Below are positions 1-64,000 of a stretch of 64,000 nucleotides of DNA, piece after piece. Source of the DNA: Poriferisphaera corsica (lineage in GTDB: Bacteria > Planctomycetota > Phycisphaerae > Phycisphaerales > Phycisphaeraceae); NCBI RefSeq assembly GCF_007747445.1, contig NZ_CP036425.1, positions 2,154,175-2,218,174 of the forward strand, written 5' to 3'. The position numbers and the translations under genes are program-made. The stretch's first letter is position 1, and each line of letters opens with the position of its first letter. The notes beneath the pieces are model-generated. The model was not told the origin of the DNA and ran no database searches. It was given only the letters and a program-made list of their open reading frames with translations.

Positions 1-2
1 TG

Positions 3-314
3 CGTGATGCAGAGCATCGTGTGTCGAAGGCGACGATCTACCGGACTCTGAAACATTTGCTTGAAGCGAATATTATTTCGGAGGTTTTGATCGATTCGCG
101 TCAGGCACATTACAGGACGATCTTCGGGCGTGAGCCGAAGGGGCATCTGGTGTGTGTTGAGACGGGCAAGATTATTGAATTTCCGGTACAAGAATTGGGT
201 GAGATTGCGGATCGGATTGCGAAGGAGCATGGGTATGACCCGGTGTCGCACCGGTTTGTGATTTATGGTGTGTCGCCTGAAGCTCAAAAAGGTGCGCAGG
301 CTGTGGATGGTTGA
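3..314 (+). CDS. Fur-family transcriptional regulator, 5'-truncated by window edge
   Basis: The reading frame is open to the left edge, so the true start lies outside the window; a GTG at 21 is internal to the helix-turn-helix and is unlikely to be the start. The visible part carries the recognition-helix signature SKATIYRTLKHLLEANIISE and then the dimerisation-domain start GHLVCVETGKIIEF, both characteristic of Fur/PerR/Zur metal- or peroxide-sensing repressors. The C-terminal part ends in VSPEAQKGAQ without the second CxxC pair found in many Fur proteins. Only one Cys is visible after GHLV, so a structural Cys4 zinc site looks absent. The subtype (iron, zinc, peroxide) cannot be told from this fragment. 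A hairpin terminator follows at 349. Confidence 0.85.
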   Translation, partial: RDAEHRVSKATIYRTLKHLLEANIISEVLIDSRQAHYRTIFGREPKGHLVCVETGKIIEFPVQELGEIADRIAKEHGYDPVSHRFVIYGVSPEAQKGAQAVDG

Positions 315-348
315 TTGGTTGAATGAAAAAAGAAGGATGAATGAAAAG

Positions 349-371
349 CCGAGCGTGAAGCTCGGTTTTTT
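349..371 (+). terminator. Rho-independent terminator after the Fur-family gene
   Basis: CCGAGC (349-354), loop GTGAA, GCTCGG (360-365), then TTTTTT. A weaker T-rich tract on the other strand means it may also serve the convergent yacG transcript. Confidence 0.85.
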
Positions 372-415
372 ATTAAGTTGTTGGATTCGATTTTAGATCT
401 ATCTCGCCATTAGAC

Positions 416-610
416 TTATACGTCTTCTTCGAGATCATCTTCTTCGATGGTGCGTGAGATCATGTAGAGTTCATCACGCCATTTGGCGAGATCAACGGTG
501 CGGCAGCGGTCTGAGCAGAAGGGGTAGTTGGGATTGGATTCATCGGTGAGATGATCGCAATTGGGGTTGGAGCATTTGCGTGACTTAGGTTTTGCTGGCT
601 GATCGTTCAT
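416..610 (-). CDS. yacG: YacG-like small zinc-binding protein
   Basis: A 64-residue protein with a four-cysteine zinc knuckle: C13 and C18 (CSNPNC) and PFCSDRC near residues 31-37, followed by RTVDLAKW and an acidic tail (EEDDLEEDV). This is the YacG/UPF0243 layout; the E. coli member binds zinc and inhibits DNA gyrase. The first Cys pair is spaced C-x4-C, not C-x2-C, which is a deviation. It lies 27 nt after tsaE on the same strand, forming a thiL-tsaE-yacG unit. No Shine-Dalgarno is visible before ATG 610, but TATAAT lies exactly 6 nt upstream (617-622), so it may have its own leaderless transcript. The gyrase role is inferred from the family only. Confidence 0.8.
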   Translation of the reverse strand: MNDQPAKPKSRKCSNPNCDHLTDESNPNYPFCSDRCRTVDLAKWRDELYMISRTIEEDDLEEDV

Positions 611-616
611 GTTGTG

Positions 617-622
617 ATTATA
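617..622 (-). promoter_or_regulatory. TATAAT hexamer 6 nt before yacG ATG
   Basis: Read on the minus strand: TATAAT, CACAAC, ATG. A consensus -10 box at this distance would place the transcription start on or next to the start codon. The -35 side is not convincing. The same spacing is seen before thiL, exbB, purQ and the BFD-like gene. Confidence 0.5.
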
Positions 623-637
623 GGGGTGTAAGTGGGG

Positions 638-1171
638 TTATGGCGTGAGGGTTTGATTGGGGAAGGATATTTCCTGGAGACGTTTGGCCCAGTGTTTGCC
701 TGGGGTGAAGGTGATCTTGCGGCCGGGATCTTGGTGGGCGATGTCGACAAGGAGGGTGTGTTCGTCGAGAGCCCAGTCGATGAGGTTGGCCCATTCGATG
801 GCGACGACTGCACCGGATCGGAAGTCGTGGCCGTCGCCTGTCCAGCCGATGGATGCGAGGTCGTCTTTGGTTTCGAGGCGGTACGCATCGATGTGTACGA
901 GGACGAGTGGGGCGCCTTCTTCGGTGTCGTATTCATGCATGATGACGAAGGTGGGTGAGGAGACGGCATGGGGGTAGAGGTTCATGCCGGTTGCGAGGCC
1001 GCGGACGAATTGGGTTTTGCCAGCTCCGAGGTCGCCGACGAGTGCGATGATGTCGAGGTCGATGGCGTGCTGGCCGATGGCTTGCCCGATGGCGATGGTG
1101 TCATCGAGGGTGTCAGATTGAAGTGTGATGGTATTGTCGCTGGCCTGCTGATTCACGAATGATGTTCCCAT
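638..1171 (-). CDS. tsaE: tRNA threonylcarbamoyladenosine biosynthesis ATPase TsaE
   Basis: A 177-residue P-loop protein of the TsaE (YjeE) family, the ATPase that works with TsaB and TsaD to make the t6A modification at position 37 of ANN-decoding tRNAs. The Walker A is GDLGAGKT (about 46-53), followed by QFVRGLATGM; SSPTF and VLVHIDAYRL (switch/Walker B region) and VVAIEWANLID are all typical. The length is slightly above the usual 150-160 because of a short N-terminal extension. ATG 1171 lies inside thiL and the two genes overlap by 19 nt, implying translational coupling. No strong ribosome-binding site is visible, which fits coupling. tsaB and tsaD are not in the window. Confidence 0.95.
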   Translation of the reverse strand: MGTSFVNQQASDNTITLQSDTLDDTIAIGQAIGQHAIDLDIIALVGDLGAGKTQFVRGLATGMNLYPHAVSSPTFVIMHEYDTEEGAPLVLVHIDAYRLETKDDLASIGWTGDGHDFRSGAVVAIEWANLIDWALDEHTLLVDIAHQDPGRKITFTPGKHWAKRLQEISFPNQTLTP

Positions 1172-2106
1172 CCAAGGTACTGCGGGGTGACGGTTTGGCC
1201 GTCAGGGAGGTTGAGCATGATAAGGGATTGGTGGCGTGGGACAAGTGAGCCGATGCGTGTGATGGTGTGGCCGTGATAGGAGGTTTGCTGGCTGGGAAAA
1301 GCGTCAAGCGGGGCAGAGAAGAGGAGTTGATAATCTTCGCCGTCGGTTAATGCATGGTGATAGGGAGGGTGTGTGGAGGTTTTTGCGGCGATGAGGGCGG
1401 CATCTGAGATGGGGATTTGCGGGACATCAATGATGGCGGTGAGATTGGAGAGTTTGGCGATATGAGACAGGTCGCGGAGCAGGCCGTCGGAGATGTCGAT
1501 CATGGCAGATGGGCGGCGGGAACCCTGCTCTGCGGCGAGGTGCTGCGCGAGATCGAGCTGAGGAGTGAAATCGAGATGGTGAATGGTATTATTGTGATCG
1601 ATGATGGAGCCGCCGAGGGGACCGGCGACGTAGAGGGCATCGTTGGGTTGTGCTGTGGAACGGAGGATGGGTGAGCCGTGCTGAGGTTGCATGGATGCGA
1701 AGACTGTGATGGAGATCAGGAGCTTGCCGGGCCATGCGGAAATGTCGCCGCCGATGACAGGGCAACTGAAGGTTTGGCCGGTTTGGCGGATGTGCTCGAG
1801 GAGGGATTCAGCGTGATGGGATGCAAGTGATTTTGGGAAACTGACTGCGCAGATTGCGGCGATTGGGGTTGCGCCCATCGCTGCAACATCGGAGAGATTG
1901 CGGGTGACGGCTTTGCGGGCAATGCGTTTGATGGAGGTGGTTTCGAGGGTGAAGTGGATGCCATCAGCGAGTTGATCGACTGTGACGAGAACGGTTTGGT
2001 TGCCGATGGTGAATGCGCCCATGTCATCGCCCGGGGGAATGGTGATGTTGGATGGGAGTGAGCCATTTTGCTTGAAGATATTTTCGAGGAGTTCGAATTC
2101 TTGCAT
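1153..2106 (-). CDS. thiL: Thiamine-monophosphate kinase
   Basis: ThiL phosphorylates thiamine monophosphate to the active cofactor thiamine diphosphate, using ATP in the cytosol. Family signatures are the N-terminal FELLENIF, PPGDDMGAF (about 24-32, Mg-ATP binding Asp pair), VTVDQLADGIHF (about 41-52), the AVSFPKSL and GGDISAWPG strand motifs, IDISDGLLRDL and DGEDYQLLF. An upstream TTG at 2139 is also in frame, but ATG 2106 gives the family N-terminus. ATG 2106 is preceded by TATAAT at a 6-nt distance and the upstream gene is closed by a strong terminator at 2141-2164, so the promoter must lie in the roughly 34 nt between them. It is the first gene of the thiL-tsaE-yacG unit; 317 residues is normal for the family. 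Confidence 0.95.
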   Translation of the reverse strand: MQEFELLENIFKQNGSLPSNITIPPGDDMGAFTIGNQTVLVTVDQLADGIHFTLETTSIKRIARKAVTRNLSDVAAMGATPIAAICAVSFPKSLASHHAESLLEHIRQTGQTFSCPVIGGDISAWPGKLLISITVFASMQPQHGSPILRSTAQPNDALYVAGPLGGSIIDHNNTIHHLDFTPQLDLAQHLAAEQGSRRPSAMIDISDGLLRDLSHIAKLSNLTAIIDVPQIPISDAALIAAKTSTHPPYHHALTDGEDYQLLFSAPLDAFPSQQTSYHGHTITRIGSLVPRHQSLIMLNLPDGQTVTPQYLGWEHHS

Positions 2107-2112
2107 AGTCGT

Positions 2113-2118
2113 ATTATA
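2113..2118 (-). promoter_or_regulatory. thiL -10 box, likely leaderless start
   Basis: TATAAT, ACGACT, ATG on the minus strand. The promoter is confined between the glgP terminator (2141) and the start codon (2106), so this hexamer is the obvious -10 element; transcription would begin at about the A of ATG. No Shine-Dalgarno exists in that interval. The -35 region (TCATGC) is poor. Confidence 0.65.
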
Positions 2119-2140
2119 GGGTGATTGAGAGATGAGCATG

Positions 2141-2164
2141 AAAAAAAGCCTCCGCGAGGGAGGC
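2141..2164 (-). terminator. Rho-independent terminator of glgP
   Basis: On the minus strand GCCTCC, CTCGC, GGAGGC followed by seven T (A-run 2141-2147 on the plus strand). It separates glgP from thiL. Confidence 0.92.
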
Positions 2165-2190
2165 CTGTTGTGATCTGGTTGTTTATCAGA

Positions 2191-4827
2191 TTAATTTTGC
2201 TCGACAGCTTCGGTTTGTTCAGGTGCAGGTTCTGCGGCCTGAGGTTTGGTGGCAGGCTGTTCCCAGAGGATTAAGCCAGGGATGACCATGCCTTCGAAGT
2301 TGAGACCGCCAGGAACGATGCGGATGGCGAAGCCATATCGGCCGCTCGTGCCAGCATTGATTGAACCGATGAAACGGTATTTGCCGTCACCAAGGTCTTC
2401 AGCTACATCCATATCGAATGCATTGCCGGTGAGGAGTTCACCGTCGTTGCCGACCTGGCCTGAGTAGACCTGAACACGCACCTCTTCAGGTTTTAGATCG
2501 CCAAGATAGACGATGGAAGAGACGCCGAGTGAATCATGAACGCCGAGCGGTGATTCTGTGGCTGCGTCGACGGATTCGACATAAAGCTTGTCCCAGTTAT
2601 CACGCAAGCGGTAGTTTTGATGCGTGTATGAGATGGCTTCCTTGAGGTTGTCTTTTTCAAGGACGCGTGTGCGGCGGAGCGCTGGGAGATAGAGTTTTTC
2701 AGCGTATTCCTGAACCTGACGGTTCGAGTTGAACATCGGCGCGAGTTGCGAGATGCAGCGTTTCATTTTCTTGACCCAGCCGCGTGGTACGCCGTGATCG
2801 TCACGGTCGTAGAAGAGTGGGACAATTTCTTTTTCGAGCAGGTCGTAGAGTGACTTGCTTTCGATATCGTCTGCAACTTCTGGGTTGGCATATTCTTCGC
2901 CGCGGCCGATGGCCCAGCCAAGATCGGACTCGTAGGCTTCGTCCCACCAGCCGTCCATGATTGAGCAGTTGAGGACACCATTAAGAGCGGCTTTCATGCC
3001 GGAGGTACCGGATGCTTCCATGCCGCGACGTGGGTTATTCATCCAGACATCGCAGCCTTGAACGAGGTAGCGTGCCACGTGCATGTCGTAGTTTTCGATG
3101 AAGACGATGCGGTGAGCCACGTTTGATTGGCGTGCGAATTGAACGATCTGCCTGATGAGATCTTTACCGCCACCGTCTGCGGGGTGTGACTTGCCTGCGA
3201 TGAGGAACTGGACAGGTTTGTCGGTGCTACGCAGGAGTTTAAGGAGGCGTTCTGCATCACGGAGGATGAGGTTGCCGCGCTTGTAGGTTGCGAAGCGGCG
3301 AGCGAAACCAATGGTGAGATTCTTGGCGCTGAGCCCGTCACATACGTCGCGGATGTGTTCCTCTGATGCGCCACGTTGCTTCATCTGCTTACGCAGTTGG
3401 CGGCGTGCCCAGAGGATCATGCGCTGACGACGTGATTCGTGAACATCCCAGATTTCTTCATCCGGCATTTCTTCAACGGCTTGCCAAACTGAATGGTCGG
3501 CGGAGTCGTTTTGCCAACGTGAACCGAGGTAACGGTCGAGTAGGTTGGAGAGATCGCCGGAGAGCCAAGTGCGTGCGTGGACGCCGTTGGTGACGTGTGT
3601 GATGGGGACTTCGTGGCGTGGGACGTGTGGCCAAATGTTATGCCACATGTCACGTGAGACGACGCCATGGAGTTTGGAGACGCCGTTGGCCCAATCTGAT
3701 GTACGGATGGCGAGTACAGCCATCGAGAAGAATTCGTTTTTGTTGAAGACGTTTTCGCGGCCGAGTGCGAGGAGGCCTTCCATGTCGAGCTTGACGTTAC
3801 CGATGTAATCTTTGAAGTAACGCTTGATCATGTCAGGTGGGAAGCGGTCAATGCCGGCTGGCACTGGTGTGTGTGTTGTGAAGACATTTTGTGCGGAAGC
3901 GAGTGAGCATGCTTCATCGAATGTAATGTTCTTTTCTTCGATGAGATCGCGGATACGTTCGAGCGCGAGGAAAGCGGAATGGCCTTCGTTCATGTGACAG
4001 ACATCAGGCTTGATGCCGAGTGCGTTCAGCATGCGGACACCGCCGATGCCGAGAACGATTTCCTGTTTGATGCGCATTTCCATGTCGCCGCCGTAGAGCT
4101 GGCCGGTGATGGCACGATCTGCGACGTCGTTTTCAGGCATATTTGTGTCGAGGAGGTATAGCGGGATACGACCGACTTGTACCTTCCAGATGCCGCAAGT
4201 GACATCACGGCCGGGCATTTCGACTTTTACTTTTAATTGTTGTTTGTCTTCGTTACGGACACGCGTGACAGGGAGATTGGCAAAGTCTAGGTCGGGAAGA
4301 TATTCCTGTTGCCAACCATCAGCGTTGAGGTACTGCTGGAAGTAGCCATGACGGTATAGAAGGCCGACGGCTACGAGTGGCATGCCGAGCTCGGAGGCGG
4401 ACTTAAGATGATCGCCAGCGAGGATGCCGAGACCACCAGAGTAGATCTGGAAGCATTCGGTGAGGCCGAATTCAGAGCAGAAGTAAGCCACCTTAAAATC
4501 GCCGGGCTTGTGATCAGTGCGATCAAGCCAAGGTGTGCGTTTCATGTGGTTTTCAAAGTTCTCAAGTACTTTTTCAAGAGAACTCAGGAAGCCTTCATCC
4601 TTGGCCATGGTTTCAAGCGTTTTTTGCGGTAGCATACCGAGCATCTTGACCGGATTGTGATTGGTCTGCTGCCAAAGCTCACGGTCTAAACGCATAAAGA
4701 GGTTGACCGCTTCGGGGTGCCAACTCCACCACATGTTGTTTGCGATATCAAGGAGTGGTTTCAGGGGCTCGGGGAGTGAGGGAACAACTTTGAACGACCG
4801 AATTCGTGCCAAGTCCGGGCTAAGCAT
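2191..4827 (-). CDS. glgP: Alpha-glucan phosphorylase, GT35 (DUF3417 type)
   Basis: A pyridoxal-phosphate enzyme that releases glucose-1-phosphate from glycogen or maltodextrin by phosphorolysis. At 878 residues with an N-terminal DUF3417-type region (PLLDIANNMWWSWHPEA near residue 30) it belongs to the AgpA-like branch of alpha-glucan phosphorylases and not to the E. coli MalP/GlgP branch. YFCSEFGLTE, GGLGILAGDHLKSAS, MNEGHSAF and the PLP-lysine segment EASGTSGMKAALNG (about residues 597-610) are all present. The C-terminal 130 residues form an extra beta-rich region ending in an AAEPAPEQTEAVEQ tail. The frame extends to a TTG at 4848, but ATG 4827 behind GCAGAG looks more likely. It is monocistronic with its own terminator. 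GH57 and GT4 enzymes of glucan metabolism sit at 29-32 kb. Confidence 0.95.
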   Translation of the reverse strand: MLSPDLARIRSFKVVPSLPEPLKPLLDIANNMWWSWHPEAVNLFMRLDRELWQQTNHNPVKMLGMLPQKTLETMAKDEGFLSSLEKVLENFENHMKRTPWLDRTDHKPGDFKVAYFCSEFGLTECFQIYSGGLGILAGDHLKSASELGMPLVAVGLLYRHGYFQQYLNADGWQQEYLPDLDFANLPVTRVRNEDKQQLKVKVEMPGRDVTCGIWKVQVGRIPLYLLDTNMPENDVADRAITGQLYGGDMEMRIKQEIVLGIGGVRMLNALGIKPDVCHMNEGHSAFLALERIRDLIEEKNITFDEACSLASAQNVFTTHTPVPAGIDRFPPDMIKRYFKDYIGNVKLDMEGLLALGRENVFNKNEFFSMAVLAIRTSDWANGVSKLHGVVSRDMWHNIWPHVPRHEVPITHVTNGVHARTWLSGDLSNLLDRYLGSRWQNDSADHSVWQAVEEMPDEEIWDVHESRRQRMILWARRQLRKQMKQRGASEEHIRDVCDGLSAKNLTIGFARRFATYKRGNLILRDAERLLKLLRSTDKPVQFLIAGKSHPADGGGKDLIRQIVQFARQSNVAHRIVFIENYDMHVARYLVQGCDVWMNNPRRGMEASGTSGMKAALNGVLNCSIMDGWWDEAYESDLGWAIGRGEEYANPEVADDIESKSLYDLLEKEIVPLFYDRDDHGVPRGWVKKMKRCISQLAPMFNSNRQVQEYAEKLYLPALRRTRVLEKDNLKEAISYTHQNYRLRDNWDKLYVESVDAATESPLGVHDSLGVSSIVYLGDLKPEEVRVQVYSGQVGNDGELLTGNAFDMDVAEDLGDGKYRFIGSINAGTSGRYGFAIRIVPGGLNFEGMVIPGLILWEQPATKPQAAEPAPEQTEAVEQN

Positions 4828-4868
4828 TTTTTCTCTGCTTTCTATCAATAATCCAACGACTTTGTTTC

Positions 4869-4888
4869 ATCAGTCATTCAAGACTGAT
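4869..4888 (-). promoter_or_regulatory. Inverted repeat upstream of glgP
   Basis: ATCAGTC, 6-nt centre, GACTGAT: 7-bp arms, 42-61 nt upstream of the glgP ATG. The rest of 4828-5190 (about 360 nt) holds no gene that I can support. The repeat could be an operator or a leader hairpin; nothing in the sequence decides between them. Confidence 0.4.
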
Positions 4889-5190
4889 AAGTGTGTCGAG
4901 CAACTCCGTATACAAATGACAAGAGTTGCGTATCTAACGCTATGAGTCTCTATCGACCACAATCAAAGGCGAACTGAGTCCAATTTGCCCCATAATTGGG
5001 GGTTATGCCTGACTTTGTACGATAAATCGAAAGTTTAGCGTCCAATAATGCGCGAATGAGGTTCTGTGTGTGTGAGAGTCGGCGAAGTTATGCGGCGAAT
5101 AAGGCCGATAACTGATTTTTGTTCGTTGTGCTTTTTGTATTGAGTTATTGGATCGAAGTTGTGAAATGTAAATAGCGTGGCGTCGTAAAA

Positions 5191-5832
5191 CTATTCCGAT
5201 TCTGTTTCGGCGACAGGCTCGTCTTGTGGCGTCAGCGCGGAAGCGGTCAGCGACTCAAGGCGGCTGAGCGTACGCTCGATCTGGGCTTTGAATGCGTTGT
5301 AGGGAAAAAGTGTGACGAGCATGACGATGAGGCCTGCTGCGGTGGTGATGAGGGCCTCTGCGATGCCTTTGCTGAGTTCGCTGGTTTCAGCGGTGCCTGC
5401 AGATTCGGAAAGCACCTGGAAAGCAGAGATGATGCCGATGACTGTGCCAAGGATACCGATCATGGGTGCAGCAGAGATGATTGTAGAAAGCGTGGGCATG
5501 TAGCGTTCAAGACGGTGACGTTGGCTCTCAACGGCGTCGATCATACCGGCATCGTTGATGTTTTTTTCATTGACGAGTCTGGAAACAGCGCGGCCATAAA
5601 CGGTTCGGTCGACTTCGACCAATAATCGTGCTTTTTCAATATCGCCATCACGAAGTAATCGCCCAACGCGATCAATTTTAGACTTTTGTCCGGGATGGTT
5701 CTGCGAGACGAAGAACCATAAACGCTCGAAAGCAAGCGTCATGGAGGTAAGGCTCAAAGCAAGTAGAGGCCACATCATGATGCCACCACGTTGCATGATC
5801 ATCCAGAAACTATCGGAGAGCGATTGGAACAT
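5191..5832 (-). CDS. MotA/TolQ/ExbB-family proton channel
   Basis: A 213-residue inner-membrane protein of the ExbB/TolQ/MotA family, whose members use the proton-motive force to drive an energising or mechanical partner. Three membrane spans are visible: about 20-40 (MWPLLALSLTSMTLAFERLW), 118-140 (ISAAPMIGILGTVIGIISAF) and 158-180 (ALITTAAGLIVMLVTLFPYN). The APMIGILGTVIGI and EALITTAAGL motifs are the family's core. No exbD/tolR partner follows; the gene stands alone, so the substrate system (TonB, Tol or motility) cannot be assigned, although a lone fliM lies 4 kb away. There is no Shine-Dalgarno; TATCCT lies 6 nt before the ATG (5839-5844). Confidence 0.88.
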   Translation of the reverse strand: MFQSLSDSFWMIMQRGGIMMWPLLALSLTSMTLAFERLWFFVSQNHPGQKSKIDRVGRLLRDGDIEKARLLVEVDRTVYGRAVSRLVNEKNINDAGMIDAVESQRHRLERYMPTLSTIISAAPMIGILGTVIGIISAFQVLSESAGTAETSELSKGIAEALITTAAGLIVMLVTLFPYNAFKAQIERTLSRLESLTASALTPQDEPVAETESE

Positions 5833-5838
5833 AGATAC

Positions 5839-5844
5839 AGGATA
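5839..5844 (-). promoter_or_regulatory. -10-like TATCCT 6 nt before the ExbB-family ATG
   Basis: TATCCT, GTATCT, ATG on the minus strand, with the same geometry as thiL and yacG. This is suggestive of a leaderless transcript. No clear -35 element is seen. Confidence 0.4.
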
Positions 5845-5981
5845 CCATAGAGTCGGTCATGATGACATTCAGGAAGCTTGCTGAAAGCACGTATGATACC
5901 TATCGAGCCGAACGCGACTATGGAATCAATGCCCGATATTTATTGGGTTGAAGTCACGGGATTACTAATCTTCAGCTTTGA

Positions 5982-7931
5982 TTAAGAATCGTTTTCCGCA
6001 GCGTTTATCGCCTTAACGACCTGGTCAGCAGTGTACCAATCGCTCTTGAGAATTTCTTTCCCGTCAGGTGAATAGACGACAAGCAAAGGAATTGTGGCTC
6101 GGCCAACGCCTGTTAGCTTTGCCCAGCCTTGTTTATTATCGCTGCTTGTCAGATCAACCTTCATCGCAATGACGTTGTCCTGGTCGATTGCATTAATGAC
6201 TTTGTTAGATGCAAGGACGGTGTTCTCGAGTGTCTTACAGTTGAGGCACCATTCTGCGGTGAAGTCGAGTACGACGACGTTCCCGGAATCAAGAGCGGTT
6301 TGCAAACGATCGGGTGAGTAGTACTGCCAATCAATAGGGCCTTTTTCAGTGAGTTTTACTGCACCGAAAAGTGAGGAACTGATCGTTAAGATGCCAACAA
6401 TCGTCCAGCTAATACGTTTGATGCTGCTGGGTGTAATCTTCCATGTTTTGTAAATCACCCAGAAGCCTGCGAGGGCGATGAAGGTCATGACCGGCCACCA
6501 GTAAAGTTGTGATGGCTGTTCAAGACCGGTGGTGAATTTGCTGACCAGACCGACACCGATAAAGTATGCGGCAGCAGCGAGCATGAGTAACCCCATTACT
6601 TGTTTGATCAATTCGCTTGCAGGCCCGGTGCGAGGCATTTTCTCGACCCATTCAGGGACAGCAGATAGGACGAGATAAGGTAACGCCATGCCAAAACCTA
6701 TTGCAGTGAAAGTTGCGAGTACGGTTGGCAAACTTTGAGTCAGTGCCCACGCTGCGGCAGCGCCCATAAGTGGTGCAGTACAGGGGGTAGACAGGATTGC
6801 CGTCATGATGCCAAAGCCAAAGCTGCCGGTCGCCGTTTCTTGCTTAGGACTTATGCTGTAGACCCAATTGGGCAATCGGATTGCAAAAACACCGCACATG
6901 CCTATAGCCATGACTGCGATGAAAACACCGATGCTAAAGGTGAACCACCAGTTTTGGAAAAGGACGCTGATCGCTTTGGTTTCAGCAACAGTCGCGATGA
7001 TGCCGCCAAGGACAAGCCAGAATGCGACAACGCCAACTGACATCCAAATGCCAAGCATGAGGCAACGGAATCGATTCCCAGCGACATTGCTAAGGCTCAT
7101 GATTTTAATCGGGATGACCGGCAAAACGCATGGTGTGAGATTGAGTAAAAAGCCACCTGCCATTGCGACTAGCAGAAAGAAAATAAAACCGACACCTTGG
7201 CCGTTCAACTCAAAACTTAAACCGAAGACATCAAAGCTAACGCTTTGTTTTGTATTGATTGTGGAGGTCGCTGTTGCGCCAAATCCTGCTGGGTCAAAAT
7301 CATTAAAAAGGTTGCTATCGCTAGGTAATGTGGTTGCGACTTGCGTTTCTTGTTCTGTGTTTAATATGGTGAGTGTAAGGTCAATTGTTTTAGATGCAGG
7401 TGGCAAGCATACTTTGTCATTGCAGGTCTGATAATCAACACGAAGTTTAAGATTGTACTCGCCGGGTGTAGCGTTTTGATTAACGACGAACGGCACGTAA
7501 AAAACGGTTTCGCCTTCATATGCAGGCAGTTTGGAAGCTTTGCCTGTAAAGTAAACCGTCACGTCGTGCGCTTCGGGGTATTGAACTTGTTTGAAGTCAA
7601 CAGGGGCATTGCCATCTATTGGTTCGATAGATGTGGGGATAAGGAAACTGGCTTCTTCTGGAATCTGCTGCTTTTCAGGATTGATATGAAATTTAGGCGC
7701 CATGGTGGCAACAACTGCAATGATGCGATGATCGCCGGGTCTTGCGTTTTTATCGCTTAATGTAGCGGAGATTGTGACGGGCTCGGCGGTCAAACCTGCG
7801 CCGAGATCAAATTGTTGAGCGGTTGTTATTGTTTGAATGCTGATGACGGCTGCGAAAGTTACAGCGATAAAAAAAAACAACTTGCTTCTAAGATTCATTT
7901 CTTGATTCTCAACCATACAGCCTTCTTTCAT
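5982..7931 (-). CDS. dsbD: DsbD-like thiol:disulfide interchange protein
   Basis: A three-part reductant conduit across the inner membrane. A signal peptide (hydrophobic LFFFIAVTFAAVISI) is followed by a periplasmic DsbD-alpha-like domain with the Cys pair of TCNDKVCLPP. About eight membrane spans (roughly 240-515) carry the functional cysteines in LNLTPCVLPVIPIK and STPCTAPLMG. A C-terminal thioredoxin domain has the active site EWCLNCKTLE. The protein passes electrons from cytosolic thioredoxin to periplasmic thiols (disulfide isomerase or cytochrome c maturation). At 649 residues it is slightly longer than E. coli DsbD (565). The start is uncertain: ATG 7931 has TCTAAT 6 nt upstream, ATG 7916 has AGAAGG, and ATG 7898 gives the most compact signal peptide. 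No partner genes are adjacent. Confidence 0.9.
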   Translation of the reverse strand: MKEGCMVENQEMNLRSKLFFFIAVTFAAVISIQTITTAQQFDLGAGLTAEPVTISATLSDKNARPGDHRIIAVVATMAPKFHINPEKQQIPEEASFLIPTSIEPIDGNAPVDFKQVQYPEAHDVTVYFTGKASKLPAYEGETVFYVPFVVNQNATPGEYNLKLRVDYQTCNDKVCLPPASKTIDLTLTILNTEQETQVATTLPSDSNLFNDFDPAGFGATATSTINTKQSVSFDVFGLSFELNGQGVGFIFFLLVAMAGGFLLNLTPCVLPVIPIKIMSLSNVAGNRFRCLMLGIWMSVGVVAFWLVLGGIIATVAETKAISVLFQNWWFTFSIGVFIAVMAIGMCGVFAIRLPNWVYSISPKQETATGSFGFGIMTAILSTPCTAPLMGAAAAWALTQSLPTVLATFTAIGFGMALPYLVLSAVPEWVEKMPRTGPASELIKQVMGLLMLAAAAYFIGVGLVSKFTTGLEQPSQLYWWPVMTFIALAGFWVIYKTWKITPSSIKRISWTIVGILTISSSLFGAVKLTEKGPIDWQYYSPDRLQTALDSGNVVVLDFTAEWCLNCKTLENTVLASNKVINAIDQDNVIAMKVDLTSSDNKQGWAKLTGVGRATIPLLVVYSPDGKEILKSDWYTADQVVKAINAAENDS

Positions 7932-8200
7932 ACAACGATTAGAGCGGGTTATGTTACATCACTAACCACTTACTAGCCTGAAAATATTTCAACTAATTCG
8001 TGTCGTGTTATAGACATTAGGGATGCAAAATTATAAAGGTTAACCTTCTCTGTAAATATGAACTGCCCACGATCACTTCTATTCCGACTATATTCTCGGA
8101 ACATAAATAAAATATCGATTGAACGATTAGACGAAAATGACTTATGCACAAAATTTCAGAAAATACTTGCTAAATATGCGATAAGCGTAGTATTCTGATC
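7932..8200. other. Non-coding stretch upstream of dsbD and the candidate RNA
   Basis: An AT-rich intergenic region with no supported gene. Its right end contains the promoter-like TTGCTA (8167-8172), 18 nt, TATTCT (8191-8196) on the plus strand. Confidence 0.5.
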
Positions 8201-8505
8201 TACGGGTGTTTACGGTTTTTGCTTCGGGGGGAAGTTTATCAGTCATCCCTGTCACCTGCATTTCATTCAGGGATTCGCCCGTATTTTGGAATATTGTGCC
8301 TTACGGACTGTGTTCTATCTCAGTCTCTTAAAGGCGGTGTTTACGCTAAGTGTTTTACGGAGCGGCGTCGTGCTGCTTGTAGCAAGTATTCGTGCAATTT
8401 AATTTCAGGAAATTGCATAGGGCCAAGGCATGTGGTGTGCGTCAAAGGCGGAATCTTCAGTTCATAATATCAGCGCAAATCAGCAACACTATGAGTGTGT
8501 TTTTG
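8201..8505 (+). ncRNA. Candidate structured RNA or long regulatory leader, unassigned
   Basis: Directly after a promoter-like TTGCTA-N18-TATTCT (8167-8196) there is a run of strong, nested pairings. Hairpin I is TACGGGTG (8201-8208) with CGCCCGTA (8276-8283), enclosing ATCCCTG (8245-8251) with CAGGGAT (8268-8274). Hairpin II is GCCTT (8298-8302) with AAGGC (8331-8335), enclosing GACTG with CAGTC. Hairpin III is TGCAATTT (8393-8400) with AAATTGCA (8410-8417). The 10-mer GGTGTTTACG occurs twice (8205-8214 and 8336-8345). A weak terminator (ACACT-ATG-AGTGT-GTTTTT) ends at about 8505, some 108 nt before the response regulator. I recognise no consensus of tmRNA, RNase P RNA, SRP RNA or a common riboswitch. 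It could be a free sRNA or the 5' leader of the gene at 8614. Confidence 0.45.
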
Positions 8506-8613
8506 GGCGCGTTGTAATGTGTAAAAAGGTAATCACGTTTAGATTCATTCAACACAGTTGGTCGTTCAGAATCTCATCCACGCTAATTGATGAGTAAGAA
8601 AGGAAATTGAACA

Positions 8614-9273
8614 ATGCCAAGCCAAACTGTTTACATCGTTGACGATGACGAGGCGGTTCGCGATTCGTTAGTGATGCTTTTAACCTCCATGGGTATGGCT
8701 GCGGTACCATTCGAATCTGCAGAAGCATTTCTCGAATCCGCGCAGAAATCTCCAGATCAGCTTTCGGGTTGCTGCGTACTTGATGTACGTATGCCTGGTA
8801 TGAGCGGTATCGAAATCCAGAACAAGCTGGGTAGCTTGGGTATCAACCTGCCATGCATCATGGTCTCGGGATTCGGTGATGTGCCTTCAACCGTTGATTC
8901 TTTCAAAGCTGGTGCGGTTGATTTTCTCGAAAAACCATTCAACGAACAGCAACTGCTCGATCGTGTGCAAGCTGCTTTGTTATGGGATGCCGAGCAGCGT
9001 GCTTATACCGAAAAGCTTGCTGAAATTTCAATGAGGTATAACCGCCTGACGCCGCGAGAACGGCAAGTCATGGAGCTGGTTGTTGAGGGTAAACTCAATA
9101 AGCAAATCGCAGGTGAACTCGGGCTTTCACATAAAACCATTGAAGTTCATCGCGCTCACGTGATGGATAAGATGCAAGCGGATTCACTCGCTCATCTGGT
9201 TCGAATGGCCATGATGCTCAAACAGAAAGAATACCGCGTTTTCCATCCACCGATTCGGCCACGATTGAATTAA
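8614..9273 (+). CDS. FixJ/NarL-type response regulator
   Basis: A two-domain transcription factor. The receiver domain (1-120) has acidic residues VDDDEAVRD (9-17), phospho-acceptor D57 in VLDVRMPGMSG and the conserved Lys in FLEKPFNEQQLL. The LuxR-type helix-turn-helix (about 140-205) has LTPRERQVMELVVEGKLNKQ and SHKTIEVHRAHVMDKM. The pattern, including the VSGFGDVPSTVDSFKAGAVDF segment, is that of FixJ/TodT regulators activated by a sensor histidine kinase. No kinase gene is in the window, so the signal is unknown. The start is supported by AAAGGAA 9 nt upstream. The gene is followed by an excellent terminator and preceded by the structured region at 8201-8505, which may be its leader. Confidence 0.93.
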   Translation: MPSQTVYIVDDDEAVRDSLVMLLTSMGMAAVPFESAEAFLESAQKSPDQLSGCCVLDVRMPGMSGIEIQNKLGSLGINLPCIMVSGFGDVPSTVDSFKAGAVDFLEKPFNEQQLLDRVQAALLWDAEQRAYTEKLAEISMRYNRLTPRERQVMELVVEGKLNKQIAGELGLSHKTIEVHRAHVMDKMQADSLAHLVRMAMMLKQKEYRVFHPPIRPRLN

Positions 9274-9341
9274 ATTTCAACCATCAATCGGCTGAACCTA
9301 GTTCACCTTAACTGCTTTTCAAAAATTCATTCGAAGCACAT

Positions 9342-9390
9342 GCGAATCAGCATCACAGGCATTACTGTCTGAGGCTGATTCGCTTTTTTT
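9342..9390 (+). terminator. Strong terminator of the response-regulator gene
   Basis: GCGAATCAGC (9342-9351) pairs perfectly with GCTGATTCGC (9374-9383), with an inner ACAG/CTGT stem, followed by seven T. Confidence 0.95.
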
Positions 9391-9485
9391 ACATAACCTC
9401 AAGTCTGCCAGTCGGTTCGCCCGATAAGTATGGTGTCAGCAGGCCGCGTGACCGGTTCTATGCCTGCAATTTGTGGATTGAATCA

Positions 9486-10511
9486 ATGACAGACGTTCTT
9501 GATCAAAGTGAAGTCGATGCCCTGTTAGCCGCTGTCGATACAGATGATGGTAGCAATGAGCAGTCCAGTGAGTCCGTGAAGGTCTTCGCTTCTGGACGAG
9601 GACTAATTGAAACTGACTCTGAAATTAAGAGTTATGATTTCAAACGCCCTGAACGCGTTTCCAAAGAGCAGATGCGGGCACTTGAAACGCTACATGATTC
9701 TTTTTCACGATCTTTTGGCGCAGCCTTATCTGGCTTCCTCCGCACTATCATGGAGGTCAAAGTCGCTAATATTGAGCAGATGACTTATTCAGAGTTCACG
9801 CACTCGTTGCCCAATCCCACTTGCTTCAACCTTCTCTCTGCAGCCCCTCTTGAAGGCAATATCTGCCTTGAGATCTCGCCGCTGATTATCTACCCGATTA
9901 TTGACCGCCTGCTTGGTGGCTCCAATGCAGATCTGTTTATCCCTCAACGCCCACTGACTGCCATCGAATTAAGGCTCGTCTCCAAGATCATCGATCGTGC
10001 GATTTCAGCCCTTGATGAGGTTTGGTCTTCTGTCCTGCCACTGAAATTCAAGCAGGAAGAATCGGAATCCAACCCAGCGCTTGTGCAGATTGTTGCTCCC
10101 AATGAAGTGGTTGTTGTGGTTGGCTTTGAAATGAAAATGGGTGGACGCGCTGGCACAATGTCGCTTGGCATTCCATACGCAGTGATCGAGCCTGTTGTCG
10201 ATAAACTTTCAAATCAGACTTGGGCTGCTTATAAACGTCACCGTGATGATGATAAGCTGCGCAATCGATTGGCAACCCATCTTGATGCCGCCCGCCTTGA
10301 CGTATCCGCGATTTTGGCTGACACGACGATCAAGCTTTCTGAACTTATGAATCTGCAGGTCGGCGATGTCATCATGACCGAAAAACCCGCCTCAGCGCCG
10401 CTCACGCTTTCTGTCGGTGAAAAACGCAAATTTATCGGCCAACTTGGGCAATACCACGGCAACCGCGCGTTCAAAGTCAACCGCCACATCGCCCCTAAAG
10501 ACCGCGTCTAA
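9486..10511 (+). CDS. fliM: Flagellar motor switch protein FliM
   Basis: FliM forms the C-ring with FliG and FliN, binds phospho-CheY through its N-terminus and sets rotation direction. The 341-residue protein begins MTDVLDQSEVDALLAAV, the classical FliM start that includes the CheY-binding peptide, and continues with YDFKRPERVSKEQMRALETLHDSF, the middle GGRAGTMSLGIPYAVIEPV region and a C-terminal SpoA-like domain (VGDVIMTEKPASAPLTLSVG). An in-frame TTG lies at 9471, but ATG 9486 matches the family. It sits alone: a strong terminator ends upstream transcription and the next gene is on the opposite strand. No fliN, fliG or other flagellar gene is present, which is unusual because fliM is normally within a large operon. 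Confidence 0.93.
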   Translation: MTDVLDQSEVDALLAAVDTDDGSNEQSSESVKVFASGRGLIETDSEIKSYDFKRPERVSKEQMRALETLHDSFSRSFGAALSGFLRTIMEVKVANIEQMTYSEFTHSLPNPTCFNLLSAAPLEGNICLEISPLIIYPIIDRLLGGSNADLFIPQRPLTAIELRLVSKIIDRAISALDEVWSSVLPLKFKQEESESNPALVQIVAPNEVVVVVGFEMKMGGRAGTMSLGIPYAVIEPVVDKLSNQTWAAYKRHRDDDKLRNRLATHLDAARLDVSAILADTTIKLSELMNLQVGDVIMTEKPASAPLTLSVGEKRKFIGQLGQYHGNRAFKVNRHIAPKDRV

Positions 10512-10552
10512 ATAATTCCATTTAAATCACAAAGTTGATAAGCCCGAATGGT

Positions 10553-11356
10553 CTAGCCATTGACGGCTTTTTCTGCATACCGAATTAATGGCTGCACCGA
10601 TCCGTGACTGATCAAAAGCATCGGATTCATCGTCTTCGTCCCTAATGCCACAACATCCGCGCCAGCAGTCAGAAAATCATCCACATCTGCATTCTGATAG
10701 ATTCCGCCGCCGCCAATGATCAACGCGTCCCGAAATTCTTTTTGGCTACGCATATCTCGGATGCATTGAATTGCTACAGGCTTCAGTGGCTTTCCACTTA
10801 TCCCGCCTGCGACATTTGGCAATGTATTGCAGCAATGAAATGCTTCGACACCATCAGCATTGGCATCCTTGATCATTTGTTCGTAATTCACCGGCGGGAT
10901 CTTTGCCACAACCGGCACACCAGTCGCCACTGCTCTTTTAAACAGGTCCTTGGGCCAATTAATATGCCCCACATTCGGGCAACTCATATTCAATTCCACG
11001 GCAAGCGGTTTGATCGCCTCCACCTTCTCCAAAAGTTCATACCACTCACCATCATCAAACCCATGGATACTCAGCAGCTTATCACTTGCATCAATTTTCC
11101 CCGAATCAACCCGCATTTTAAGCCAATCAATGCCGGGGTTTCTAAGCCCGATTTTGTTCACCCAGCCCTTAATTCTTGGATAATACCTCACCGTCTTGAT
11201 GATTTGCATAACGCGACCCCCACGCGCCTTAGCTGTGTACGTACCAAGAGTTGCAGTCGTCCCGCTCGGCTGAATGTAGTTGCCAAATGGCGCAGAAATC
11301 ACCACCGGCTTTAAGCCAGCGCGAAGGACATCACGTTTTCTCTCTTGATTTTCCAT
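10553..11356 (-). CDS. Dihydroorotate dehydrogenase-like FMN protein
   Basis: A 267-residue (beta/alpha)8 flavoprotein resembling class 1 PyrD/dihydropyrimidine dehydrogenase-type enzymes: an N-terminal PVVISAPFGNYIQPSGTTATLGTYT segment in place of the usual NP(I/V)xxASG start, VELNMSCPN (about 120-128), VPVVAKIPP, GVEAFHCCNTLPN and the FMN-phosphate motif IIGGGGIYQNADVDDFL-AGADVVALGT. It is about 35-40 residues shorter than typical PyrD. The diverged N-terminus leaves the substrate uncertain; it may oxidise something other than dihydroorotate. It is divergent from comF. TATACT lies 10 nt before the ATG and no Shine-Dalgarno is seen. Confidence 0.75.
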   Translation of the reverse strand: MENQERKRDVLRAGLKPVVISAPFGNYIQPSGTTATLGTYTAKARGGRVMQIIKTVRYYPRIKGWVNKIGLRNPGIDWLKMRVDSGKIDASDKLLSIHGFDDGEWYELLEKVEAIKPLAVELNMSCPNVGHINWPKDLFKRAVATGVPVVAKIPPVNYEQMIKDANADGVEAFHCCNTLPNVAGGISGKPLKPVAIQCIRDMRSQKEFRDALIIGGGGIYQNADVDDFLTAGADVVALGTKTMNPMLLISHGSVQPLIRYAEKAVNG

Positions 11357-11472
11357 AGCACTTCAAAGTATAACCGTCTCCAGCTTTTTGGCATGTTTCC
11401 TGTCTGTTTCGTCAGATTTCCCACAATAATTCGGGCGTGACCATCTGACGAAAACCACAATCCGGTGCAATC

Positions 11473-12288
11473 ATGCAGTTTTTGCCGACTAATATCCCCC
11501 CCATTCCTCACTCTTTCGCCCATCCCCTGGTTCGGCTGCGCAAATCCATCCAGCTCGCTGGCCGTTGCCTCATGCCGTCCGTTCTCGATCAAGACAAACA
11601 CCATTTTCCAGATGACATCGACTGGTCCCCAGATCACCCCGAGGATTATTGTCCACGTTGCGGCCAGACCATCGGGCCATATGCCGCGATAGCCCATGGC
11701 TGCTCATTCTGCTATCAACAGCAATTTTACTGGGATCGCATGATCCGCCTTGGCCCTTACAAAGCACCTTTGGACAGGCGCATCAAATCTCTCAAATTCC
11801 ACCACGTCTGGAAATGGGCTGACTATCTAGGCAAGCAACTCGCCACAGCTCTCCCACAGCCTCATGTCGGCCATGCAATCTATATCACTGCTGTTCCCCT
11901 GCACCGCAATCGCCGCCTCAAGCGTGGATACAATCAGTCCGAACTTATTGCCAAACGCATCGCCAAGCAACGGCAATTTAAGTACCACACGCTCCTAAAA
12001 CGTACCAAAGATACCCTGCCTCAATCTTCACTTCCTCCATCCAAGCGTGATGCCAACGTAACCGGAGCTTTTTCAATTATTCATCCCAACCTAAACCTTG
12101 AGAATGCGCACGTCATCATTATCGACGACGTCAAGACCTCTGGTTCAACGCTCAAACAATGCGCCAAACTCCTCCGTAAAGCTAACGCGCTAACCATCAC
12201 TGCTGCTGTCATTGCCGTTGCTTCTCCCAGCGACCATCAACCAACTGATGATCATGATGCCGACATCTATCAAACAATCCATGCATAA
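11473..12288 (+). CDS. comF: ComF-family phosphoribosyltransferase-like protein
   Basis: It has the ComF/GntX layout. An N-terminal zinc-ribbon-like cysteine set (YCPRCGQ and HGCSFCYQQQ, about residues 57-83) is followed by a type I PRTase fold with VPLHRNRRLKRGYNQSELIAK and the PRPP-binding motif VIIIDDVKTSGSTLKQC (about 216-232). ComF proteins are needed for DNA uptake in naturally competent bacteria; the biochemical activity is not settled. The first 33 residues are atypical and a second ATG at 11572 (MPSVLDQDKH) may be the true start. No other competence gene is in the window. It is convergent with pheT and shares the terminator region at 12287-12316. Confidence 0.85.
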   Translation: MQFLPTNIPPIPHSFAHPLVRLRKSIQLAGRCLMPSVLDQDKHHFPDDIDWSPDHPEDYCPRCGQTIGPYAAIAHGCSFCYQQQFYWDRMIRLGPYKAPLDRRIKSLKFHHVWKWADYLGKQLATALPQPHVGHAIYITAVPLHRNRRLKRGYNQSELIAKRIAKQRQFKYHTLLKRTKDTLPQSSLPPSKRDANVTGAFSIIHPNLNLENAHVIIIDDVKTSGSTLKQCAKLLRKANALTITAAVIAVASPSDHQPTDDHDADIYQTIHA

Positions 12289-12316
12289 AAAAAAGCGGCA
12301 ACACTTGCTACCGCTT
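12287..12316 (-). terminator. Terminator of pheT, partly bidirectional
   Basis: On the minus strand AAGCGG...CCGCTT with an inner GCAA-GTG-TTGC stem, followed by about eight T (A-run 12287-12294 on the plus strand). It lies between convergent pheT and comF. Confidence 0.88.
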
Positions 12317-12340
12317 AATACAAATCATATTGTTTTCAAT

Positions 12341-14377
12341 TTAGCTGCCGCGAACTTCAGCTTTAAGTTCATTTGCTAGCTTATTCATGATCAGTTCCAT
12401 CTGAGGATCAACCTGTTCATGCCGAAGTGTCTTTGCAGGATCCCGGAACAACATCCTGAAGCTGACGCTCTTGCTGCCTTTTGCGATCGGTTTACCGCGA
12501 TACACTTCAATAAACTGCACGTCTTCCAGCAGTTCTGGCTTCGAATCCAGAACAACTTTTTCGATAGCGGCCCAGCTCACATTTTCTGTAACTACGACAG
12601 ACAAGTCACGCTCAATTGCGGGTACGCGTGACAAGTTGCCCACATTCCTAACCGGTGGATAGAGGCCGATCATTGCATCGACTTCAATTTCGCTGCAAAC
12701 AACATCTGTCTGCAAATCAAAACCATCCTTCGCAATCTTTCCGCTCAACACGCCGACTTCACCAATCGCCTTGTCGCCAAGCTTAACAGTGGCCGCAACC
12801 TCGTATCGCTTACCGCCATCGCAAGGTTCGAACATGATTGTTTCGCGTGCCGACACCCCGCCAAGTGTTTCAATGGCTTCCTCGATCGTGCCGCGCATCT
12901 CACGTAATGCCGCGCTCTTGTCCACAGCATCTGCCATCATCGTTAGCGTTTGTTTCTCCTGAATAGCATCACCCCGCTTATGCCAAACCGAAGCAGTTTC
13001 AAAGAACTTCACGCCACTGTTACCCAAATCTTGATTGATCTTGCGGCTGTTCAGCAAGCTTGGCACAACGGATGGACGCAGCATTGGTTCTGCCTTACGC
13101 ATATCCTCATTCAGCAGCAGCGCGTCCTCACCATCACTCAAAAACAATCGGCCTTTTTTCTCGGTCACATAGCTATAAGTGATCGTTTCGTGATACCCAT
13201 GTGCTACAAGCGTATCACCTAACGTTTTCTTTGCCTTCACCTTGTTTTGAGTTGGCTTGATGATGATCTGGATCTTGTCATTCACATCAATATGATCCAT
13301 CCCATAATGACGCGCCACCTCTTCAATCAGATCAACTTCACGATGCAGATCTAAGCGGAATGTGGGGATTGTACATGTGATCGTATCACCATCTAGCTTC
13401 GGTTGAAGCTCAAGATTCCCCAGCATGTCGCACATCTTATCAGCGCTTAGATCAGTGCCCAGCAGCGCGTTGCATCTTGAAACGCGCATTTTCACCTGAT
13501 GCTCAGATGGCTCATCATCACCTGCGCGAATCACCCCTTCAGCCAACTCTCCGCCAGCTAATTCAATGATCAACTGCGCCGCTCGTTGACTCGCACGTTC
13601 AAGACCCTTGAGATCAACACCTCGCTCATACCTGAAACTCGCGTCACTACTCAGTTTCAGCTTGCGGCTTGTCTTTCGCACATTCAAAGCATCAAACGAT
13701 CCAGCCTCAAGAAGCACATCGACTGTCTTATCTCCAACCTCACTCTCCAAGCCGCCCATGACGCCACCAACTGCGACTGCTCTGCCAGCATCACCAATCA
13801 CCAACATCCAATCTTGCAATTCATGTTTCGTGTCATCAATCGCAACAAATTTCTCGCCTTGCTTCGCACGACGCACAACAATCCGCTCTTCCTTTAGCAG
13901 CTTCATGTCAAATGCATGCAAAGGTTGTCCCATCTCGAGCATCACATAATTGGTGATATCTACCACATTATTGATGCATCGTAGTCCTACAGCTTCAAGC
14001 CGTTTCACAATCCACTGCGGGCTCGGCCCAACTTTGACGCCTTTGATCACTCTCGCCGTGTAGACCGGACAAAGATCGTGAGCCTCATTGCTCACACTCG
14101 TAAGTTTACTCACTTCCCCCGCTGTGGCCTTAGGCAGCTTAATCCGAGGTTTCATCAGCTTGCGGCCTGTCGCCGCTGCCAACTCCCGCGCCAAACCAAC
14201 CACGCTCAGGCAGTCACTTCGGTTGCTTGTTACTTCCAGATCGATCATCAGATCGCCATCCGCAAGTTCCTCCATGCCGTCTTCCGGGAAGCCGACCCCA
14301 GTCATGACATCGACAACTTCCTGCTTCTCAGCCGGACGATCCAGATACGCATTTATCCACTCGAGACTAATCTTCAT
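12341..14377 (-). CDS. pheT: Phenylalanyl-tRNA synthetase beta subunit, short form
   Basis: PheT is the large subunit of the alpha2-beta2 enzyme that charges tRNA-Phe. It starts MKISLEWINAYLDRPAE and passes directly from the first helix (VMTGVGFPEDGMEEL) into DLEVTSNRSDCLSVVGLARE, the B1 domain. The roughly 110-residue EMAP/OB-type tRNA-binding domain of E. coli PheT is therefore absent, and the length is 678 instead of about 795. The B3/B4 editing region (GVMGGLESEVGD; SDASFRYERGVDL), B5 and the C-terminal anticodon-binding FDX-ACB domain (NLSRVPAIERDLSVVV ... LRHEQVDPQMELIM) are intact. The short form may be normal for this lineage. pheS is not in the window. It is monocistronic, with terminators on both sides. 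Confidence 0.95.
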   Translation of the reverse strand: MKISLEWINAYLDRPAEKQEVVDVMTGVGFPEDGMEELADGDLMIDLEVTSNRSDCLSVVGLARELAAATGRKLMKPRIKLPKATAGEVSKLTSVSNEAHDLCPVYTARVIKGVKVGPSPQWIVKRLEAVGLRCINNVVDITNYVMLEMGQPLHAFDMKLLKEERIVVRRAKQGEKFVAIDDTKHELQDWMLVIGDAGRAVAVGGVMGGLESEVGDKTVDVLLEAGSFDALNVRKTSRKLKLSSDASFRYERGVDLKGLERASQRAAQLIIELAGGELAEGVIRAGDDEPSEHQVKMRVSRCNALLGTDLSADKMCDMLGNLELQPKLDGDTITCTIPTFRLDLHREVDLIEEVARHYGMDHIDVNDKIQIIIKPTQNKVKAKKTLGDTLVAHGYHETITYSYVTEKKGRLFLSDGEDALLLNEDMRKAEPMLRPSVVPSLLNSRKINQDLGNSGVKFFETASVWHKRGDAIQEKQTLTMMADAVDKSAALREMRGTIEEAIETLGGVSARETIMFEPCDGGKRYEVAATVKLGDKAIGEVGVLSGKIAKDGFDLQTDVVCSEIEVDAMIGLYPPVRNVGNLSRVPAIERDLSVVVTENVSWAAIEKVVLDSKPELLEDVQFIEVYRGKPIAKGSKSVSFRMLFRDPAKTLRHEQVDPQMELIMNKLANELKAEVRGS

Positions 14378-14468
14378 AATGACAAAATGTTACCGCCGCC
14401 GCTCTATAACGTCCAACCACGCCCATGAGCCCCCTTTTTTGCCGTATAGCCCGCTCTAATATTCATGT

Positions 14469-14496
14469 AAAAAACCCCCGAAATTCGTTTCGGGGG
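14469..14496 (-). terminator. Terminator with TTCG-type tetraloop
   Basis: CCCCCGAAA (14475-14483), TTCG, TTTCGGGGG (14488-14496), with an A-run at 14469-14474. Read on the minus strand it is a 9-bp stem plus six T, ending the hypothetical lipoprotein gene and insulating pheT. Confidence 0.95.
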
Positions 14497-14530
14497 CTGG
14501 GTTTCTCATTTTAATCGCGATATCTCAGAA

Positions 14531-15679
14531 TCATTCAATCAGAGCAGTCTCGCCCTTCAAATCCTTCTCCTCGCTCTCGTATGCCTGTTTGATCTCGCCA
14601 CGGAGAACTTCCTCCTGCAGCTTCGCACGCATCTCTTGATCCCAAAGCCCCCAATCGCCGAGCATTTTGATCGAGATCAGCCGCCCCTTCACCGGGTCGT
14701 CCGAATCGTAGATCCCACCCAGCCGAACTTCACCAGCTACATATTTCAGCACGTCACCATCCATCTCGCCTTTCGCGTTCAGCCAGTGTCCGTACTGATC
14801 CACATCTCTGATCACTTGCACATATTTACCAGCCGACAAGCCCCTGTACGTTTCGTTGTTCCAGGCCAACCAACGCTCGTCAAGTTGCAGCAGTTCCACA
14901 ACACGCTTGTCGTCCATGGTCAGGTACATACTCTGATCGTACCCCTTGTTTTTCATGAGCAGCCAAACCAGCTCTGCTGCCTGCTTCTCTTTCCCCTTCT
15001 CAATCATCATTTCAAGCAACCGTTCGAAGCCGTAATCCCCCTTGATCACACGCCGATCCAGCTTGTGCCATCTCGCCACATTGCCAAAACGATCCAGCAT
15101 CGGCAACTTCGCCAGCATCTGTTTCGCATATCGATGCCGATACGACAGCAGCCGATCGTCACCAAGCACATCCTCAAACATCACCAATATTTTTTCGTAC
15201 TGCTTCACCGTCCCCTTCTTATCCAAAATGCGCACAACTTCTCTCAGATCTCGTTTCGCCAAATCATGTCGGCCAATCTGTCGCCGTAGCGCCGCAAGCC
15301 GGATCTGCGAATCAATCGAGAACGTGTACACCACACCGTAATTCGCCACGACCACGCGTTGCCCCTGACACGTTGGGCACTCGCGACCACTCGCAGGCAG
15401 CTTCCCGATCGTCTCACACGTCGGACAACCTACCGCCCGCGGATCGATCAAACTCGCAGGCATGTACCCGCGTTCCGCAGCAAGTAAACGCATCCGATGC
15501 GCTTTCAAGCTCGCCTCACGTCTTGCCTGCACCCGCGCCTTGTATGCCCTACGACTCGTTCCACTACAACCGATCACTCCCGTAAGCGAAACCAGCAGTA
15601 ATCCCATCACCGCCCACCGATAAATGTCCTGACCCGACATTTTATTTATTTTCATTTGATCAATCATGCGTTTCACCAT
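14531..15679 (-). CDS. Hypothetical lipoprotein with paired CxxC motif
   Basis: A function is not recognised. The N-terminus has a charged start, a hydrophobic stretch (WAVMGLLLVSLTGVIG) and a lipobox-like LTGVIGC near residue 38, so export as a lipoprotein is likely. The mature part opens with an Arg/Lys-rich helix (RRAYKARVQARREASLKAH) and then a DnaJ-like zinc knuckle CPTC(ETIGKLPASGRE)CPTC, reminiscent of the planctomycete CPTCxGxG style. The rest is helical, compatible with TPR-like repeats (IRLAALRRQIGRHDLAKRDL). An AAGGTGA lies 3-4 nt before the ATG. The next gene upstream (15746-16843) is on the same strand 66 nt away and also encodes an exported basic protein, so they may be co-transcribed. 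Confidence 0.65.
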   Translation of the reverse strand: MVKRMIDQMKINKMSGQDIYRWAVMGLLLVSLTGVIGCSGTSRRAYKARVQARREASLKAHRMRLLAAERGYMPASLIDPRAVGCPTCETIGKLPASGRECPTCQGQRVVVANYGVVYTFSIDSQIRLAALRRQIGRHDLAKRDLREVVRILDKKGTVKQYEKILVMFEDVLGDDRLLSYRHRYAKQMLAKLPMLDRFGNVARWHKLDRRVIKGDYGFERLLEMMIEKGKEKQAAELVWLLMKNKGYDQSMYLTMDDKRVVELLQLDERWLAWNNETYRGLSAGKYVQVIRDVDQYGHWLNAKGEMDGDVLKYVAGEVRLGGIYDSDDPVKGRLISIKMLGDWGLWDQEMRAKLQEEVLRGEIKQAYESEEKDLKGETALIE

Positions 15680-15745
15680 TTCACCTTTTGTGCGTTATCA
15701 GTTCTACAAACCCAACAACCGCCGTCGACTTTCCCCTCGCATGAC

Positions 15746-16843
15746 TTACTTCTTAACCTTCAGATCCGGATCAGCCGCATCTTTCAGCTTCTTGATCGCC
15801 TTCAGCCGTACAAGCTCATCTGCAAGCTCCTTGTTCTGCTGGAACAATTCCTGCACATTGACTTCAAGCTGCTTTTTAAGTGTCTTAACCGCCCCCTGCC
15901 TGGCTGTGCGTTTACGTTCAATCTCACCGATCAACATCTCTGCTACATCGCTTTCAACAAGGTTTTCATACTTCAACCGCGTGATCCGTGTGATCAATCG
16001 ATCTTCCAGCTCCTGCGATTTTTGATCCAGCAGCTGTGTATTCTTATCAATCAGATCTTCATTCGTATTGATCACCGTCTGGTAATCCTGAATGCGTCTG
16101 ACCAAGCTCGCCATCTCAGCTTCATTCTCTGTCGTTACGACTTGTACCGGCTCACTCAACTTCGCAGCCGCAATCTCTGACGACCGAATATCTGTCTCTA
16201 CAGGCCGCTTCACCACATTCACACCACGATCGCGTGTGCATCTCATCTTGTTTCGCGTACACTTCCTACGCTCCTGCTTTCGCTCACGATACGCACGTTT
16301 ACGAGCTTTGCATTTTTTCTTCCATGCATCTTTCTTCCCCTTGATCCATTTCTTCAAGCAGCCCTTTTTCTTGCCATGTCTGTGCCAATACCCCTGCCCA
16401 TCTTTGCCTCCATGCCGATGGAAATGCTTCTTCCCGTGCTTTTTGCCGTGATGCTTACCACCATGACAGACGTGTTTCTTGCCATAATGTCGTTGCGCCT
16501 TCTCTGCTCGTTCAGGGTGCCGATCCCCATACCAGAATTTCACATACCCATGCTCGCCTAAATCAATTTCGCCATATCCTCTCAACTTACGTTCATCCAA
16601 ACGCAACTTGATCTTGTCATCACCAATCTTCACACTTCCCAGAATATACCCATCATCACTCCGCACCTTGACCTTCAGAGGCCCGCCTTGCCTTCCTTCT
16701 ATATCACCTTCCCATTCCCAGCCCGAGTGCGCTTTTTCTTTCTTTTTACATCCCTCATCATGCCCCCACACCGTTTCACCCAAACCGAACCCAGCGCATA
16801 GCAACAACATAATCGTCACAATACCAATTTCGCGCATTCTCAT
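15746..16843 (-). CDS. Exported His/Lys-rich protein with C-terminal coiled coil
   Basis: No family is recognised. From ATG 16843 the protein starts MRMREIGIVTIMLLLCAGFG, a good signal peptide; the frame continues to 16909, but that extension would bury the signal. Next comes a beta-like stretch (VKVRSDDGYILGSVKIGDD), then about 110 residues extremely rich in His, Lys, Gly and Arg (KHHGKKHGKKHFHRHGGK; KKWIKGKKDAWKKKCKARKR) with several cysteines. The last 130 residues are heptad-rich (DYQTVINTNEDLIDKNTQLL; VNVQELFQQNKELADEL), suggesting a coiled coil. Metal or polyanion binding at the cell surface is plausible for the basic segment but is only an inference from composition. It lies 66 nt upstream of the lipoprotein gene. 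Confidence 0.6.
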   Translation of the reverse strand: MRMREIGIVTIMLLLCAGFGLGETVWGHDEGCKKKEKAHSGWEWEGDIEGRQGGPLKVKVRSDDGYILGSVKIGDDKIKLRLDERKLRGYGEIDLGEHGYVKFWYGDRHPERAEKAQRHYGKKHVCHGGKHHGKKHGKKHFHRHGGKDGQGYWHRHGKKKGCLKKWIKGKKDAWKKKCKARKRAYRERKQERRKCTRNKMRCTRDRGVNVVKRPVETDIRSSEIAAAKLSEPVQVVTTENEAEMASLVRRIQDYQTVINTNEDLIDKNTQLLDQKSQELEDRLITRITRLKYENLVESDVAEMLIGEIERKRTARQGAVKTLKKQLEVNVQELFQQNKELADELVRLKAIKKLKDAADPDLKVKK

Positions 16844-17129
16844 TTGTACACCCATCAAACGGACCCCCGTTTGCCCCATAACGACAACCCAAGCTTCACG
16901 AACCAACACGTATTGGCACGCAATCGCTTAGTACAACTTCACCGGCCAGCCACAGCCCTTTCATCCCCTTCTTCCGTTACATCCATCCCAAACACTCCAT
17001 CCACACTCATCCTCGACAACACCCATCATTTTCATGAATATCCTTTCACCTTCACGAGTTACCGCACCTATCCTTTTCGCCCATCGCGTCCAAATATTCA
17101 CACTTTATCTCATCCGCTAAACCCACCCT

Positions 17130-17159
17130 TTGATCTTCCCACCTGTCCTGTCATATAAT
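17130..17159 (+). promoter_or_regulatory. Promoter of the fluoride-riboswitch transcript
   Basis: TTGATC (17130-17135), 18-nt spacer, TATAAT (17154-17159). The predicted start is at about 17166, roughly 10 nt before the riboswitch. The region 16910-17129 to its left holds no gene I can support. Confidence 0.75.
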
Positions 17160-17176
17160 CATGCATACAAACAATA

Positions 17177-17303
17177 GGCGATGGAGTTCGCCTTCAACCG
17201 CCCTCCCCCGATCCCCGGAAGTGATGACAACTTCTAACCTCACGCACCCTCAAACCCGCATCACCGCAAACAGAAACAGGGGGGGGACTGATGACTCCTG
17301 TTT
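17177..17303 (+). ncRNA. Fluoride riboswitch (crcB RNA motif)
   Basis: The conserved aptamer parts are all present and in order: GGCGATGGAGTTCGCC (17177-17192, P1/P2 hairpin with the GATGG core), AACCGCC (17196-17202), and CTGATGACTCCTG (17288-17300), the hallmark 3' segment. The distal helix is formed by CCTCCCCC (17202-17209) with the run of eight G (17279-17286). The loop between them is about 69 nt, much longer than in most members. Fluoride binding in this class is established for crcB-motif RNAs, which control CrcB/Fluc and CLC-F exporters; the downstream gene is a CLC-F-type transporter, which confirms the assignment. A second 8-bp hairpin GCGATCTT/AAGATCGC (17309-17316 with 17342-17349) follows before the start codon. 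Confidence 0.93.
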
Positions 17304-17366
17304 AATCCGCGATCTTTCTGCGCCTGATTCATTTCATTCGCAAGATCGCCTGAATAGGTGTCATTC

Positions 17367-18767
17367 ATGCCGCAATTCCAACTCCAAGCTTTCTTACAAA
17401 ATCAACTCACACTCATCCGCTACATCATCAAGTGGATCGCTTTCGTCATCCCCCTCGGCCTGCTCATCGGCTCTGCAAACGCTCTCTTCATTACCGCTCT
17501 CGAAGAAGCCACGTTAACCCGGTATAAGTACCCCTTCTTGCTTTTCTTTCTTCCCCTAGCAGGCATCTTTATTGCCGCTCTATACAAATACTTCGGCCAG
17601 GCCTCAGATAAACAGCACGCTGAAGCCGGTAACAACCTCATCATGGACGAGATCCACAAGCCAGGTGGCGGCGTCCCCGCGCGCATGGCCCCACTCGTCC
17701 TTGTCACCACCGTCATCACTCACCTTTTCGGCGGATCAGCAGGTCGTGAAGGTACCGCCGTCCAAATGGGCGGTTCAATCGCCGCCGCCGTTCATGGCCT
17801 GCTCCCACATTTCATCCGTAAACACCTCACCGCATCCGATCTTCGAACACTTCTCATCGTCGGCGTTGCCGCTGGTTTTGGCGGCGTCTTCGGTGTGCCA
17901 TTCGCCGGAGCCATCTTCGCCATCGAAGTGCTCGCCATCGGCCGCCTCTCCTACGAAGCTTTCTTCCCCGCACTCCTTGCCTCCATTGCCTCCGACTGGA
18001 CCGTTCGCGCATGGGGCGTACACCATACGCTCTATCCCCAGGCAACCGCGATAGTCGATGATCTCTCACAGCACGTCGAACTCACCAATTGGCTTTTCCT
18101 CCTCAAAGTTCTCATCGCCGCCGCATGTTTTGGCCTCGTCGCTTCTCTATTCGCAACACTGACCCACACACTCTCACGAACCTTCTCACACTTCATCAAA
18201 CCAACCCTGCTTCGCCCGCTCATCGGGGGCCTCATCATCATCGCTTTCACCTTCCTGCTCGGCACACGCGACTACCTCGGCCTCGGCACATCCTCCTCCA
18301 GCCCAGACGGCATTTCCATCCTCTCCGCATTCAATTCCGGCGGCGCAACCCCATACAGTTGGCTTTGGAAACTCCTTTTCACCGCCATCACCCTTTCATC
18401 TGGTTTCAAAGGCGGTGAAGTCACACCACTCTTCTTCATCGGCGCCTGCCTCGGCAACACACTCGCCTGGCTCCTCGGCGCACCCGTCGAAGTCTTCGCT
18501 GCCCTCGGCCTCATCGGCGTTTTCGCAGGCGCAACCAACACACCCATCGCCTGTACCATCATGGGCATCGAACTTTTTGGTGCTCGTTATTTACCACCTC
18601 TCGCCCTCACCACCATCACCGCCTACCTCTTCTCCGGCCACGCCTCCATCTACTCCTCGCAGCGCCTTCATACCCCCAAACACACAACCCACATACCTTC
18701 CAACACCCCGATTCGCGATCTCCCCAAACACATCAAACCCAAAAACAAACGTAAACCCAAAAATTAA
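17367..18767 (+). CDS. CLC-F-type fluoride exporter, ClC family
   Basis: A polytopic membrane protein of the CLC family, about 466 residues with ten or more hydrophobic helices. The signatures are HLFGGSAGREGTAVQMGGS (filter region with the gating Glu of GREG), FGVPFAGAIFAIEVL, SSGFKGGEVTPLFFIGA and FAGATNTPIACTIMGIE. The motif normally GSGIP is replaced by AGNNLIMDEIH, and the sequence reads GREGT instead of GREGP; both fit the fluoride/proton antiporter branch (CLC-F) and not chloride channels. The fluoride riboswitch directly upstream strongly supports fluoride export as the role. Start ATG 17367 is preceded by AGGTG; the in-frame GTG 17358 overlaps that site. A basic tail (KPKNKRKPKN) closes the protein. 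Confidence 0.92.
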   Translation: MPQFQLQAFLQNQLTLIRYIIKWIAFVIPLGLLIGSANALFITALEEATLTRYKYPFLLFFLPLAGIFIAALYKYFGQASDKQHAEAGNNLIMDEIHKPGGGVPARMAPLVLVTTVITHLFGGSAGREGTAVQMGGSIAAAVHGLLPHFIRKHLTASDLRTLLIVGVAAGFGGVFGVPFAGAIFAIEVLAIGRLSYEAFFPALLASIASDWTVRAWGVHHTLYPQATAIVDDLSQHVELTNWLFLLKVLIAAACFGLVASLFATLTHTLSRTFSHFIKPTLLRPLIGGLIIIAFTFLLGTRDYLGLGTSSSSPDGISILSAFNSGGATPYSWLWKLLFTAITLSSGFKGGEVTPLFFIGACLGNTLAWLLGAPVEVFAALGLIGVFAGATNTPIACTIMGIELFGARYLPPLALTTITAYLFSGHASIYSSQRLHTPKHTTHIPSNTPIRDLPKHIKPKNKRKPKN

Positions 18768-18803
18768 TTAATTGATAAAACATAAGTATCCAATTGCTGC
18801 GAT

Positions 18804-19532
18804 TCAACGAGTCGCAGTTTCCTCAGTTTTGCATCTATCCCATATCCCATCTATCTCATGCCTATAGTAAATCATAAGTACATATAAAATAACACCACAA
18901 ACTAAAGACCCAACCATACAGCAGACAATAAAAAATATCGCAAACCAGAAACTCCCTTCCCGAAGCATTGGTATGCCAAACCCAATGGCAGCTCCTATAA
19001 GTCCACCACTAATAGGCGACGTCATAAAAAACAATACAAGCGTTTGATCAACCCTTCTTAGCCAAACCTGCTCCGCAAGAATGTTCGCATCAATCTTAAC
19101 CTGTATCTGCTCATCAACTTCACGAACCACACCTCGCCCACATTCCGGGCATTCATCTCGCTCGATCATCTGCAAGTCATAACCACATTTCACACATTTC
19201 GTTGTCACAATGCGCCGCCGTTCAAAAAACTGCAAGCGGTATTCAAGCATCTGCGCATTACCGATTTTAGTGATGACAACGAACATCCCAATGCCAACCC
19301 CCAACAAACCAATTACATGAATCAGCGATTCTCGGATAAACGACTCCATCATCACAAAGACTAAAATCGCAATCCCCATCGTCAGCAGGCACACAAGAAC
19401 TGGCAATATCATCTGAGGCTGACACGTACACATCTTCGAAAACGAAGCAAAATCTTTTCGCTCTGTCTCATCCAATTCTTTCGTAATCGACTTTCGCCAC
19501 GACGCCTGTTTCAATTTTCTTAACATGTGCAT
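18804..19532 (-). CDS. Membrane protein with CGYDL/CPECG zinc ribbon
   Basis: The function is unknown. The 242-residue protein has two hydrophobic hairpins, about residues 42-90 (PVLVCLLTMGIAILVFVMM; VIGLLGVGIGMFVVI) and 165-225 (TLVLFFMTSPISGGLIGAAI; FWFAIFFIVCCMVGSLVCGV). Between them a cytosolic or periplasmic zinc ribbon reads CVKCGYDLQMIERDECPECG. This CxxCGYDL...CPECG module recurs in many planctomycete proteins of unknown role. Start: ATG 19532 or, 6 nt later, ATG 19526, which has GAGG at an 8-nt distance. It stands between convergent and divergent neighbours, with no operon partner. Confidence 0.7.
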   Translation of the reverse strand: MHMLRKLKQASWRKSITKELDETERKDFASFSKMCTCQPQMILPVLVCLLTMGIAILVFVMMESFIRESLIHVIGLLGVGIGMFVVITKIGNAQMLEYRLQFFERRRIVTTKCVKCGYDLQMIERDECPECGRGVVREVDEQIQVKIDANILAEQVWLRRVDQTLVLFFMTSPISGGLIGAAIGFGIPMLREGSFWFAIFFIVCCMVGSLVCGVILYVLMIYYRHEIDGIWDRCKTEETATR

Positions 19533-19722
19533 ACCCTCGAAAAGTCTAATTCTAAACTTCTATTGCTTGCGATCTATCTGCGGATTGAATCGCTGACCGT
19601 TTCGCTTTTCTGCTACTGAAAAAAGTACAAATACGCCATTGGAAACCTAGTAATATATGGCACAACACAACCACTAATCAGCACTGTAATATCTTATCTC
19701 ATTATTTTGCCCTCATAAGTTC

Positions 19723-20415
19723 TTATGTAACTAATGCTCGAATAGATTCAATCTCAAACATTCGCTCATGCTCAACCTCGCCTTCAACCTGTTCATGCAC
19801 CCACGTTGTATGGAACGGCACGTGCACCCCCCAACCACCAATCTCAAGCACCGGCAAGATATCCGACTTCATCGAATTACCCACCATCATAAACTCGTCC
19901 GCCTTAACATCCAGATGTTTTAGCAGACGTTCATAATCCTCTGCCCGTTTCTCACTCATCACCTCAACATGATGAAAATATTCTGCCAACCCCGATCTGC
20001 CCAGCTTCGCTTCCTGTTCCGTCAGATCACCTTTCGTTGCCACGATCAGCCGGTACTTTTTCCCAAGCTCACGCACCACATCCTTTACCCCGTCTATCAA
20101 CACGATAGGCTCTTGAATCTGCTGCTTGCCAAGTTCAATCATCTTCCCGATCGTCGCCGCATCTACCTCGCCCTCACTCACCTCGATCGCTGTCTCGATC
20201 ATCGACAACGTAAAACTTTTTGTCCCATACCCAAACACCTGAACATTCCGCCATTCCGTCTCATCCATCATCGCCTGTATCGTGTCCGCATCCGCGTACT
20301 CGCTCAACATCTCGCACGCAGCTTTGGTCGTATCCATAAAATGATGCAGGTTCCCCCAGAGGGTGTCGTCTGCATCGAATCCGATCACCTTAATTGTGTC
20401 ATCAATCTTCAGCAT
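19723..20415 (-). CDS. HAD-superfamily hydrolase
   Basis: A 230-residue HAD phosphatase with motif I IGFDADDTLW (nucleophile and acid/base Asp), motif II-like LIVATKGDL, the Lys region EKRAEDYERLL, and motif III/IV FMMVGNSMKSDILPVLEIGG. The cap is of the small helical C1 type, as in YjjG/phosphoglycolate-phosphatase-like proteins. The substrate is unknown; likely activities are phosphomonoester hydrolysis or nucleotide house-cleaning. A good AAGGTGA lies 5 nt before the ATG. It is a single gene, not in an obvious operon. Confidence 0.88.
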   Translation of the reverse strand: MLKIDDTIKVIGFDADDTLWGNLHHFMDTTKAACEMLSEYADADTIQAMMDETEWRNVQVFGYGTKSFTLSMIETAIEVSEGEVDAATIGKMIELGKQQIQEPIVLIDGVKDVVRELGKKYRLIVATKGDLTEQEAKLGRSGLAEYFHHVEVMSEKRAEDYERLLKHLDVKADEFMMVGNSMKSDILPVLEIGGWGVHVPFHTTWVHEQVEGEVEHERMFEIESIRALVT

Positions 20416-20557
20416 ATCGTCACCTTAACTCATCAAAATACATCTGGCGAGTCTATTCATTGATTAGCGAACATTGCGCAGACTTTGAACAATCAAAACT
20501 ATTCGCACTCGCGCGGACTATTGATTTATTGGCAAAGTTTGATCAAAATTGATTAAA

Positions 20558-21166
20558 GTGAGTGAAAAACTGCCCAAAACGTACAAAAACCGAAAAGGAC
20601 GCAAATCAGGCCGTGGTATGCGCCCTTTCTTCTTAATCCCTAAGATCATCAGTATTTGCGCTATCTGGGGCGTACTCGCTGCATGCGCACTGCTCATTTT
20701 GTGCGCGCCGGATTTTGCGCACAAAACCGAATCCGCATACCTCAATGCAATCCATCAGCTTTTGACACAGATTACTCAACTCAACAATTACCTTATCATC
20801 CCCGCACTAATTCTCGCTAACGTTTTTGGCCTGCTTCTCTTCCTTGATGAGCCCCGCATCTTCATACGTCTGCGCTGGTTACAAGCGAAAATGCTCCTCA
20901 TCATCCTGATCTACCCTGCTCTTTTCGCCTTCCTCAGTTCCAAGCTCTTCCATGCACGTTCAACGATTACCACCGCATTGGCCAACAATTCTCTTGAATT
21001 CGCCGTTGGGCTCACACAGAAGAACCTGCAAGTCATTAATTTAACAATCTTTACAGTCCTTGTAATGACCACGGTCATCATCATTCTTGGTCGCCATAAA
21101 CCCAAGCTTGGACAGAATTGGGCCCAAACTTATGCCAAGATCAAACAGAAATCACCTAAAAAATAG
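20558..21166 (+). CDS. Four-helix membrane protein, unknown
   Basis: About 202 residues from GTG 20558; a TTG at 20549 is also in frame and the start is uncertain. A basic N-terminus (KTYKNRKGRKSGRG) is followed by four hydrophobic segments: ISICAIWGVLAACALLILCA, YLIIPALILANVFGLLLFL, AKMLLIILIYPALFAFLSS and LTIFTVLVMTTVIIILG. The spacing with RWLQAK before helix 3 recalls CopD/DUF2269-type small membrane proteins, but I cannot confirm the family. The C-terminus is basic (KIKQKSPKK). It precedes rpoZ with a 289-nt gap that contains the rpoZ promoter, so it is not part of that unit. Confidence 0.6.
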   Translation: MSEKLPKTYKNRKGRKSGRGMRPFFLIPKIISICAIWGVLAACALLILCAPDFAHKTESAYLNAIHQLLTQITQLNNYLIIPALILANVFGLLLFLDEPRIFIRLRWLQAKMLLIILIYPALFAFLSSKLFHARSTITTALANNSLEFAVGLTQKNLQVINLTIFTVLVMTTVIIILGRHKPKLGQNWAQTYAKIKQKSPKK

Positions 21167-21326
21167 CTCAATTACCACCATTTACGAAAAGCTTCCTGAC
21201 TTTCTTTCAGTTACTGAGCAATCTTGCCGCACAAAATTGCTATTTCCCAGATCTATGTGCGCATGTTATCGCGAACAATGCGTAAACTTTATCTATCCAC
21301 TTCATAAGTCCCTTCCGGATCGATAT

Positions 21327-21354
21327 TTGCCCGCCATCACCCAATCGGTATAAT
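21327..21354 (+). promoter_or_regulatory. Promoter of rpoZ-coaC
   Basis: TTGCCC (21327-21332), 16-nt spacer, TATAAT (21349-21354). The predicted start is at about 21361, giving a leader of roughly 95 nt before rpoZ. Confidence 0.7.
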
Positions 21355-21455
21355 ACTAGATTCAATATCGACCTCAGCCCAAGCTGTGCGCCGATACATA
21401 TTCGCACTTCTAACTGATGTGCGTAAAACTGCCAGAAAATTGGAGATCACGATCC

Positions 21456-21827
21456 ATGATTGAAGCTCTTAAGGACGACAAAGTCATCAACGAAATGGGT
21501 GGCCGCTTCAAATTTACCGCCCTCGTCCAGCACCGTATCCGTCAACTGATGGACGGCGCACGCCCCCTCGTCGATCGTAAAGGCCGTAGTGACTTCGAGA
21601 TAGCTGTTCAAGAAATCATCGAAGGCAAGATCACTTATCAGCTCGAAGGCGCTGAAGAGCCTGTCCCAGGCATGGCGGATCCAAACGCCGTCGTAGCGCA
21701 ACCAATTACCAATACTGAAGTTGCATCCCCATCGGCAGAAGAGCTAACAGCCGGTATCGAAGCGATTGCCGAGGCTGCACAAGCTGCCGAAGCCGAGGAC
21801 GCTAACGAGCCTCCAGTCGCTGAATAA
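21456..21827 (+). CDS. rpoZ: RNA polymerase omega subunit
   Basis: A 123-residue protein whose first 70 residues are typical omega: FKFTALVQHRIRQLMDGARP and FEIAVQEIIEGKITY. Omega binds the beta' subunit and aids RNA polymerase assembly. The last 50 residues form an Ala/Glu/Pro-rich acidic tail (EAIAEAAQAAEAEDANEPP), longer than in E. coli RpoZ (91 residues). Start ATG 21456 has GGAG 10 nt upstream; an in-frame ATG at 21417 would add an unsupported extension. coaC follows 57 nt downstream, the usual gmk-rpoZ-coaBC style neighbourhood. Confidence 0.9.
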   Translation: MIEALKDDKVINEMGGRFKFTALVQHRIRQLMDGARPLVDRKGRSDFEIAVQEIIEGKITYQLEGAEEPVPGMADPNAVVAQPITNTEVASPSAEELTAGIEAIAEAAQAAEAEDANEPPVAE

Positions 21828-21884
21828 GCAGAAATTGAGCAATTATTACTTATGTAACTAATTGCCTATTCAGGACATATAGAT

Positions 21885-22493
21885 ATGCAATCCAACCCGT
21901 CTTCCACCTCGGCCGACCCCACCCCACCCTCCGGCCTTCGTGGAAGGCGGGTTTTAGTTGCGCTCACCGGCGGCATTGCCTGTTACAAAACTTGCACACT
22001 TGTTTCACGCTTAGTACAGGCTGGCGCTGAAGTTAAAGTTATGATGACTGATGCTGCCACCCAGTTTGTCGGCCCGCAAACACTGCAATCTCTTTCTGGC
22101 CATCAGGTTATGACTTCCCTTTGGGACACTGCCGAAAATCCAGATGCTGAGCATATCGGGCTAGCACGATGGTGCGATCTCGCTGTTGTCGCTCCCGCAT
22201 CTGCAAATTCGATTGCAAAGCTTGTTCATGGTCTTGGTGACAATTTTGTCAGTACTGTGTTACTTGCGATTCCAACAAGCACGCCGATACTGATCGCACC
22301 TGCAATGAATGCGGATATGTGGGAGAACCCGGCCACACAGCGGAACATGAAGTTATTAGCTGAGTTGTATTCTAATGTGCGGTTAGTCGGGCCGGAGGAA
22401 GGTTGGCAGGCATGCCGTGCGAAGGGGTATGGGCGAATGAGTGAACCTGAGGTGATTTACGAAAAATCATATCATATTCTCAGTCAGTCATAA
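21885..22493 (+). CDS. coaC: Phosphopantothenoylcysteine decarboxylase (CoaC domain only)
   Basis: An FMN-dependent decarboxylase that converts 4'-phosphopantothenoylcysteine to 4'-phosphopantetheine in CoA synthesis. The HFCD flavoprotein signatures are present: VLVALTGGIACYKTC (about 23-37), VAPASANSIAKLVHGLGDNF, APAMNADMWENPATQRN (catalytic Asn and substrate clamp) and the catalytic-Cys loop EEGWQACRAKGYGRM. It has 202 residues and stops where a bifunctional CoaBC would continue into the synthetase, so CoaB must be encoded elsewhere. It is co-oriented with rpoZ. Plus-strand composition changes from C-rich in the first part to strongly G-rich in the last 120 nt. Confidence 0.92.
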   Translation: MQSNPSSTSADPTPPSGLRGRRVLVALTGGIACYKTCTLVSRLVQAGAEVKVMMTDAATQFVGPQTLQSLSGHQVMTSLWDTAENPDAEHIGLARWCDLAVVAPASANSIAKLVHGLGDNFVSTVLLAIPTSTPILIAPAMNADMWENPATQRNMKLLAELYSNVRLVGPEEGWQACRAKGYGRMSEPEVIYEKSYHILSQS

Positions 22494-22784
22494 AACACCA
22501 ATGACGTGTATTGTAAGTATGAGTCCTATATCCGGGCTATCTAATCATTAGATATGTTTACTATCTATAGCCGTACGGGTGATTGATTGCATTATTCATA
22601 TATTGTTCGTTGATATGCATGGCGGCGATGGTGATCTACTGTCTTTACGCCTAATGCGATACCGCTGGCCATAATTACGTTTCACAGAACGCGCTATTTG
22701 CAATGATTCGAATGCATTGATTTTCAGGGATATTAAAACAATTGAGTAGGTCTGCATCATTCAACACATGCATAGAGTAGACAA

Positions 22785-23825
22785 TCAAAAAGTAAAACGG
22801 AATTCAGATGTCAGGCCAAAAGTTTGATAGTACTCGTGAACTTCAACACGAAAGCCGGTGGTGAGAGAGAAGTTTTTGTTGTTGGTGGCTGTCATTTGGA
22901 TTTGAACGAGTAGTGCATCCTCGCCGCGTTCTGGTGCTGCGATCGTGAAATCAGTGCCGGCAGCAGTTTTGGCTTCAAGATACTCAGTATCGTAGAAATC
23001 GTGTCGCCAACCAAACATAAGCATGGGATTAATTGACCAGTGATTGATGGGGAATTCGCTGGTAGCGCGGAAGAGAAGATCTGAAGTGAGGGTGTCTTCT
23101 ATTCGTTGTTCAGCGGTGATGTTGTTGCCGGGAGCGCCAGATTCGGAGTATTCATCTTCGTCGATACGGGTGTAGTTGAGCGCGAACTCTGGAGCAACAA
23201 TCCAGTTTGCGAAATAGAATTGGTATCCAACGGCTGCAGAGGATGCAACGGAATATGCGGAATGCGAAGCTTCGGCTGTTTGGTTAAGCGATGGGCCGAT
23301 GATTTTTCGATGGCTATCAAAATTGGTATAGGCGGTTGAGAGAGTTGTCGTGGTATACCAGGTATCTGTATAGAAACCGGCATACGTGCCGAGGATAGCA
23401 GAGTGTGCTGTTGTGTTGGGGTGATTGGGGCCTTCTAAGATATCGAAGTTTGCATAGCTGTATGCGGAGTTGATGCCAACTGCGATGCGATCGGTTATGT
23501 AGTAGTCGAGGCCGAGTGAGGTGATGGTGTTTTGTTCGAAGTACCCTAGGGTTTGATCTTGGGCATCTTGCTTGGTGAACATAAAATCGTTGTGATTGTA
23601 TGCGTTGAAGCGGGTGAAGTTGGTGAGGTCGGAAGAATCGGGACGGTATGCGCGTAACTCGGCGAGTCGAATATTGAGCGAGCGGGTGTAGTTGTTGAGT
23701 GTGTTATAGGGCGAGAAGGCTGCGAGCGTGTTAGGTGAATAGTCTAGCTGCGCGTTTGCTGTGGTGGAGAGTAAGGCGAGGAGTGAGAGTATCAGGATGT
23801 TGATACGCGAGTTCATGTTGTTCAT
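22785..23825 (-). CDS. Outer-membrane beta-barrel protein, autotransporter-barrel-like
   Basis: A signal peptide (INILILSLLALLSTTANAQ) is followed by a mature domain of alternating polar/aromatic strands: LGLDYYITDRIAVGINSAYS, YAGFYTDTWYTTTTLSTAYT, VGYQFYFANWIVAPEFALNY. It ends in SEFRFTF, the C-terminal Phe typical of barrels inserted by BamA. The size (346 residues) suits a 12-14-stranded barrel, close to autotransporter-type or OmpA-like barrels without a passenger. The presence of an outer-membrane protein argues for a Gram-negative-type envelope. The substrate or role is unknown. Start ATG 23825 or ATG 23816. No operon partner. Confidence 0.72.
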   Translation of the reverse strand: MNNMNSRINILILSLLALLSTTANAQLDYSPNTLAAFSPYNTLNNYTRSLNIRLAELRAYRPDSSDLTNFTRFNAYNHNDFMFTKQDAQDQTLGYFEQNTITSLGLDYYITDRIAVGINSAYSYANFDILEGPNHPNTTAHSAILGTYAGFYTDTWYTTTTLSTAYTNFDSHRKIIGPSLNQTAEASHSAYSVASSAAVGYQFYFANWIVAPEFALNYTRIDEDEYSESGAPGNNITAEQRIEDTLTSDLLFRATSEFPINHWSINPMLMFGWRHDFYDTEYLEAKTAAGTDFTIAAPERGEDALLVQIQMTATNNKNFSLTTGFRVEVHEYYQTFGLTSEFRFTF

Positions 23826-23905
23826 CCGTGAAAAAACGTTTGGTTTATGATGCTAACTTGATGGTAACAGGTAATGATGAAGTTTGAGTTAAGCTTGGGC
23901 ATGGC

Positions 23906-24385
23906 TTAGAAGGTGTGCTCTTCTTTGAAGCCGAACTTGACGCGTGAGTCGCAGAAGCGGATCCATGTAGGCGTGAAGGCGTAGAATGGCTGAGTTTTCA
24001 TGAGTTGCTTGATGATTGGGCGGGCGAGTGGTTGCGCCATTTTTTTAGCATAGAGATTGAGTACGGTTTTGTATTCGTCTGCGTCGGTGATGAGTCTGGA
24101 TGTTCCTCGGATCTGAAGGCCGTGGTTTTTGAGTGCAGAATTAACATGAGCGTAGATAGTGATGGCGGAGCGTGGGTCACTTTCAATGGCGACGGAGTGA
24201 GCGGATTGCGTGCCGGAGATCCAGTAGAGATTGAGGTCGTCGTCGTGAACATACATGATGTTACATGATTGCGGGGAACCGTCTGGAGTGAGAGTGGCGA
24301 GAGAGCCGGTTTTCCATGCTGCAAGGAAATCGGTGATTTTAGTTTTGAGTGCGGGATCGATTGAATTGGTCGTGGTTAAGCTCAT
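23906..24385 (-). CDS. Pyridoxamine 5'-phosphate oxidase-like flavin-binding protein
   Basis: 159 residues from ATG 24385 (MSLTTTNSIDPAL); an upstream in-frame start exists but adds a non-conserved 30 residues. The split-barrel fold is indicated by ATLTPDGSPQSCNIMYVHDDDLNLYWISGTQS, SAITIYAHVN and GLQIRGTSRLI. Members bind FMN, F420 or heme and reduce diverse substrates; this one resembles the YhbP/general-stress branch and not true PdxH. The function is not assignable. It is followed on the minus strand by a long non-coding interval before the barrel protein gene. Confidence 0.75.
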   Translation of the reverse strand: MSLTTTNSIDPALKTKITDFLAAWKTGSLATLTPDGSPQSCNIMYVHDDDLNLYWISGTQSAHSVAIESDPRSAITIYAHVNSALKNHGLQIRGTSRLITDADEYKTVLNLYAKKMAQPLARPIIKQLMKTQPFYAFTPTWIRFCDSRVKFGFKEEHTF

Positions 24386-24485
24386 GGCAACTATCTGGGG
24401 CTTGGTGTTGTTTTTGGGGTAAAACAGGCGGGTGTGCATTATACAGGTGGCGTGAAGAAATGGGTAGGTATGCAAAGAAAAGAAA

Positions 24486-24510
24486 AACCGGGAGCGAGAA
24501 GCTGCCGGTT
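24486..24510 (-). terminator. Terminator of dapL
   Basis: On the minus strand AACCGG (24505-24510), loop, CCGGTT (24486-24491), then TTTCTTTT. It lies directly after the dapL stop codon. Confidence 0.8.
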
Positions 24511-24541
24511 TGAGTGGTTGTTCAAAATGGGTAAGCGCAGG

Positions 24542-25777
24542 TTAGACGGTGAGTTTTGCGGCAATACGATCCATGGCAGTTTGGACGTTTTCGCGAGAAT
24601 TGAAGGCTGAAAGGCGAAAGAAACCTTCGCCTGAGAGGCCGAATCCTGAACCGGGTGTACCAACAACGTGGGTATCGTTGAGGAGCTTGTCGAAAAAGTC
24701 CCAAGAGGTAAGGTCGTGAGGAGTTTTGAGCCAAACATACGGAGCGTGCTCACCGCCAAAGACGGTGTAGCCTTGTGAAGTGAGGGCAGCGCGGATGAGT
24801 TGCGCATTTTCGAGGTAGAAACGGATGAGCGTTTTTGTTTGCTGTTGGCCGGCTTCGGTGTAAACGGCGGATGCTCCGCGTTGCACAATGTAGGATGCGC
24901 CGTTGAATTTGGTTGATTGGCGGCGAGACCAGAATTTGTGGAGTGCGACGGTTTCACCTGAGGAGATTTTAACGGTGAGCTGCTTTGGGATGACGGTGAA
25001 GCCGCAACGTATGCCGGTAAAGCCTGCGTTTTTGGAGAAAGATCTGAACTCGATGGCGCACTTATGTGCTCCATCTATCTCGTAAATAGATAGTGGGATC
25101 GAAGAATCAGTGATGAAGTCACGGTAGGCGGCGTCGAAGAGGATGATACTGTCGTGGGCGAGGGCGTAATCGACCCATTGCTTGAGGTAGTCGGCTGTTG
25201 CGACAGTGCCTGTCGGGTTGTTTGGGTAGCAGAGGTAAATGATGTCGAGCTTGGTGTCGGGGATTTCGGGGGTGAAGTTGTTGGCTTCGGTGGCGCGGAG
25301 GTAATGAAGGCCTTGGTACTCACCGGTATCTGAAGCGTTGCCGGTGTTGCCTTGCATGACGTTGGTGTCGACGTAGACGGGGTAGACGGGGTCGGTGACA
25401 GCAATTGTGTTATCGTGGCTAAAGATGTCGAGGATGTTGCCGGTGTCGCATTTTGAGCCATCGGAGACAAAAATCTCGTCGGCAGCGATGTTACAGTTAC
25501 GTGGGGCGTAATCAAACTCGACGATTTTTTCGCGTAGCCATGCGTAACCTTTTTCAGGGCCGTAGCCGTGGAATGTGTCGCGTGAAGCCATGTCGTTGAC
25601 GGCCTTAGTCATGGCGATGCGACAGGCTTCGGGTAGCGGTTCGGTGACATCGCCGATGCCTAATTTGATGACGTTTGCGTCAGGGTTGTTGTCGATGAAG
25701 GTGTTGACGCGTCGGCCGATCTCTGGGAAGAGGTAGCCGGCTTTTAGTTTGAGATAGTTCTCATTAATTTTGGCCAT
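24542..25777 (-). CDS. dapL: LL-diaminopimelate aminotransferase
   Basis: A PLP-dependent aminotransferase that makes LL-diaminopimelate directly from tetrahydrodipicolinate, bypassing DapC/D/E. The product feeds lysine and peptidoglycan. Family features are [20 protein letters not shown] at the N-terminus, [57 protein letters not shown] and the PLP-Lys segment [15 protein letters not shown]. Length 411, normal for DapL. ATG 25777 is chosen; the in-frame upstream start at 25816 adds 13 unsupported residues. It ends in a terminator and is monocistronic. DapL is common in Planctomycetota, Chlamydiae and plants. Confidence 0.96.
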
Positions 25778-25876
25778 GGTATAGGGGTGTCCCAATCTGT
25801 TTTTGTTACCACACACAATAACGGTGAATTCTAGATCATCCGTTATTAAAAAATCTGTTTACTGGCTAATTGATGA

Positions 25877-28870
25877 TTAGCCTAATTTTTTGTTTGCAAA
25901 AGCGGTTGCTGCCTCGATGGCTTCTGGGAGTTTAGATGCGTCTTTGCCACCTGCTTGCGCCATGTCTGGTCGGCCGCCACCACCGCCACCGACGATTGGC
26001 GCGACGTGCTTAACCCAGTCACCAGCTTTAAGTCCTGAAGCGATGAGGTCTTTGGGGACAGAAGCGAGGAGTGCCACTTTGCTGCCGCTGGATCCGGTGA
26101 GGAAGAGGGCGGCATCGGGATGATGGGCACGAATGGTGTCCATCGCGGTGCGAAGATCGTTGGCCCCTGCCCCCTCGAAGTTGTGGGTGATGATCGGGCC
26201 GGTGCTGTCGGCGGCGACTTGCTTGGCGACGTCGGCGATAGCGCCAGCGGCTTGTTGCGACTGCTTTTTCTGAAGTTTGCGGAGTTTCTTTTGCAGTGAC
26301 TCGATGCTATCGCGGAGTTGCGTGCGTGATACAGCGGGGAGCTGTTTGTCAGTGATGGTGTTGCTGAGTGCAGTGAGATTTTTAGCAAGTGTATCGGGGT
26401 CGGCTTTATCTGCGGAAGCGGTGAGATTGTCGAGCTCGGTTTGGAGTTCGGCGGCTTCGGCTTGAGCTTTGGCGGCGAGGTTGCCGGTGAGGGCAGTGAT
26501 ACGGCGGATGCCTTTGGAAGAGGCGTCTTCAGAAATGATCGTGAAGGTTTTGGCTGCGCCTGTTGAAGGGAGATGCGTGCCGCCACAGAATTCGATTGAC
26601 ATGGTTGCCCAATCATTTGAATCTGGATTTGCGAGCAGATCTGCAACTTGAGCGCCGACGGAAACGACACGAACGGTTGGCGGATATTTTTCGCCGAAGA
26701 CGGCGCGGAGGCCGTTGATTTTCAGGGCGTCTTCCTGAGGGGCGTACTCGGTAAATACGGGGAGATCGGCGGCGATATCGGCGTTGACGGCTGACTCGAC
26801 GGCTGTGAGTTGCTCTGTCGTCAGAGAGGATTTGTTGAGGAAGTCGAAACGGAGCTTTTCTTCATCAACAAGAGAACCCTTCTGCATGGTGTCTGGATTA
26901 ACATGATCGCGGAGCGCGCGGTTCATGAGGTGAGTGGTGGTGTGATTATTCATGATGAGGGCGCGGCGATCTTCGTCGACTGCGAGTGAGACTTCGATTT
27001 TGGTATCGCCGGTGGTGTTGGCGAGTTGGCCGTCGGTGACTTCGCCGAGGTGGAAGTAGACGTTGCCGAGTTTGGTTGTGTCTTCGACGAAGATGCGAGC
27101 TCCATCGATAATTTGGATGGCGCCGGTGTCGCCGACTTGGCCACCTGCTTCTGCGTAGAAGGGGGTTTGGTCGAGAACGATCGCAACGCGATCACCTGCA
27201 GACACCCCCTGACCGGCGGTCAGGGGCTTGAATGCGTGAGATTCGAGTTTGAAGATGGTGATCGAGGTTTGAATATTGTTGAGTTCAGTGGCGTCGTAGC
27301 CTTTGAATTTTGTGTCGTTGAGCTTGGTGTGCTGAATGATGTCGTTGAGGGATGCGCGTTCGTCGGCGGAATCGCCGCCTGCGCGTGAGCGGATGCGTGC
27401 TTCCTCCATGAGGCGGTTGAAGCCGTCAGTGTCGACGGTCATGCCGCGCTCTTTGGCCATAAGCTGGGTGAGGCCGATTGGGAAGCCGTAGGTGTCGTGA
27501 AGCTTAAATGCAAAATCTGCGGTAAGTACTGGTCTGCAATCACTCGGGAATGATGAGAAATTCCAGATAATGTACTTGTAATCTTCAGTGCCTGGGGTAC
27601 CAATTTTAGTGCCGACTCTATCTTGTACTGCTATTTCAGCAAATCCGATTTTGTTTTTGTCTTTACCGACAAATATCGAACCTTCTTCGCGAATCTGATG
27701 TTCAAACAAATCAATACCGCGAGCTAAGGTTTTGCGGAAGGAGATTTCTTCGTCTTTGAGTTCGGCTTTGATGTCTTGGGTGTTGGCTTTGAGTTCTGGG
27801 AAGAAGTCGCCCATCTGTTCGACGACGGTGTCGACGAGTTTGTAGAAGAAGGGTTTCTTTGCACCGAGATCGACGTCGCCGAATTTGACTGCACGGCGAA
27901 GGATTGAGCGAAGGACGTATGAACGACCGTCGTTGCCGCAGTGTGCGCCGTCTGCGAGTGAGAAGGTGAGCGTGCGGATGTGGTCGGCGATAACGCGGTA
28001 TGCGATGTCGGTGGGATCGGAAAGTGTTTCCTCGCCGTTTTTATAGGGGGGGGCGCCGGTGATTTTTTGGATGGCTTTGAAGTATGGGGTGAAGACATCG
28101 GTGTCGTAGTTGGAGTCTTTGCCTTGTAGGACACGGACGATTCGTTCGAAGCCCATGCCGGTGTCGACGTGCTTGGCGGGGAGTGGTGTGAGGGATGCGT
28201 CTTGATTGCGGTTGTACTGGATGAAGACGAGGTTCCAGATTTCAACAACGATGTCTTGGGCGTCAGCGTTGACTAGGTTGGCGCCGGAGTAGTCGGGTGA
28301 ACGATCGTAGTGCAGTTCGGAGCATGGGCCGCAGGGGCCGGTGTCGCCCATTTCCCAGAAGTTGTCTTTTTTGTTGCCGGGCTGGACGTGGTCTTTGGGC
28401 AAGTACTTGAGCCACATGTCGCGGGCTTCGTGATCTGGTTCGAGGTTTTCGGAGGCATCGCCTTCAAAATAGGTGGCGTAGAGGCGTTTGGGATCGAGAC
28501 CCCAGACGTTGACGAGTAGATCCCATGCCCAGTCGATGGCTTCTTGTTTGAAGTAGTCGCCGAAGGACCAGTTGCCGAGCATTTCGAAGAAGGTGTGGTG
28601 ATAGGAGTCTTTGCCGACGTCGTCGAGGTCGTTGTGCTTGCCGCCTGCACGGATGCACTTTTGGGTATCGACGGCGCGGGTGTATTCGCGGGAGCCTGTG
28701 CCGAGGAAGACGTCCTTGAACTGGTTCATGCCGGCATTGGTGAAGAGGAGGGTTGGATCGTCGTGGGGGACGACGGGTGAGGAGGGGACAGCGGTGTGGG
28801 CGGCTTTATCGACGAAGTAGTCGATGAACTGCTGACGGATTTGGCTGCTGGTTGGGTGTGTGGTGGGCAT
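25877..28870 (-). CDS. alaS: Alanyl-tRNA synthetase with internal insertion
   Basis: A class II synthetase that charges tRNA-Ala and hydrolyses misacylated Ser/Gly. From ATG 28870 (MPTTHPTSSQIRQQFIDYF) it is 997 residues, about 120 longer than E. coli AlaRS. The catalytic domain shows FTNAGMNQFKDVFLG, QKCIRAGGKHNDLDDVG, FEMLGNWSFGDYFK and WEMGDTGPCGPCSE. The editing domain has NNHTTTHLMNRAL and FCGGTHLPSTG. The C-terminal DHHA1 domain has VGGGGGGRPDMAQAGGKD. An extra segment of about 50-55 residues lies between FRKTLARGIDLFEHQIRE and FAFKLHDTYGFP; its DNA (about 27525-27690) is visibly AT-richer than the surroundings. The frame extends upstream to 29065 without family support. It has its own promoter and is divergent from GH57. 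Confidence 0.96.
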   Translation of the reverse strand: MPTTHPTSSQIRQQFIDYFVDKAAHTAVPSSPVVPHDDPTLLFTNAGMNQFKDVFLGTGSREYTRAVDTQKCIRAGGKHNDLDDVGKDSYHHTFFEMLGNWSFGDYFKQEAIDWAWDLLVNVWGLDPKRLYATYFEGDASENLEPDHEARDMWLKYLPKDHVQPGNKKDNFWEMGDTGPCGPCSELHYDRSPDYSGANLVNADAQDIVVEIWNLVFIQYNRNQDASLTPLPAKHVDTGMGFERIVRVLQGKDSNYDTDVFTPYFKAIQKITGAPPYKNGEETLSDPTDIAYRVIADHIRTLTFSLADGAHCGNDGRSYVLRSILRRAVKFGDVDLGAKKPFFYKLVDTVVEQMGDFFPELKANTQDIKAELKDEEISFRKTLARGIDLFEHQIREEGSIFVGKDKNKIGFAEIAVQDRVGTKIGTPGTEDYKYIIWNFSSFPSDCRPVLTADFAFKLHDTYGFPIGLTQLMAKERGMTVDTDGFNRLMEEARIRSRAGGDSADERASLNDIIQHTKLNDTKFKGYDATELNNIQTSITIFKLESHAFKPLTAGQGVSAGDRVAIVLDQTPFYAEAGGQVGDTGAIQIIDGARIFVEDTTKLGNVYFHLGEVTDGQLANTTGDTKIEVSLAVDEDRRALIMNNHTTTHLMNRALRDHVNPDTMQKGSLVDEEKLRFDFLNKSSLTTEQLTAVESAVNADIAADLPVFTEYAPQEDALKINGLRAVFGEKYPPTVRVVSVGAQVADLLANPDSNDWATMSIEFCGGTHLPSTGAAKTFTIISEDASSKGIRRITALTGNLAAKAQAEAAELQTELDNLTASADKADPDTLAKNLTALSNTITDKQLPAVSRTQLRDSIESLQKKLRKLQKKQSQQAAGAIADVAKQVAADSTGPIITHNFEGAGANDLRTAMDTIRAHHPDAALFLTGSSGSKVALLASVPKDLIASGLKAGDWVKHVAPIVGGGGGGRPDMAQAGGKDASKLPEAIEAATAFANKKLG

Positions 28871-29225
28871 GATCGGTGATCCTGAGTGACGGATGGCCCT
28901 TGATGATCGCGGTGTAGCGAGCGAGGGGCACTGGGAAGAAGGAAAAGCTTGGCTGTTTCCGGATACTTTTGTATGAAGACTATTGCTAAATCCAGTCGCA
29001 ATATGGGATACTGCTACCGGATCGTGCAAAGGGATAGTATATCCGATGGTGCGGATGTGAACCATATTTGGGGAGAGTTGGATAGTGGAGCAGAAAGTGC
29101 CAAGATCGGGGGATTCAGGTGGGTATGATTTAGGTGAAAAGTTGCGTTAAAGAGCAAGGTGGGCACAATGTACATGTCGCGTGAGGTTGCGCGGCTAGAT
29201 TGACCAAGACAGAGGGCATGCCAGG

Positions 29226-30413
29226 ATGGCTTCAGTTTGTTTCTACTTTCAAGTGCATCAGCCGCCAAGGCTGAAACGATACAGCATTTTCGATTCGGGA
29301 GATCAGTATTTTGATGATGCTCGCAATCGCGAGATTTTGCGTAAGGTTGCGCATCGTTCGTATATGCCGACGCTGAAGCTGTTGGGCGAGTTGATCCATA
29401 AGCATGATGGACAATTTCGAGTGTCTTTTTCACTGACCGGGTGTGTGATCGATCAGCTTAGGCGGTTTGCCCCCGAGGTGCTGGAGGAATTCAAGAAGCT
29501 GGCTGAGACGGGGTGTGTGGAATTTTTAGCAGAGACATATCATCACAGTTTGAGCTTTTTGTATAGCAAGCAGGAATTTCTGGAGCAGGTTGAGCTGCAT
29601 CTGGAGTTGATCGATGAGATCTTTGGGCAGCGGCCAACGATCTTCCGAAATACCGAGTTGATTTACAATAATGAATTGGCGTCGTTTATTGCAGATACGC
29701 ATTTGTTTAGAGGAATCATCGCAGAGGGGACTGAGAAGATTTTGAATGGTAGAAGTCCGAATCATATCTTTGATCCGCCTGATGAGATTGATATCGCGCT
29801 GTTGTTGAAAAATTATCGATTGAGTGATGATATTGCCTATCGTTTTTCGAATCAGAGTTGGCCGCAATGGCCATTGACGGCTGAGAAGTTTGCGGGGTGG
29901 ATTAATAAGATGAACGATGTTGAGGGGCGAATGTGTAATCTGTTCATGGATATCGAAACGTTTGGCGAGCATCAATGGGAAAACAGCGGAATTTTTGATT
30001 TTATGCGCAAGTTGCCAAGCGCGGTGATTGCTTTAGGCGATGATTTTAAGACGCCGGGTGAGTGTTTGGATTGGTATGACTCGTCGGATATTTTTGATAG
30101 TGAAGAGATTATATCTTGGGCTGATAGCGAGCGGGATATTACGGCGTGGAATGGAAATGCGATGCAGGGGAGCGCATTAGCTGAAATATATGGCCTGGAA
30201 AAAGCGGTAAAGAAAACGGGTGATCCATCGATTATTGAAGATTGGCGTAAGTTAACGTGTAGTGATCATTTCTATTACATGTGTACTAAGTATTTTGATG
30301 ATGGTGCGGTGCATAAGTATTTCAGCCCGTATGATTCACCTTATGACGGATATATCAATTTCATGAATGTGTTGGATAATCTCAAAACACGTTTACCATC
30401 GGATGAAAAATAA
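29226..30413 (+). CDS. Glycoside hydrolase family 57 (alpha-amylase/glucanotransferase type)
   Basis: A 395-residue GH57 enzyme: the N-terminal VCFYFQVHQPPRLKRYSIFD (HQP motif), the RVSFSLTGCVIDQL strand, FLAETYHHSLSFL, the nucleophile region FRNTELIYNNE (about 139-149) and the acid region FMDIETFGEHQWE (about 239-251). Retaining GH57 enzymes act on alpha-1,4-glucans as amylases, 4-alpha-glucanotransferases or branching enzymes; the exact activity cannot be fixed here. No signal peptide, so it is cytosolic and probably handles glycogen or maltodextrin, together with GlgP at 2.2-4.8 kb. It is convergent with a GT4 gene only 6 nt away. A weak CCAGG lies before the ATG. Confidence 0.92.
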   Translation: MASVCFYFQVHQPPRLKRYSIFDSGDQYFDDARNREILRKVAHRSYMPTLKLLGELIHKHDGQFRVSFSLTGCVIDQLRRFAPEVLEEFKKLAETGCVEFLAETYHHSLSFLYSKQEFLEQVELHLELIDEIFGQRPTIFRNTELIYNNELASFIADTHLFRGIIAEGTEKILNGRSPNHIFDPPDEIDIALLLKNYRLSDDIAYRFSNQSWPQWPLTAEKFAGWINKMNDVEGRMCNLFMDIETFGEHQWENSGIFDFMRKLPSAVIALGDDFKTPGECLDWYDSSDIFDSEEIISWADSERDITAWNGNAMQGSALAEIYGLEKAVKKTGDPSIIEDWRKLTCSDHFYYMCTKYFDDGAVHKYFSPYDSPYDGYINFMNVLDNLKTRLPSDEK

Positions 30414-30419
30414 TCGCCA

Positions 30420-31634
30420 TTATTTTATAGGTTTAATGCACGATTGAGGATCATCGGGTAGTGGCCGATGCTTTGGTGAAATGTGTTTTGCTTGCGATTT
30501 GGTTTCAGTCGCGATCACAGAGTTAAAAATATTTTCTATTTGATTGACGATCGATGACCAGCTTAGTTGTAAGGCATACTTGGCTGCGTTTTGTCTTAAC
30601 GTTTGTATTAGCTCAGGATTCGAGGCAAGCCGGAATGATTCTGAGGTGAATTGTTCGGTGTTATCTAATTCGGGAGCAAGGCCGTTGTGGTTGTGTGTGA
30701 TGTGCATTGATGTTGCCGCATAGTTATAGGCAACGACGGCGAGGCCTGATGCGAGGGCTTCTGTGATAACGTTTCCGAAGGTTTCGGTATTTGACGCAAA
30801 GAGAAACACATCGGCTGATGCGTAGTGTTGAGCGAGTTCCTGGTCTCGTTTCATGCCCACAAATATCACGTTTGGGTATCTTTTCTGAAGCGTTTTTCTA
30901 GCTGGCCCATCCCCAACAAGTACGAGTTTGGCATTGAGATTTACTTGGGATATTTGTTGGAATGTTTGGATTACAACCGGAATATTCTTTTCTTCTGCGA
31001 TGCGGCTTACGCATATAAAAACAATTTCATTATCTGCCGCTCCCCATGATTTGCGGAGATGATCGTTACGTTGTTCTGGGTTAAAAAGATTGGTATCAAC
31101 ACCACGGCCGACAACATGCAAGTTGAGAAAATGTTCTTTTGCCAAAATATTCCGCATGTCATAGGAAGGAACAATGGTGGCTTGAGTAGCATTATGAAAG
31201 TAGCGAAGATATTTAATCGCTGCTTGATGAAGGAAGGCGTAGCCATAGTGCTTGGTGTAGGTTTGGAAATTCGTATGGAAGGTCGAGGATATTGGGATTT
31301 CTAATCTCTTTGCAGCCCACAGCGCGGTCAATCCGAGAGGACCTTCTGTAGCAATATGCACAATATCGGGGCGACGATAACGCCAACGATTTAGGAGCTT
31401 ACGTCGAGCTGGAAGGCCAAATTTTAAGCCGTTGTATTTAGGCAACGGAAGGCCAGGGACAGTGACCTGTTCGAGATGACCTGAAACCGATGGGATATCG
31501 CCTTTATGTTGCTTAGGCCGAATGATCTCGATCTCATGATGTCTATCGAGTAAGCCTTCGACAATTTTGCTAACCGTCAGCGCAACGCCATTGATTTCAG
31601 GCGGAAAAGTTTCGGTAATTATTGCCGCTCTCAT
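30420..31634 (-). CDS. Glycosyltransferase family 4, MgtA-like
   Basis: A GT-B fold retaining glycosyltransferase, about 404 residues. The acceptor domain begins RAAIITETFPPEINGVALTV, the start of the GDP-mannose-dependent alpha-mannosyltransferase/MgtA group, with RPDIVHIATEGPLGLTALW and STFHTNFQTYTKHYG. The donor domain has VVGRGVDTNLFNPEQR, LVLVGDGPARKTL, VGMKRDQELAQHYASADVFL and the nucleotide-sugar ExE-like NTETFGNVITEALASG. The likely product is a lipid- or glucan-linked glycoside; the sugar is not certain. An in-frame TTG lies at 31640, but ATG 31634 is preferred; TACTAT sits 5 nt before it. The 3' end is 6 nt from the convergent GH57. Confidence 0.9.
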   Translation of the reverse strand: MRAAIITETFPPEINGVALTVSKIVEGLLDRHHEIEIIRPKQHKGDIPSVSGHLEQVTVPGLPLPKYNGLKFGLPARRKLLNRWRYRRPDIVHIATEGPLGLTALWAAKRLEIPISSTFHTNFQTYTKHYGYAFLHQAAIKYLRYFHNATQATIVPSYDMRNILAKEHFLNLHVVGRGVDTNLFNPEQRNDHLRKSWGAADNEIVFICVSRIAEEKNIPVVIQTFQQISQVNLNAKLVLVGDGPARKTLQKRYPNVIFVGMKRDQELAQHYASADVFLFASNTETFGNVITEALASGLAVVAYNYAATSMHITHNHNGLAPELDNTEQFTSESFRLASNPELIQTLRQNAAKYALQLSWSSIVNQIENIFNSVIATETKSQAKHISPKHRPLPDDPQSCIKPIK

Positions 31635-31700
31635 GAGCAATAGTATGGCAGTATCATGTTAATATTTAGTGATCAAAGTTTAGAATTGATAAATACAACG

Positions 31701-32666
31701 CTACCAAGTGTAATTTATGGTTCGATTGGAATTTGGAACTAGCAGTTGAAGTTCAAAGCTATTGCCATTTGCTGAGTATACAACCATTTGCTTGAAATCT
31801 TCGGGCAGATTCATATTCACGACTTCAATGTGGCTGGGTAGATGCTCATTTTTTAATTGATATGTTCTAATTGCATTCGAGAGTAAGAGTAAATTTTTCT
31901 CGAAATATAATAGTGTTGCGCATGTATTTAGGCTTGTAATCTCAGCATAAGTCACTGTAGTTATTATTGCCCAATGTGGTATTTCCTGAGATTTAAAGAT
32001 TATCTGAGTAACCGCTTTGTTATGATATTGCACATATAACAGATAGGTGGCTTCGAGGAGTTTTATGATATCATGTGTTTGCCAATTAAGATTCTCTTGC
32101 GGCAAGGCGTTATGGTTTTGCGATGGATTGATATAAAAAAGAAGTTTTTCAGCACAAATCTTTACGAGTGATTCTTTCATTATAGAAGATGGGTTGATCT
32201 GATTGCAGAGTAATAACAATTGGGGGTCTATTGTGATGTTTAAGTTGCGGTAGTAAGCGTTTAATTTTTTAATCAGATAGCATGCCATCAGAACACGTGT
32301 TTCATCGCTTATGCGTGTGTCACTTGTATGAATGTATTTCCAATATTCGTTGAATTTAGTGCTCGTTAATTGAGTGACTAATTCATCTGGCGTTAATTCT
32401 ATACAGCTGTCAATATACTTCAGCCATTGTCGATAGAAACGATTCGAATCGATCATGCGTTGGTATACGAACCCCTCGCATGTCGTTGCTTCGGTTAGAT
32501 CATATTGTTCAGCGTACTGAATTAAATCAATTTGCTGAGTGTTCCAGTTTGTCAGTGCGTTTTGCAATCGAGCTTCATTTAAGTAGCTTCGTATCGAAAA
32601 AAGTAACAAAACAGACAGAATCACTATTGGTATAATGACATACGATAATTTGCTTGAATGCTTCAT
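31701..32666 (-). CDS. Hypothetical membrane-anchored protein
   Basis: 321 residues, no recognised family. One N-terminal membrane helix (YVIIPIVILSVLLLFSIRSYL, about 9-29) anchors a mostly helical, AT-rich-coded domain with several cysteines (LLLLCNQI, LVKICAEKL, NTCATLLY). The C-terminal 40 residues (AIRTYQLKNEHLPSHIEVVN ... FELQLLVPNSNRTINYTW) recall the tail of type II secretion-like or planctomycete DUF proteins in which an RxYxxxxxxxP motif precedes a strand pair, but this is only a resemblance. It is transcribed in the same direction as the GT4 gene 66 nt downstream. Confidence 0.6.
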   Translation of the reverse strand: MKHSSKLSYVIIPIVILSVLLLFSIRSYLNEARLQNALTNWNTQQIDLIQYAEQYDLTEATTCEGFVYQRMIDSNRFYRQWLKYIDSCIELTPDELVTQLTSTKFNEYWKYIHTSDTRISDETRVLMACYLIKKLNAYYRNLNITIDPQLLLLCNQINPSSIMKESLVKICAEKLLFYINPSQNHNALPQENLNWQTHDIIKLLEATYLLYVQYHNKAVTQIIFKSQEIPHWAIITTVTYAEITSLNTCATLLYFEKNLLLLSNAIRTYQLKNEHLPSHIEVVNMNLPEDFKQMVVYSANGNSFELQLLVPNSNRTINYTW

Positions 32667-32769
32667 TAGAACCCGGCTTCAAATGAATGCAAGTATGATA
32701 AAATAACGAACGGTATCTTATCTGCATGTAATGACGTTAGTCAGCAGAAGATATTTCATGCAGATTCAA

Positions 32770-33117
32770 TTAAATTTTATCAAACGCACTAGATACTAAT
32801 TTATCCGCACCACAATACATACAGCGTTGATGGCGTTGAGACATGGTTCGATTACAAGCACTACACTTTGAAACGGTACGAGTTGCTTTGCCGTCTTCAT
32901 TTCCATCCATTAAATCAATCACACGAACACGTTCAAGTAAGTCATGTTCTGATAGATCCGTTTTGTCCTGAAGAAGAGACCACATGGCCATGCATACGAG
33001 TGATAGGCGATCGATACGATCTTCAAGGTTTCTTGAGCTGTTTGCCTCTGTAGATGAAGCCCGTTTATCAAACATACCTCGAATGGCCATCTCCGGCCAA
33101 GGACTATTTTCAGTCAT
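32770..33117 (-). CDS. Small protein with C-terminal zinc ribbon
   Basis: 115 residues, function unknown. A helical N-terminal part (SSRNLEDRIDRLSLVCMAMW) is followed by HDLLERVRVIDLMDGNEDGK and a clear C4 zinc ribbon CSACNRTMSQRHQRCMYCG near the end. A ribbon at the C-terminus with an adjacent basic stretch suggests nucleic-acid or protein binding. It lies 36 nt after pheA on the same strand and may be co-transcribed with it. Confidence 0.6.
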   Translation of the reverse strand: MTENSPWPEMAIRGMFDKRASSTEANSSRNLEDRIDRLSLVCMAMWSLLQDKTDLSEHDLLERVRVIDLMDGNEDGKATRTVSKCSACNRTMSQRHQRCMYCGADKLVSSAFDKI

Positions 33118-33153
33118 TTTTAGATACTCCGGAAGCGTTTTATTTAAGAAAAA

Positions 33154-34263
33154 CTAGAGGACATCCCGTGCGCGTGGGTATGCACCGAGGACATTAATCT
33201 GCAGACAATGTTTCTTAGCGTCTTCTATGGCTTTGGTTACTTTATCGTCTTTGATATGCCCTTGGACATCGATAAAGAAATAGTATTCCCAATTTACACG
33301 TTTTGACGGCCGCTTATCGATATGCGTCAGGTTAATGCCATGATCACGGAAGACATTAAGTACATCAGACAGCGCACCCGCGGCATGTTCTGTTGTGAAC
33401 ATAATTGAAGTTTTGTCGTCGCCGGTTGGACGAGAATATTGTTTTCCGATGATGAAGAAACGAGTGGTATTGGATGGGTTGTCTTCAATATTCTCGAAAA
33501 GTGTTTTCAGGTTATAGAGTTCGGCTGCAAGTTTCGATGAGATGGCTGCTGAGCCAGGCTCTCTGGAAGCAATTTCGGCGGCTTTGGAGGTCGATGCTGC
33601 TGTAATGCGTTCAGCGTTGGGTAATTGCGAGGAAAGCCAATTGCGACATTGAGCGAGTGGCTGTGGGTGTGAGTAGACACGCTTGATTTCATTTAACGGG
33701 CAGTTGGCGAGTAGATTATGGTGGATGCCGAGCAGTATTTCGGCACACACATTGACGTCCGTGCCGGAATATGTGAGGAATGAATCGAGCGTGTCGCCGA
33801 CAGCTCCCTCAGTGGAATTTTCGATAGGCACAACACCCAAATCGATATGCCCGCGGTGTACTTCTTCAAATACGGACGAGATCCCAACGAGATTATCGTA
33901 TTCAATGGAGGCACCGAATTTTCGACGGGCTGCGAGATGAGAGAAGGTACCTTGTGGACCGAGGTAGCCGACGCGAAGTGGGCGTTCAAGGGCAAATGAG
34001 CCGGACATCAGTTCACGCCAAATGGCTTCGATGCAGGAATTGGGTAGTGGCCCTTGATTGCGCTTACGTATTTTGGCAAGCACCTGCTGTTCGCGGTCGG
34101 GAGCATAGATTGGAGTATCGGTTTGGCCCGAATTTTTGATATGGCCAACTTCAACAACGACACGGGCTCGCTCATTGAGCAGGTCGATGAGCTGCTGGTC
34201 GAGTTCATCAATCTGCTGGCGAAGCGGGGCGAGTGCATCGTCTGGCGCGGTCTTGTCGTTCAT
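33154..34263 (-). CDS. pheA: Chorismate mutase/prephenate dehydratase (P-protein)
   Basis: A bifunctional phenylalanine-biosynthesis enzyme, 369 residues. The chorismate mutase AroQ domain (about 8-90) has LRQQIDELDQQLIDLLNERA and later GPLPNSCIEAIWRELMSGS. The prephenate dehydratase domain (about 97-275) has RVGYLGPQGTFSHLAARRKF, VVPIENSTEGAVGDTLDSF and SNTTRFFIIGK. The regulatory ACT domain (about 283-369) has HAAGALSDVLNVFRDHGINL and HIDKRPSK, the counterpart of the ESRP Phe-binding motif, so feedback inhibition by phenylalanine is likely. No strong Shine-Dalgarno is visible. A zinc-ribbon protein gene follows 36 nt downstream. aroC lies at 49.6 kb, in a separate unit. Confidence 0.96.
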   Translation of the reverse strand: MNDKTAPDDALAPLRQQIDELDQQLIDLLNERARVVVEVGHIKNSGQTDTPIYAPDREQQVLAKIRKRNQGPLPNSCIEAIWRELMSGSFALERPLRVGYLGPQGTFSHLAARRKFGASIEYDNLVGISSVFEEVHRGHIDLGVVPIENSTEGAVGDTLDSFLTYSGTDVNVCAEILLGIHHNLLANCPLNEIKRVYSHPQPLAQCRNWLSSQLPNAERITAASTSKAAEIASREPGSAAISSKLAAELYNLKTLFENIEDNPSNTTRFFIIGKQYSRPTGDDKTSIMFTTEHAAGALSDVLNVFRDHGINLTHIDKRPSKRVNWEYYFFIDVQGHIKDDKVTKAIEDAKKHCLQINVLGAYPRARDVL

Positions 34264-34420
34264 GATTCGCGTTTCTCTAAGGGTTTATGCGTGTATATTT
34301 CATGGTATTGTAACGGCAATGGGGTTCTTTGGGCGATATATCATGTGGAAGTTTCCCCTTTGTGATCCTGTTCTGCATCTGGGGCGTGTTACAGGAAAAC
34401 CTTGACGTCAGGATAAATCT

Positions 34421-35464
34421 GTGAATGGAATTGACTATATCTTGGGGCAGAGCAACATCTTACCGATTGGTTTGACAATTGCGATGGGTGTTGCGATGGC
34501 GGTCGGATTAGTACTTTGGCTGATTGGTCGATCGATAGCCAAACCAGCATGTGTCATCAGTGGGTTGGTGTTAGGTGGTATTGGTGGGTTGGCTGCGGCA
34601 ACGTATTGGCAGTTAGAGGGACTGATGATTCTGCCACTGATCGTTGGATTTGCTCTTGCGGGGGCTCTGCTATCTGGTTTGCTTTTCCGCCTCTGGATGG
34701 GTATTAGCGGCGGTATTTTGTTAGCTGTGCTTGGGCCTCTCTGTATGTTCGTCTGGCAAGGTGCAGATGTTACGATTCTAAATGATGAACCACAGACCGA
34801 TTCTGTACAAAGTGAAGATGCGAGTTCGCTGCTCGGGCCAATTAAGAATGTGATCGCTGAATCTAAAGAACCAGATGCCACAGAAACGCAGAATCAAATC
34901 ACAACCTTGGTAACAAGCGTGGTTAGCAGTGTTACTAGTGACGATGCAGAAAGTAAGGAAAAATCAGAAGATCCTGATTGGGCTGATTCTGTGATCAAAA
35001 CTGTACTCAATGCAGACGATCAAAGCTCCAGTATGGATGATGGGGAAGCGTCTGGTGATGCCATATCCAATCCTGTTGATAAGGTCGTGCAGAGCGAGTT
35101 AGCACAAAAATTTATCGCCACAATCAATGGCATGCGGGATCGAGCTTCTGATCAGATAACGACTTGGTGGAATGTGAGAACTCAGGAAGAAAAGATGAGT
35201 ATCGGGATCGCTGCGATGGCTGGCGGTCTAATCGGTCTTCTTTTTGGACTGATTGCGCCCTATTGGGCTGCGAGTGCTGAGTCGGCATTGGTCGGGGCAA
35301 TACTCATTCTTTTGCCAGGTATGAATCTCGCCGAAGTCTATTTGCCAGTTGCAGAACCGTATTTACCGAACAGTCCACGCTCAATTCTCGTGTTTTTAGG
35401 TCTGATAACGGTAATTGGGGTGCTGATTCAGTGGATGATTTTCCGCAGATCGGCCGATAAATAG
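34421..35464 (+). CDS. Multispan membrane protein with internal acidic soluble segment
   Basis: 347 residues from GTG 34421 (AGGA 7 nt upstream). The first 120 residues contain five or six short hydrophobic helices with Gly-rich packing (VISGLVLGGIGGLAAATYW, LPLIVGFALAGALLSGLLF, LWMGISGGILLAVLGPL). A polar, Ser/Asp/Glu-rich stretch (about 125-235) follows, and then another block of helices (IGIAAMAGGLIGLLFGLIAP; SILVFLGLITVIGVLIQWM). The helix block resembles the TMEM198/DUF4203-type arrangement of the next gene, so the two are probably paralogous. The function is unknown. The next gene starts 112 nt downstream in the same direction and both end at the terminator at 36336. Confidence 0.65.
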   Translation: MNGIDYILGQSNILPIGLTIAMGVAMAVGLVLWLIGRSIAKPACVISGLVLGGIGGLAAATYWQLEGLMILPLIVGFALAGALLSGLLFRLWMGISGGILLAVLGPLCMFVWQGADVTILNDEPQTDSVQSEDASSLLGPIKNVIAESKEPDATETQNQITTLVTSVVSSVTSDDAESKEKSEDPDWADSVIKTVLNADDQSSSMDDGEASGDAISNPVDKVVQSELAQKFIATINGMRDRASDQITTWWNVRTQEEKMSIGIAAMAGGLIGLLFGLIAPYWAASAESALVGAILILLPGMNLAEVYLPVAEPYLPNSPRSILVFLGLITVIGVLIQWMIFRRSADK

Positions 35465-35575
35465 ATCAGCTTATAAAATCCTGTGTCTGTTCTTGCGCAG
35501 ATATTAGAGAGACGCCGCGGTGATATGAGGGTAACCCCATCCTGATAGCACGTGGCCTGTCAGAAGGAGCTGATC

Positions 35576-36310
35576 ATGTTATCAATCATTGCACAAGCCC
35601 AAGAGTCTGCCAGCCCAATACGTGACCTTTTTGAGTCCGTTATCGGGATGTTCTCTAGCGGTGCCCCATTGGCGCAGCCAGATGTACTCGTAGAGAATCT
35701 GAAAACATTATCAACAGTATGGGCGGCCATTTTCATCATTGTCGGGCTTCTTTGCCTGTTTAATGGTTACAAGTTTTACAAAACCACAACCATTATGCTC
35801 GCTCTGCTTATGGGCCTTTTTGCGGGCTATTGGCTTGGCAAAAAAATCGAAGCACCGTTCATTGTTGGCGGCTGTTTAGGTCTATTGTTAGCGACTGTGG
35901 CATATCCATTGATGAAATATGCGGTTGCTGTTTTCGGCGGCTTGGCTGGCGCCTTCATTGGCGGAAACCTCTGGGCGGGGTTCGCTCACGCTCTTAACAA
36001 AGGGGCGAGTATGGGGGTACCTGTCGATGCATATTGGATTGGAGCACTGATCGGCCTCATAGTCTGTGGCATGCTCGCATTTATCCTATTCAAACTTTCA
36101 GTCGTACTCTTTACCTCAGTGAGCGGGTCGACGATTGCGGTTCTTGGCGTGCTTGCTCTACTCCTAAGTATCCCCCAACTTTCGGATACTGTCTCTGAAG
36201 GGCTGACAGCCAATCAGCTTGTGGTCCCACTACTTGTCTTTGTCCCCGCTACTATTGGTCTGATTATGCAAGAAGTATGGACCAAAGGTGATAAGCCCGC
36301 AGAAGCTTGA
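35576..36310 (+). CDS. Multispan membrane protein, TMEM198/DUF4203-like
   Basis: 244 residues from ATG 35576, which has AAGGAG 6 nt upstream; the in-frame GTG 35552 lies before that site. Seven or eight hydrophobic segments are visible, for example TVWAAIFIIVGLLCLFNGYK, IMLALLMGLFAGYWLG, IVGGCLGLLLATVAYPLMK, AVAVFGGLAGAFIGGNLW and LIVCGMLAFILFKLSVVLF. The YKFYKTT step followed by a Gly-rich helix pair fits DUF4203/TMEM198-like proteins, whose biochemical role in bacteria is unknown. It forms a two-gene unit with the preceding related protein. Confidence 0.7.
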   Translation: MLSIIAQAQESASPIRDLFESVIGMFSSGAPLAQPDVLVENLKTLSTVWAAIFIIVGLLCLFNGYKFYKTTTIMLALLMGLFAGYWLGKKIEAPFIVGGCLGLLLATVAYPLMKYAVAVFGGLAGAFIGGNLWAGFAHALNKGASMGVPVDAYWIGALIGLIVCGMLAFILFKLSVVLFTSVSGSTIAVLGVLALLLSIPQLSDTVSEGLTANQLVVPLLVFVPATIGLIMQEVWTKGDKPAEA

Positions 36311-36335
36311 TTACGTGTTCACATAACGAAAATGT

Positions 36336-36365
36336 ACGGACGATCCTTGGGTCGTCCGTTTTTTA
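36336..36365 (+). terminator. Terminator of the membrane-protein pair
   Basis: ACGGACGA (36336-36343), 8-nt loop, TCGTCCGT (36352-36359), then TTTTTT. Confidence 0.95.
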
Positions 36366-36425
36366 TTATGGAAACCGTTGGTATATTGGTACGCTCATAA
36401 CACGAGGAAACGGGAGTTCATCCGC

Positions 36426-37199
36426 ATGCGTATTACAACATGGAACGTTAATGGCTTAAGGGCGGCAATTCGTAAGGGATTTGAGGAACATATCAGCCGC
36501 GTCAACCCTGATGTTTTAATGTTACAGGAAGTTCGTGCACTACCTGAACAGTTACCGAAGCAGTGGCGAAATCCAGAAGGTTGGCACGTCACGTGGCATC
36601 CTGCAGAGAAAAAGGGTTACTCAGGTACTGCCATCTGGACACGCGATCCACATACAATCATTGCACGTGGGATCAACGAGGACGGTTCTGATCCTGAAGG
36701 TCGTGTTTTGCATGCAAAGGTTAAGGGCACTGAAGTTGTCTGCGTTTATCTTCCCTCGGGTTCAAGTGGGGATCACCGTCAAGCTGAAAAAGAAAAATGG
36801 ATGGACGTTTTCATGCCATGGGCAAGGAAGTTGAAATCCAAACGTACACCAGTCTTACTGGGTGGTGATTTCAATATTGCTCATACGCCGCGTGATATTT
36901 TCTATGCAAAAAGTAACGAGAAATCATCTGGTTTTCTGCCACATGAGCGGGCATGGATGGGTGATTTTATTCAGATGGGTTATGCGGATTATGTTCGTGA
37001 GCAAGCCGGTGATATTGATGGTCCATATTCATGGTGGTCAAACAGAGGTAAAGCGCGTGAATTAGATCGCGGCTGGCGCATTGACTATCTACTCGGCAAT
37101 AAGGCGGCCTCTCGAATTGCTGGCAATATCACGATTGATCGTGAAGCAGGTTTAGCCTGTTCGGATCACGCACCCGTTACAATTGAATTAGATATTTAG
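36426..37199 (+). CDS. xthA: Exodeoxyribonuclease III (AP endonuclease)
   Basis: A 257-residue Mg-dependent endonuclease/exonuclease/phosphatase-fold enzyme that cuts at abasic sites and removes 3' blocking groups in base-excision repair. Motifs: RITTWNVNGLRAAIRKGF, VLMLQEVRALPEQ, GYSGTAIWTRDP, LLGGDFNIAHTPRDIF, YSWWSNRGKARELDRGWRIDY and the catalytic CSDHAPVTIELDI. ATG 36426 follows a GGGAG site; an ORF extension to 36378 is ignored because the family start is MRITTWN. It follows the terminator at 36336-36365 and is a single gene. Confidence 0.95.
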   Translation: MRITTWNVNGLRAAIRKGFEEHISRVNPDVLMLQEVRALPEQLPKQWRNPEGWHVTWHPAEKKGYSGTAIWTRDPHTIIARGINEDGSDPEGRVLHAKVKGTEVVCVYLPSGSSGDHRQAEKEKWMDVFMPWARKLKSKRTPVLLGGDFNIAHTPRDIFYAKSNEKSSGFLPHERAWMGDFIQMGYADYVREQAGDIDGPYSWWSNRGKARELDRGWRIDYLLGNKAASRIAGNITIDREAGLACSDHAPVTIELDI

Positions 37200-37305
37200 T
37201 CATGACTAATGCGTCACAGCAGCAATCATAAAAATGGTAGTTCATTCGACCATGATTTTTCGTTATGCTTTATACAAGCAACTAAAATCAACATTGGAAA
37301 CAGAT

Positions 37306-38094
37306 ATGCATACATTGAAGTATCATCATCAATCATTGAAAACAATTGGCCTCTTGATGCTTCTTTTGGTTTTGCAATCATGTGCTGCGTCACCTGTAAC
37401 AGATGGCAAAATCATTAAACCAACGAATCCCCAACCTGTAAGCAAAGGCACAATCTATACATCACCTGACGGCTTACGCTATCTTGTATACACGCCACGT
37501 GGCTATGAACGGAGCTCAGAAAAAGCGCCACTTTTGCTGTTTCTTCATGGTGCAGAACAGCGTGGTAACAGCTTTGATATGCTGAGGACTGTAGGCCCCA
37601 ATATCGCATACGAGACCGGTTCCCTTGAATTGCCTTTTATACTTATAGCACCACAACTTGAGGATAATGAAGCTTGGAATCCTCGCGAATTATCTAACTT
37701 GCTTGATGAAGTAGAATCTAACTATCGTACGGATAGTAGCCGTATCTATGTAACAGGGATGAGTATGGGCGGATATGGCACATGGATTCTTGCCGGCAAA
37801 ACCCCCGAACGTTTCGCTGCGATAGCACCGATATCAAGCCATGCTTACGTCGAACAATCATTGGCTGTCCGGCAAGTCACTTCATGGGTTTTTCACGGAC
37901 AACACGACCCACTAGTCTCTGTAAATGAAGCGATTGATATGGTCAAAGCAATAAAAGCTTTGGGCGGCAATACCCATCTGACTATTTATGAAGATGCGGA
38001 TCATGACGCATGGACGCGCACCTACGCAGCCAGTGAATTTTACGAATGGCTCCTCGACAATAAACTCCAAAACGAAAGTACACAGACTAAATAA
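37306..38094 (+). CDS. Lipoprotein alpha/beta hydrolase (feruloyl/PHB-esterase-like)
   Basis: 262 residues from ATG 37306 with a lipoprotein signal (SLKTIGLLMLLLVLQSCAAS; lipobox LQSC). The hydrolase domain shows YLVYTPRGYERSSEKAPLLL, FLHGAEQRGNS (oxyanion region), the nucleophile elbow VTGMSMGGYGTW, the acid in VFHGQHDPLVSVNE and the catalytic His in YEDADHDAWTRTY. The architecture is that of secreted predicted peptidases/phospholipases related to PHB depolymerase and feruloyl esterase. The substrate is unknown. Anchored outside the inner membrane, it may act on polysaccharide esters, in keeping with the GH2 enzyme at 40-43 kb. Confidence 0.82.
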   Translation: MHTLKYHHQSLKTIGLLMLLLVLQSCAASPVTDGKIIKPTNPQPVSKGTIYTSPDGLRYLVYTPRGYERSSEKAPLLLFLHGAEQRGNSFDMLRTVGPNIAYETGSLELPFILIAPQLEDNEAWNPRELSNLLDEVESNYRTDSSRIYVTGMSMGGYGTWILAGKTPERFAAIAPISSHAYVEQSLAVRQVTSWVFHGQHDPLVSVNEAIDMVKAIKALGGNTHLTIYEDADHDAWTRTYAASEFYEWLLDNKLQNESTQTK

Positions 38095-38123
38095 GTCTGC
38101 CAAACCTCAGCATTTGTGCATCT

Positions 38124-38151
38124 TTGCTCAGTCGAATATTCAAGCTACAAT
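38124..38151 (+). promoter_or_regulatory. Promoter of tRNA-Arg
   Basis: TTGCTC (38124-38129), 16-nt spacer, TACAAT (38146-38151). The predicted start is at about 38158, 17 nt before the tRNA. Confidence 0.6.
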
Positions 38152-38174
38152 ACGTCTAATCAAGATAATTGAGT

Positions 38175-38248
38175 GCTCCCGTAGCTCAATTGGATAGAGC
38201 GCGGCTTTCCTAAAGCTGAGGTTAGAGGTTCGATCCCTCTCGGGAGCA
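38175..38248 (+). tRNA. tRNA-Arg (anticodon CCU)
   Basis: A complete cloverleaf: acceptor GCTCCCG with CGGGAGC plus discriminator A; D arm GCTC/GAGC; anticodon stem CGGCT/AGCTG with loop TTCCTAA (anticodon CCT in DNA); variable AGGTT; T arm AGAGG-TTCGATC-CCTCT. No CCA is encoded. A run of seven T follows at once and may terminate transcription. It decodes AGG. Confidence 0.97.
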
Positions 38249-38334
38249 TTTTTTTATGCGCTTTTCACCACACGTCCGATACCTCCATTACAATATTCCT
38301 GCATCAATAACCCAATGGCAATAGCAGGCAATCT

Positions 38335-39456
38335 ATGATCACATCCCAAATATTTACACTTGCTCAAGCAGCAGCTGAACCCGCTCAACCTTGGTGGCAC
38401 GTCCTCATCCAAGGTTCTTTTGGCCTTACTGTTATCTTCATCTTTATTTCAGCTGTCATTGGCGTGATCGTAACCCAAAGAAAACGAGACAAATGCCTCA
38501 AACTGATGCACGACTACCACGTCAGCTATATCAATAATAAAGGTGAGGCGATGTGGGGTGATCTTTTTGTTTTTAGCAGTGGGCTTGAAATCAATTATGA
38601 CAAGATTCATGAAACCCGTGATGGTCTGCTCAAAGCAAGTTCACTTATTTATGATATAGATCTTGTAAATTGTTCCGCCATTTGCCGTGTCAATTCCGCA
38701 CAATCAGCTAAAGAGAATTCAGCCCGAGAAAAACAAATCAAACGTACATTCTCACCTGGCTTATTGCGGCAATGTATTCGTGGGTTTCGCAACATTCTCA
38801 ACACACTCAAAGACGCATTCAGCAAAGCATTTTCACTCTTACTTGGCCAACTTTCTAAAGCATCACCTCAAAACGCTCTTACAGGGCAGCAAGGAAATAT
38901 GGATCAGATCGGTCAAATGGTTCTTGGTGCAGCCGGCAATGCATACGAACCGTTACTAGAAAAGCATATCGGCCGCCCTGTTATCATGCAGACTCGCTTT
39001 AAATCTGGTGATCAAGAAATTATCACCGAACTTCCTGGTTTTTTGGCGGATTATACAGATAAATATGTTGCACTATTCAACCGGCAACATCAGCCGATCA
39101 AAACACAAGAAGTCGAAGTGACCGACACCCACACATCCACTTACTTTGCAATATGCCGCAATGAAAATTCCATACAGGTGACCGCCACGTCCACCGACCT
39201 CATTGTTATCAATTGGCTACAAACCTCAAAGCGCATTATTAATCTTCAGATCACACTGACCCCCGGCTCGTCCGTTGACTTGCCACATGACAATAGTCAA
39301 TCAGTCAAATTCAGCATCGATCAAACACGCCGTGTCGATATCGTCTGCCCAAGATCCAACGCTGTTGTATATTTCGGCGGCGACAGAACATGCGTCACCC
39401 CGACAACCAAAGATGGCTCCGCACCAGAATCGATAGCCGAGCTGCCAATCGAGTGA
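38335..39456 (+). CDS. Hypothetical membrane-anchored protein
   Basis: 373 residues, no recognised family. A single N-terminal membrane helix (GLTVIFIFISAVIGVIVTQR, about 30-49) is followed by a long cytosolic or periplasmic part. It includes EAMWGDLFVFSSGLEINYDK, a region rich in Lys/Ser with aliphatic stretches (FSKAFSLLLGQLSKASPQ), and a beta-rich C-terminal half (HIGRPVIMQTRFKSGDQEII; ESIAELPIE). AGGCAATCT precedes the ATG. It is followed 46 nt downstream by panE in the same direction. Confidence 0.6.
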   Translation: MITSQIFTLAQAAAEPAQPWWHVLIQGSFGLTVIFIFISAVIGVIVTQRKRDKCLKLMHDYHVSYINNKGEAMWGDLFVFSSGLEINYDKIHETRDGLLKASSLIYDIDLVNCSAICRVNSAQSAKENSAREKQIKRTFSPGLLRQCIRGFRNILNTLKDAFSKAFSLLLGQLSKASPQNALTGQQGNMDQIGQMVLGAAGNAYEPLLEKHIGRPVIMQTRFKSGDQEIITELPGFLADYTDKYVALFNRQHQPIKTQEVEVTDTHTSTYFAICRNENSIQVTATSTDLIVINWLQTSKRIINLQITLTPGSSVDLPHDNSQSVKFSIDQTRRVDIVCPRSNAVVYFGGDRTCVTPTTKDGSAPESIAELPIE

Positions 39457-39501
39457 TACAATCCATCTCTACACGCAACCTTATTCACTCAGAGAAGTAT
39501 C

Positions 39502-40440
39502 ATGCGTAACAACCTGAAAATCGGAGTCATCGGAACCGGCGGCGTCGGTGGCTACTATGGATCACAACTACAAAAGCAAGGCTTCGATGTTCATTATCTT
39601 CTGAACAGTGATTTTGAGTATGTCAAAACTCATGGCCTGAAAGTACTTTCTCCAAATGGTGATTACAGCTTCAACAATGTCAACGCGTACCAATCAGTTC
39701 ATGAGATGCCGAAATGTGACATCTTAATCCTTGCACTCAAAACAACCAGCAATCATTTACTTTCAGAACTTCTGCCCCCTGCCCTAAAAGACGATGGATT
39801 TGTTTTCGCTCTTCAGAATGGCATTGGTATCGAACAACAAATTGCCCAAATTGTTGGACCTAATCGCGTCATAGGTGGGCTTTGCTTTATCTGCTCTATC
39901 AAAAAAGGCCCAGGTGTAATTGAGCATCAGGACTATGGCTGGATGTCCGTTGGCGATTATCGAGAAAACAATTATATATCAGGTCTCACGGATCGAATTA
40001 AAATGATCGCAGAGATGTTTGACGGCACAGGCATCCCAATCGATCTCATGGAAGATCTCACGCTAGCACGTTGGCAAAAATTAATTTTTAACATTCCCTT
40101 TAATGGCCTATCCGTTGTACTTGGAGCAAATACAAAACAATTGACTTCTCATCCAGACATACGTGAACTCGCTTGGCAGCTTATGCTTGAGGTGGGCATT
40201 ACCGCCAAATCTTCGGTTAATCGAGTTATCTCTGAGGATTTCATGCAAGATATTCTTCACAAAACAACAGTCATGCAGCCATTTGATCCAAGCATGAAAC
40301 AAGATCATGACGCAAACCGTCCACTGGAAATCGAAGCCATTCACGGCCAAGTCGTCCGACATGCAAAGGCTGCTGGCATTCAGGTTCCAAAAATCGAAAC
40401 CCTCTACCAGCAGCTTAAGTTCATTAACGATGATAGTTGA
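39502..40440 (+). CDS. panE: 2-dehydropantoate 2-reductase
   Basis: A NADPH-dependent reductase that makes pantoate for pantothenate/CoA synthesis; 312 residues. The N-terminal Rossmann motif is IGVIGTGGVGGYYGSQL. CDILILALKTTSNHLL, ALQNGIGIEQQIAQIVG and VIGGLCFICSIKKGPGVIEH follow. The C-terminal helical domain has WQKLIFNIPFNGLSVVLG (catalytic Lys and Asn) and PLEIEAIHGQVVRHAKAAGI. AGAAG lies before ATG 39502. This branch also contains PanE-like proteins of other specificity, but the motif set is complete. Convergent with the GH2 gene; the stop codons are 2 nt apart. Confidence 0.88.
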   Translation: MRNNLKIGVIGTGGVGGYYGSQLQKQGFDVHYLLNSDFEYVKTHGLKVLSPNGDYSFNNVNAYQSVHEMPKCDILILALKTTSNHLLSELLPPALKDDGFVFALQNGIGIEQQIAQIVGPNRVIGGLCFICSIKKGPGVIEHQDYGWMSVGDYRENNYISGLTDRIKMIAEMFDGTGIPIDLMEDLTLARWQKLIFNIPFNGLSVVLGANTKQLTSHPDIRELAWQLMLEVGITAKSSVNRVISEDFMQDILHKTTVMQPFDPSMKQDHDANRPLEIEAIHGQVVRHAKAAGIQVPKIETLYQQLKFINDDS

Positions 40441-40442
40441 GT

Positions 40443-42899
40443 TTATTTGAGTGTCACAAATACACTCTTTACATCCTTGGAAACAACGCCAACAACCGAT
40501 TCAGATTTCCCCAGTTTGACACGAATTCGAGCCTTAGCATTTGCGAGCTGAACTTTTCTCGAACCGTCTGGCGTGCCTAAATTATCAATTAGCTTTCCAT
40601 CACCAGCAATCGTAAACCGGACGTAATTTCTTGAATCAAGGCACATCACGTTGTTCTTGTCATATGCGGTCACTTCAATCGTTACGATATCACCATCACG
40701 TTCAATCTCATCAATCTTCAAGCGATTGACTTTCCCCCATGATCGTGTTTCGTAATTGAATTTAATCGTATCCGTAATAGTTTCGCCGTTATATTCACCG
40801 ACAGCTTTTAGCACATTACTACCCGGCCTAAACACGACCCCCCACCTCAAACCAGCAGCAGGAAAATCTTGTGAATTTCGTTTCTTGCTTCCAACAAATT
40901 TCCCATTCAGATACAGCTTCACTTCTGGGCAATTGGAATACACTTTGACAATCTTTTTCTCGCCACGCTTCCCCCAGCGTGTATGCCAACTGTGCCCATA
41001 AATCCGTAATGTCGGCTCGTTAGACCAATATGATTTGAAGACGTAATATGATTCCTTTGGCTTCAAATCACGCGTCATGACACCTTTTTGGTTCACGTCT
41101 GGAACCGGGTTCTCAGGGCGAACCGGTGTTGCGAAATCTTTGAATACCCAAAAAGCGGTGCCCGTAAGATTCGGCATCGTTTCTTGCTCTTTAAGATGCC
41201 AATCCATGAGATTACAGATATAAGTCTCTGACCAATCACCATCCTTCGATGCGCGGGCTGCTCCACCCGACATCAAGAAATCCCCTTCACGTTCATCCGT
41301 GCCTTGCCCAGTCGCGATGCCAGCTAACCCTTCATCTGGTTTCTCTGAGTGACGCCCAGCATGACTGCTCCCGCCCCATTCCATATGAATGAAACGATCG
41401 TTCTTCGCGATCTCTGCGTTCGATGTTTCCTTATAATCGATAAATTTCCCGCGGTACCAACCCGCCCAGATTGATGGTGAGTAGACATCGACAATATCTG
41501 CCGCAAACGCACATCTCCGGATACCCGTCATCCGACTCGGATCCAGTTTATGAGACTCAGTATTCAATTCTCGCATGAAACTTCTGATTGCTTCTTTATC
41601 AAATTTTACAAAGTCACCTTTCCAATCATTCTCGTTACCCAGACCCCAAATAATCACGGATGGATGATTGTAATGCTGATTAATCATATTTCGCAGCATT
41701 CGTTTCGCGCCTTGCTGATAACGCTCACCGCCTAAACCACCACGACACCATGGGATTTCCTCCCAGACCATCAAGCCTAATTCATCGCACAATTTCAGTA
41801 CTTCTCGGGATTGCTGATAATGCCCCAGACGAACGAAGTTCGCTCCCATAGCTTTGATATACTCAAGCTCTTTTTTGATCAGTTCATCACTCATTGCCGC
41901 CCCAACACCCGCATGATCTTCATGTCGATGCGTCCCCTTAATCAGAACTCGATCGCCATTGAGTTTGAATGGCCCTTTTTTAACGAACTCAAAAAAGCGT
42001 AAGCCAAATTTCTCCCGACGTTCACTTTCATCTGATCCGCGAATCACTTTCGTAACACACGTATACAGGTTCGGTTTGTCCGGACTCCACAGCTCTGGGT
42101 TGTCAATCTTAAATTCAGCTAAAACCGATTCATCATTCCATATTGGCTTCGAACTCTCTTCAGTCAATATCAAACGGCCGTTTGGATCATAAATCTCAAC
42201 CCGATAGCTAACTGCCTCGTTAATCTCATCTGGGTTGTACAGCTTAGCCTTCACACTTAAAACTGCTTGTTGCTTCGTGACATCACTTTTAATGTGAACT
42301 TGACTCAACGAAACTTGTGGCAAATACAGCATATTTAAATGGCGATAAACTCCGTTGTATTGAACGAAATCGCTCATGTCCGAGGGAACCCGCTCAACAT
42401 CTCTTGAGTTATCACAACGAACCAAGATTGGCACACCCCGTCCACGGTTAACTTTCTTATCTTTGTATTTTTTAGCCAGATCAGTGATGTCTATTTTGAA
42501 TTCATCATAGCCACCTTCATGTTCACCAACTTTTTCTGTGAACACATAAACATCTGATTTCTGACCAGCCCCTTCAAAATGCAAAACCGTTCGCCCATTT
42601 TTATATGGGTTGTTGATCTTCATGACCTTGCGGTACCAGGTCGGGCCTTGGTAATACTCGACGTCCGGATCTACCGAATCAAGAGCATTCACCGTATGAG
42701 GCAGCGTAACACTCTCCCACTCCACAAGGAATCTTGTTCGCCACGCCTCCCAAGGACTTCCCAAATCCCCCTTATGAAAAGACCATCCTTTGGTTACTCG
42801 CGTTGATTGCCCTCCCTCTTTCGCACTAACCACACTATGCGAACTCACGAAAGCCGTCATCATGACTGATAGGCACAGCAATAACCTCTGAAATCTCAA
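40443..42899 (-). CDS. Secreted glycoside hydrolase family 2 (beta-galactosidase-like)
   Basis: An 818-residue exported enzyme. The N-terminal signal peptide reads FQRLLLCLSVMMTAFVSSHS. The sugar-binding (about 35-200) and immunoglobulin-like (about 205-305) GH2 domains are followed by the TIM barrel: KGTHRHEDHAGVGAAMSDEL, MGANFVRLGHYQQSREVLKL, the acid/base Glu in WGLGNENDW and the nucleophile-side HMEWGGSSHAGR. C-terminal DUF4982/GH2-C-like beta domains (YSNCPEVKLYLNGKFVGS; LDSRNYVRFTIAGDGKLI) complete it. It probably releases beta-linked sugars (Gal, GlcA or Man) from algal or plant glycans. The start is TTG 42899 with a strong GGAGG 6 nt upstream. No sulfatase or polysaccharide-utilisation partner is adjacent. 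Confidence 0.9.
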   Translation of the reverse strand: MRFQRLLLCLSVMMTAFVSSHSVVSAKEGGQSTRVTKGWSFHKGDLGSPWEAWRTRFLVEWESVTLPHTVNALDSVDPDVEYYQGPTWYRKVMKINNPYKNGRTVLHFEGAGQKSDVYVFTEKVGEHEGGYDEFKIDITDLAKKYKDKKVNRGRGVPILVRCDNSRDVERVPSDMSDFVQYNGVYRHLNMLYLPQVSLSQVHIKSDVTKQQAVLSVKAKLYNPDEINEAVSYRVEIYDPNGRLILTEESSKPIWNDESVLAEFKIDNPELWSPDKPNLYTCVTKVIRGSDESERREKFGLRFFEFVKKGPFKLNGDRVLIKGTHRHEDHAGVGAAMSDELIKKELEYIKAMGANFVRLGHYQQSREVLKLCDELGLMVWEEIPWCRGGLGGERYQQGAKRMLRNMINQHYNHPSVIIWGLGNENDWKGDFVKFDKEAIRSFMRELNTESHKLDPSRMTGIRRCAFAADIVDVYSPSIWAGWYRGKFIDYKETSNAEIAKNDRFIHMEWGGSSHAGRHSEKPDEGLAGIATGQGTDEREGDFLMSGGAARASKDGDWSETYICNLMDWHLKEQETMPNLTGTAFWVFKDFATPVRPENPVPDVNQKGVMTRDLKPKESYYVFKSYWSNEPTLRIYGHSWHTRWGKRGEKKIVKVYSNCPEVKLYLNGKFVGSKKRNSQDFPAAGLRWGVVFRPGSNVLKAVGEYNGETITDTIKFNYETRSWGKVNRLKIDEIERDGDIVTIEVTAYDKNNVMCLDSRNYVRFTIAGDGKLIDNLGTPDGSRKVQLANAKARIRVKLGKSESVVGVVSKDVKSVFVTLK

Positions 42900-43146
42900 G
42901 GCAAACCTCCGAATAAAACGAAGTCAAAATGTTTATTTTGCAAACCAAAACCAAATGCAGGCGCATCGGCTCAAAAAATGCTATCAAATCATCTCAATAT
43001 ACAAAACCCATATTCTTCTAATTCCTTAATATATTTATATTTACATTGCCACGATCCCACTCGCATTGCAGTTTTCCAACATTTTTCGTCCGTTATTGAT
43101 CTATGACTAGCTAGCTGCCATAATATCTCTCTCTATCTGAGGTACC

Positions 43147-43229
43147 GGCAGATCATGAAACTAGGGTTTCTGCCAGGCGTGGGTCAGATAGAGCAGCCAA
43201 CAGGCTTTCCTAAAACCCTACCCCACGTC
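43147..43229 (+). promoter_or_regulatory. Foldable leader element upstream of tig
   Basis: A nested fold is possible. Hairpin I is GGCA (43147-43150)/TGCC (43171-43174) with an inner GAAAC (43157-43161)/GTTTC (43166-43170) around a TAGG loop. Helix II is GGCGTGGG (43176-43183)/CCCACGTC (43222-43229) with one G-T pair, enclosing an AGCC-AACA-GGCT mini-hairpin. A competing 8-bp pairing TAGGGTTT (43162-43169)/AAACCCTA (43213-43220) would break hairpin I or make a pseudoknot, which is the behaviour of a switch. It lies 92 nt before the tig ATG. The rest of 42900-43321 holds no gene. Confidence 0.45.
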
Positions 43230-43321
43230 TCCCTTGCTTTCCCACTATTTATCACAGTAAACCGTTCGGTTAAGACAGCTGTACCGTCTGTCGACCCTGC
43301 GGGAAGCAAAGGCTCAGACTT

Positions 43322-44794
43322 ATGTCAGAAGCAACCAAAGAAGATCGCCCTGAACTCAACGTCAGCGTTGAAGACAGTGGCCCAGCACGCAAGATGCTCA
43401 AGATTGTCATTCCGGAATCTCGCATCAAAACCAAGATCGAAGAGACTTTCGGCACACTCCAGGAAGATGCACAAATCCCCGGTTTCCGCCGCGGTCGCGC
43501 TCCACGTCGGCTCCTGCAAAAACGATTCGGCGACAGCATCCGTGACGATGCTAAAGGTCAACTCCTTTCTGAAGCTTACTCCCAAGCCATCGAAGAAAAA
43601 GAACTCGACGTCATCGGCGAACCAGACGTGAAAAACGCCGACAAGATTGAACTCCCAGAGTCCGGCGACCTCACCCTCGAAGTCGAAGTCGAAATCACAC
43701 CTGAAGTTGATCTCCCTGAATTCAAAGACATCAAGGTCACCAAAGTAGCCGCTGAAGTGACTGACGAAGACGTCGAAGAAGAAATCAATCGCTACCGCGA
43801 GCGTTTCGGTAAAGCAGCAGCCATCGCTGATGCAAAAATCGAAGCTGGCGATTTCCTTAAAGCAGACGCTCACATCTACCCGCAAGACAAAAAGGGCGAC
43901 GCAGACGCAGTCATCGTCCACCTCCACGATACCTACATCATGGTCAACGGCGAAAACGCTGAATTCAAAGGCCACGTTGCAGGCATCGTCGTCGAAGATC
44001 TCGGCAAGAAGCTTGCCGGTAAGAAAGTTGGCGACGAACTCTCCATCGAGATGGACGGCCCAGCCAGCCACGAAAACGATGACATCAAAGACAAGCCAAT
44101 CGCGATCGAAATCAAGATCAATGCAATTGAACGTCTTGAGCCAGCTCCAATTGAAGAAGTCATCAAAAACGTCGGCATGGAAACCGAAGCAGATTTCCGT
44201 GACAAGCTCAAAGAAATGCTCGTTGCACAAAAAGACCGTGAGCAAAAGTCTGATATGTACACACAGGTCAACGATCAACTCATCGAAAAAGTTGCTCTCG
44301 AACTTCCTGAAGGCCTCACCGGCCGCCAGATCGAGCGTGTCCTGCAACGCCAGCGCATGGAAGCTCTCTACCGCGGTACATCTGAAAACGAGATCGCCGA
44401 TCAGCTTGCTGAGTCACGTAACGAATCCGAAGAAGCCGCTAAGAAGCAACTAAAGCTCTTCTTCATCATCGATAAGGCTTCTCGCGAGCTCGACGTCGAT
44501 GTCAACGAAAACGAGATCAATGGCCAGATCGCCATGTACGCAATGCAGCAAGGCCGTCGCCCAGAAAAACTCCGTCAGGAAATGCAGAAACGTGGCGAGA
44601 TCGAACAACTCTACCTCCAGATCCGCGAGCAGAAGACGCTCGACAAGATTCTCGAAGTAGCCGAGATCGAAGAAGTTGCTGCTAAAGAAAAAGAAGCAAA
44701 GCCTGCCGCCAAGAAGAAAGCCTCTAAGAAGAAAGCTTCTAAGAAAAAGGCTTCTAAAAAGAAAGCTGCAGCAAAAAAGAAAGATGATGAGTAA
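43322..44794 (+). CDS. tig: Trigger factor with lysine-rich C-terminal tail
   Basis: A ribosome-bound chaperone for nascent chains. The N-terminal ribosome-binding domain has RIKTKIEETFGTLQEDA and the docking signature PGFRRGRAPRRLLQKRFG. The middle PPIase-like domain (about 160-255; GDFLKADAHIYPQDKKGDAD, EFKGHVAGIVVEDLGKKLAG) lacks the usual aromatic active-site residues, so isomerase activity is doubtful. The C-terminal chaperone arms run to about 455. An extra tail of about 35 residues is almost pure Lys/Ala/Ser, encoded by tandem 15-nt repeats (44711-44770). 490 residues against about 430 in E. coli. Only a weak AAAGG is seen before the ATG. It is followed by a good terminator; no clpP follows. 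Confidence 0.93.
   Translation: MSEATKEDRPELNVSVEDSGPARKMLKIVIPESRIKTKIEETFGTLQEDAQIPGFRRGRAPRRLLQKRFGDSIRDDAKGQLLSEAYSQAIEEKELDVIGEPDVKNADKIELPESGDLTLEVEVEITPEVDLPEFKDIKVTKVAAEVTDEDVEEEINRYRERFGKAAAIADAKIEAGDFLKADAHIYPQDKKGDADAVIVHLHDTYIMVNGENAEFKGHVAGIVVEDLGKKLAGKKVGDELSIEMDGPASHENDDIKDKPIAIEIKINAIERLEPAPIEEVIKNVGMETEADFRDKLKEMLVAQKDREQKSDMYTQVNDQLIEKVALELPEGLTGRQIERVLQRQRMEALYRGTSENEIADQLAESRNESEEAAKKQLKLFFIIDKASRELDVDVNENEINGQIAMYAMQQGRRPEKLRQEMQKRGEIEQLYLQIREQKTLDKILEVAEIEEVAAKEKEAKPAAKKKASKKKASKKKASKKKAAAKKKDDE
44711..44770 (+). repeat. Four tandem 15-nt repeats in the tig 3' end
   Basis: Units at 44711, 44726, 44741 and 44756, each of the type AAGAAGAAAGCTTCT and in frame, encode KKKAS three times and KKKAA once. 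Units differ at a few positions, mostly synonymous. Confidence 0.9.
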
Positions 44795-44821
44795 TTAACT
44801 CTCCATTATTCGACCAATAAT

Positions 44822-44851
44822 AAAACCGGTTGCTTCAAGCAGCCGGTTTTT
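44822..44851 (+). terminator. Terminator of tig
   Basis: AACCGG (44824-44829), inner TGCTT/AAGCA, CCGGTT (44843-44848), then a T run. It separates tig from the SHOCT gene. Confidence 0.92.
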
Positions 44852-44949
44852 ATTTACTTCAACTTAGATATTCTCAAAATCACCATTAACCTTCCCACAT
44901 TTTGATGTAAAATACCCCAATTCCTTTACTACGATCTCAGGGTACGCTC

Positions 44950-45378
44950 ATGATCTCCATTTTATCTCAAAACATCCCAGCGAAATCGGTCGACGTTCTT
45001 CAGATGATTGGCATTATCGTGGGCCTCGCCATTTTCCTCGGTATCGTCGCCGCGATCATTAAAAAACTTGTCTACCGCTCTACAGAAACCTCCAACGTCG
45101 GCTACACCCTCTCTGATCTTCGCGATCTCCACAAAAAAGGTGAACTCTCAGACGACGAATTCGCCGCTGCAAAAGCCCTTATTATCGCACAAGGTAAGGC
45201 CGCACTTCACACCCCTGAAGACAGTCAGGAGAGTGACAACTGGGACAATATCACCGCAAATGATGATCAACGCCCAGAAGATTTCGACCTTGGCGATGAG
45301 TTACTGGACTTGAAAGACGAATCGGACGATGATATTTCCCCCGATTCTTCCGATAAGATGCCCCCCGACAATCAATAA
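44950..45378 (+). CDS. Single-span membrane protein with SHOCT-like helix
   Basis: 142 residues. An N-terminal helix (MIGIIVGLAIFLGIVAAIIKKLVY, about 21-44) is followed by LSDLRDLHKKGELSDDEFAA AKALI, the short SHOCT-type helical hairpin that recurs at the ends of bacterial membrane and oligomeric proteins. The acidic C-terminus is rich in Asp, Glu and Ser (about 85-142). The function is unknown. AGGG lies 8 nt before the ATG. It occupies the position between tig and clpX where clpP is found in many bacteria. Confidence 0.7.
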   Translation: MISILSQNIPAKSVDVLQMIGIIVGLAIFLGIVAAIIKKLVYRSTETSNVGYTLSDLRDLHKKGELSDDEFAAAKALIIAQGKAALHTPEDSQESDNWDNITANDDQRPEDFDLGDELLDLKDESDDDISPDSSDKMPPDNQ

Positions 45379-45651
45379 TCTGCGACAGCAGAAAAACTGG
45401 GCAATTTAGGGAAGCCTCACCCACAACAATCTCTTTTAATCGGATATGATATCTCGATCAGCACGGATAGACTGCAAAATAAACGGTCCGTCCAGCTATT
45501 TCACTAAGGGTTGACCGTCAGATAGACGATCACAACTTAGACAATGTAAACGAGAAATACGTGACGCTGCTTTTTTTATGCCCCCAAGCACAAAAATGAC
45601 TTTGCAGCCTCATGACGAATCAAACTTGCTGACCATGGAGGTAATGGCGGG

Positions 45652-46971
45652 TTGGCTAATTCCAATTCAAATAACGACGGTAACAACGGCAACTCCTCCA
45701 ACGGCGGTGGCGGTGACGGCTTCAAAGGCCGACGCGTAACCACTTGCTCGTTCTGCGGAAAAAGCTCTCGCGAAGTCGGCCCTATGGTCGAAGGCCCCAA
45801 TGATGTTTACATCTGCGCCAACTGCACTGAGCTCTGCCAGAACATCTTTAAACAGGAGCGTCGCCGGGTTCATGCTGGCCGCACATCCATTGGCTCCATC
45901 CCAACCCCTCGACAACTGAAAGAGTTTCTCGATCAGTACGTCATCGGGCAGGATATTGCCAAGCGTGCCCTCTCAGTCGCAGTCCACAACCACTACAAGC
46001 GTTTGGCCGCAACTGAAAAAGAAACACCCGTCGAAATCGACAAATCTAACGTCCTGCTCATCGGCCCTACAGGCTCTGGCAAGACACTTCTGGCTCGTAC
46101 ACTCGCTCGAACTCTCAACGTCCCATTCGCCATCGGCGATGCAACCACCCTCACCGAGGCTGGCTACGTTGGTGAAGACGTCGAGAACCTGCTACTAAAA
46201 CTCCTTCAGTCTGCTGACTACGATATCGAAGCCGCTCAACGTGGCATCATCTATATCGACGAAGTCGACAAAATCGGCAAGACCTCCCAGAACGTCTCCA
46301 TCACACGTGACGTCTCCGGTGAAGGTGTTCAGCAAGCACTTCTCAAGATGCTCGAAGGCACCGTTGCCAACGTTCCTCCGCAAGGCGGACGCAAGCATCC
46401 TGAGCAGCAGTACATCCAAATCGACACCAGCAACATCCTCTTCATCGTCGCCGGGACTTTCGTCGGCCTCGAAGACATTGTTCGCAAACGTCTCGGACGC
46501 AAATCCATTGGCTTCGCTTCCGAACAGACCGTCGACGACAAGACCTCAGACACCTCATACCTCATGACCCAGATCACACACGAGGACATCCACGAATTCG
46601 GCATGATCCCCGAACTTCTCGGCCGTCTCCCCATCATCACACCACTCATGCCTCTGGAAATCTCAACACTCGTCACCATCCTCACAGAACCCAAGAACGC
46701 ACTCGTACGTCAGTACCAGTACTTCTTCACCATCGAGGATGCCGAGCTGGAATTTACCCAAGACGCTCTCGAAGAACTCGCCAGCCGCGCGATCTCTCGC
46801 GATACCGGTGCCCGTGCTCTACGAAGCGTGATGGAAGAGATCATGCTCGAACTGATGTATGACCTGCCCGAACTCAACAATAAGGGTGCGAAATACGTCA
46901 TCGACGAAGCCGCAATTACTGGCAAAAAGCCTCTCATTGATATGCAAGTTCCCATTAAGGAATCCGCATAA
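45652..46971 (+). CDS. clpX: ATP-dependent Clp protease ATP-binding subunit ClpX
   Basis: An AAA+ unfoldase that feeds tagged substrates to ClpP. The N-terminal C4 zinc domain is CSFCGKSS...CANCTELC (about 32-61), preceded by an Asn/Gly-rich stretch. Walker [16 protein letters not shown] (about 137-151), pore loop GYVGEDV, Walker [16 protein letters not shown] loop GGRKHPEQQ and sensor 2 [12 protein letters not shown] are intact; 439 residues. The start is TTG 45652 with GGAGGT about 10 nt upstream; no in-frame ATG exists nearby, and the out-of-frame ATG at 45644 is not used. clpP is not adjacent. It is followed by a perfect 11-bp hairpin terminator. Confidence 0.96.
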
Positions 46972-47014
46972 ATCAATGTCCGATACGGCTAACATCAATT
47001 AAATTACAACGACA

Positions 47015-47050
47015 TCGATCATTGCCGCAGCAATGATCGACTGTCTTTTT
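47015..47050 (+). terminator. Terminator-like hairpin after clpX
   Basis: TCGATCATTGC (47015-47025), loop CGCA, GCAATGATCGA (47030-47040): an 11-bp perfect stem, with TTTTT 6 nt later. Confidence 0.8.
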
Positions 47051-47223
47051 AAATTCAGCCGATACTAACTTACATTCACGCTGCTGCTCACGAACCGAAA
47101 CCACCCTCAAACACGTATGGTTCTTATGGAAGATCTCATACACCTGACCTAATGTTCTAATGGTCAGCAACGGTTTAAATTAAGAATACTAGTTAATCTG
47201 AAGATAAATTCGAGGAACGCATT

Positions 47224-49566
47224 TTGACTACGACCAACAGACTTGAACGTTTTTCCTGCCAGCAAGTCTTTACACGCTGCGCTGTCTTTCTGCTTTCTCT
47301 CTTCCTCATTCTCTCACTCTCTCGCACAGCCTCTGCAATTGAAACACCCCCAGCACCCACATCTTCGGATGCCGCCAACTACACCGCTATCATCGACACC
47401 GGCAACTACGACGCGCTCCTCAAGCAAATCGATCAACTCAAATCACAAGACCCCGACAATCAGCGATACACACGTCTCGAGCAAGCCATCGAACGCTACC
47501 AAGAGCATCAAAACCAACGCTACGATACGCGCCAGGATGCTTATGATGAAGCAATCACAAAAATGGCCGAAGCCATTGACAACCAGCGTCTCGAAGACGC
47601 TCTCGTCGCGGCCATTGATGCGCACTCGCTTGCCATTAATAAATCGGACTTCCTCAAAAAACCAGAAACGTTAGAAGTCGTTTCACTCGCCGAACAACGC
47701 GGGCAAAATGCCGTTGACAACGATAATTGGGTCGACGCCCTTTCCATGTATCGCCTCCTCGATCTCCTCTTCGAAAATCAGAACATCTACACCGATCAGA
47801 TCAAAAACGCGGAAGCCCACGTTCGTGTGCTTCAACTCTACACACCACAACAACTCCAAAATCTCTATCAAGCTCGCGCTGAGCGACGCGCCAAAGAAAA
47901 AGGCGAAGACGCTCCCGAACCCATCGATATCGAAATCGACTCTTGGAAATCCAAGCTTAAAAACGTAAACAGCATCATGCTGCGTGACTCACTCCGTCAA
48001 GCCGTCAGCCGTCACATCGACCGCAACCAACCCGGCTCTAACGGTTACACCTCGCTCCTACGAGGCGGTGTCAAAAATCTCCTCACACTCCTCAACACCA
48101 AAGCCCTCAAATCCGAATTCAAAGGCCTCAACAATCAACCGCAAGTCGACAAATTCAAAACCTACCTCACACAAGTTCAAGACAGACTCAACGACCCAGC
48201 CAAGCGAATGAACTTCCTCGATGCTTTTAAGCTTCTCGATGAAATTACGCGCATGAACGACATCACCGTCGATCTCCCCAATGAAATCGTCGTCTACGAA
48301 CTAACAGAAGGCGCTATGGGCCAACTTGATGACTTCACCGCCGTCATTTGGCCTGAAGATATCGAAACGTTCTCTCGTTCAACTGAAGGTAAGTTCTACG
48401 GCGTTGGCATCCAAATCTCTCGACAAGACGGCCAACTCATCGTCGTCTCACCACTCGCCAACACACCGGCTCAACGCGCAGGCCTCAAAGCCGGTGACAT
48501 CATCGCCAAAGTGAATGGCACCAACACCTCCACATGGTCCCTTGACCGCGCGGTTCGTGAAATCACAGGCGAAGAAGGCACCCCCGTCACCCTTACCATC
48601 GAGCGTAAAGGCCAAGCCGACCCGATCGACTTCACCATCAATCGTGCTGAAATCGAAATCGAATCAATCCGTGGCTGGGAGCACACCGAAACCGGCGGCT
48701 GGGATTACTGGATCGACCCCGATGACAGTATCGCCTATATCCGCCTCTCACAGTTCCTCCCGCAAACCGCAAAAGATCTTGATAAAGCCCTCCAAAACCT
48801 ACAGAAACAGCATCAAATTAAAGGCCTCATCCTCGATCTACGTTTCAACCCTGGCGGCCTCTTAACCTCTGCCGTCGAAGTCTCAGACCGCTTCCTAAGC
48901 GAAGGCACCATCGTCTCCACCGTGAACGCTGCTGGTGAAAAATCAATCGTTGCCACAGCCAAACGCAGAACCACATACCCCAAATTCCCGATCGCCATCC
49001 TCGTCAACCAAGGCTCAGCCTCAGCCTCTGAAATTGTCTCAGGCGCCCTTCAAGACTACGGCCGCGCAACCATCATTGGCTCTCGTAGCTTCGGTAAAGG
49101 TTCCGTCCAAGATCTCTATCCCCTCGATAGACGATCCGCCTACCTCAAACTCACCACGCAATACTACATGCTCCCAGCCGGCCGCATCATTCACCGCAAA
49201 CCAACCATGCAATCATGGGGCATCGAGCCCGACATCAATATCGACATGACCACACGCGAAGACGCCGACGCCCTGCTCTACCGCCAGGCGGTCGACATCA
49301 TCCGTGACAAAGATGGCAACCCCACCGCCGCTATTGATGACCAGACGATTGAAGTTGAAAACCCCGATGCCGATGAGATTGAAAAACTCGAGCAAAGAAA
49401 GCGTCTTGACAACGCCACCGCTCAAAAAATCATCATCGAAGGTATCGACCCGCAACTTGAAGCCTCACTTCTGTGGCTCCAGCTTCAGATCGCATCCGAA
49501 GATCTGCCGAACACCTCCATTCTCAAAGCCGCACTCGCGCCCGCCGAACCCACAACTACTGAATAG
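47224..49566 (+). CDS. S41 C-terminal processing peptidase with PDZ domain and long N-terminal region
   Basis: A 780-residue exported protease of the CtpA/Prc type. The signal peptide AVFLLSLFLILSLSRTASA is followed by about 350 helical residues (TPR-like; QRYTRLEQAIERYQEHQNQR) not found in short CtpA proteins. The PDZ domain (about 385-470; FYGVGIQISRQDGQLIVVSP ... LKAGDIIAKVNG) and the S41 core follow, with LRFNPGGLLTSAVEVSDRFL, the catalytic Ser in QGSASASEIVSGAL (about 596) and Lys in RSFGKGSVQDLYPL (about 622). The substrates are probably periplasmic or envelope proteins. The start is TTG 47224 with GAGGAAC 7 nt upstream. A family tail lists DAD/EKLEQRKRLDN helices. Confidence 0.92.
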   Translation: MTTTNRLERFSCQQVFTRCAVFLLSLFLILSLSRTASAIETPPAPTSSDAANYTAIIDTGNYDALLKQIDQLKSQDPDNQRYTRLEQAIERYQEHQNQRYDTRQDAYDEAITKMAEAIDNQRLEDALVAAIDAHSLAINKSDFLKKPETLEVVSLAEQRGQNAVDNDNWVDALSMYRLLDLLFENQNIYTDQIKNAEAHVRVLQLYTPQQLQNLYQARAERRAKEKGEDAPEPIDIEIDSWKSKLKNVNSIMLRDSLRQAVSRHIDRNQPGSNGYTSLLRGGVKNLLTLLNTKALKSEFKGLNNQPQVDKFKTYLTQVQDRLNDPAKRMNFLDAFKLLDEITRMNDITVDLPNEIVVYELTEGAMGQLDDFTAVIWPEDIETFSRSTEGKFYGVGIQISRQDGQLIVVSPLANTPAQRAGLKAGDIIAKVNGTNTSTWSLDRAVREITGEEGTPVTLTIERKGQADPIDFTINRAEIEIESIRGWEHTETGGWDYWIDPDDSIAYIRLSQFLPQTAKDLDKALQNLQKQHQIKGLILDLRFNPGGLLTSAVEVSDRFLSEGTIVSTVNAAGEKSIVATAKRRTTYPKFPIAILVNQGSASASEIVSGALQDYGRATIIGSRSFGKGSVQDLYPLDRRSAYLKLTTQYYMLPAGRIIHRKPTMQSWGIEPDINIDMTTREDADALLYRQAVDIIRDKDGNPTAAIDDQTIEVENPDADEIEKLEQRKRLDNATAQKIIIEGIDPQLEASLLWLQLQIASEDLPNTSILKAALAPAEPTTTE

Positions 49567-49652
49567 CTCACTCACCCTTGTGGCCAAAATCCGTTAAAAT
49601 ACACATTACACGGAGAAACACCCACAAGGTTCATTAAACGCGAGACACAAAC

Positions 49653-50738
49653 ATGGCAGGCAATACCTTCGGCCAAATCTTCCGTATCACCACCGCTGGC
49701 GAATCGCATGGCCGCGCCAACACCGTCATCATCGACGGCGTCCCCGCAGGACTCCCACTCTCCGAAGATGACCTCATCCCAGACCTCGAACGTCGCCGTC
49801 CAGGCCAATCCAAAGTCACCACGCAACGCAAAGAGGCCGATTCACCCGAAATCCTTTCTGGTGTTTTCGAAGGCAAAACCACCGGCACATCCATCGCCAT
49901 CATCATCCGTAATCAAGATCAGCGCTCACATGACTACGGCAATATCGCTCAACTCTATCGCCCCGGTCACGCTGACTACACATTCGACGCCAAATACGGC
50001 TTCCGCGATTATCGTGGAGGCGGCCGCTCATCCGCACGTGAAACCAATGTCCGCGTTGCCGCTGGCGCTGTCGCCAAAAAACTCCTCAAGCACACCCACG
50101 ACATCAGCATCCTCGGCTACGTCAAACAGATCGGCCACATCACCGCCGACATCCCTAACCCTGAGTTAGTCACCCTTGAGCAAACTGAAGCCAACATCGT
50201 CCGCTGTCCTGACTCTCAAAAAGCAGACGAAATGATCGCGCTCATCGAACAAATGCGCCGAGAAGAAGACTCCATCGGTGGCATCTCCGAACTCGTCGCC
50301 ACCAATGTCCCTGCTGGTTGGGGCGAGCCTGTCTTCGATAAGCTCAAAGCCGACCTTGGTAAAGCCATGTTCACCCTCCCCGCCGTCACCGGCGTCGAAT
50401 ACGGCGAAGGCTTCGGCGTAGCCATCCTCAAAGGCTCACAAAACAACGATATCTTCGTTAACAACAACGACACAATCACCACAACAACAAACCGTCACGG
50501 CGGCATGCTTGGCGGCATCTCCTCTGGCCTCCCCATCGTCCTCCGCTGTGCCATCAAACCCACCTCCTCACTTTCAAAAGCTCAACCCACCGTCGATCAG
50601 CAAGGCACCCCCTCCGAAATCCAAACCAAAGGCCGCCACGACCCTTGCCTCCTTCCAAGGTTCGCACCCATGGGCGAAGCCATGTTTGCCATCGTCCTCG
50701 CTGACCATATGCTTCGACAACGCGCTGCTCGTCTATAA
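49653..50738 (+). CDS. aroC: Chorismate synthase
   Basis: The last step of the shikimate pathway: an FMNH2-dependent trans-elimination giving chorismate. 361 residues. Signatures: GQIFRITTAGESHGRANTVI, VDGVPAGLPLSEDDL-type start, RPGHADYTFDAKYGFRDYRG, GGRSSARETNVRVAAGAVAK, FGVAILKGSQNNDIF and TTTNRHGGMLGGISSGLPI, GRHDPCLLPRFAPMGEAM. ATG 49653 is the family start. It is preceded by the S41 peptidase gene (86 nt) and followed 33 nt later by the phosphatase gene, probably as one unit with the latter. pheA at 33-34 kb uses its product. Confidence 0.97.
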   Translation: MAGNTFGQIFRITTAGESHGRANTVIIDGVPAGLPLSEDDLIPDLERRRPGQSKVTTQRKEADSPEILSGVFEGKTTGTSIAIIIRNQDQRSHDYGNIAQLYRPGHADYTFDAKYGFRDYRGGGRSSARETNVRVAAGAVAKKLLKHTHDISILGYVKQIGHITADIPNPELVTLEQTEANIVRCPDSQKADEMIALIEQMRREEDSIGGISELVATNVPAGWGEPVFDKLKADLGKAMFTLPAVTGVEYGEGFGVAILKGSQNNDIFVNNNDTITTTTNRHGGMLGGISSGLPIVLRCAIKPTSSLSKAQPTVDQQGTPSEIQTKGRHDPCLLPRFAPMGEAMFAIVLADHMLRQRAARL

Positions 50739-50771
50739 ACAAACCACCACCTACCCGATGAATAGACCGAG

Positions 50772-52202
50772 ATGGCTATGCCAGAAATAGTACCACAAGA
50801 ATTCACGTCCGAGCTCGATGAAACGTGGCATGCATGGCTCACACGCCGTTTTCTCAGATACTGTATCTTCTCACTCCTTGCCATCTTTGTTATCAGTATC
50901 ATCTCCCTCTCAATCGATCTATACCAGCACGAACACGGCGAATTCTCACGCCTCACACTCGCATTCCTTATAGGCAATTCGCCTGCAATCATGACCGTTG
51001 TCGCAGCATACTTCACAGTCAAACACAAAAAACCTAACCGTGAAAAACTCCTGCGTGCAATAACATGGACCATCGCCATCTACGGCATCTCTGGCCTCGC
51101 CATCGGGCCTTATATCGAATATCGCCTCTCAGCAGCTTACACAACAACAACCTTTGCAGAAGCACTTAAGCCAACCGACATTAGCTTCGGCGTTCTCGCC
51201 CTCTATCTTCTCGCATGTATCTTCATTCCTTGGCCACCGCGCGAAGCCGTCAAAGCCGTTGTCCCTCTCTGGGTAATTGGTATCTTCATGGTTTCACTCG
51301 CCAATACCACCTGGACAGGCGAAACCTTCGTTCGATGTATCACTGTCATCCTCGCCGGTGCCCCTGGCCTGCTCCTCTGCTACGCTCGCGCTCGTAAATA
51401 TTCATCCGAATTCTACATTGGCCGTCTCACCAGACGTTACACTGATTTAAAGCGTGAACTCCAAGCTGCCCAGCAAATCCAAAACATGCTCTTCCCAGAG
51501 CCAATTACCGACGCGCCGATCCAAGCACGATACTACTTCGAGCCTATGCAGCAGATAGGTGGCGACTTCCTCTACATCCGCCACAAACACGACGCCAACA
51601 AAAACCTTCTTTCACTCACCGCCACACTCATCGACGTCACAGGCCACGGCATCACCGCCGCACTCGCCGTCAATCGTCTCCACGGCGAACTCGAACGCCT
51701 CTATGCCGAAGAGCCCGACGCCTCCCCCGCTCGTGTTGTCCGTGCCCTCAACAAATACATCTACCTCACCATTGCAAAGCAATCCATATATGCCACCGCA
51801 ATTTCCATCAAAATGATCACAGGCCAAAAACACCTCATCTGGGCAAATGCCGGGCACCCCCCTGCTTTCCTTGTACCGGAAAACATCGACACCAACCCCA
51901 CTCAACTCGATTCAACCTGCATGATGCTCGGCGTTGTCCCCGACGAACTCTATAAACCCGCTGAAAACACACTCGACATACAATCCACAGACCGAATCAT
52001 CGCCTATACCGACGGCGTCATCGAAGCCCGTAACAGCGACAATCAAATGCTCCACGTTGATGGCTTCCTCAACATACTCCGCTCCGCTCCCGCCAAAACC
52101 GATATCAACGAGCTCCTCGACTCAATCGCTACATCACTACGCGATTTCCGTTCCGGCCCACCCGATGACGACATCCTCGTCCTCGAAATGAAGCAGCCAT
52201 AA
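50772..52202 (+). CDS. Membrane-bound SpoIIE/RsbU-type serine phosphatase
   Basis: 476 residues. The N-terminal half has about six membrane helices (ISLSIDLYQ ... LVALYLLACIFIPW-like segments; FVRCITVILAGAPGLLLCYA). A short linker (LKRELQAAQQIQNMLFPEPI, about 222-241) leads to a PPM/SpoIIE phosphatase domain: GGDFLYIRHKHDANKN, LIDVTGHGITAALAVNRLHG, IWANAGHPPAFLV, IIAYTDGVIEARNSDNQMLH and PDDDILVLEMKQP, with the metal-binding Asp residues present. Such proteins usually act in partner-switching control of anti-sigma-factor antagonists; no STAS or HPK-like partner is adjacent. It starts 33 nt after aroC. No strong Shine-Dalgarno is seen. Confidence 0.9.
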   Translation: MAMPEIVPQEFTSELDETWHAWLTRRFLRYCIFSLLAIFVISIISLSIDLYQHEHGEFSRLTLAFLIGNSPAIMTVVAAYFTVKHKKPNREKLLRAITWTIAIYGISGLAIGPYIEYRLSAAYTTTTFAEALKPTDISFGVLALYLLACIFIPWPPREAVKAVVPLWVIGIFMVSLANTTWTGETFVRCITVILAGAPGLLLCYARARKYSSEFYIGRLTRRYTDLKRELQAAQQIQNMLFPEPITDAPIQARYYFEPMQQIGGDFLYIRHKHDANKNLLSLTATLIDVTGHGITAALAVNRLHGELERLYAEEPDASPARVVRALNKYIYLTIAKQSIYATAISIKMITGQKHLIWANAGHPPAFLVPENIDTNPTQLDSTCMMLGVVPDELYKPAENTLDIQSTDRIIAYTDGVIEARNSDNQMLHVDGFLNILRSAPAKTDINELLDSIATSLRDFRSGPPDDDILVLEMKQP

Positions 52203-52232
52203 ACATTTAAAATTCTGGTATTTCATACCAAC

Positions 52233-52268
52233 CCGGTATAGTATATCGTTAACGCTATATTATACCGG
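52233..52268 (+). promoter_or_regulatory. Long imperfect palindrome overlapping a ribosome-binding site
   Basis: CCGGTATA (52233-52240), G, TATA, 10-nt centre TCGTTAACGC, TATA, T, TATACCGG (52261-52268): a 13-bp near-perfect stem with one G-T pair. The 3' arm's GG forms the first half of the GGAG site (52267-52270) of the following gene. A smaller copy, GGTAT-TTC-ATACC (52217-52229), lies just upstream. It could be an operator for a dimeric regulator or an RNA hairpin that hides the ribosome-binding site. Confidence 0.6.
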
Positions 52269-52276
52269 AGTTGCCA

Positions 52277-53140
52277 ATGACATCATTCAAACTAATTTTC
52301 GCCTGCATACTCTTCTGTATCTTCATGCTATGCATACCAGCCTCCGCCGCTGACGAGCCAATTAAATACACCACCAAATCCGATATTTTCTATCCCACAG
52401 ACGAGAACCCGACTGATTACCAAACACAGCTCTGTCGGCTTGATATCTACTATCCAACCAACAAAACTAATTTTCCCACTGTCATCTGGCTACACAGCGG
52501 CGGCCTCTACACCGGCAATAAATACATCCCCGGCGAACTCACCAACAAAGGCTTCGCTGTCGTAGCAGTTAACTACCGCTTACACCCCAAAGTCAAAGCC
52601 CCTGTTTATATCGAAGACGCCGCCGCAGCCGTGGCATGGGTCTTCAACAACATCACCCAATACGGTGGCAATCCCGACAAAATCTATCTCTCAGGCGCTT
52701 CCGCCGGAGGCTATCTCACCAGCATGATCGGCTTGGATAAACGCTGGCTCGCCAAACACAGCATAGACGCAAACCGTCTTGCCGCACTCATCCCCATCAC
52801 CGGACAAGCTATCACCCACTTCACCATTCGTAAAGAACGCGGCATACCAAACACACAACCACTCATCGATGACCTTGCCCCACTCTTCCATGTCCGTAAA
52901 GACGCACCACCCATGCTGCTCATTACAGGCGATCGTGACCTCGAACTCTTTGGCCGCTATGAAGAAAACGCCTATCTCCATCGCATGATGAAAATCGCTG
53001 GCCACACACAAACCAAACTCATCGAACAAGAATACTGCAATCACGGCCAAGTCGTCCCACCGTCATTCCCATTCATGATCCGTTTTATCAATGAACTTGA
53101 ACAATCTGCAGCGCAACATACAAAGCTTCAAAACGAGTAA
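52277..53140 (+). CDS. Exported alpha/beta-hydrolase (BD-FAE/carboxylesterase-like)
   Basis: 287 residues from ATG 52277, GGAG 6 nt upstream; the in-frame TTG 52271 is less likely. The signal peptide LIFACILFCIFMLCIPASA is followed by DIYYPTNKTNFPTVIWLHSGG (the oxyanion HxGG is HSGG here), AVVAVNYRLHPKVKAPVYIE, AAAVAWVFNNITQYGGNPDK, the nucleophile elbow YLSGASAGGYLTSMIG, LLITGDRDLELFGRYEENAY (acid) and the catalytic His in YCNHGQV. This set fits the carbohydrate-esterase-like hormone-sensitive-lipase/BD-FAE family. The substrate is unknown. It lies behind the palindrome at 52233-52268 and ends at a terminator. Confidence 0.85.
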   Translation: MTSFKLIFACILFCIFMLCIPASAADEPIKYTTKSDIFYPTDENPTDYQTQLCRLDIYYPTNKTNFPTVIWLHSGGLYTGNKYIPGELTNKGFAVVAVNYRLHPKVKAPVYIEDAAAAVAWVFNNITQYGGNPDKIYLSGASAGGYLTSMIGLDKRWLAKHSIDANRLAALIPITGQAITHFTIRKERGIPNTQPLIDDLAPLFHVRKDAPPMLLITGDRDLELFGRYEENAYLHRMMKIAGHTQTKLIEQEYCNHGQVVPPSFPFMIRFINELEQSAAQHTKLQNE

Positions 53141-53241
53141 ATGCCAGCAAGCACGCTCCGCAATCACACAGAACACAGTAAATCTTTTCGCCATACATTT
53201 TGAAGTAAAACATAAAACCCGTACATAATCCCCCCCTCGAG

Positions 53242-53271
53242 AAGGTGATGTTCCACACATCACCTTTTCTT
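53242..53271 (+). terminator. Terminator of the esterase gene
   Basis: AAGGTGATG (53242-53250), 7-nt loop, CATCACCTT (53258-53266), then TTCTTTTT. Confidence 0.92.
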
Positions 53272-53370
53272 TTTACTCAATATCAAAATAATCTTCACAA
53301 GCCCAATTTCTAATACCCGGAGATCACGCGCAGTGTTTTTTACATCGCATGACCTTCTCTCAGTATCTAT

Positions 53371-53405
53371 AAAAAAAGAACCGACCCTTTCGAGCCGGTT
53401 CTTTT
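53371..53405 (-). terminator. Terminator of rpsA (bidirectional form)
   Basis: AAAAGAACCG (53374-53383) pairs with CGGTTCTTTT (53396-53405); on the minus strand the stem is followed by at least seven T. Confidence 0.9.
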
Positions 53406-53429
53406 AATTTTTGCAGTTCTAAGCGTTGC

Positions 53430-55220
53430 TTAGTTGCCGCCACCGAAAGTAATCTTGTCGGTGCCGAGGTGACCAAGGTCGTCGCCCAGACCACCGATGC
53501 CGCCTGCACCGCTGTCTGCTGCTCCGCCCTTGCTGCCGCCTTCTGCTTTCTCTGCAGCTGCTTCCTGATCGGAAGTCCACTGAGCACGCTTGAGCGAGAG
53601 ACCAATCTTGCGCTCGTCGAGGTCGACTCGCAAGATCTTGACTTCCACGTCCTGGCCAACCTGGACAACGTCCTGTGGGTTTTCGACCTTGTGGTCTGCC
53701 AGTTCGGAGATATGAAGCAGGCCTTCGAGATCTTCTTCCAACTCGACGAATACGCCGAAGTTGGTGATCTTCGTAACCTTACCCTGCACGATCATACCAG
53801 GCTGGTAGTGTGTAGGAATCGCTTCTAACCATGGGTCTTCGGTCATCTGCTTCAGGCCCAGAGCAACACGTTGCTTCTCTTGGTCCACTTCGAGAACGAT
53901 ACACTTGATGGTTTCGCCCTTCTTGAGCATTTCGTTTGGATGCGAAAGCTTCTTGGTCCATGAGAGGTCGGAAACGTGGAGCAAACCATCGATGCCTGGC
54001 TCGATTTCGATGAACGCACCGTATGATGCGAGATTGCGAACCTTGCCTTCGACGATCGTACCTGGAGGATATTTCTCGGCCACGAGTTCCCAAGGATTGA
54101 CCTCGGTCTGCTTCATGCCCAAGCTGATTTCCTGCTTGTCCTTGTTGATGTCCAAGACAACGACTTCGACTTCTTCGCCGATCGAAACCATCTCTGATGG
54201 GTGGTTGATGCGACGCGTCCATGACATCTCGGAGATGTGTACGAGACCTTCGACACCTTCTTCGAGCTTGACGAATGCACCGTAGGACATGATGTTCGTG
54301 ACTGTGCCGCGAATACGTGTGTTCTGTGGGTACTTCTGCTCGATGTCTTCCCAAGGTGAAGCATCTTTCTGCTTCAGGCCGAGAGCGATCTTTTCCTTGT
54401 CGTAGTCGATGGACAGAACCTTGACTTCGATCTTCTCGTCGAGCTTGACGATGTCCGAAGGATGGTTCACGCGGCCCCAAGACATATCGGTGATATGCAG
54501 GAGACCGTCGATGCCGCCGAGGTCGACGAATGCACCGAAGTCCGCAATGTTCTTGACCATACCGCTGACCAGATCGCCTTCTTTGATATCTGAAAGAAGC
54601 TTCTGACGCTGTTCGGTACGACGCTCTTCGATGAGCTTACGACGACTGATGACGATGTTACGACGTTGCTCGTCGATCTTAAGGATCTGAGCTTCGATCG
54701 TTTCGCCGATGAAGATGCCGATGTCAGCAGGACGACGGATATCAACCTGTGAAGCAGGCAGGAAGACTGGCACGCCGATGTCGACGAGCAAGCCACCCTT
54801 GATTTTCCGCATGACCTTACCGTCAACAGTATCGCCTTCGTCTTTTTCTGTGATGATGCGTTCCCAGCCACGGATGCGATCCGCTTTACGCTTGGATAGC
54901 TGCACCATGCCGTCATCGCCTTCGACTTCTTCGAGAAGCACTTCGACGGTGTCGCCAACTTCAACGTCAGCCGCGTCATCGAATTCGTTCTTGTCCAGAA
55001 CGCCTTCAGACTTGAGGCCAACTTCAACGAGGAAGTCGTCGCCAGCGTAACCGATGATTTTGCCTTGAAGGATTGTGCCCGGCTTGAAATCGCCGATCTG
55101 ACCTTCAATCAAACCTTCCATATCGCCGTCAGCAACCGCTGAGCCGAATTCGGCAGCCAGCAGGTCAAATGCTTCGGTTTCTTCGATAGAAAGTGAGGAG
55201 ATGAGACTCTGATTAACCAT
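53430..55220 (-). CDS. rpsA: 30S ribosomal protein S1
   Basis: 596 residues with six S1 (OB-fold) repeats, approximately 48-115, 132-205, 220-290, 305-375, 392-462 and 478-548. The conserved repeat forms are visible, e.g. GMVKNIADFGAFVDLGGIDG, GTVTNIMSYGAFVKLEEGVE, GKVRNLASYGAFIEIEPGID and GKVTKITNFGVFVELEEDLE, each followed by GLxHxSxxS/xxW. S1 unwinds and holds mRNA on the 30S subunit. The C-terminus has a Glu/Gln/Ala stretch and a Gly-rich tail (GSKGGAADSGAGGIGGLGDD), not found in E. coli S1. It has an AAGGGA site before the ATG and a leader of about 150 nt with hairpins. Monocistronic, terminator at 53371. Confidence 0.96.
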   Translation of the reverse strand: MVNQSLISSLSIEETEAFDLLAAEFGSAVADGDMEGLIEGQIGDFKPGTILQGKIIGYAGDDFLVEVGLKSEGVLDKNEFDDAADVEVGDTVEVLLEEVEGDDGMVQLSKRKADRIRGWERIITEKDEGDTVDGKVMRKIKGGLLVDIGVPVFLPASQVDIRRPADIGIFIGETIEAQILKIDEQRRNIVISRRKLIEERRTEQRQKLLSDIKEGDLVSGMVKNIADFGAFVDLGGIDGLLHITDMSWGRVNHPSDIVKLDEKIEVKVLSIDYDKEKIALGLKQKDASPWEDIEQKYPQNTRIRGTVTNIMSYGAFVKLEEGVEGLVHISEMSWTRRINHPSEMVSIGEEVEVVVLDINKDKQEISLGMKQTEVNPWELVAEKYPPGTIVEGKVRNLASYGAFIEIEPGIDGLLHVSDLSWTKKLSHPNEMLKKGETIKCIVLEVDQEKQRVALGLKQMTEDPWLEAIPTHYQPGMIVQGKVTKITNFGVFVELEEDLEGLLHISELADHKVENPQDVVQVGQDVEVKILRVDLDERKIGLSLKRAQWTSDQEAAAEKAEGGSKGGAADSGAGGIGGLGDDLGHLGTDKITFGGGN

Positions 55221-55324
55221 GTAAAATTGTTCCCTTACATTTATAACTTACCCGGCAACGGCAACTTACCGCTGACAACATTCGGGTCGCCCGTCGGGTA
55301 TGACGAGCCTTGCCTGCAGTCAGG

Positions 55325-55380
55325 TTGATACAACACGTATCAATAAATCCAGCTGCAAATCAGTTGAATCGGACATTATA
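55325..55380 (-). promoter_or_regulatory. rpsA promoter and leader hairpin
   Basis: TATAAT on the minus strand at 55375-55380 with a weak TGGCAA 16 nt upstream; the predicted start is at about 55368, giving a leader of roughly 148 nt. Within it TTGATAC-GTGTT-GTATCAA (55325-55343) is a perfect 7-bp hairpin, followed by CCTG-ACTG-CAGG. Confidence 0.6.
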
Positions 55381-55475
55381 CACCCCTTCGTCCAGCTTGC
55401 CAGCCGATGAGGGGGGTTAATGAAATTTATATCGTCTTTATTTTCAACGAATTGTACGATTGTCTGTCGTTTGTA

Positions 55476-56252
55476 TTAAACCGTTGCGCCGTTACGATCT
55501 TTGACATAACTCACTGCGTTAATAAAGAACTGTAAACCCGCTGGTGTATTGGATTTAACTTCTTCACTCTGGCGTGTCCACTGGGGGTGGTTCGTCGCAT
55601 CGATATAGCGTTCGGGGTGAGGCATGAGCCCGAGGATGAGGCCGGTTGGATCACAGATACCCGCGATGTTGTCGACGGAGCCGTTGGGGTTATCGTTTTG
55701 CGGATAGCGGATTGCAACTTGTTTATTAGCCTTGAGTTGCGCGATAATGTTGTCGTTCTCCGTGACAAAGCGGCCTTCACCGTGAGCGATTGGAAGTTCA
55801 AAGCTGGTTAGGCCTTGCGTCCAGATGCATTTGGTTTGGGAATCAACTTCTTGGCCGACCCAACGGTCGAGGAAGCGTGGATTGGTATTGTCGGCGAGTG
55901 TGACGGTTTGGACGGCTGCGTGCGGGTCGGGAAGCAGGCCGAGCTTGACGAGAACCTGGAAGCCATTGCAGATACCGATCATGGGAACGCCGCGTTTGAC
56001 GGCATCTTGAAGCGGCTCTAAAAGCTGATGCTTCAAACGGTTAGCGAGAATTCGTCCGGCTGCAACGTCGTCGCCGTAGCTGAATCCGCCGGGGAAGCCG
56101 ATGATGTCGAAGCGGGCGATCTGATCGGGATTTTCGATGAGATCGTTGAGGTGGTGCGTCTCGGTTTCTGCACCAGCAAGCTGAAAAGCATGGGAGAGTT
56201 CGAGGTCACAATTGGTTCCCGCGGTACGAATAATCAGGGTTTTTGGCTTCAT
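55476..56252 (-). CDS. purQ: Phosphoribosylformylglycinamidine synthase subunit PurQ
   Basis: A class I glutamine amidotransferase that supplies ammonia to PurL in de novo purine synthesis. 258 residues from ATG 56252 (MKPKTLIIRTAGTNCD); the frame extends to 56339, but the extension is not family-like. The features are IIGFPGGFSYGDDVAAGRIL, the nucleophile Cys95 in IGICNGFQVL, PIAHGEGRFV and the catalytic His/Glu pair in GLMPHPERY. This is the three-subunit (PurS/Q/L) type; purS and purL are not in the window. TATCAT lies exactly 6 nt before the ATG and no Shine-Dalgarno is present. Confidence 0.95.
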   Translation of the reverse strand: MKPKTLIIRTAGTNCDLELSHAFQLAGAETETHHLNDLIENPDQIARFDIIGFPGGFSYGDDVAAGRILANRLKHQLLEPLQDAVKRGVPMIGICNGFQVLVKLGLLPDPHAAVQTVTLADNTNPRFLDRWVGQEVDSQTKCIWTQGLTSFELPIAHGEGRFVTENDNIIAQLKANKQVAIRYPQNDNPNGSVDNIAGICDPTGLILGLMPHPERYIDATNHPQWTRQSEEVKSNTPAGLQFFINAVSYVKDRNGATV

Positions 56253-56993
56253 GCGTACATGATAGCGGGGTTGAGGTTGGGGTGAAAATATGTCGCACAC
56301 AACTGAGCGTTGTCGTGGAATATGGGCAGGATGATGCATCTTGACTGTTGTTTCGATGTTCAGCGCAATCTGATGCTACTACATATATATGCGGAATGAA
56401 TTTGAGGTTTTTGTGCGCACGTTTTGTTTTGCAATTGGTGCTGAAACACCCTTCTATCCGCACACAAACGCGCTTCTGGAAATTCTTAGTTGTGCATGAT
56501 TAAGTTGTTACGTTTCTCGGACAACTGAAATTCAAGAAATGCACGTTTTGTATCGTTTTCGCACAGCATTTGCCAGTTTGAGTTCAAAATGAATCCATTT
56601 TGGCGAAAAAAAGGCTAACTTTTGATGGTTTGTAAATTTCGTGCGCGCAAAAGTGTGAAAATTGACAGGATCATTTGGCATTTTGCGTGATATGAATGTG
56701 TTTTAAGATTAATGCCAGGATATGCGTGAGGATCATGTGCTAATCATGCATAACACGTCAGTTTATTTGTAAGATTGATTTCGTATTGTTTGAAGTATCT
56801 AGAAAGCTTTGCAATACATTTCATACGTTAAGCATTTGATAGGCAACCATAACACATGTTGGCAGTTTGCTCTTTAAGGCATTACGACTGATTGCCTCAT
56901 TTGCTTACGTCACGATATCGTTCGTTATCCAAACGATACTTTTAGGGTTGATGCATTTGCACTTTTTAAGATTTTTAGGGAAGGGCATGAGCG
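56253..56993. other. 740-nt AT-rich non-coding interval
   Basis: No gene is supported. On the minus strand at 56259-56264, TATCAT, GTACGC, ATG is the putative leaderless purQ start. A 7-bp hairpin TATCGTT/AACGATA lies at 56916-56922 and 56932-56938, about 56 nt before the methyltransferase ATG. A short frame at 56867-57121 runs into that gene and is not convincing. The length and AT content suggest a relic or regulatory spacer. Confidence 0.5.
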
Positions 56994-57746
56994 ATGAGTT
57001 CTCACGAGTTGTATACCGATTTGTACGAGGAGCAAGGCTATCAACAGACGGTGGATTACGCTTCAGAGGTCATGATGCCTGCGGTATTGGATTTTTTACC
57101 CACGATAAATTCTGTGGTTGATTTTGGTTGCGGTAGTGGTATTTGGCTTTCAACTATTAAGCGCTTAGGTGTCCATGATGTTTTGGGATTAGATGGCGAC
57201 TGGGTGAAAGATGAATCACTTGAGATAGATGCTGAACAATTTCGCAGGGTGGATTTGGATCAGAAGATCACACTTGATGAACGTTATGATTTGGCCATTT
57301 CGCTTGAAGTTGGTGAACATATCAAGCCGGGCTCTGCTAAGGATTTCGTGGAGTCATTGGTGATGGCTTCGGATTTTGTGTTGTTTTCTGCAGCGATACC
57401 GGGACAAGGTGGACGGATGCATGTTAATGAGCAATGGCCGCGCTATTGGGCAGAGATTTTTGCTCAGTGGGATTATGTGCCTATAGATTTTCTACGGCCA
57501 ATGTTTTGGCATGATGATCAGATACCGTATTGGTACAGACAAAACATGTTGCTGTATGTGAAAAGGGAACGCTTTGGAGAATTAGATTTGCGGCGTGATC
57601 TGGATGTTATCACAGGTAAGCCGATGGATTTAGTGCATCCGTTGTGCTTCCAGCAGCATTATGGGCCTGTGAGTTTCAAGAAGCATGCGAAGGGTTTTTG
57701 CAAAGCGATCGTTGACAACCTGAAGCTCAAAATAAGATTTAAGTAA
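56994..57746 (+). CDS. Class I SAM-dependent methyltransferase
   Basis: 250 residues with a Rossmann-type SAM fold: motif I VVDFGCGSGIWLS (41-53), the acidic motif II VLGLDGDWV, a motif III region with RRVDLDQ and YDLAISLEVGEHIKPGSA (motif IV region), and LFSAAIPGQGGRMHVNEQWP downstream. The last feature, together with YWAEIFAQWDYVPIDFLRPM, is typical of methyltransferases next to surface-polysaccharide genes. The acceptor is unknown. ATG 56994 follows GGGAAGGG. The region is AT-richer than its neighbours and the next gene follows after 40 nt, so the two may form a transferred pair. Confidence 0.82.
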   Translation: MSSHELYTDLYEEQGYQQTVDYASEVMMPAVLDFLPTINSVVDFGCGSGIWLSTIKRLGVHDVLGLDGDWVKDESLEIDAEQFRRVDLDQKITLDERYDLAISLEVGEHIKPGSAKDFVESLVMASDFVLFSAAIPGQGGRMHVNEQWPRYWAEIFAQWDYVPIDFLRPMFWHDDQIPYWYRQNMLLYVKRERFGELDLRRDLDVITGKPMDLVHPLCFQQHYGPVSFKKHAKGFCKAIVDNLKLKIRFK

Positions 57747-57786
57747 GCAATCATGAATACATATGAGAAATATGTATGGTATAAAT

Positions 57787-58497
57787 ATGAATAAGCAATC
57801 AGAACATTTCGAGCTACTGCTCAAAAAATATATTCAAAGTGATTACGACGATGATAACGTCGCCTATGAAATATTGAATTTGTTTTTACGTGGTCTATCT
57901 AAACAACATTTGAAAGACATGTTCAAACAAGAGGGGAAATTAGGCGAATTGGCTGTATTTGTAGCCTCTGAGTTAGGAAGTACAGCGACTGAATTGGATG
58001 CGTATCTAGTTAAATACTTATCGCATTCAAAATCACGTGTAAGATTTGATGCTATTGATGCGTTAATGACCAAATTTACAATCAGAACTAGCCCTCAGTT
58101 TGTTATTCGTGTGCTCGAGAAGTTGTGTGATGATAACGAATATGTTCGAAAACGTGCGATGGATTATTTATGCGTTGTACCGAACGAAATAATCCGTCAA
58201 ACATATACATATTTACTCAACAAATCTTCTGAAGATACAGCACAAAAACATTTAGATGGTTTACGTTTGGTCGTCGAACATTCGAAAGAAATGGGTAGCC
58301 ATAAATTATGGGAACAGTGCGTGTCATCAAATGTGTTGCTTTCAAAGTATGCCGCGGCATGCATGGTAAGACATTATGGCAATACAGTATTTGAATTTGA
58401 AGAATATGATTTGGGATTACTAAATAGCGATCTGCAATTATTTATACAGAAAATATACAAAGAATTAAGTGTCTATCCATTGGATCTACCTATCTGA
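57787..58497 (+). CDS. HEAT-like helical-repeat protein, unknown
   Basis: 236 residues from ATG 57787 (MNKQSEHFELLLKKYIQSDY), preferred over the in-frame start at 57763. Almost entirely helical with repeated amphipathic pairs: YLSHSKSRVRFDAIDALMTK, VLEKLCDDNEYVRKRAMDYL and SSNVLLSKYAAACMVRHYG, the pattern of HEAT/armadillo-like repeats. No catalytic motif is visible. AT-rich codons and its place beside the methyltransferase suggest recent acquisition. The 3' end overlaps the convergent BFD-like gene by 12 nt. A function cannot be given. Confidence 0.6.
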   Translation: MNKQSEHFELLLKKYIQSDYDDDNVAYEILNLFLRGLSKQHLKDMFKQEGKLGELAVFVASELGSTATELDAYLVKYLSHSKSRVRFDAIDALMTKFTIRTSPQFVIRVLEKLCDDNEYVRKRAMDYLCVVPNEIIRQTYTYLLNKSSEDTAQKHLDGLRLVVEHSKEMGSHKLWEQCVSSNVLLSKYAAACMVRHYGNTVFEFEEYDLGLLNSDLQLFIQKIYKELSVYPLDLPI

Positions 58498-58776
58498 GGA
58501 ACTGGTAGAAGATGAGGGACGTTTCTTGTTTTTGCGATATGAGGCGCGGTTTTTGGCGTACTCTTCGGGGGAGAGTGAGAGGTCGGGATTGGGGTTGCCT
58601 TCAAGGGTTTGTTTGTGGAGATGTTTGAGGTAGGGGACGCACCAGCCGCAGCCTGTTCCGGCGGAAAGGCATTGGGAGATGAGGGACGCGACGGGTGGGC
58701 GTTCACGTTTACAGTAGTTTACGATCTTGCGTTTTGAAACGCGGTAGCAGAGGCAGACCTGGTCGTCGTCTTTCAT
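58486..58776 (-). CDS. BFD-like [2Fe-2S] ferredoxin
   Basis: 96 residues from ATG 58776 (MKDDDQVCLCYRVSKRKIVN). The four cysteines of the BFD-type [2Fe-2S] domain are C-x-C near residues 8-10 and C-x2-C in GTGCGWCVPYLKHL. Bacterioferritin-associated ferredoxins release iron from bacterioferritin or mediate electron transfer. The tail is long and Ser/Lys-rich (RKNKKRPSSSTSSSDR). No bacterioferritin gene is adjacent. TATGAT lies exactly 6 nt before the ATG, again the leaderless geometry. It is divergent from recR. Confidence 0.85.
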   Translation of the reverse strand: MKDDDQVCLCYRVSKRKIVNYCKRERPPVASLISQCLSAGTGCGWCVPYLKHLHKQTLEGNPNPDLSLSPEEYAKNRASYRKNKKRPSSSTSSSDR

Positions 58777-58782
58777 ACAGAC

Positions 58783-58788
58783 ATCATA
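58783..58788 (-). promoter_or_regulatory. -10-like TATGAT 6 nt before the BFD-like gene
   Basis: TATGAT, GTCTGT, ATG on the minus strand, with a TTACCA 18 nt upstream that may be the -35 element. Confidence 0.45.
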
Positions 58789-58882
58789 GCTGGTAAAGGC
58801 GGAAGTTGGTAAGGGTGAGGTGATGGGGTGGAACCCTTGGTTTGGGGGGCGTGGTGGGATGAATTGAGCTAGAATGTGGGGC

Positions 58883-59488
58883 ATGGGAAAAACGGAAAAC
58901 AAGCGAGCGTTTGAGGTGTTGATGGACGAGCTGCGAAAGCTGCCGGGGATCGGTACGCGTTCGGCGGAGAGGATTGCGTTTTATCTGTTGAGGGAGCCTG
59001 CGGAGTCGAGTTTTGGGCTGGCGGATGCGATTCGGAAGTTTAAGACGGACTTGAAGGTATGTGGTGTGTGCGGGAATGTGAGTGAGGTTGACCCATGTCC
59101 GATATGCCGAGATGGAAGCCGGGAGAAGGGTGTGGTTTTGGTGGTGGAGCAACCGAGTGATATTGCGATGCTGGAACAGACGGGGAGTTACAAGGGGATG
59201 TATCACGTGTTGATGGGGAGGTTGGCGCCGCTGGATGGGATTGAGGCGGGTGATCTGAATATTGAGCCGCTATTAGAGCGGGTCAGAAGTGGGGGTGTGG
59301 AGGAGGTGATTTTGGGGATGAATCCGACATTGGAAGGGGATGGGACGGCGATGTATCTGGCTGAATCGCTGGAGACGATGGGGGTAAAGGTCACGAGGTT
59401 AGCAAGGGGGATGCCTGCGGGCTCGGTGCTTGCGGGGCTATCCAAGACGGTGTTGTCGGATGCGATCCAGTCAAGAAGCAGGGTTTAG
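58883..59488 (+). CDS. recR: Recombination protein RecR
   Basis: 201 residues from ATG 58883 (MGKTENKRAFEVLMDELRKL). RecR loads RecA with RecF/RecO at gaps and breaks. The helix-hairpin-helix LPGIGTRSAERIAFYLL, the C4 zinc finger CGVCGNVSEVDPCPICRD and the Toprim domain VVLVVEQPSDIAMLEQTGSY ... HVLMGRLAPLDGIEAGDLN are complete. The upstream in-frame ATG 58874 overlaps TAGAAT (58870-58875), a possible -10 box 7 nt before ATG 58883. Divergent from the BFD-like gene; rpoN follows after 225 nt. Confidence 0.95.
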   Translation: MGKTENKRAFEVLMDELRKLPGIGTRSAERIAFYLLREPAESSFGLADAIRKFKTDLKVCGVCGNVSEVDPCPICRDGSREKGVVLVVEQPSDIAMLEQTGSYKGMYHVLMGRLAPLDGIEAGDLNIEPLLERVRSGGVEEVILGMNPTLEGDGTAMYLAESLETMGVKVTRLARGMPAGSVLAGLSKTVLSDAIQSRSRV

Positions 59489-59740
59489 CATGGATAGGTA
59501 GGGGCTTATGCTATTGCGGGGTACGAACGAGGGTTGAAAACGTTTTGTTTATGTGTGCGGTTTACGAAGTAGATATAATCAGATGACATAAGGGGATAGG
59601 CTTAGGGAGGATATAAAGGGGTGGTATTGGGATCGGCTGCTGACGGATTGGTGGCTGAATGGGATTTGAATCAGTAGTGCATCGGGTTGTCAGGTTGAGT
59701 GTCTGGCAGGCAGATGACGGGTTTGAGGAAATGCCTGAAT

Positions 59741-61276
59741 ATGCGAATTGATGCAGGACAACATATGCGGTTGAGTCAGCAGATGAAGCTGGCGCCGCGG
59801 ATGATTCAGAGCATGGAAATCCTGCAGATGACGCAGCAGGCGCTTGAGGAGCGGATTGAGCAAGAGCTTGCGAATAATCCGACGTTAGAGCTGCAGGAGC
59901 CGGGGAGTGATGAGAAGCAGATTGCGTCTGAGTTGAAGCAAGAGGAGAGGGATTCGAGAGAGGGTGAGCGGGAGCTGTATGTTTCGGATGATGCGGAAGC
60001 GAAGAACACAGGGGATGATTTTGAGCGGCTGAATAATATCTCGGAAGAGTATGGGGATTCGTGGGCAGCGAATACAACGGGGACGGGTGAAAAGATTGAT
60101 TTTCAGCAGCGGGCGGCGAAAGGAACAGGGGAACGTGATGCAAAGATTGATGCGATGGCGAACACGGCGGCGCGTGGCGCTTCGTTGTATGAGCAGTTGA
60201 TTGATCAATGGCGGATGGTTGAGTTGCCTGAAGAAGAAATTCTGATGGGCGTGTACTTGATCGGGTTTGTGGATGGTGATGGATATCTGCGGACGGAAGA
60301 TTCGGTGCTGCTGGATCAGGCGCCGGGGGATCTGAAGGATGAGAAGCTTCTGGAAGGAACGATTTATGCGCTGCAACGAACGCTTGAGCCAACAGGGTTG
60401 TGTGCGCGGGATATTCGGGAATGCTTTTTGTTGCAGATTGATGCGAAGATGCGGAATGAGGGTGTGGATCTGGCGGTAGAGCGATTGCTGGTGAATGAGT
60501 ATTTGAAGGAGATTGAGGGGAATAAGCTGCCGATGATCGCGAAGAAGACGGGGCTGGAAATGGAGGATATTACGGCGGCGATTGCGAAGTTGCGACAGTT
60601 CACGCCACATCCAGGAAGATTGCTGGCAGATGAGAGTCCGCAGCGAATTACGCCTGATGCGATCGTTGATTTTATTGAGGACGAGGATTGTTATGTGGCT
60701 AGGCTGGCGAGCGAGCGGTTGCCGCAGCTTCAGATTAGCGAGTCGTATGCGGAGATGGCAAAAGACAAAGGGGTAGAAAAGAAAACGAGAGATTTTATCA
60801 ATAACAATATTCGGTCTGCGAGCTGGATTATTGATGCGGTGCATCAACGGAGTTCGACGTTGTTGCGCGTTGTGAATGTGGTTCTGAATGCACAGCGTGA
60901 GTTTTTTGATGTAGGTGAGCAGGCATTGAAGCCGCTACCGATGACGGTGGTAGCGGATCAGTTGGGGATTCATGTCGCGACGGTGAGTCGTGCTGTGAAT
61001 GAGAAGTATATTCAGACGCCGCGCGGGATTTATCCGCTACGGATGTTTTTCTCGGGTGGCACGGAGACTGGTGATGGTGAATCGGTGAGTTGGAGTGCGG
61101 TACAGGCGAAGTTGAAAGAGATTATTGATGGCGAGAACAAGATGAAGCCGTTGAGTGATGATTCTCTGGTTGAGGCGCTAAAGAATGCGGGGATTGATAT
61201 CGCCAGAAGAACGGTTGCGAAGTACCGGAAGCAGATGAATATTGGTACGGCACGTCAGCGAAAGCAATTTGGGTAA
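59741..61276 (+). CDS. rpoN: RNA polymerase sigma-54 factor
   Basis: The alternative sigma factor for enhancer-dependent -24/-12 promoters. Region I is MRLSQQMKLAPRMIQSMEIL QMTQQ with its glutamine-rich pattern; the core-binding domain follows an acidic linker (about 60-140; EERDSREGEREL). The C-terminal part has an HTH (VVADQLGIHVATVSRAVNEK) and the RpoN box ARRTVAKYRKQMNIG. About 511 residues. The start is uncertain: ATG 59741 (GAGGA 12 nt upstream), ATG 59714 (AGG 3 nt upstream) and GTG 59699 are in frame. No enhancer-binding activator is in the window. It is followed after 149 nt by the TetR gene. Confidence 0.96.
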   Translation: MRIDAGQHMRLSQQMKLAPRMIQSMEILQMTQQALEERIEQELANNPTLELQEPGSDEKQIASELKQEERDSREGERELYVSDDAEAKNTGDDFERLNNISEEYGDSWAANTTGTGEKIDFQQRAAKGTGERDAKIDAMANTAARGASLYEQLIDQWRMVELPEEEILMGVYLIGFVDGDGYLRTEDSVLLDQAPGDLKDEKLLEGTIYALQRTLEPTGLCARDIRECFLLQIDAKMRNEGVDLAVERLLVNEYLKEIEGNKLPMIAKKTGLEMEDITAAIAKLRQFTPHPGRLLADESPQRITPDAIVDFIEDEDCYVARLASERLPQLQISESYAEMAKDKGVEKKTRDFINNNIRSASWIIDAVHQRSSTLLRVVNVVLNAQREFFDVGEQALKPLPMTVVADQLGIHVATVSRAVNEKYIQTPRGIYPLRMFFSGGTETGDGESVSWSAVQAKLKEIIDGENKMKPLSDDSLVEALKNAGIDIARRTVAKYRKQMNIGTARQRKQFG

Positions 61277-61365
61277 TTGACGCTGAAACTGAGAGGCGTG
61301 ATAGGATTGAGGGGAGATAGATTACCTGTTTTAACTGTTTCCAGAAAATGAGTTTGGGGGTAGAG

Positions 61366-61379
61366 ACTGTCTTGACAGT
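61366..61379 (+). promoter_or_regulatory. Palindrome over the tetR promoter, probable operator
   Basis: ACTGTC-TT-GACAGT, 6-bp arms, overlapping a -35-like TTGACA at 61372-61377. It lies 46-59 nt before the TetR-family start codon, the usual place for an autoregulatory operator. A perfect AAGGAGGTG ribosome-binding site follows 5 nt before the ATG. Confidence 0.6.
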
Positions 61380-61425
61380 TGACGTGGTAGCGTAGAGACT
61401 AGATGTGTTCACAAGGAGGTGAACT

Positions 61426-62211
61426 ATGACACAAATGGCTGATGGAATAGCCTCTATGAATGATGGATTTGAAGTCACTTCCAGGTTACCGCTGGATTAT
61501 GTCAATCAGAACAGCGGGCGTGTACAGCAAACGAAGGTACCGGCGAACTTGAGTCGAGAGCAAATACTCGATGCAACGTTGTCGTGTCTGCTTGAGTCCG
61601 GGTATGACGGGACAACGATTAGAAAGATCGCGAAGCGATTGGACTGTGCGGTTGGTTCGATTTATCGGTATTTCAAGGATAAACGTGAGCTACTGGATGC
61701 GGTATTGCAGCGCCGGTTTGAGCCGGTGCTGGATCAGTTGGAGGGACATCATACGGTTCGACCGTCGGTTGGGATGTATGTGAAGATTGCGCTTGAGGAT
61801 TTGTCGTTGTACCAGTTGATGTTCTGGATTGCGATGGACGCTCGAAGGGATCGTGCTGAAGCAGTGGCTGATACTGGCAGAATGGGTGTGCCACGGGTGC
61901 TGGATGAGATTATTGAGGCGTGGGGAGGACGTTTTACGCAAGAAGATTTAGTGGAAGGGTTCTGGGCGGGGTTACACGGACATATTATGGTGAGTGGTTC
62001 GGTGGATGATGTATTGGCGAAGATGTCGTTTCCAAGCGAGAAGCATGTGGCGAGTTCGCCGATGCCCCCTGCCCCGAGATTGACACCTGTGATTGTGCAG
62101 TCATCGCCGCCGCCGCCGCGGATGAATCGTGGTAGTGAGAAAAGTGGTGCACCTGAGCCTCGTTTTGTCGATGCAAGGGAACGGGACGAGGAAGATGTGA
62201 CGCTGTTGTAA
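61426..62211 (+). CDS. TetR-family transcriptional regulator with proline-rich tail
   Basis: 261 residues. The N-terminal HTH is at about 45-95: SREQILDATLSCLLESGYDG, TIRKIAKRLDCAVGSIYRYF, KDKRELLDAVLQRRF. The ligand-binding part is helical and ends at about 200; a further 55-60 residues are Pro/Ser/Arg-rich (SSPMPPAPRLTPVIV; SSPPPPRMNRGSEKSG; REREDV-like end), unusual for TetR proteins. The DNA-binding helix and the palindrome at 61366 suggest autorepression. The regulated genes and ligand are unknown. ispE starts 67 nt downstream in the same direction. Confidence 0.9.
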   Translation: MTQMADGIASMNDGFEVTSRLPLDYVNQNSGRVQQTKVPANLSREQILDATLSCLLESGYDGTTIRKIAKRLDCAVGSIYRYFKDKRELLDAVLQRRFEPVLDQLEGHHTVRPSVGMYVKIALEDLSLYQLMFWIAMDARRDRAEAVADTGRMGVPRVLDEIIEAWGGRFTQEDLVEGFWAGLHGHIMVSGSVDDVLAKMSFPSEKHVASSPMPPAPRLTPVIVQSSPPPPRMNRGSEKSGAPEPRFVDARERDEEDVTLL

Positions 62212-62277
62212 TACCTGAGTTGTGAAGCAGTGGGAAGTGGATATCAATCATGTGGGGTGAGAAGCCGGAGCAAGCTG

Positions 62278-63213
62278 ATGACAAGCAGATTGACGCATGT
62301 TGAGCCATATGCTGAGGCGGAGATGTTGTGCCCTGCGAAAGTAAATTTGGCGTTGTCGGTTGGCGCGGCACAGGAGAATGGTTATCACCCGATTGTAAGC
62401 TGGATGGTTGCGGTGGATTTTTGGGATCAGTTATCGGTGCAGTGTATCGAGGGGATTGAGGATCGGTACCACATTAGTTTCTCTGAGGATGCTTCGGTAC
62501 GACAGGCGGTGGACTGGGATGTTGAGAAAGATCTAGTTTATAAGGCGCATCAGTTGATGAAACGGCGGGTTGAAAAGAAGATACCGCCGGTTGAGGTGAC
62601 TCTTAAAAAATATATTCCGGCGGGTGCTGGATTGGGAGGCGGATCGAGTGATGCGGCTGGCATGCTGGTGGGACTAAATGAACTGTTTGAACTGGGGATT
62701 GGGGATGACGATTTGATTGCGATGGGCGCAGAATTAGGGTGCGATGTGGGGTTTGCTGTATCAGCATTTTTGGGGAAGCCGAGCGCGATGGCGACTGGGT
62801 ATGGGGAAGTGATTGAGGCGATGACGCATTTGGAGCCTGTGCATTTAGCGCTGATTATGCCGAATGTTGGGTGCGCGACGGCAGAGGTGTATAACGCATT
62901 TGATGAAATGTCTGAAGACCATAAAGATGTAGATCACGATGGGGTTTGGTCGCTGATTAAGGGTGGAAAATTGAAGGCGGATGGGCCATTCAATGATTTG
63001 GCAGAAGCGGCAGAGAAGGTACAGCCGAGATTGGGTGAGTTGAGAGGCCGGATTTACGAAGCGGTGCACAAACCAGTCCATGTGACAGGTTCGGGGTCAG
63101 CAATGTTTGTGATCGGTGAATCGAAAGAAGATGCCCGTAAGATGATGGATATTATTGTCGAGAGGTGTGATGTAGCTTGTATTGATGTGCAAACGCTGAA
63201 AATTAATCCGTAG
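62278..63213 (+). CDS. ispE: 4-diphosphocytidyl-2-C-methyl-D-erythritol kinase
   Basis: A GHMP-family kinase of the MEP pathway for isoprenoid precursors. 311 residues from ATG 62278 (MTSRLTHVEPYAEAEMLCPA), GGAG 7 nt upstream; an in-frame GTG 62230 is not needed. Motifs: LCPAKVNLALSVG, the ATP-binding glycine-rich PAGAGLGGGSSDAAGML (about 122-138), MGAELGCDVGFAVSAF and the C-terminal VHVTGSGSAMFVIGE. The position after tetR may be incidental. It is followed by a terminator overlapping the convergent gene's stop codon. Confidence 0.94.
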   Translation: MTSRLTHVEPYAEAEMLCPAKVNLALSVGAAQENGYHPIVSWMVAVDFWDQLSVQCIEGIEDRYHISFSEDASVRQAVDWDVEKDLVYKAHQLMKRRVEKKIPPVEVTLKKYIPAGAGLGGGSSDAAGMLVGLNELFELGIGDDDLIAMGAELGCDVGFAVSAFLGKPSAMATGYGEVIEAMTHLEPVHLALIMPNVGCATAEVYNAFDEMSEDHKDVDHDGVWSLIKGGKLKADGPFNDLAEAAEKVQPRLGELRGRIYEAVHKPVHVTGSGSAMFVIGESKEDARKMMDIIVERCDVACIDVQTLKINP

Positions 63214-63240
63214 ATTAAAGAATGAAAATTGAAATATTAG

Positions 63241-63267
63241 AACGGCGCTTTGTGCGTCGTTTTTTTA
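63241..63267 (+). terminator. Terminator of ispE
   Basis: AACGGCGC (63241-63248), TTTGT, GCGTCGTT (63254-63261) with one G-T pair, then a T run ending at 63267, which overlaps the stop codon of the convergent TPR gene. Confidence 0.85.
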
Positions 63268-64000
63268 TTGTTCGAGTGGGGTGAATTGAAGACGGCTGTT
63301 GACTAACTCAAGTTGATTGGAAGTGAGTTGCTTACCGGGATCAAGATAGAGTTGATCGTTGAGCGAAAGTATGTGCCGATAGATATTTTGTGCTTCAGTA
63401 CGATCGCCAAGTTGGTATTGGATATCGGCGAGTTTGAGGTAATCGGGCAGACTGTAGGGGCTACGATTGACGGCTTCTGTTGCGGGGTGGAGCGAGTCAT
63501 TTAATGCGTTTGGCAAGAGGTTCTCACGGTTGGCGAGTTCATAAAGTTGGATGAGGTAGCGGTAGGGCGCGGCGCCGCCGGGGGCGTGAATGATGTAGTT
63601 TTGAGCGTTATTAATGGCCTGATTTAGATATTTGATTGCGGATGGTTTGTTGTTACGTTGCGTATAGAGGAGGACAATATTGCTGCGGACGAGGATGCGG
63701 GATTTTTGTGCGGTGTTAGCGGTGGGCTGTTCGGCGGCAGCCTTGTCGAGCAGATCGAGTGCGCGTGAGTAACTGCGCTGATGTAGGGCTGATTCTGCGT
63801 TTACAAGGAGGGTTTGGTATTGATTGATGGGACGGGTGATCAGGGTGAAGGTTGCGATTGCGGTTATTGCGAGAAGTATGGTGGTGATAAGGGCAATGCG
63901 CGTATTAGACTTGGGCCGCGAGGCTTTGGATGGTTTGATGGTTGAGGCGAATGCGGCGGTGATGATGAGCCAGGCGATCGGAGCTGAGGTGAATTGGAAA
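63265..64000 (-). CDS. Membrane protein with TPR-like C-terminus, 5'-truncated by the window edge
   Basis: Reading the minus strand from the right edge gives an open frame of at least 244 codons that ends at 63265; the short 83-residue frame starting at a TTG (63516) is only its 3' end. The visible part has two membrane helices (FTSAPIAWLIITAAFASTI; ALITTILLAITAIATFTLI) separated by a basic loop (KPSKASRPKSNTR), and then TPR-like pairs: LLVNAESALHQRSYSRALDL, NNKPSAIKYLNQAINNAQNY and LKLADIQYQLGDRTEAQNIY. This layout is common in the C-terminal half of O-antigen ligase/Wzy-like proteins of planctomycetes, but only the tail is present, so the identity is uncertain. Confidence 0.7.
   Translation of the reverse strand, partial: FQFTSAPIAWLIITAAFASTIKPSKASRPKSNTRIALITTILLAITAIATFTLITRPINQYQTLLVNAESALHQRSYSRALDLLDKAAAEQPTANTAQKSRILVRSNIVLLYTQRNNKPSAIKYLNQAINNAQNYIIHAPGGAAPYRYLIQLYELANRENLLPNALNDSLHPATEAVNRSPYSLPDYLKLADIQYQLGDRTEAQNIYRHILSLNDQLYLDPGKQLTSNQLELVNSRLQFTPLEQ

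Follow-up and report, generated by a model that had tools for sequence, protein, structure and literature searches.

Bacterial mRNAs can be stabilised by 5'-terminal stem-loops of the ompA/papA type, and 5'-terminal helices can protect E. coli mRNAs, as Emory and also Bouvet and Belasco are said to have found in 1992. Structured leaders or sRNAs that are confined to one genus are common in bacteria. For B. subtilis, a passage of a review gives a requirement of RppH for at least two unpaired 5' nucleotides (PMC3997798). The locus described here lies in a 64,000-nucleotide stretch of Poriferisphaera corsica DNA (the window, genome positions 2154175-2218174), in which a promoter precedes a small folded RNA that a congener has kept. 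Together, these probably make up the beginning of a long control region for a response regulator gene downstream. In the open-access literature, few papers touching RNA regulation in Phycisphaerae were found, and a search of an open-access library with limited terms returned no title or abstract naming the element.

The locus, its promoter and its counterpart in a congener

The intergenic region is flanked upstream by a divergent dsbD-like gene (5982-7931, minus strand) and downstream by a gene for a FixJ/LuxR-type response regulator (8614-9273, plus strand) with a receiver domain (PF00072) and a GerE domain (PF00196); the next gene after the regulator is fliM (all Pfam assignments). Conservation of the element was judged from two sequences, namely those of P. 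corsica and of one congener, ZRK32, which is given as a strain of P. heterotrophicis with the record CP066225 in a section of its description (PMC10945688). The order dsbD, FixJ-type regulator and fliM around the intergenic region is common to both genomes, and the regulator gene, which is probably the downstream gene of the putative leader, is 95% identical to its ZRK32 counterpart. At 28 other loci of the family, viewed over at most 1.5 kb per side and in some cases clipped at contig ends, fliM was never found beside the regulator homologue.

Positions 8137-8283 (block A) match ZRK32 at the equivalent place with 82% identity over 147 columns (blastn, E about 1e-35), and this alignment ends at 8283, the final base of the outer helix described below. 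As background we used the 28 stretches of at least 80 bp in the window that lie between ORFs of at least 110 amino acids, a rough set in which some members are probably unrecognised coding DNA. Block A ranked fourth of these 28 by its ZRK32 match score, and it therefore stands above the local conservation background. The stretches that outscored it were 1-637 at the window edge (match 1-372), the leader of a gene for an S1-domain protein, and a tRNA stretch.

The promoter region (8137-8199, plus strand) consists of an A/T-rich tract upstream, TTGCTA at 8167-8172, an 18-nt spacer with a conserved TGCGATAAGC, and TATTCT at 8191-8196, and 56 of its 63 positions (89%) are the same in ZRK32. An earlier reading of this DNA from its letters alone (the sequence-only reading) had named TTGCTA-N18-TATTCT, which is indeed present with that spacer; its claim that the -10 box ends exactly at the start of the helix was wrong, as the box ends 4 nt ahead of it. 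The two boxes share 8 of 12 letters with the consensus (hand count), which is below the scanner threshold of 9, and the promoter scan reported no promoter at 8167-8196. A single exact copy of TTGCTAAANNTGCGATAAGC was found in each of the two Poriferisphaera genomes, and the 8 other places listed carry 3 mismatches. Transcription from this promoter would begin at about 8202. Such a start lies 6-7 nt past the -10 box and would leave at most about one base between the 5' end of the RNA and the outer helix.

Other conserved stretches were seen in the window. The stretch 55221-55475 (minus strand) matches ZRK32 with 86% identity across 221 columns, a higher conservation than that of block A. It has no Rfam match and lies between a GATase_5 gene, presumably PurQ-like, and a gene for a ribosomal protein S1-like product in which Pfam finds six S1 domains. 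We regard it as a candidate S1 mRNA leader. A fluoride riboswitch (RF01734, 45.1 bits) lies at 17168-17307 (plus strand), with a promoter-like TTGATC-18-TATAAT upstream of it at 17130-17159; further upstream, an isolated conserved block at 16982-17069 matches ZRK32 with 81% identity over 89 columns.

Folding and conservation across the putative leader region

Within the 5' structured element (8201-8283, plus strand), an outer helix formed by TACGGGTG (8201-8208) and CGCCCGTA (8276-8283), including one T-G pair, encloses a hairpin in which ATCCCTG (8245-8251) pairs with CAGGGAT (8268-8274) around a 16-nt loop. The 8-bp outer helix and the enclosed 7-bp helix that had been claimed are thus both in the P. 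corsica sequence. The core shared by the two species consists of the 6-bp helices TACGGG/CCCGTA and TCCCTG/CAGGGA, which are unchanged, and some of the P. corsica pairs beyond this 6+6 core are lost in ZRK32. Across the transcribed part (8200-8283), 65 of 84 positions (77%) are the same in both species, and in the loop of the inner hairpin 14 of 16 are kept. Changes within 8201-8283 affect 3 of 30 helix positions, as defined in P. corsica, versus 16 of 53 positions elsewhere (one-sided Fisher p 0.03). The shared pairs, 12 in block A and 15 in the second block described below, are invariant between the two species and no compensatory change was seen. Covariation therefore neither supports nor refutes the helices. 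A small GCTTC hairpin that was also predicted within block A is mismatched in ZRK32, as read by eye, and is hence not claimed.

The folding energy of the region is unremarkable and no better than that of shuffled sequences. For 8202-8290 the z value was -0.87, with 33 of 200 shuffles equally good, for 8202-8620 it was 0.04 (52 of 100 shuffles equally good), and for the ZRK32 element it was -0.73. The alifold energy of block A was matched in 56 of 1000 cases when columns were shuffled only within their conservation class and in 34 of 1000 when all columns were shuffled, and its structure conservation index of 0.69 was reached by 139 of 1000 shuffles. An 8-bp helix from base 1 around a 7-bp helix occurred in 20 of 20,000 mononucleotide shuffles, in a test that was framed post hoc; judged from the two sequences, conservation is better evidence for the element than this rarity. 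The mean pair probability of the outer helix was 0.94-0.97 in P. corsica at all transcript lengths, and in ZRK32 it was 0.97, 0.74, 0.06, 0.29, 0.01 and 0.79 at 83, 100, 150, 200, 300 and 412 nt, respectively. This dependence on length in ZRK32 weakens the reading of the helix as a simple stabiliser, or hints at competing folds.

A second conserved block, the start-region structure at 8554-8625 (plus strand; block B), was absent from the sequence-only reading. Its helices, TTGGT (8558-8562) with GCCAA (8616-8620), GTTC (8564-8567) with GAAC (8609-8612) and CTCATC (8573-8578) with GATGAG (8589-8594), are found in both species. The Shine-Dalgarno-like AAAGGAAA (8599-8606) lies within an internal loop, and the start codon ATG at 8614 is located beside the outermost helix with its G inside it. 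Changed columns number 0 of 30 among paired and 10 of 36 among unpaired positions inside the structure (gaps counted), a comparison that leans toward structure because the structure was chosen on both sequences and the region is partly coding. The alifold energy of block B was reached by 34 of 1000 shuffles. The predicted unpaired probabilities are 0.54-0.87 for the Shine-Dalgarno sequence and 0.55-0.80 for the AUG, so that a simple occlusion of the start region is not shown by these values. We rejected a pairing of block A with block B as a switch, since 492 of 500 and 483 of 500 block B shuffles pair at least as well; the best predicted duplexes have 13 pairs in common, of 38 and 27.

The two blocks are separated by a linker of about 270 nt (8284-8553, plus strand) that is not conserved. 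No ZRK32 match was found by blastn within 8284-8546, and the linker's sequence words match the ZRK32 leader at levels equal to, or barely above, those of shuffles. Several features that the sequence-only reading had assigned to the RNA lie here. The two-tier hairpin GCCTT/AAGGC (about 8298-8335) and the hairpin of TGCAATTT (8393-8400) with AAATTGCA (8410-8417) exist in the sequence, as do the two copies of the 10-mer GGTGTTTACG at 8205 and 8336, with both hairpins and the second 10-mer copy falling in the unconserved linker. The first copy itself differs from ZRK32 at 4 of 10 positions, and the best match to the 10-mer in the ZRK32 leader is 8 of 10 versus a shuffle mean of 7.1. The terminator-like hairpin at 8486-8505 has a 4-bp stem as read by eye, was not detected in the terminator scan and lies at an unconserved site. 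A structured RNA of about 300 nt ending near 8505 found no support either, as ZRK32 shows no conservation from 8284 to about 8546. Going by the sequence comparison, the hairpins outside the conserved blocks look like chance. The linker also takes part in a perfect 11-nt inverted repeat (8162-8172 and 8380-8390) that links it to the -35 region, and at 8407-8426 it holds an 80% look-alike of the start region of the regulator gene. The counterparts of these two features in ZRK32 are no better than shuffles (7 of 11 versus a shuffle mean of 7.7, and 11 of 20 versus 11.4).

Distribution and RNA family searches

An Rfam 15 search of the region was empty at gathering scores, and for 8100-8640 also down to E 5, which agrees with the earlier statement that no RNA family could be recognised. 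In the ZRK32 region there was one sub-threshold match, nuoG, with 13.9 bits against a gathering score of 33, and it lies outside block A. The suggestion of a 6S-like RNA fared poorly: neither genome has an RF00013 match at E 0.001, with 5 of 14 control genomes giving a match to this model, and the outer helix closes after 83 nt. For Thermogutta, too, a planctomycete genome paper reports no 6S homologue, and it refers to two relatives that lack one (PMC5673643). Since SRP RNA and tmRNA were found elsewhere in both genomes, the element cannot be explained as an overlooked copy of either.

A DNA search gave matches in 2 of 41 genomes, both Poriferisphaera. With the block A covariance model, 2 of 301 genomes of the order, again both Poriferisphaera, were matched at E 0.01; searches over more than 40 genomes used stricter filters with which weak matches may be lost. 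At E 1, 3 of 51 genomes of the family were matched by this model, and we attribute the third match (20 bits, E 0.09) to chance, as it overlaps the 3' end of a 178-amino-acid ORF on the opposite strand and fits the model poorly. The block B model matched 2 of 51 family genomes, both Poriferisphaera, and neither model gave a match at the 28 other family loci around regulator homologues (at most 1.5 kb per side, some clipped). A relaxed hairpin pattern was found at 19 places. Apart from ZRK32, the block A model scores 9 of these at E 10 or better, in 8 cases through the hairpin demanded by the pattern alone and in 1 (9.5 bits) elsewhere. A plasmid search gave no match to the element, and neither did a scan of genome contigs with a 21-mer from which ZRK32 differs; these contigs possibly did not include the P. 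corsica genome. On these searches, the element is known from one genus, i.e. from two genomes, and its position upstream of the regulator is conserved in both.

A proposed leader of the regulator mRNA and its alternatives

We tentatively favour, at a confidence just short of even, a 5' leader of about 410 nt on the FixJ-type regulator transcript, which would carry a helix at its 5' terminus and fold again in the start region. The first 83 nt or so would form the outer helix, at most about one base away from the 5' terminus, and the enclosed hairpin with its conserved 16-nt loop; the final 60 nt or so would fold around the ribosome-binding site and the start codon. Most likely, the base-paired 5' end would shield the mRNA against 5'-end-dependent decay, the loop, whose conservation hints at a partner, would offer a protein or an RNA a binding site, and the structured start region would set translation of the regulator. 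We infer the transcription start, the read-through into the gene and these functions. This leader is supported by synteny, by the 82% identity and its end at 8283, by the smaller number of changes in the helices, by the pairs kept in block B, by the similar distance from the outer helix to the ATG in the two species (413 and 420 nt, despite a diverged middle), and by the lack of a terminator. It is weakened by the restriction to two sequences, the weak folding z values, the marginal alifold results, the length dependence in ZRK32, the higher conservation of the promoter part than of the transcribed part, the mostly unpaired prediction for the Shine-Dalgarno sequence and AUG, and the lack of a special affinity between blocks A and B.

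The scan found no plus-strand terminator between block A and the regulator gene in either species. Such a site is expected by chance with a mean of 0.8 in about 800 bases of shuffled sequence, and the shuffles mostly give none too. The terminator survey covered positions 1-60000 of the window, with 60001-64000 outside the scan, and listed 10 hairpins of 8 or more pairs that include 5 or more G-C pairs. Seven of these (2166, 12316, 14498, 36336, 44822, 47015 and 53239) lie at most 100 nt downstream of the end of an ORF on the same strand, as matched by eye; of the other three, two are inside ORFs and one is the reverse reading of 36336. The total scan counts of 25, 24 and 31 are only somewhat above the roughly 20 seen in each set of shuffles. 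P. corsica thus seems to use ordinary terminators and, as none was found here, read-through and a leader of about 410 nt are favoured. The absence of a terminator is not strong evidence, because such a site is expected only about 0.8 times in so short a stretch.

As the main rival, the block could be an independent sRNA gene. Its conserved promoter would then give an RNA of about 85 nt or a little longer, with a conserved loop as its means of acting in trans and a 3' end made by processing or by Rho, and a separate promoter would serve the regulator. As expected of a discrete gene, conservation sets in at the promoter and goes no further than the outer helix, the loop is 14/16 identical and the linker behind it is unconserved. 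However, no terminator was found after the element in either species, and block B shows by eye no promoter with consistent spacing. We consider an sRNA unlikely, if well worth keeping in mind. Alternatively, selection may act on the DNA only, on a promoter with its upstream A/T tract and on a site for an activator or a repressor that reaches past the start, which would make the helices incidental. The greater conservation of the promoter half (56/63 versus 65/84), the lack of covariation and a folding energy not above shuffles are in line with this. Yet conservation continues for 83 nt past the predicted start, stops at the pair that closes the helix and is higher in helix positions, and we find such selection rather doubtful.

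A short peptide gene appears very improbable. A 15-codon plus-strand ORF (8137-8184) does have equal length and the same stop in both species, and the minus-strand reading is partly common to them, its frames having a similar end of about 23 residues. All 4 changed codons of the plus-strand ORF alter the residue and none is silent (hand count on the alignment), the ORF lies upstream of the predicted start site, and a 1-nt indel between the species disrupts the reading frames across 8200-8283. A genus-specific sensory leader, in which the loop of the 5' domain would bind a ligand, a protein or an sRNA and control the start region across the linker of about 270 nt, would be a new RNA class; we regard it as improbable. 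If true, it would tie a signal to a flagellum-linked regulator, next to fliM, in Planctomycetota.

The sequence-only reading had suggested a structured RNA with its own promoter and of no known family, which would be a new sRNA, a 6S-like RNA or a regulatory leader for the response regulator. The first part is supported for the initial 83 nt or so, with their conserved promoter region, two invariant helices and no Rfam match, but not beyond. Of the three suggestions, the regulatory leader is the best supported, by the conserved structure at the start codon and the lack of a terminator in between. If real, the 410-nt leader would be specific to this lineage and would govern a response regulator encoded next to a gene of the flagellar motor.

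Compared with known systems, the element is like 6S RNA (RF00013) in that it may be a noncoding RNA transcribed from a promoter of its own, but no match to that model was found in either genome and its helix closes after 83 nt. It shares with riboswitch-type leaders a promoter-proximal conserved domain in a long leader and a second structure near the ribosome-binding site; unlike these, it has no Rfam match, a linker of about 270 nt that is unconserved, an occurrence in one genus and no sign of pairing between its domains. From stabilising stem-loops of the ompA/papA type it differs in that its helix lies about 330 nt upstream of the start codon and contains a further hairpin whose loop is conserved, and in that its start site is predicted only; it resembles them in that its helix would start at the predicted 5' end or about one base from it.
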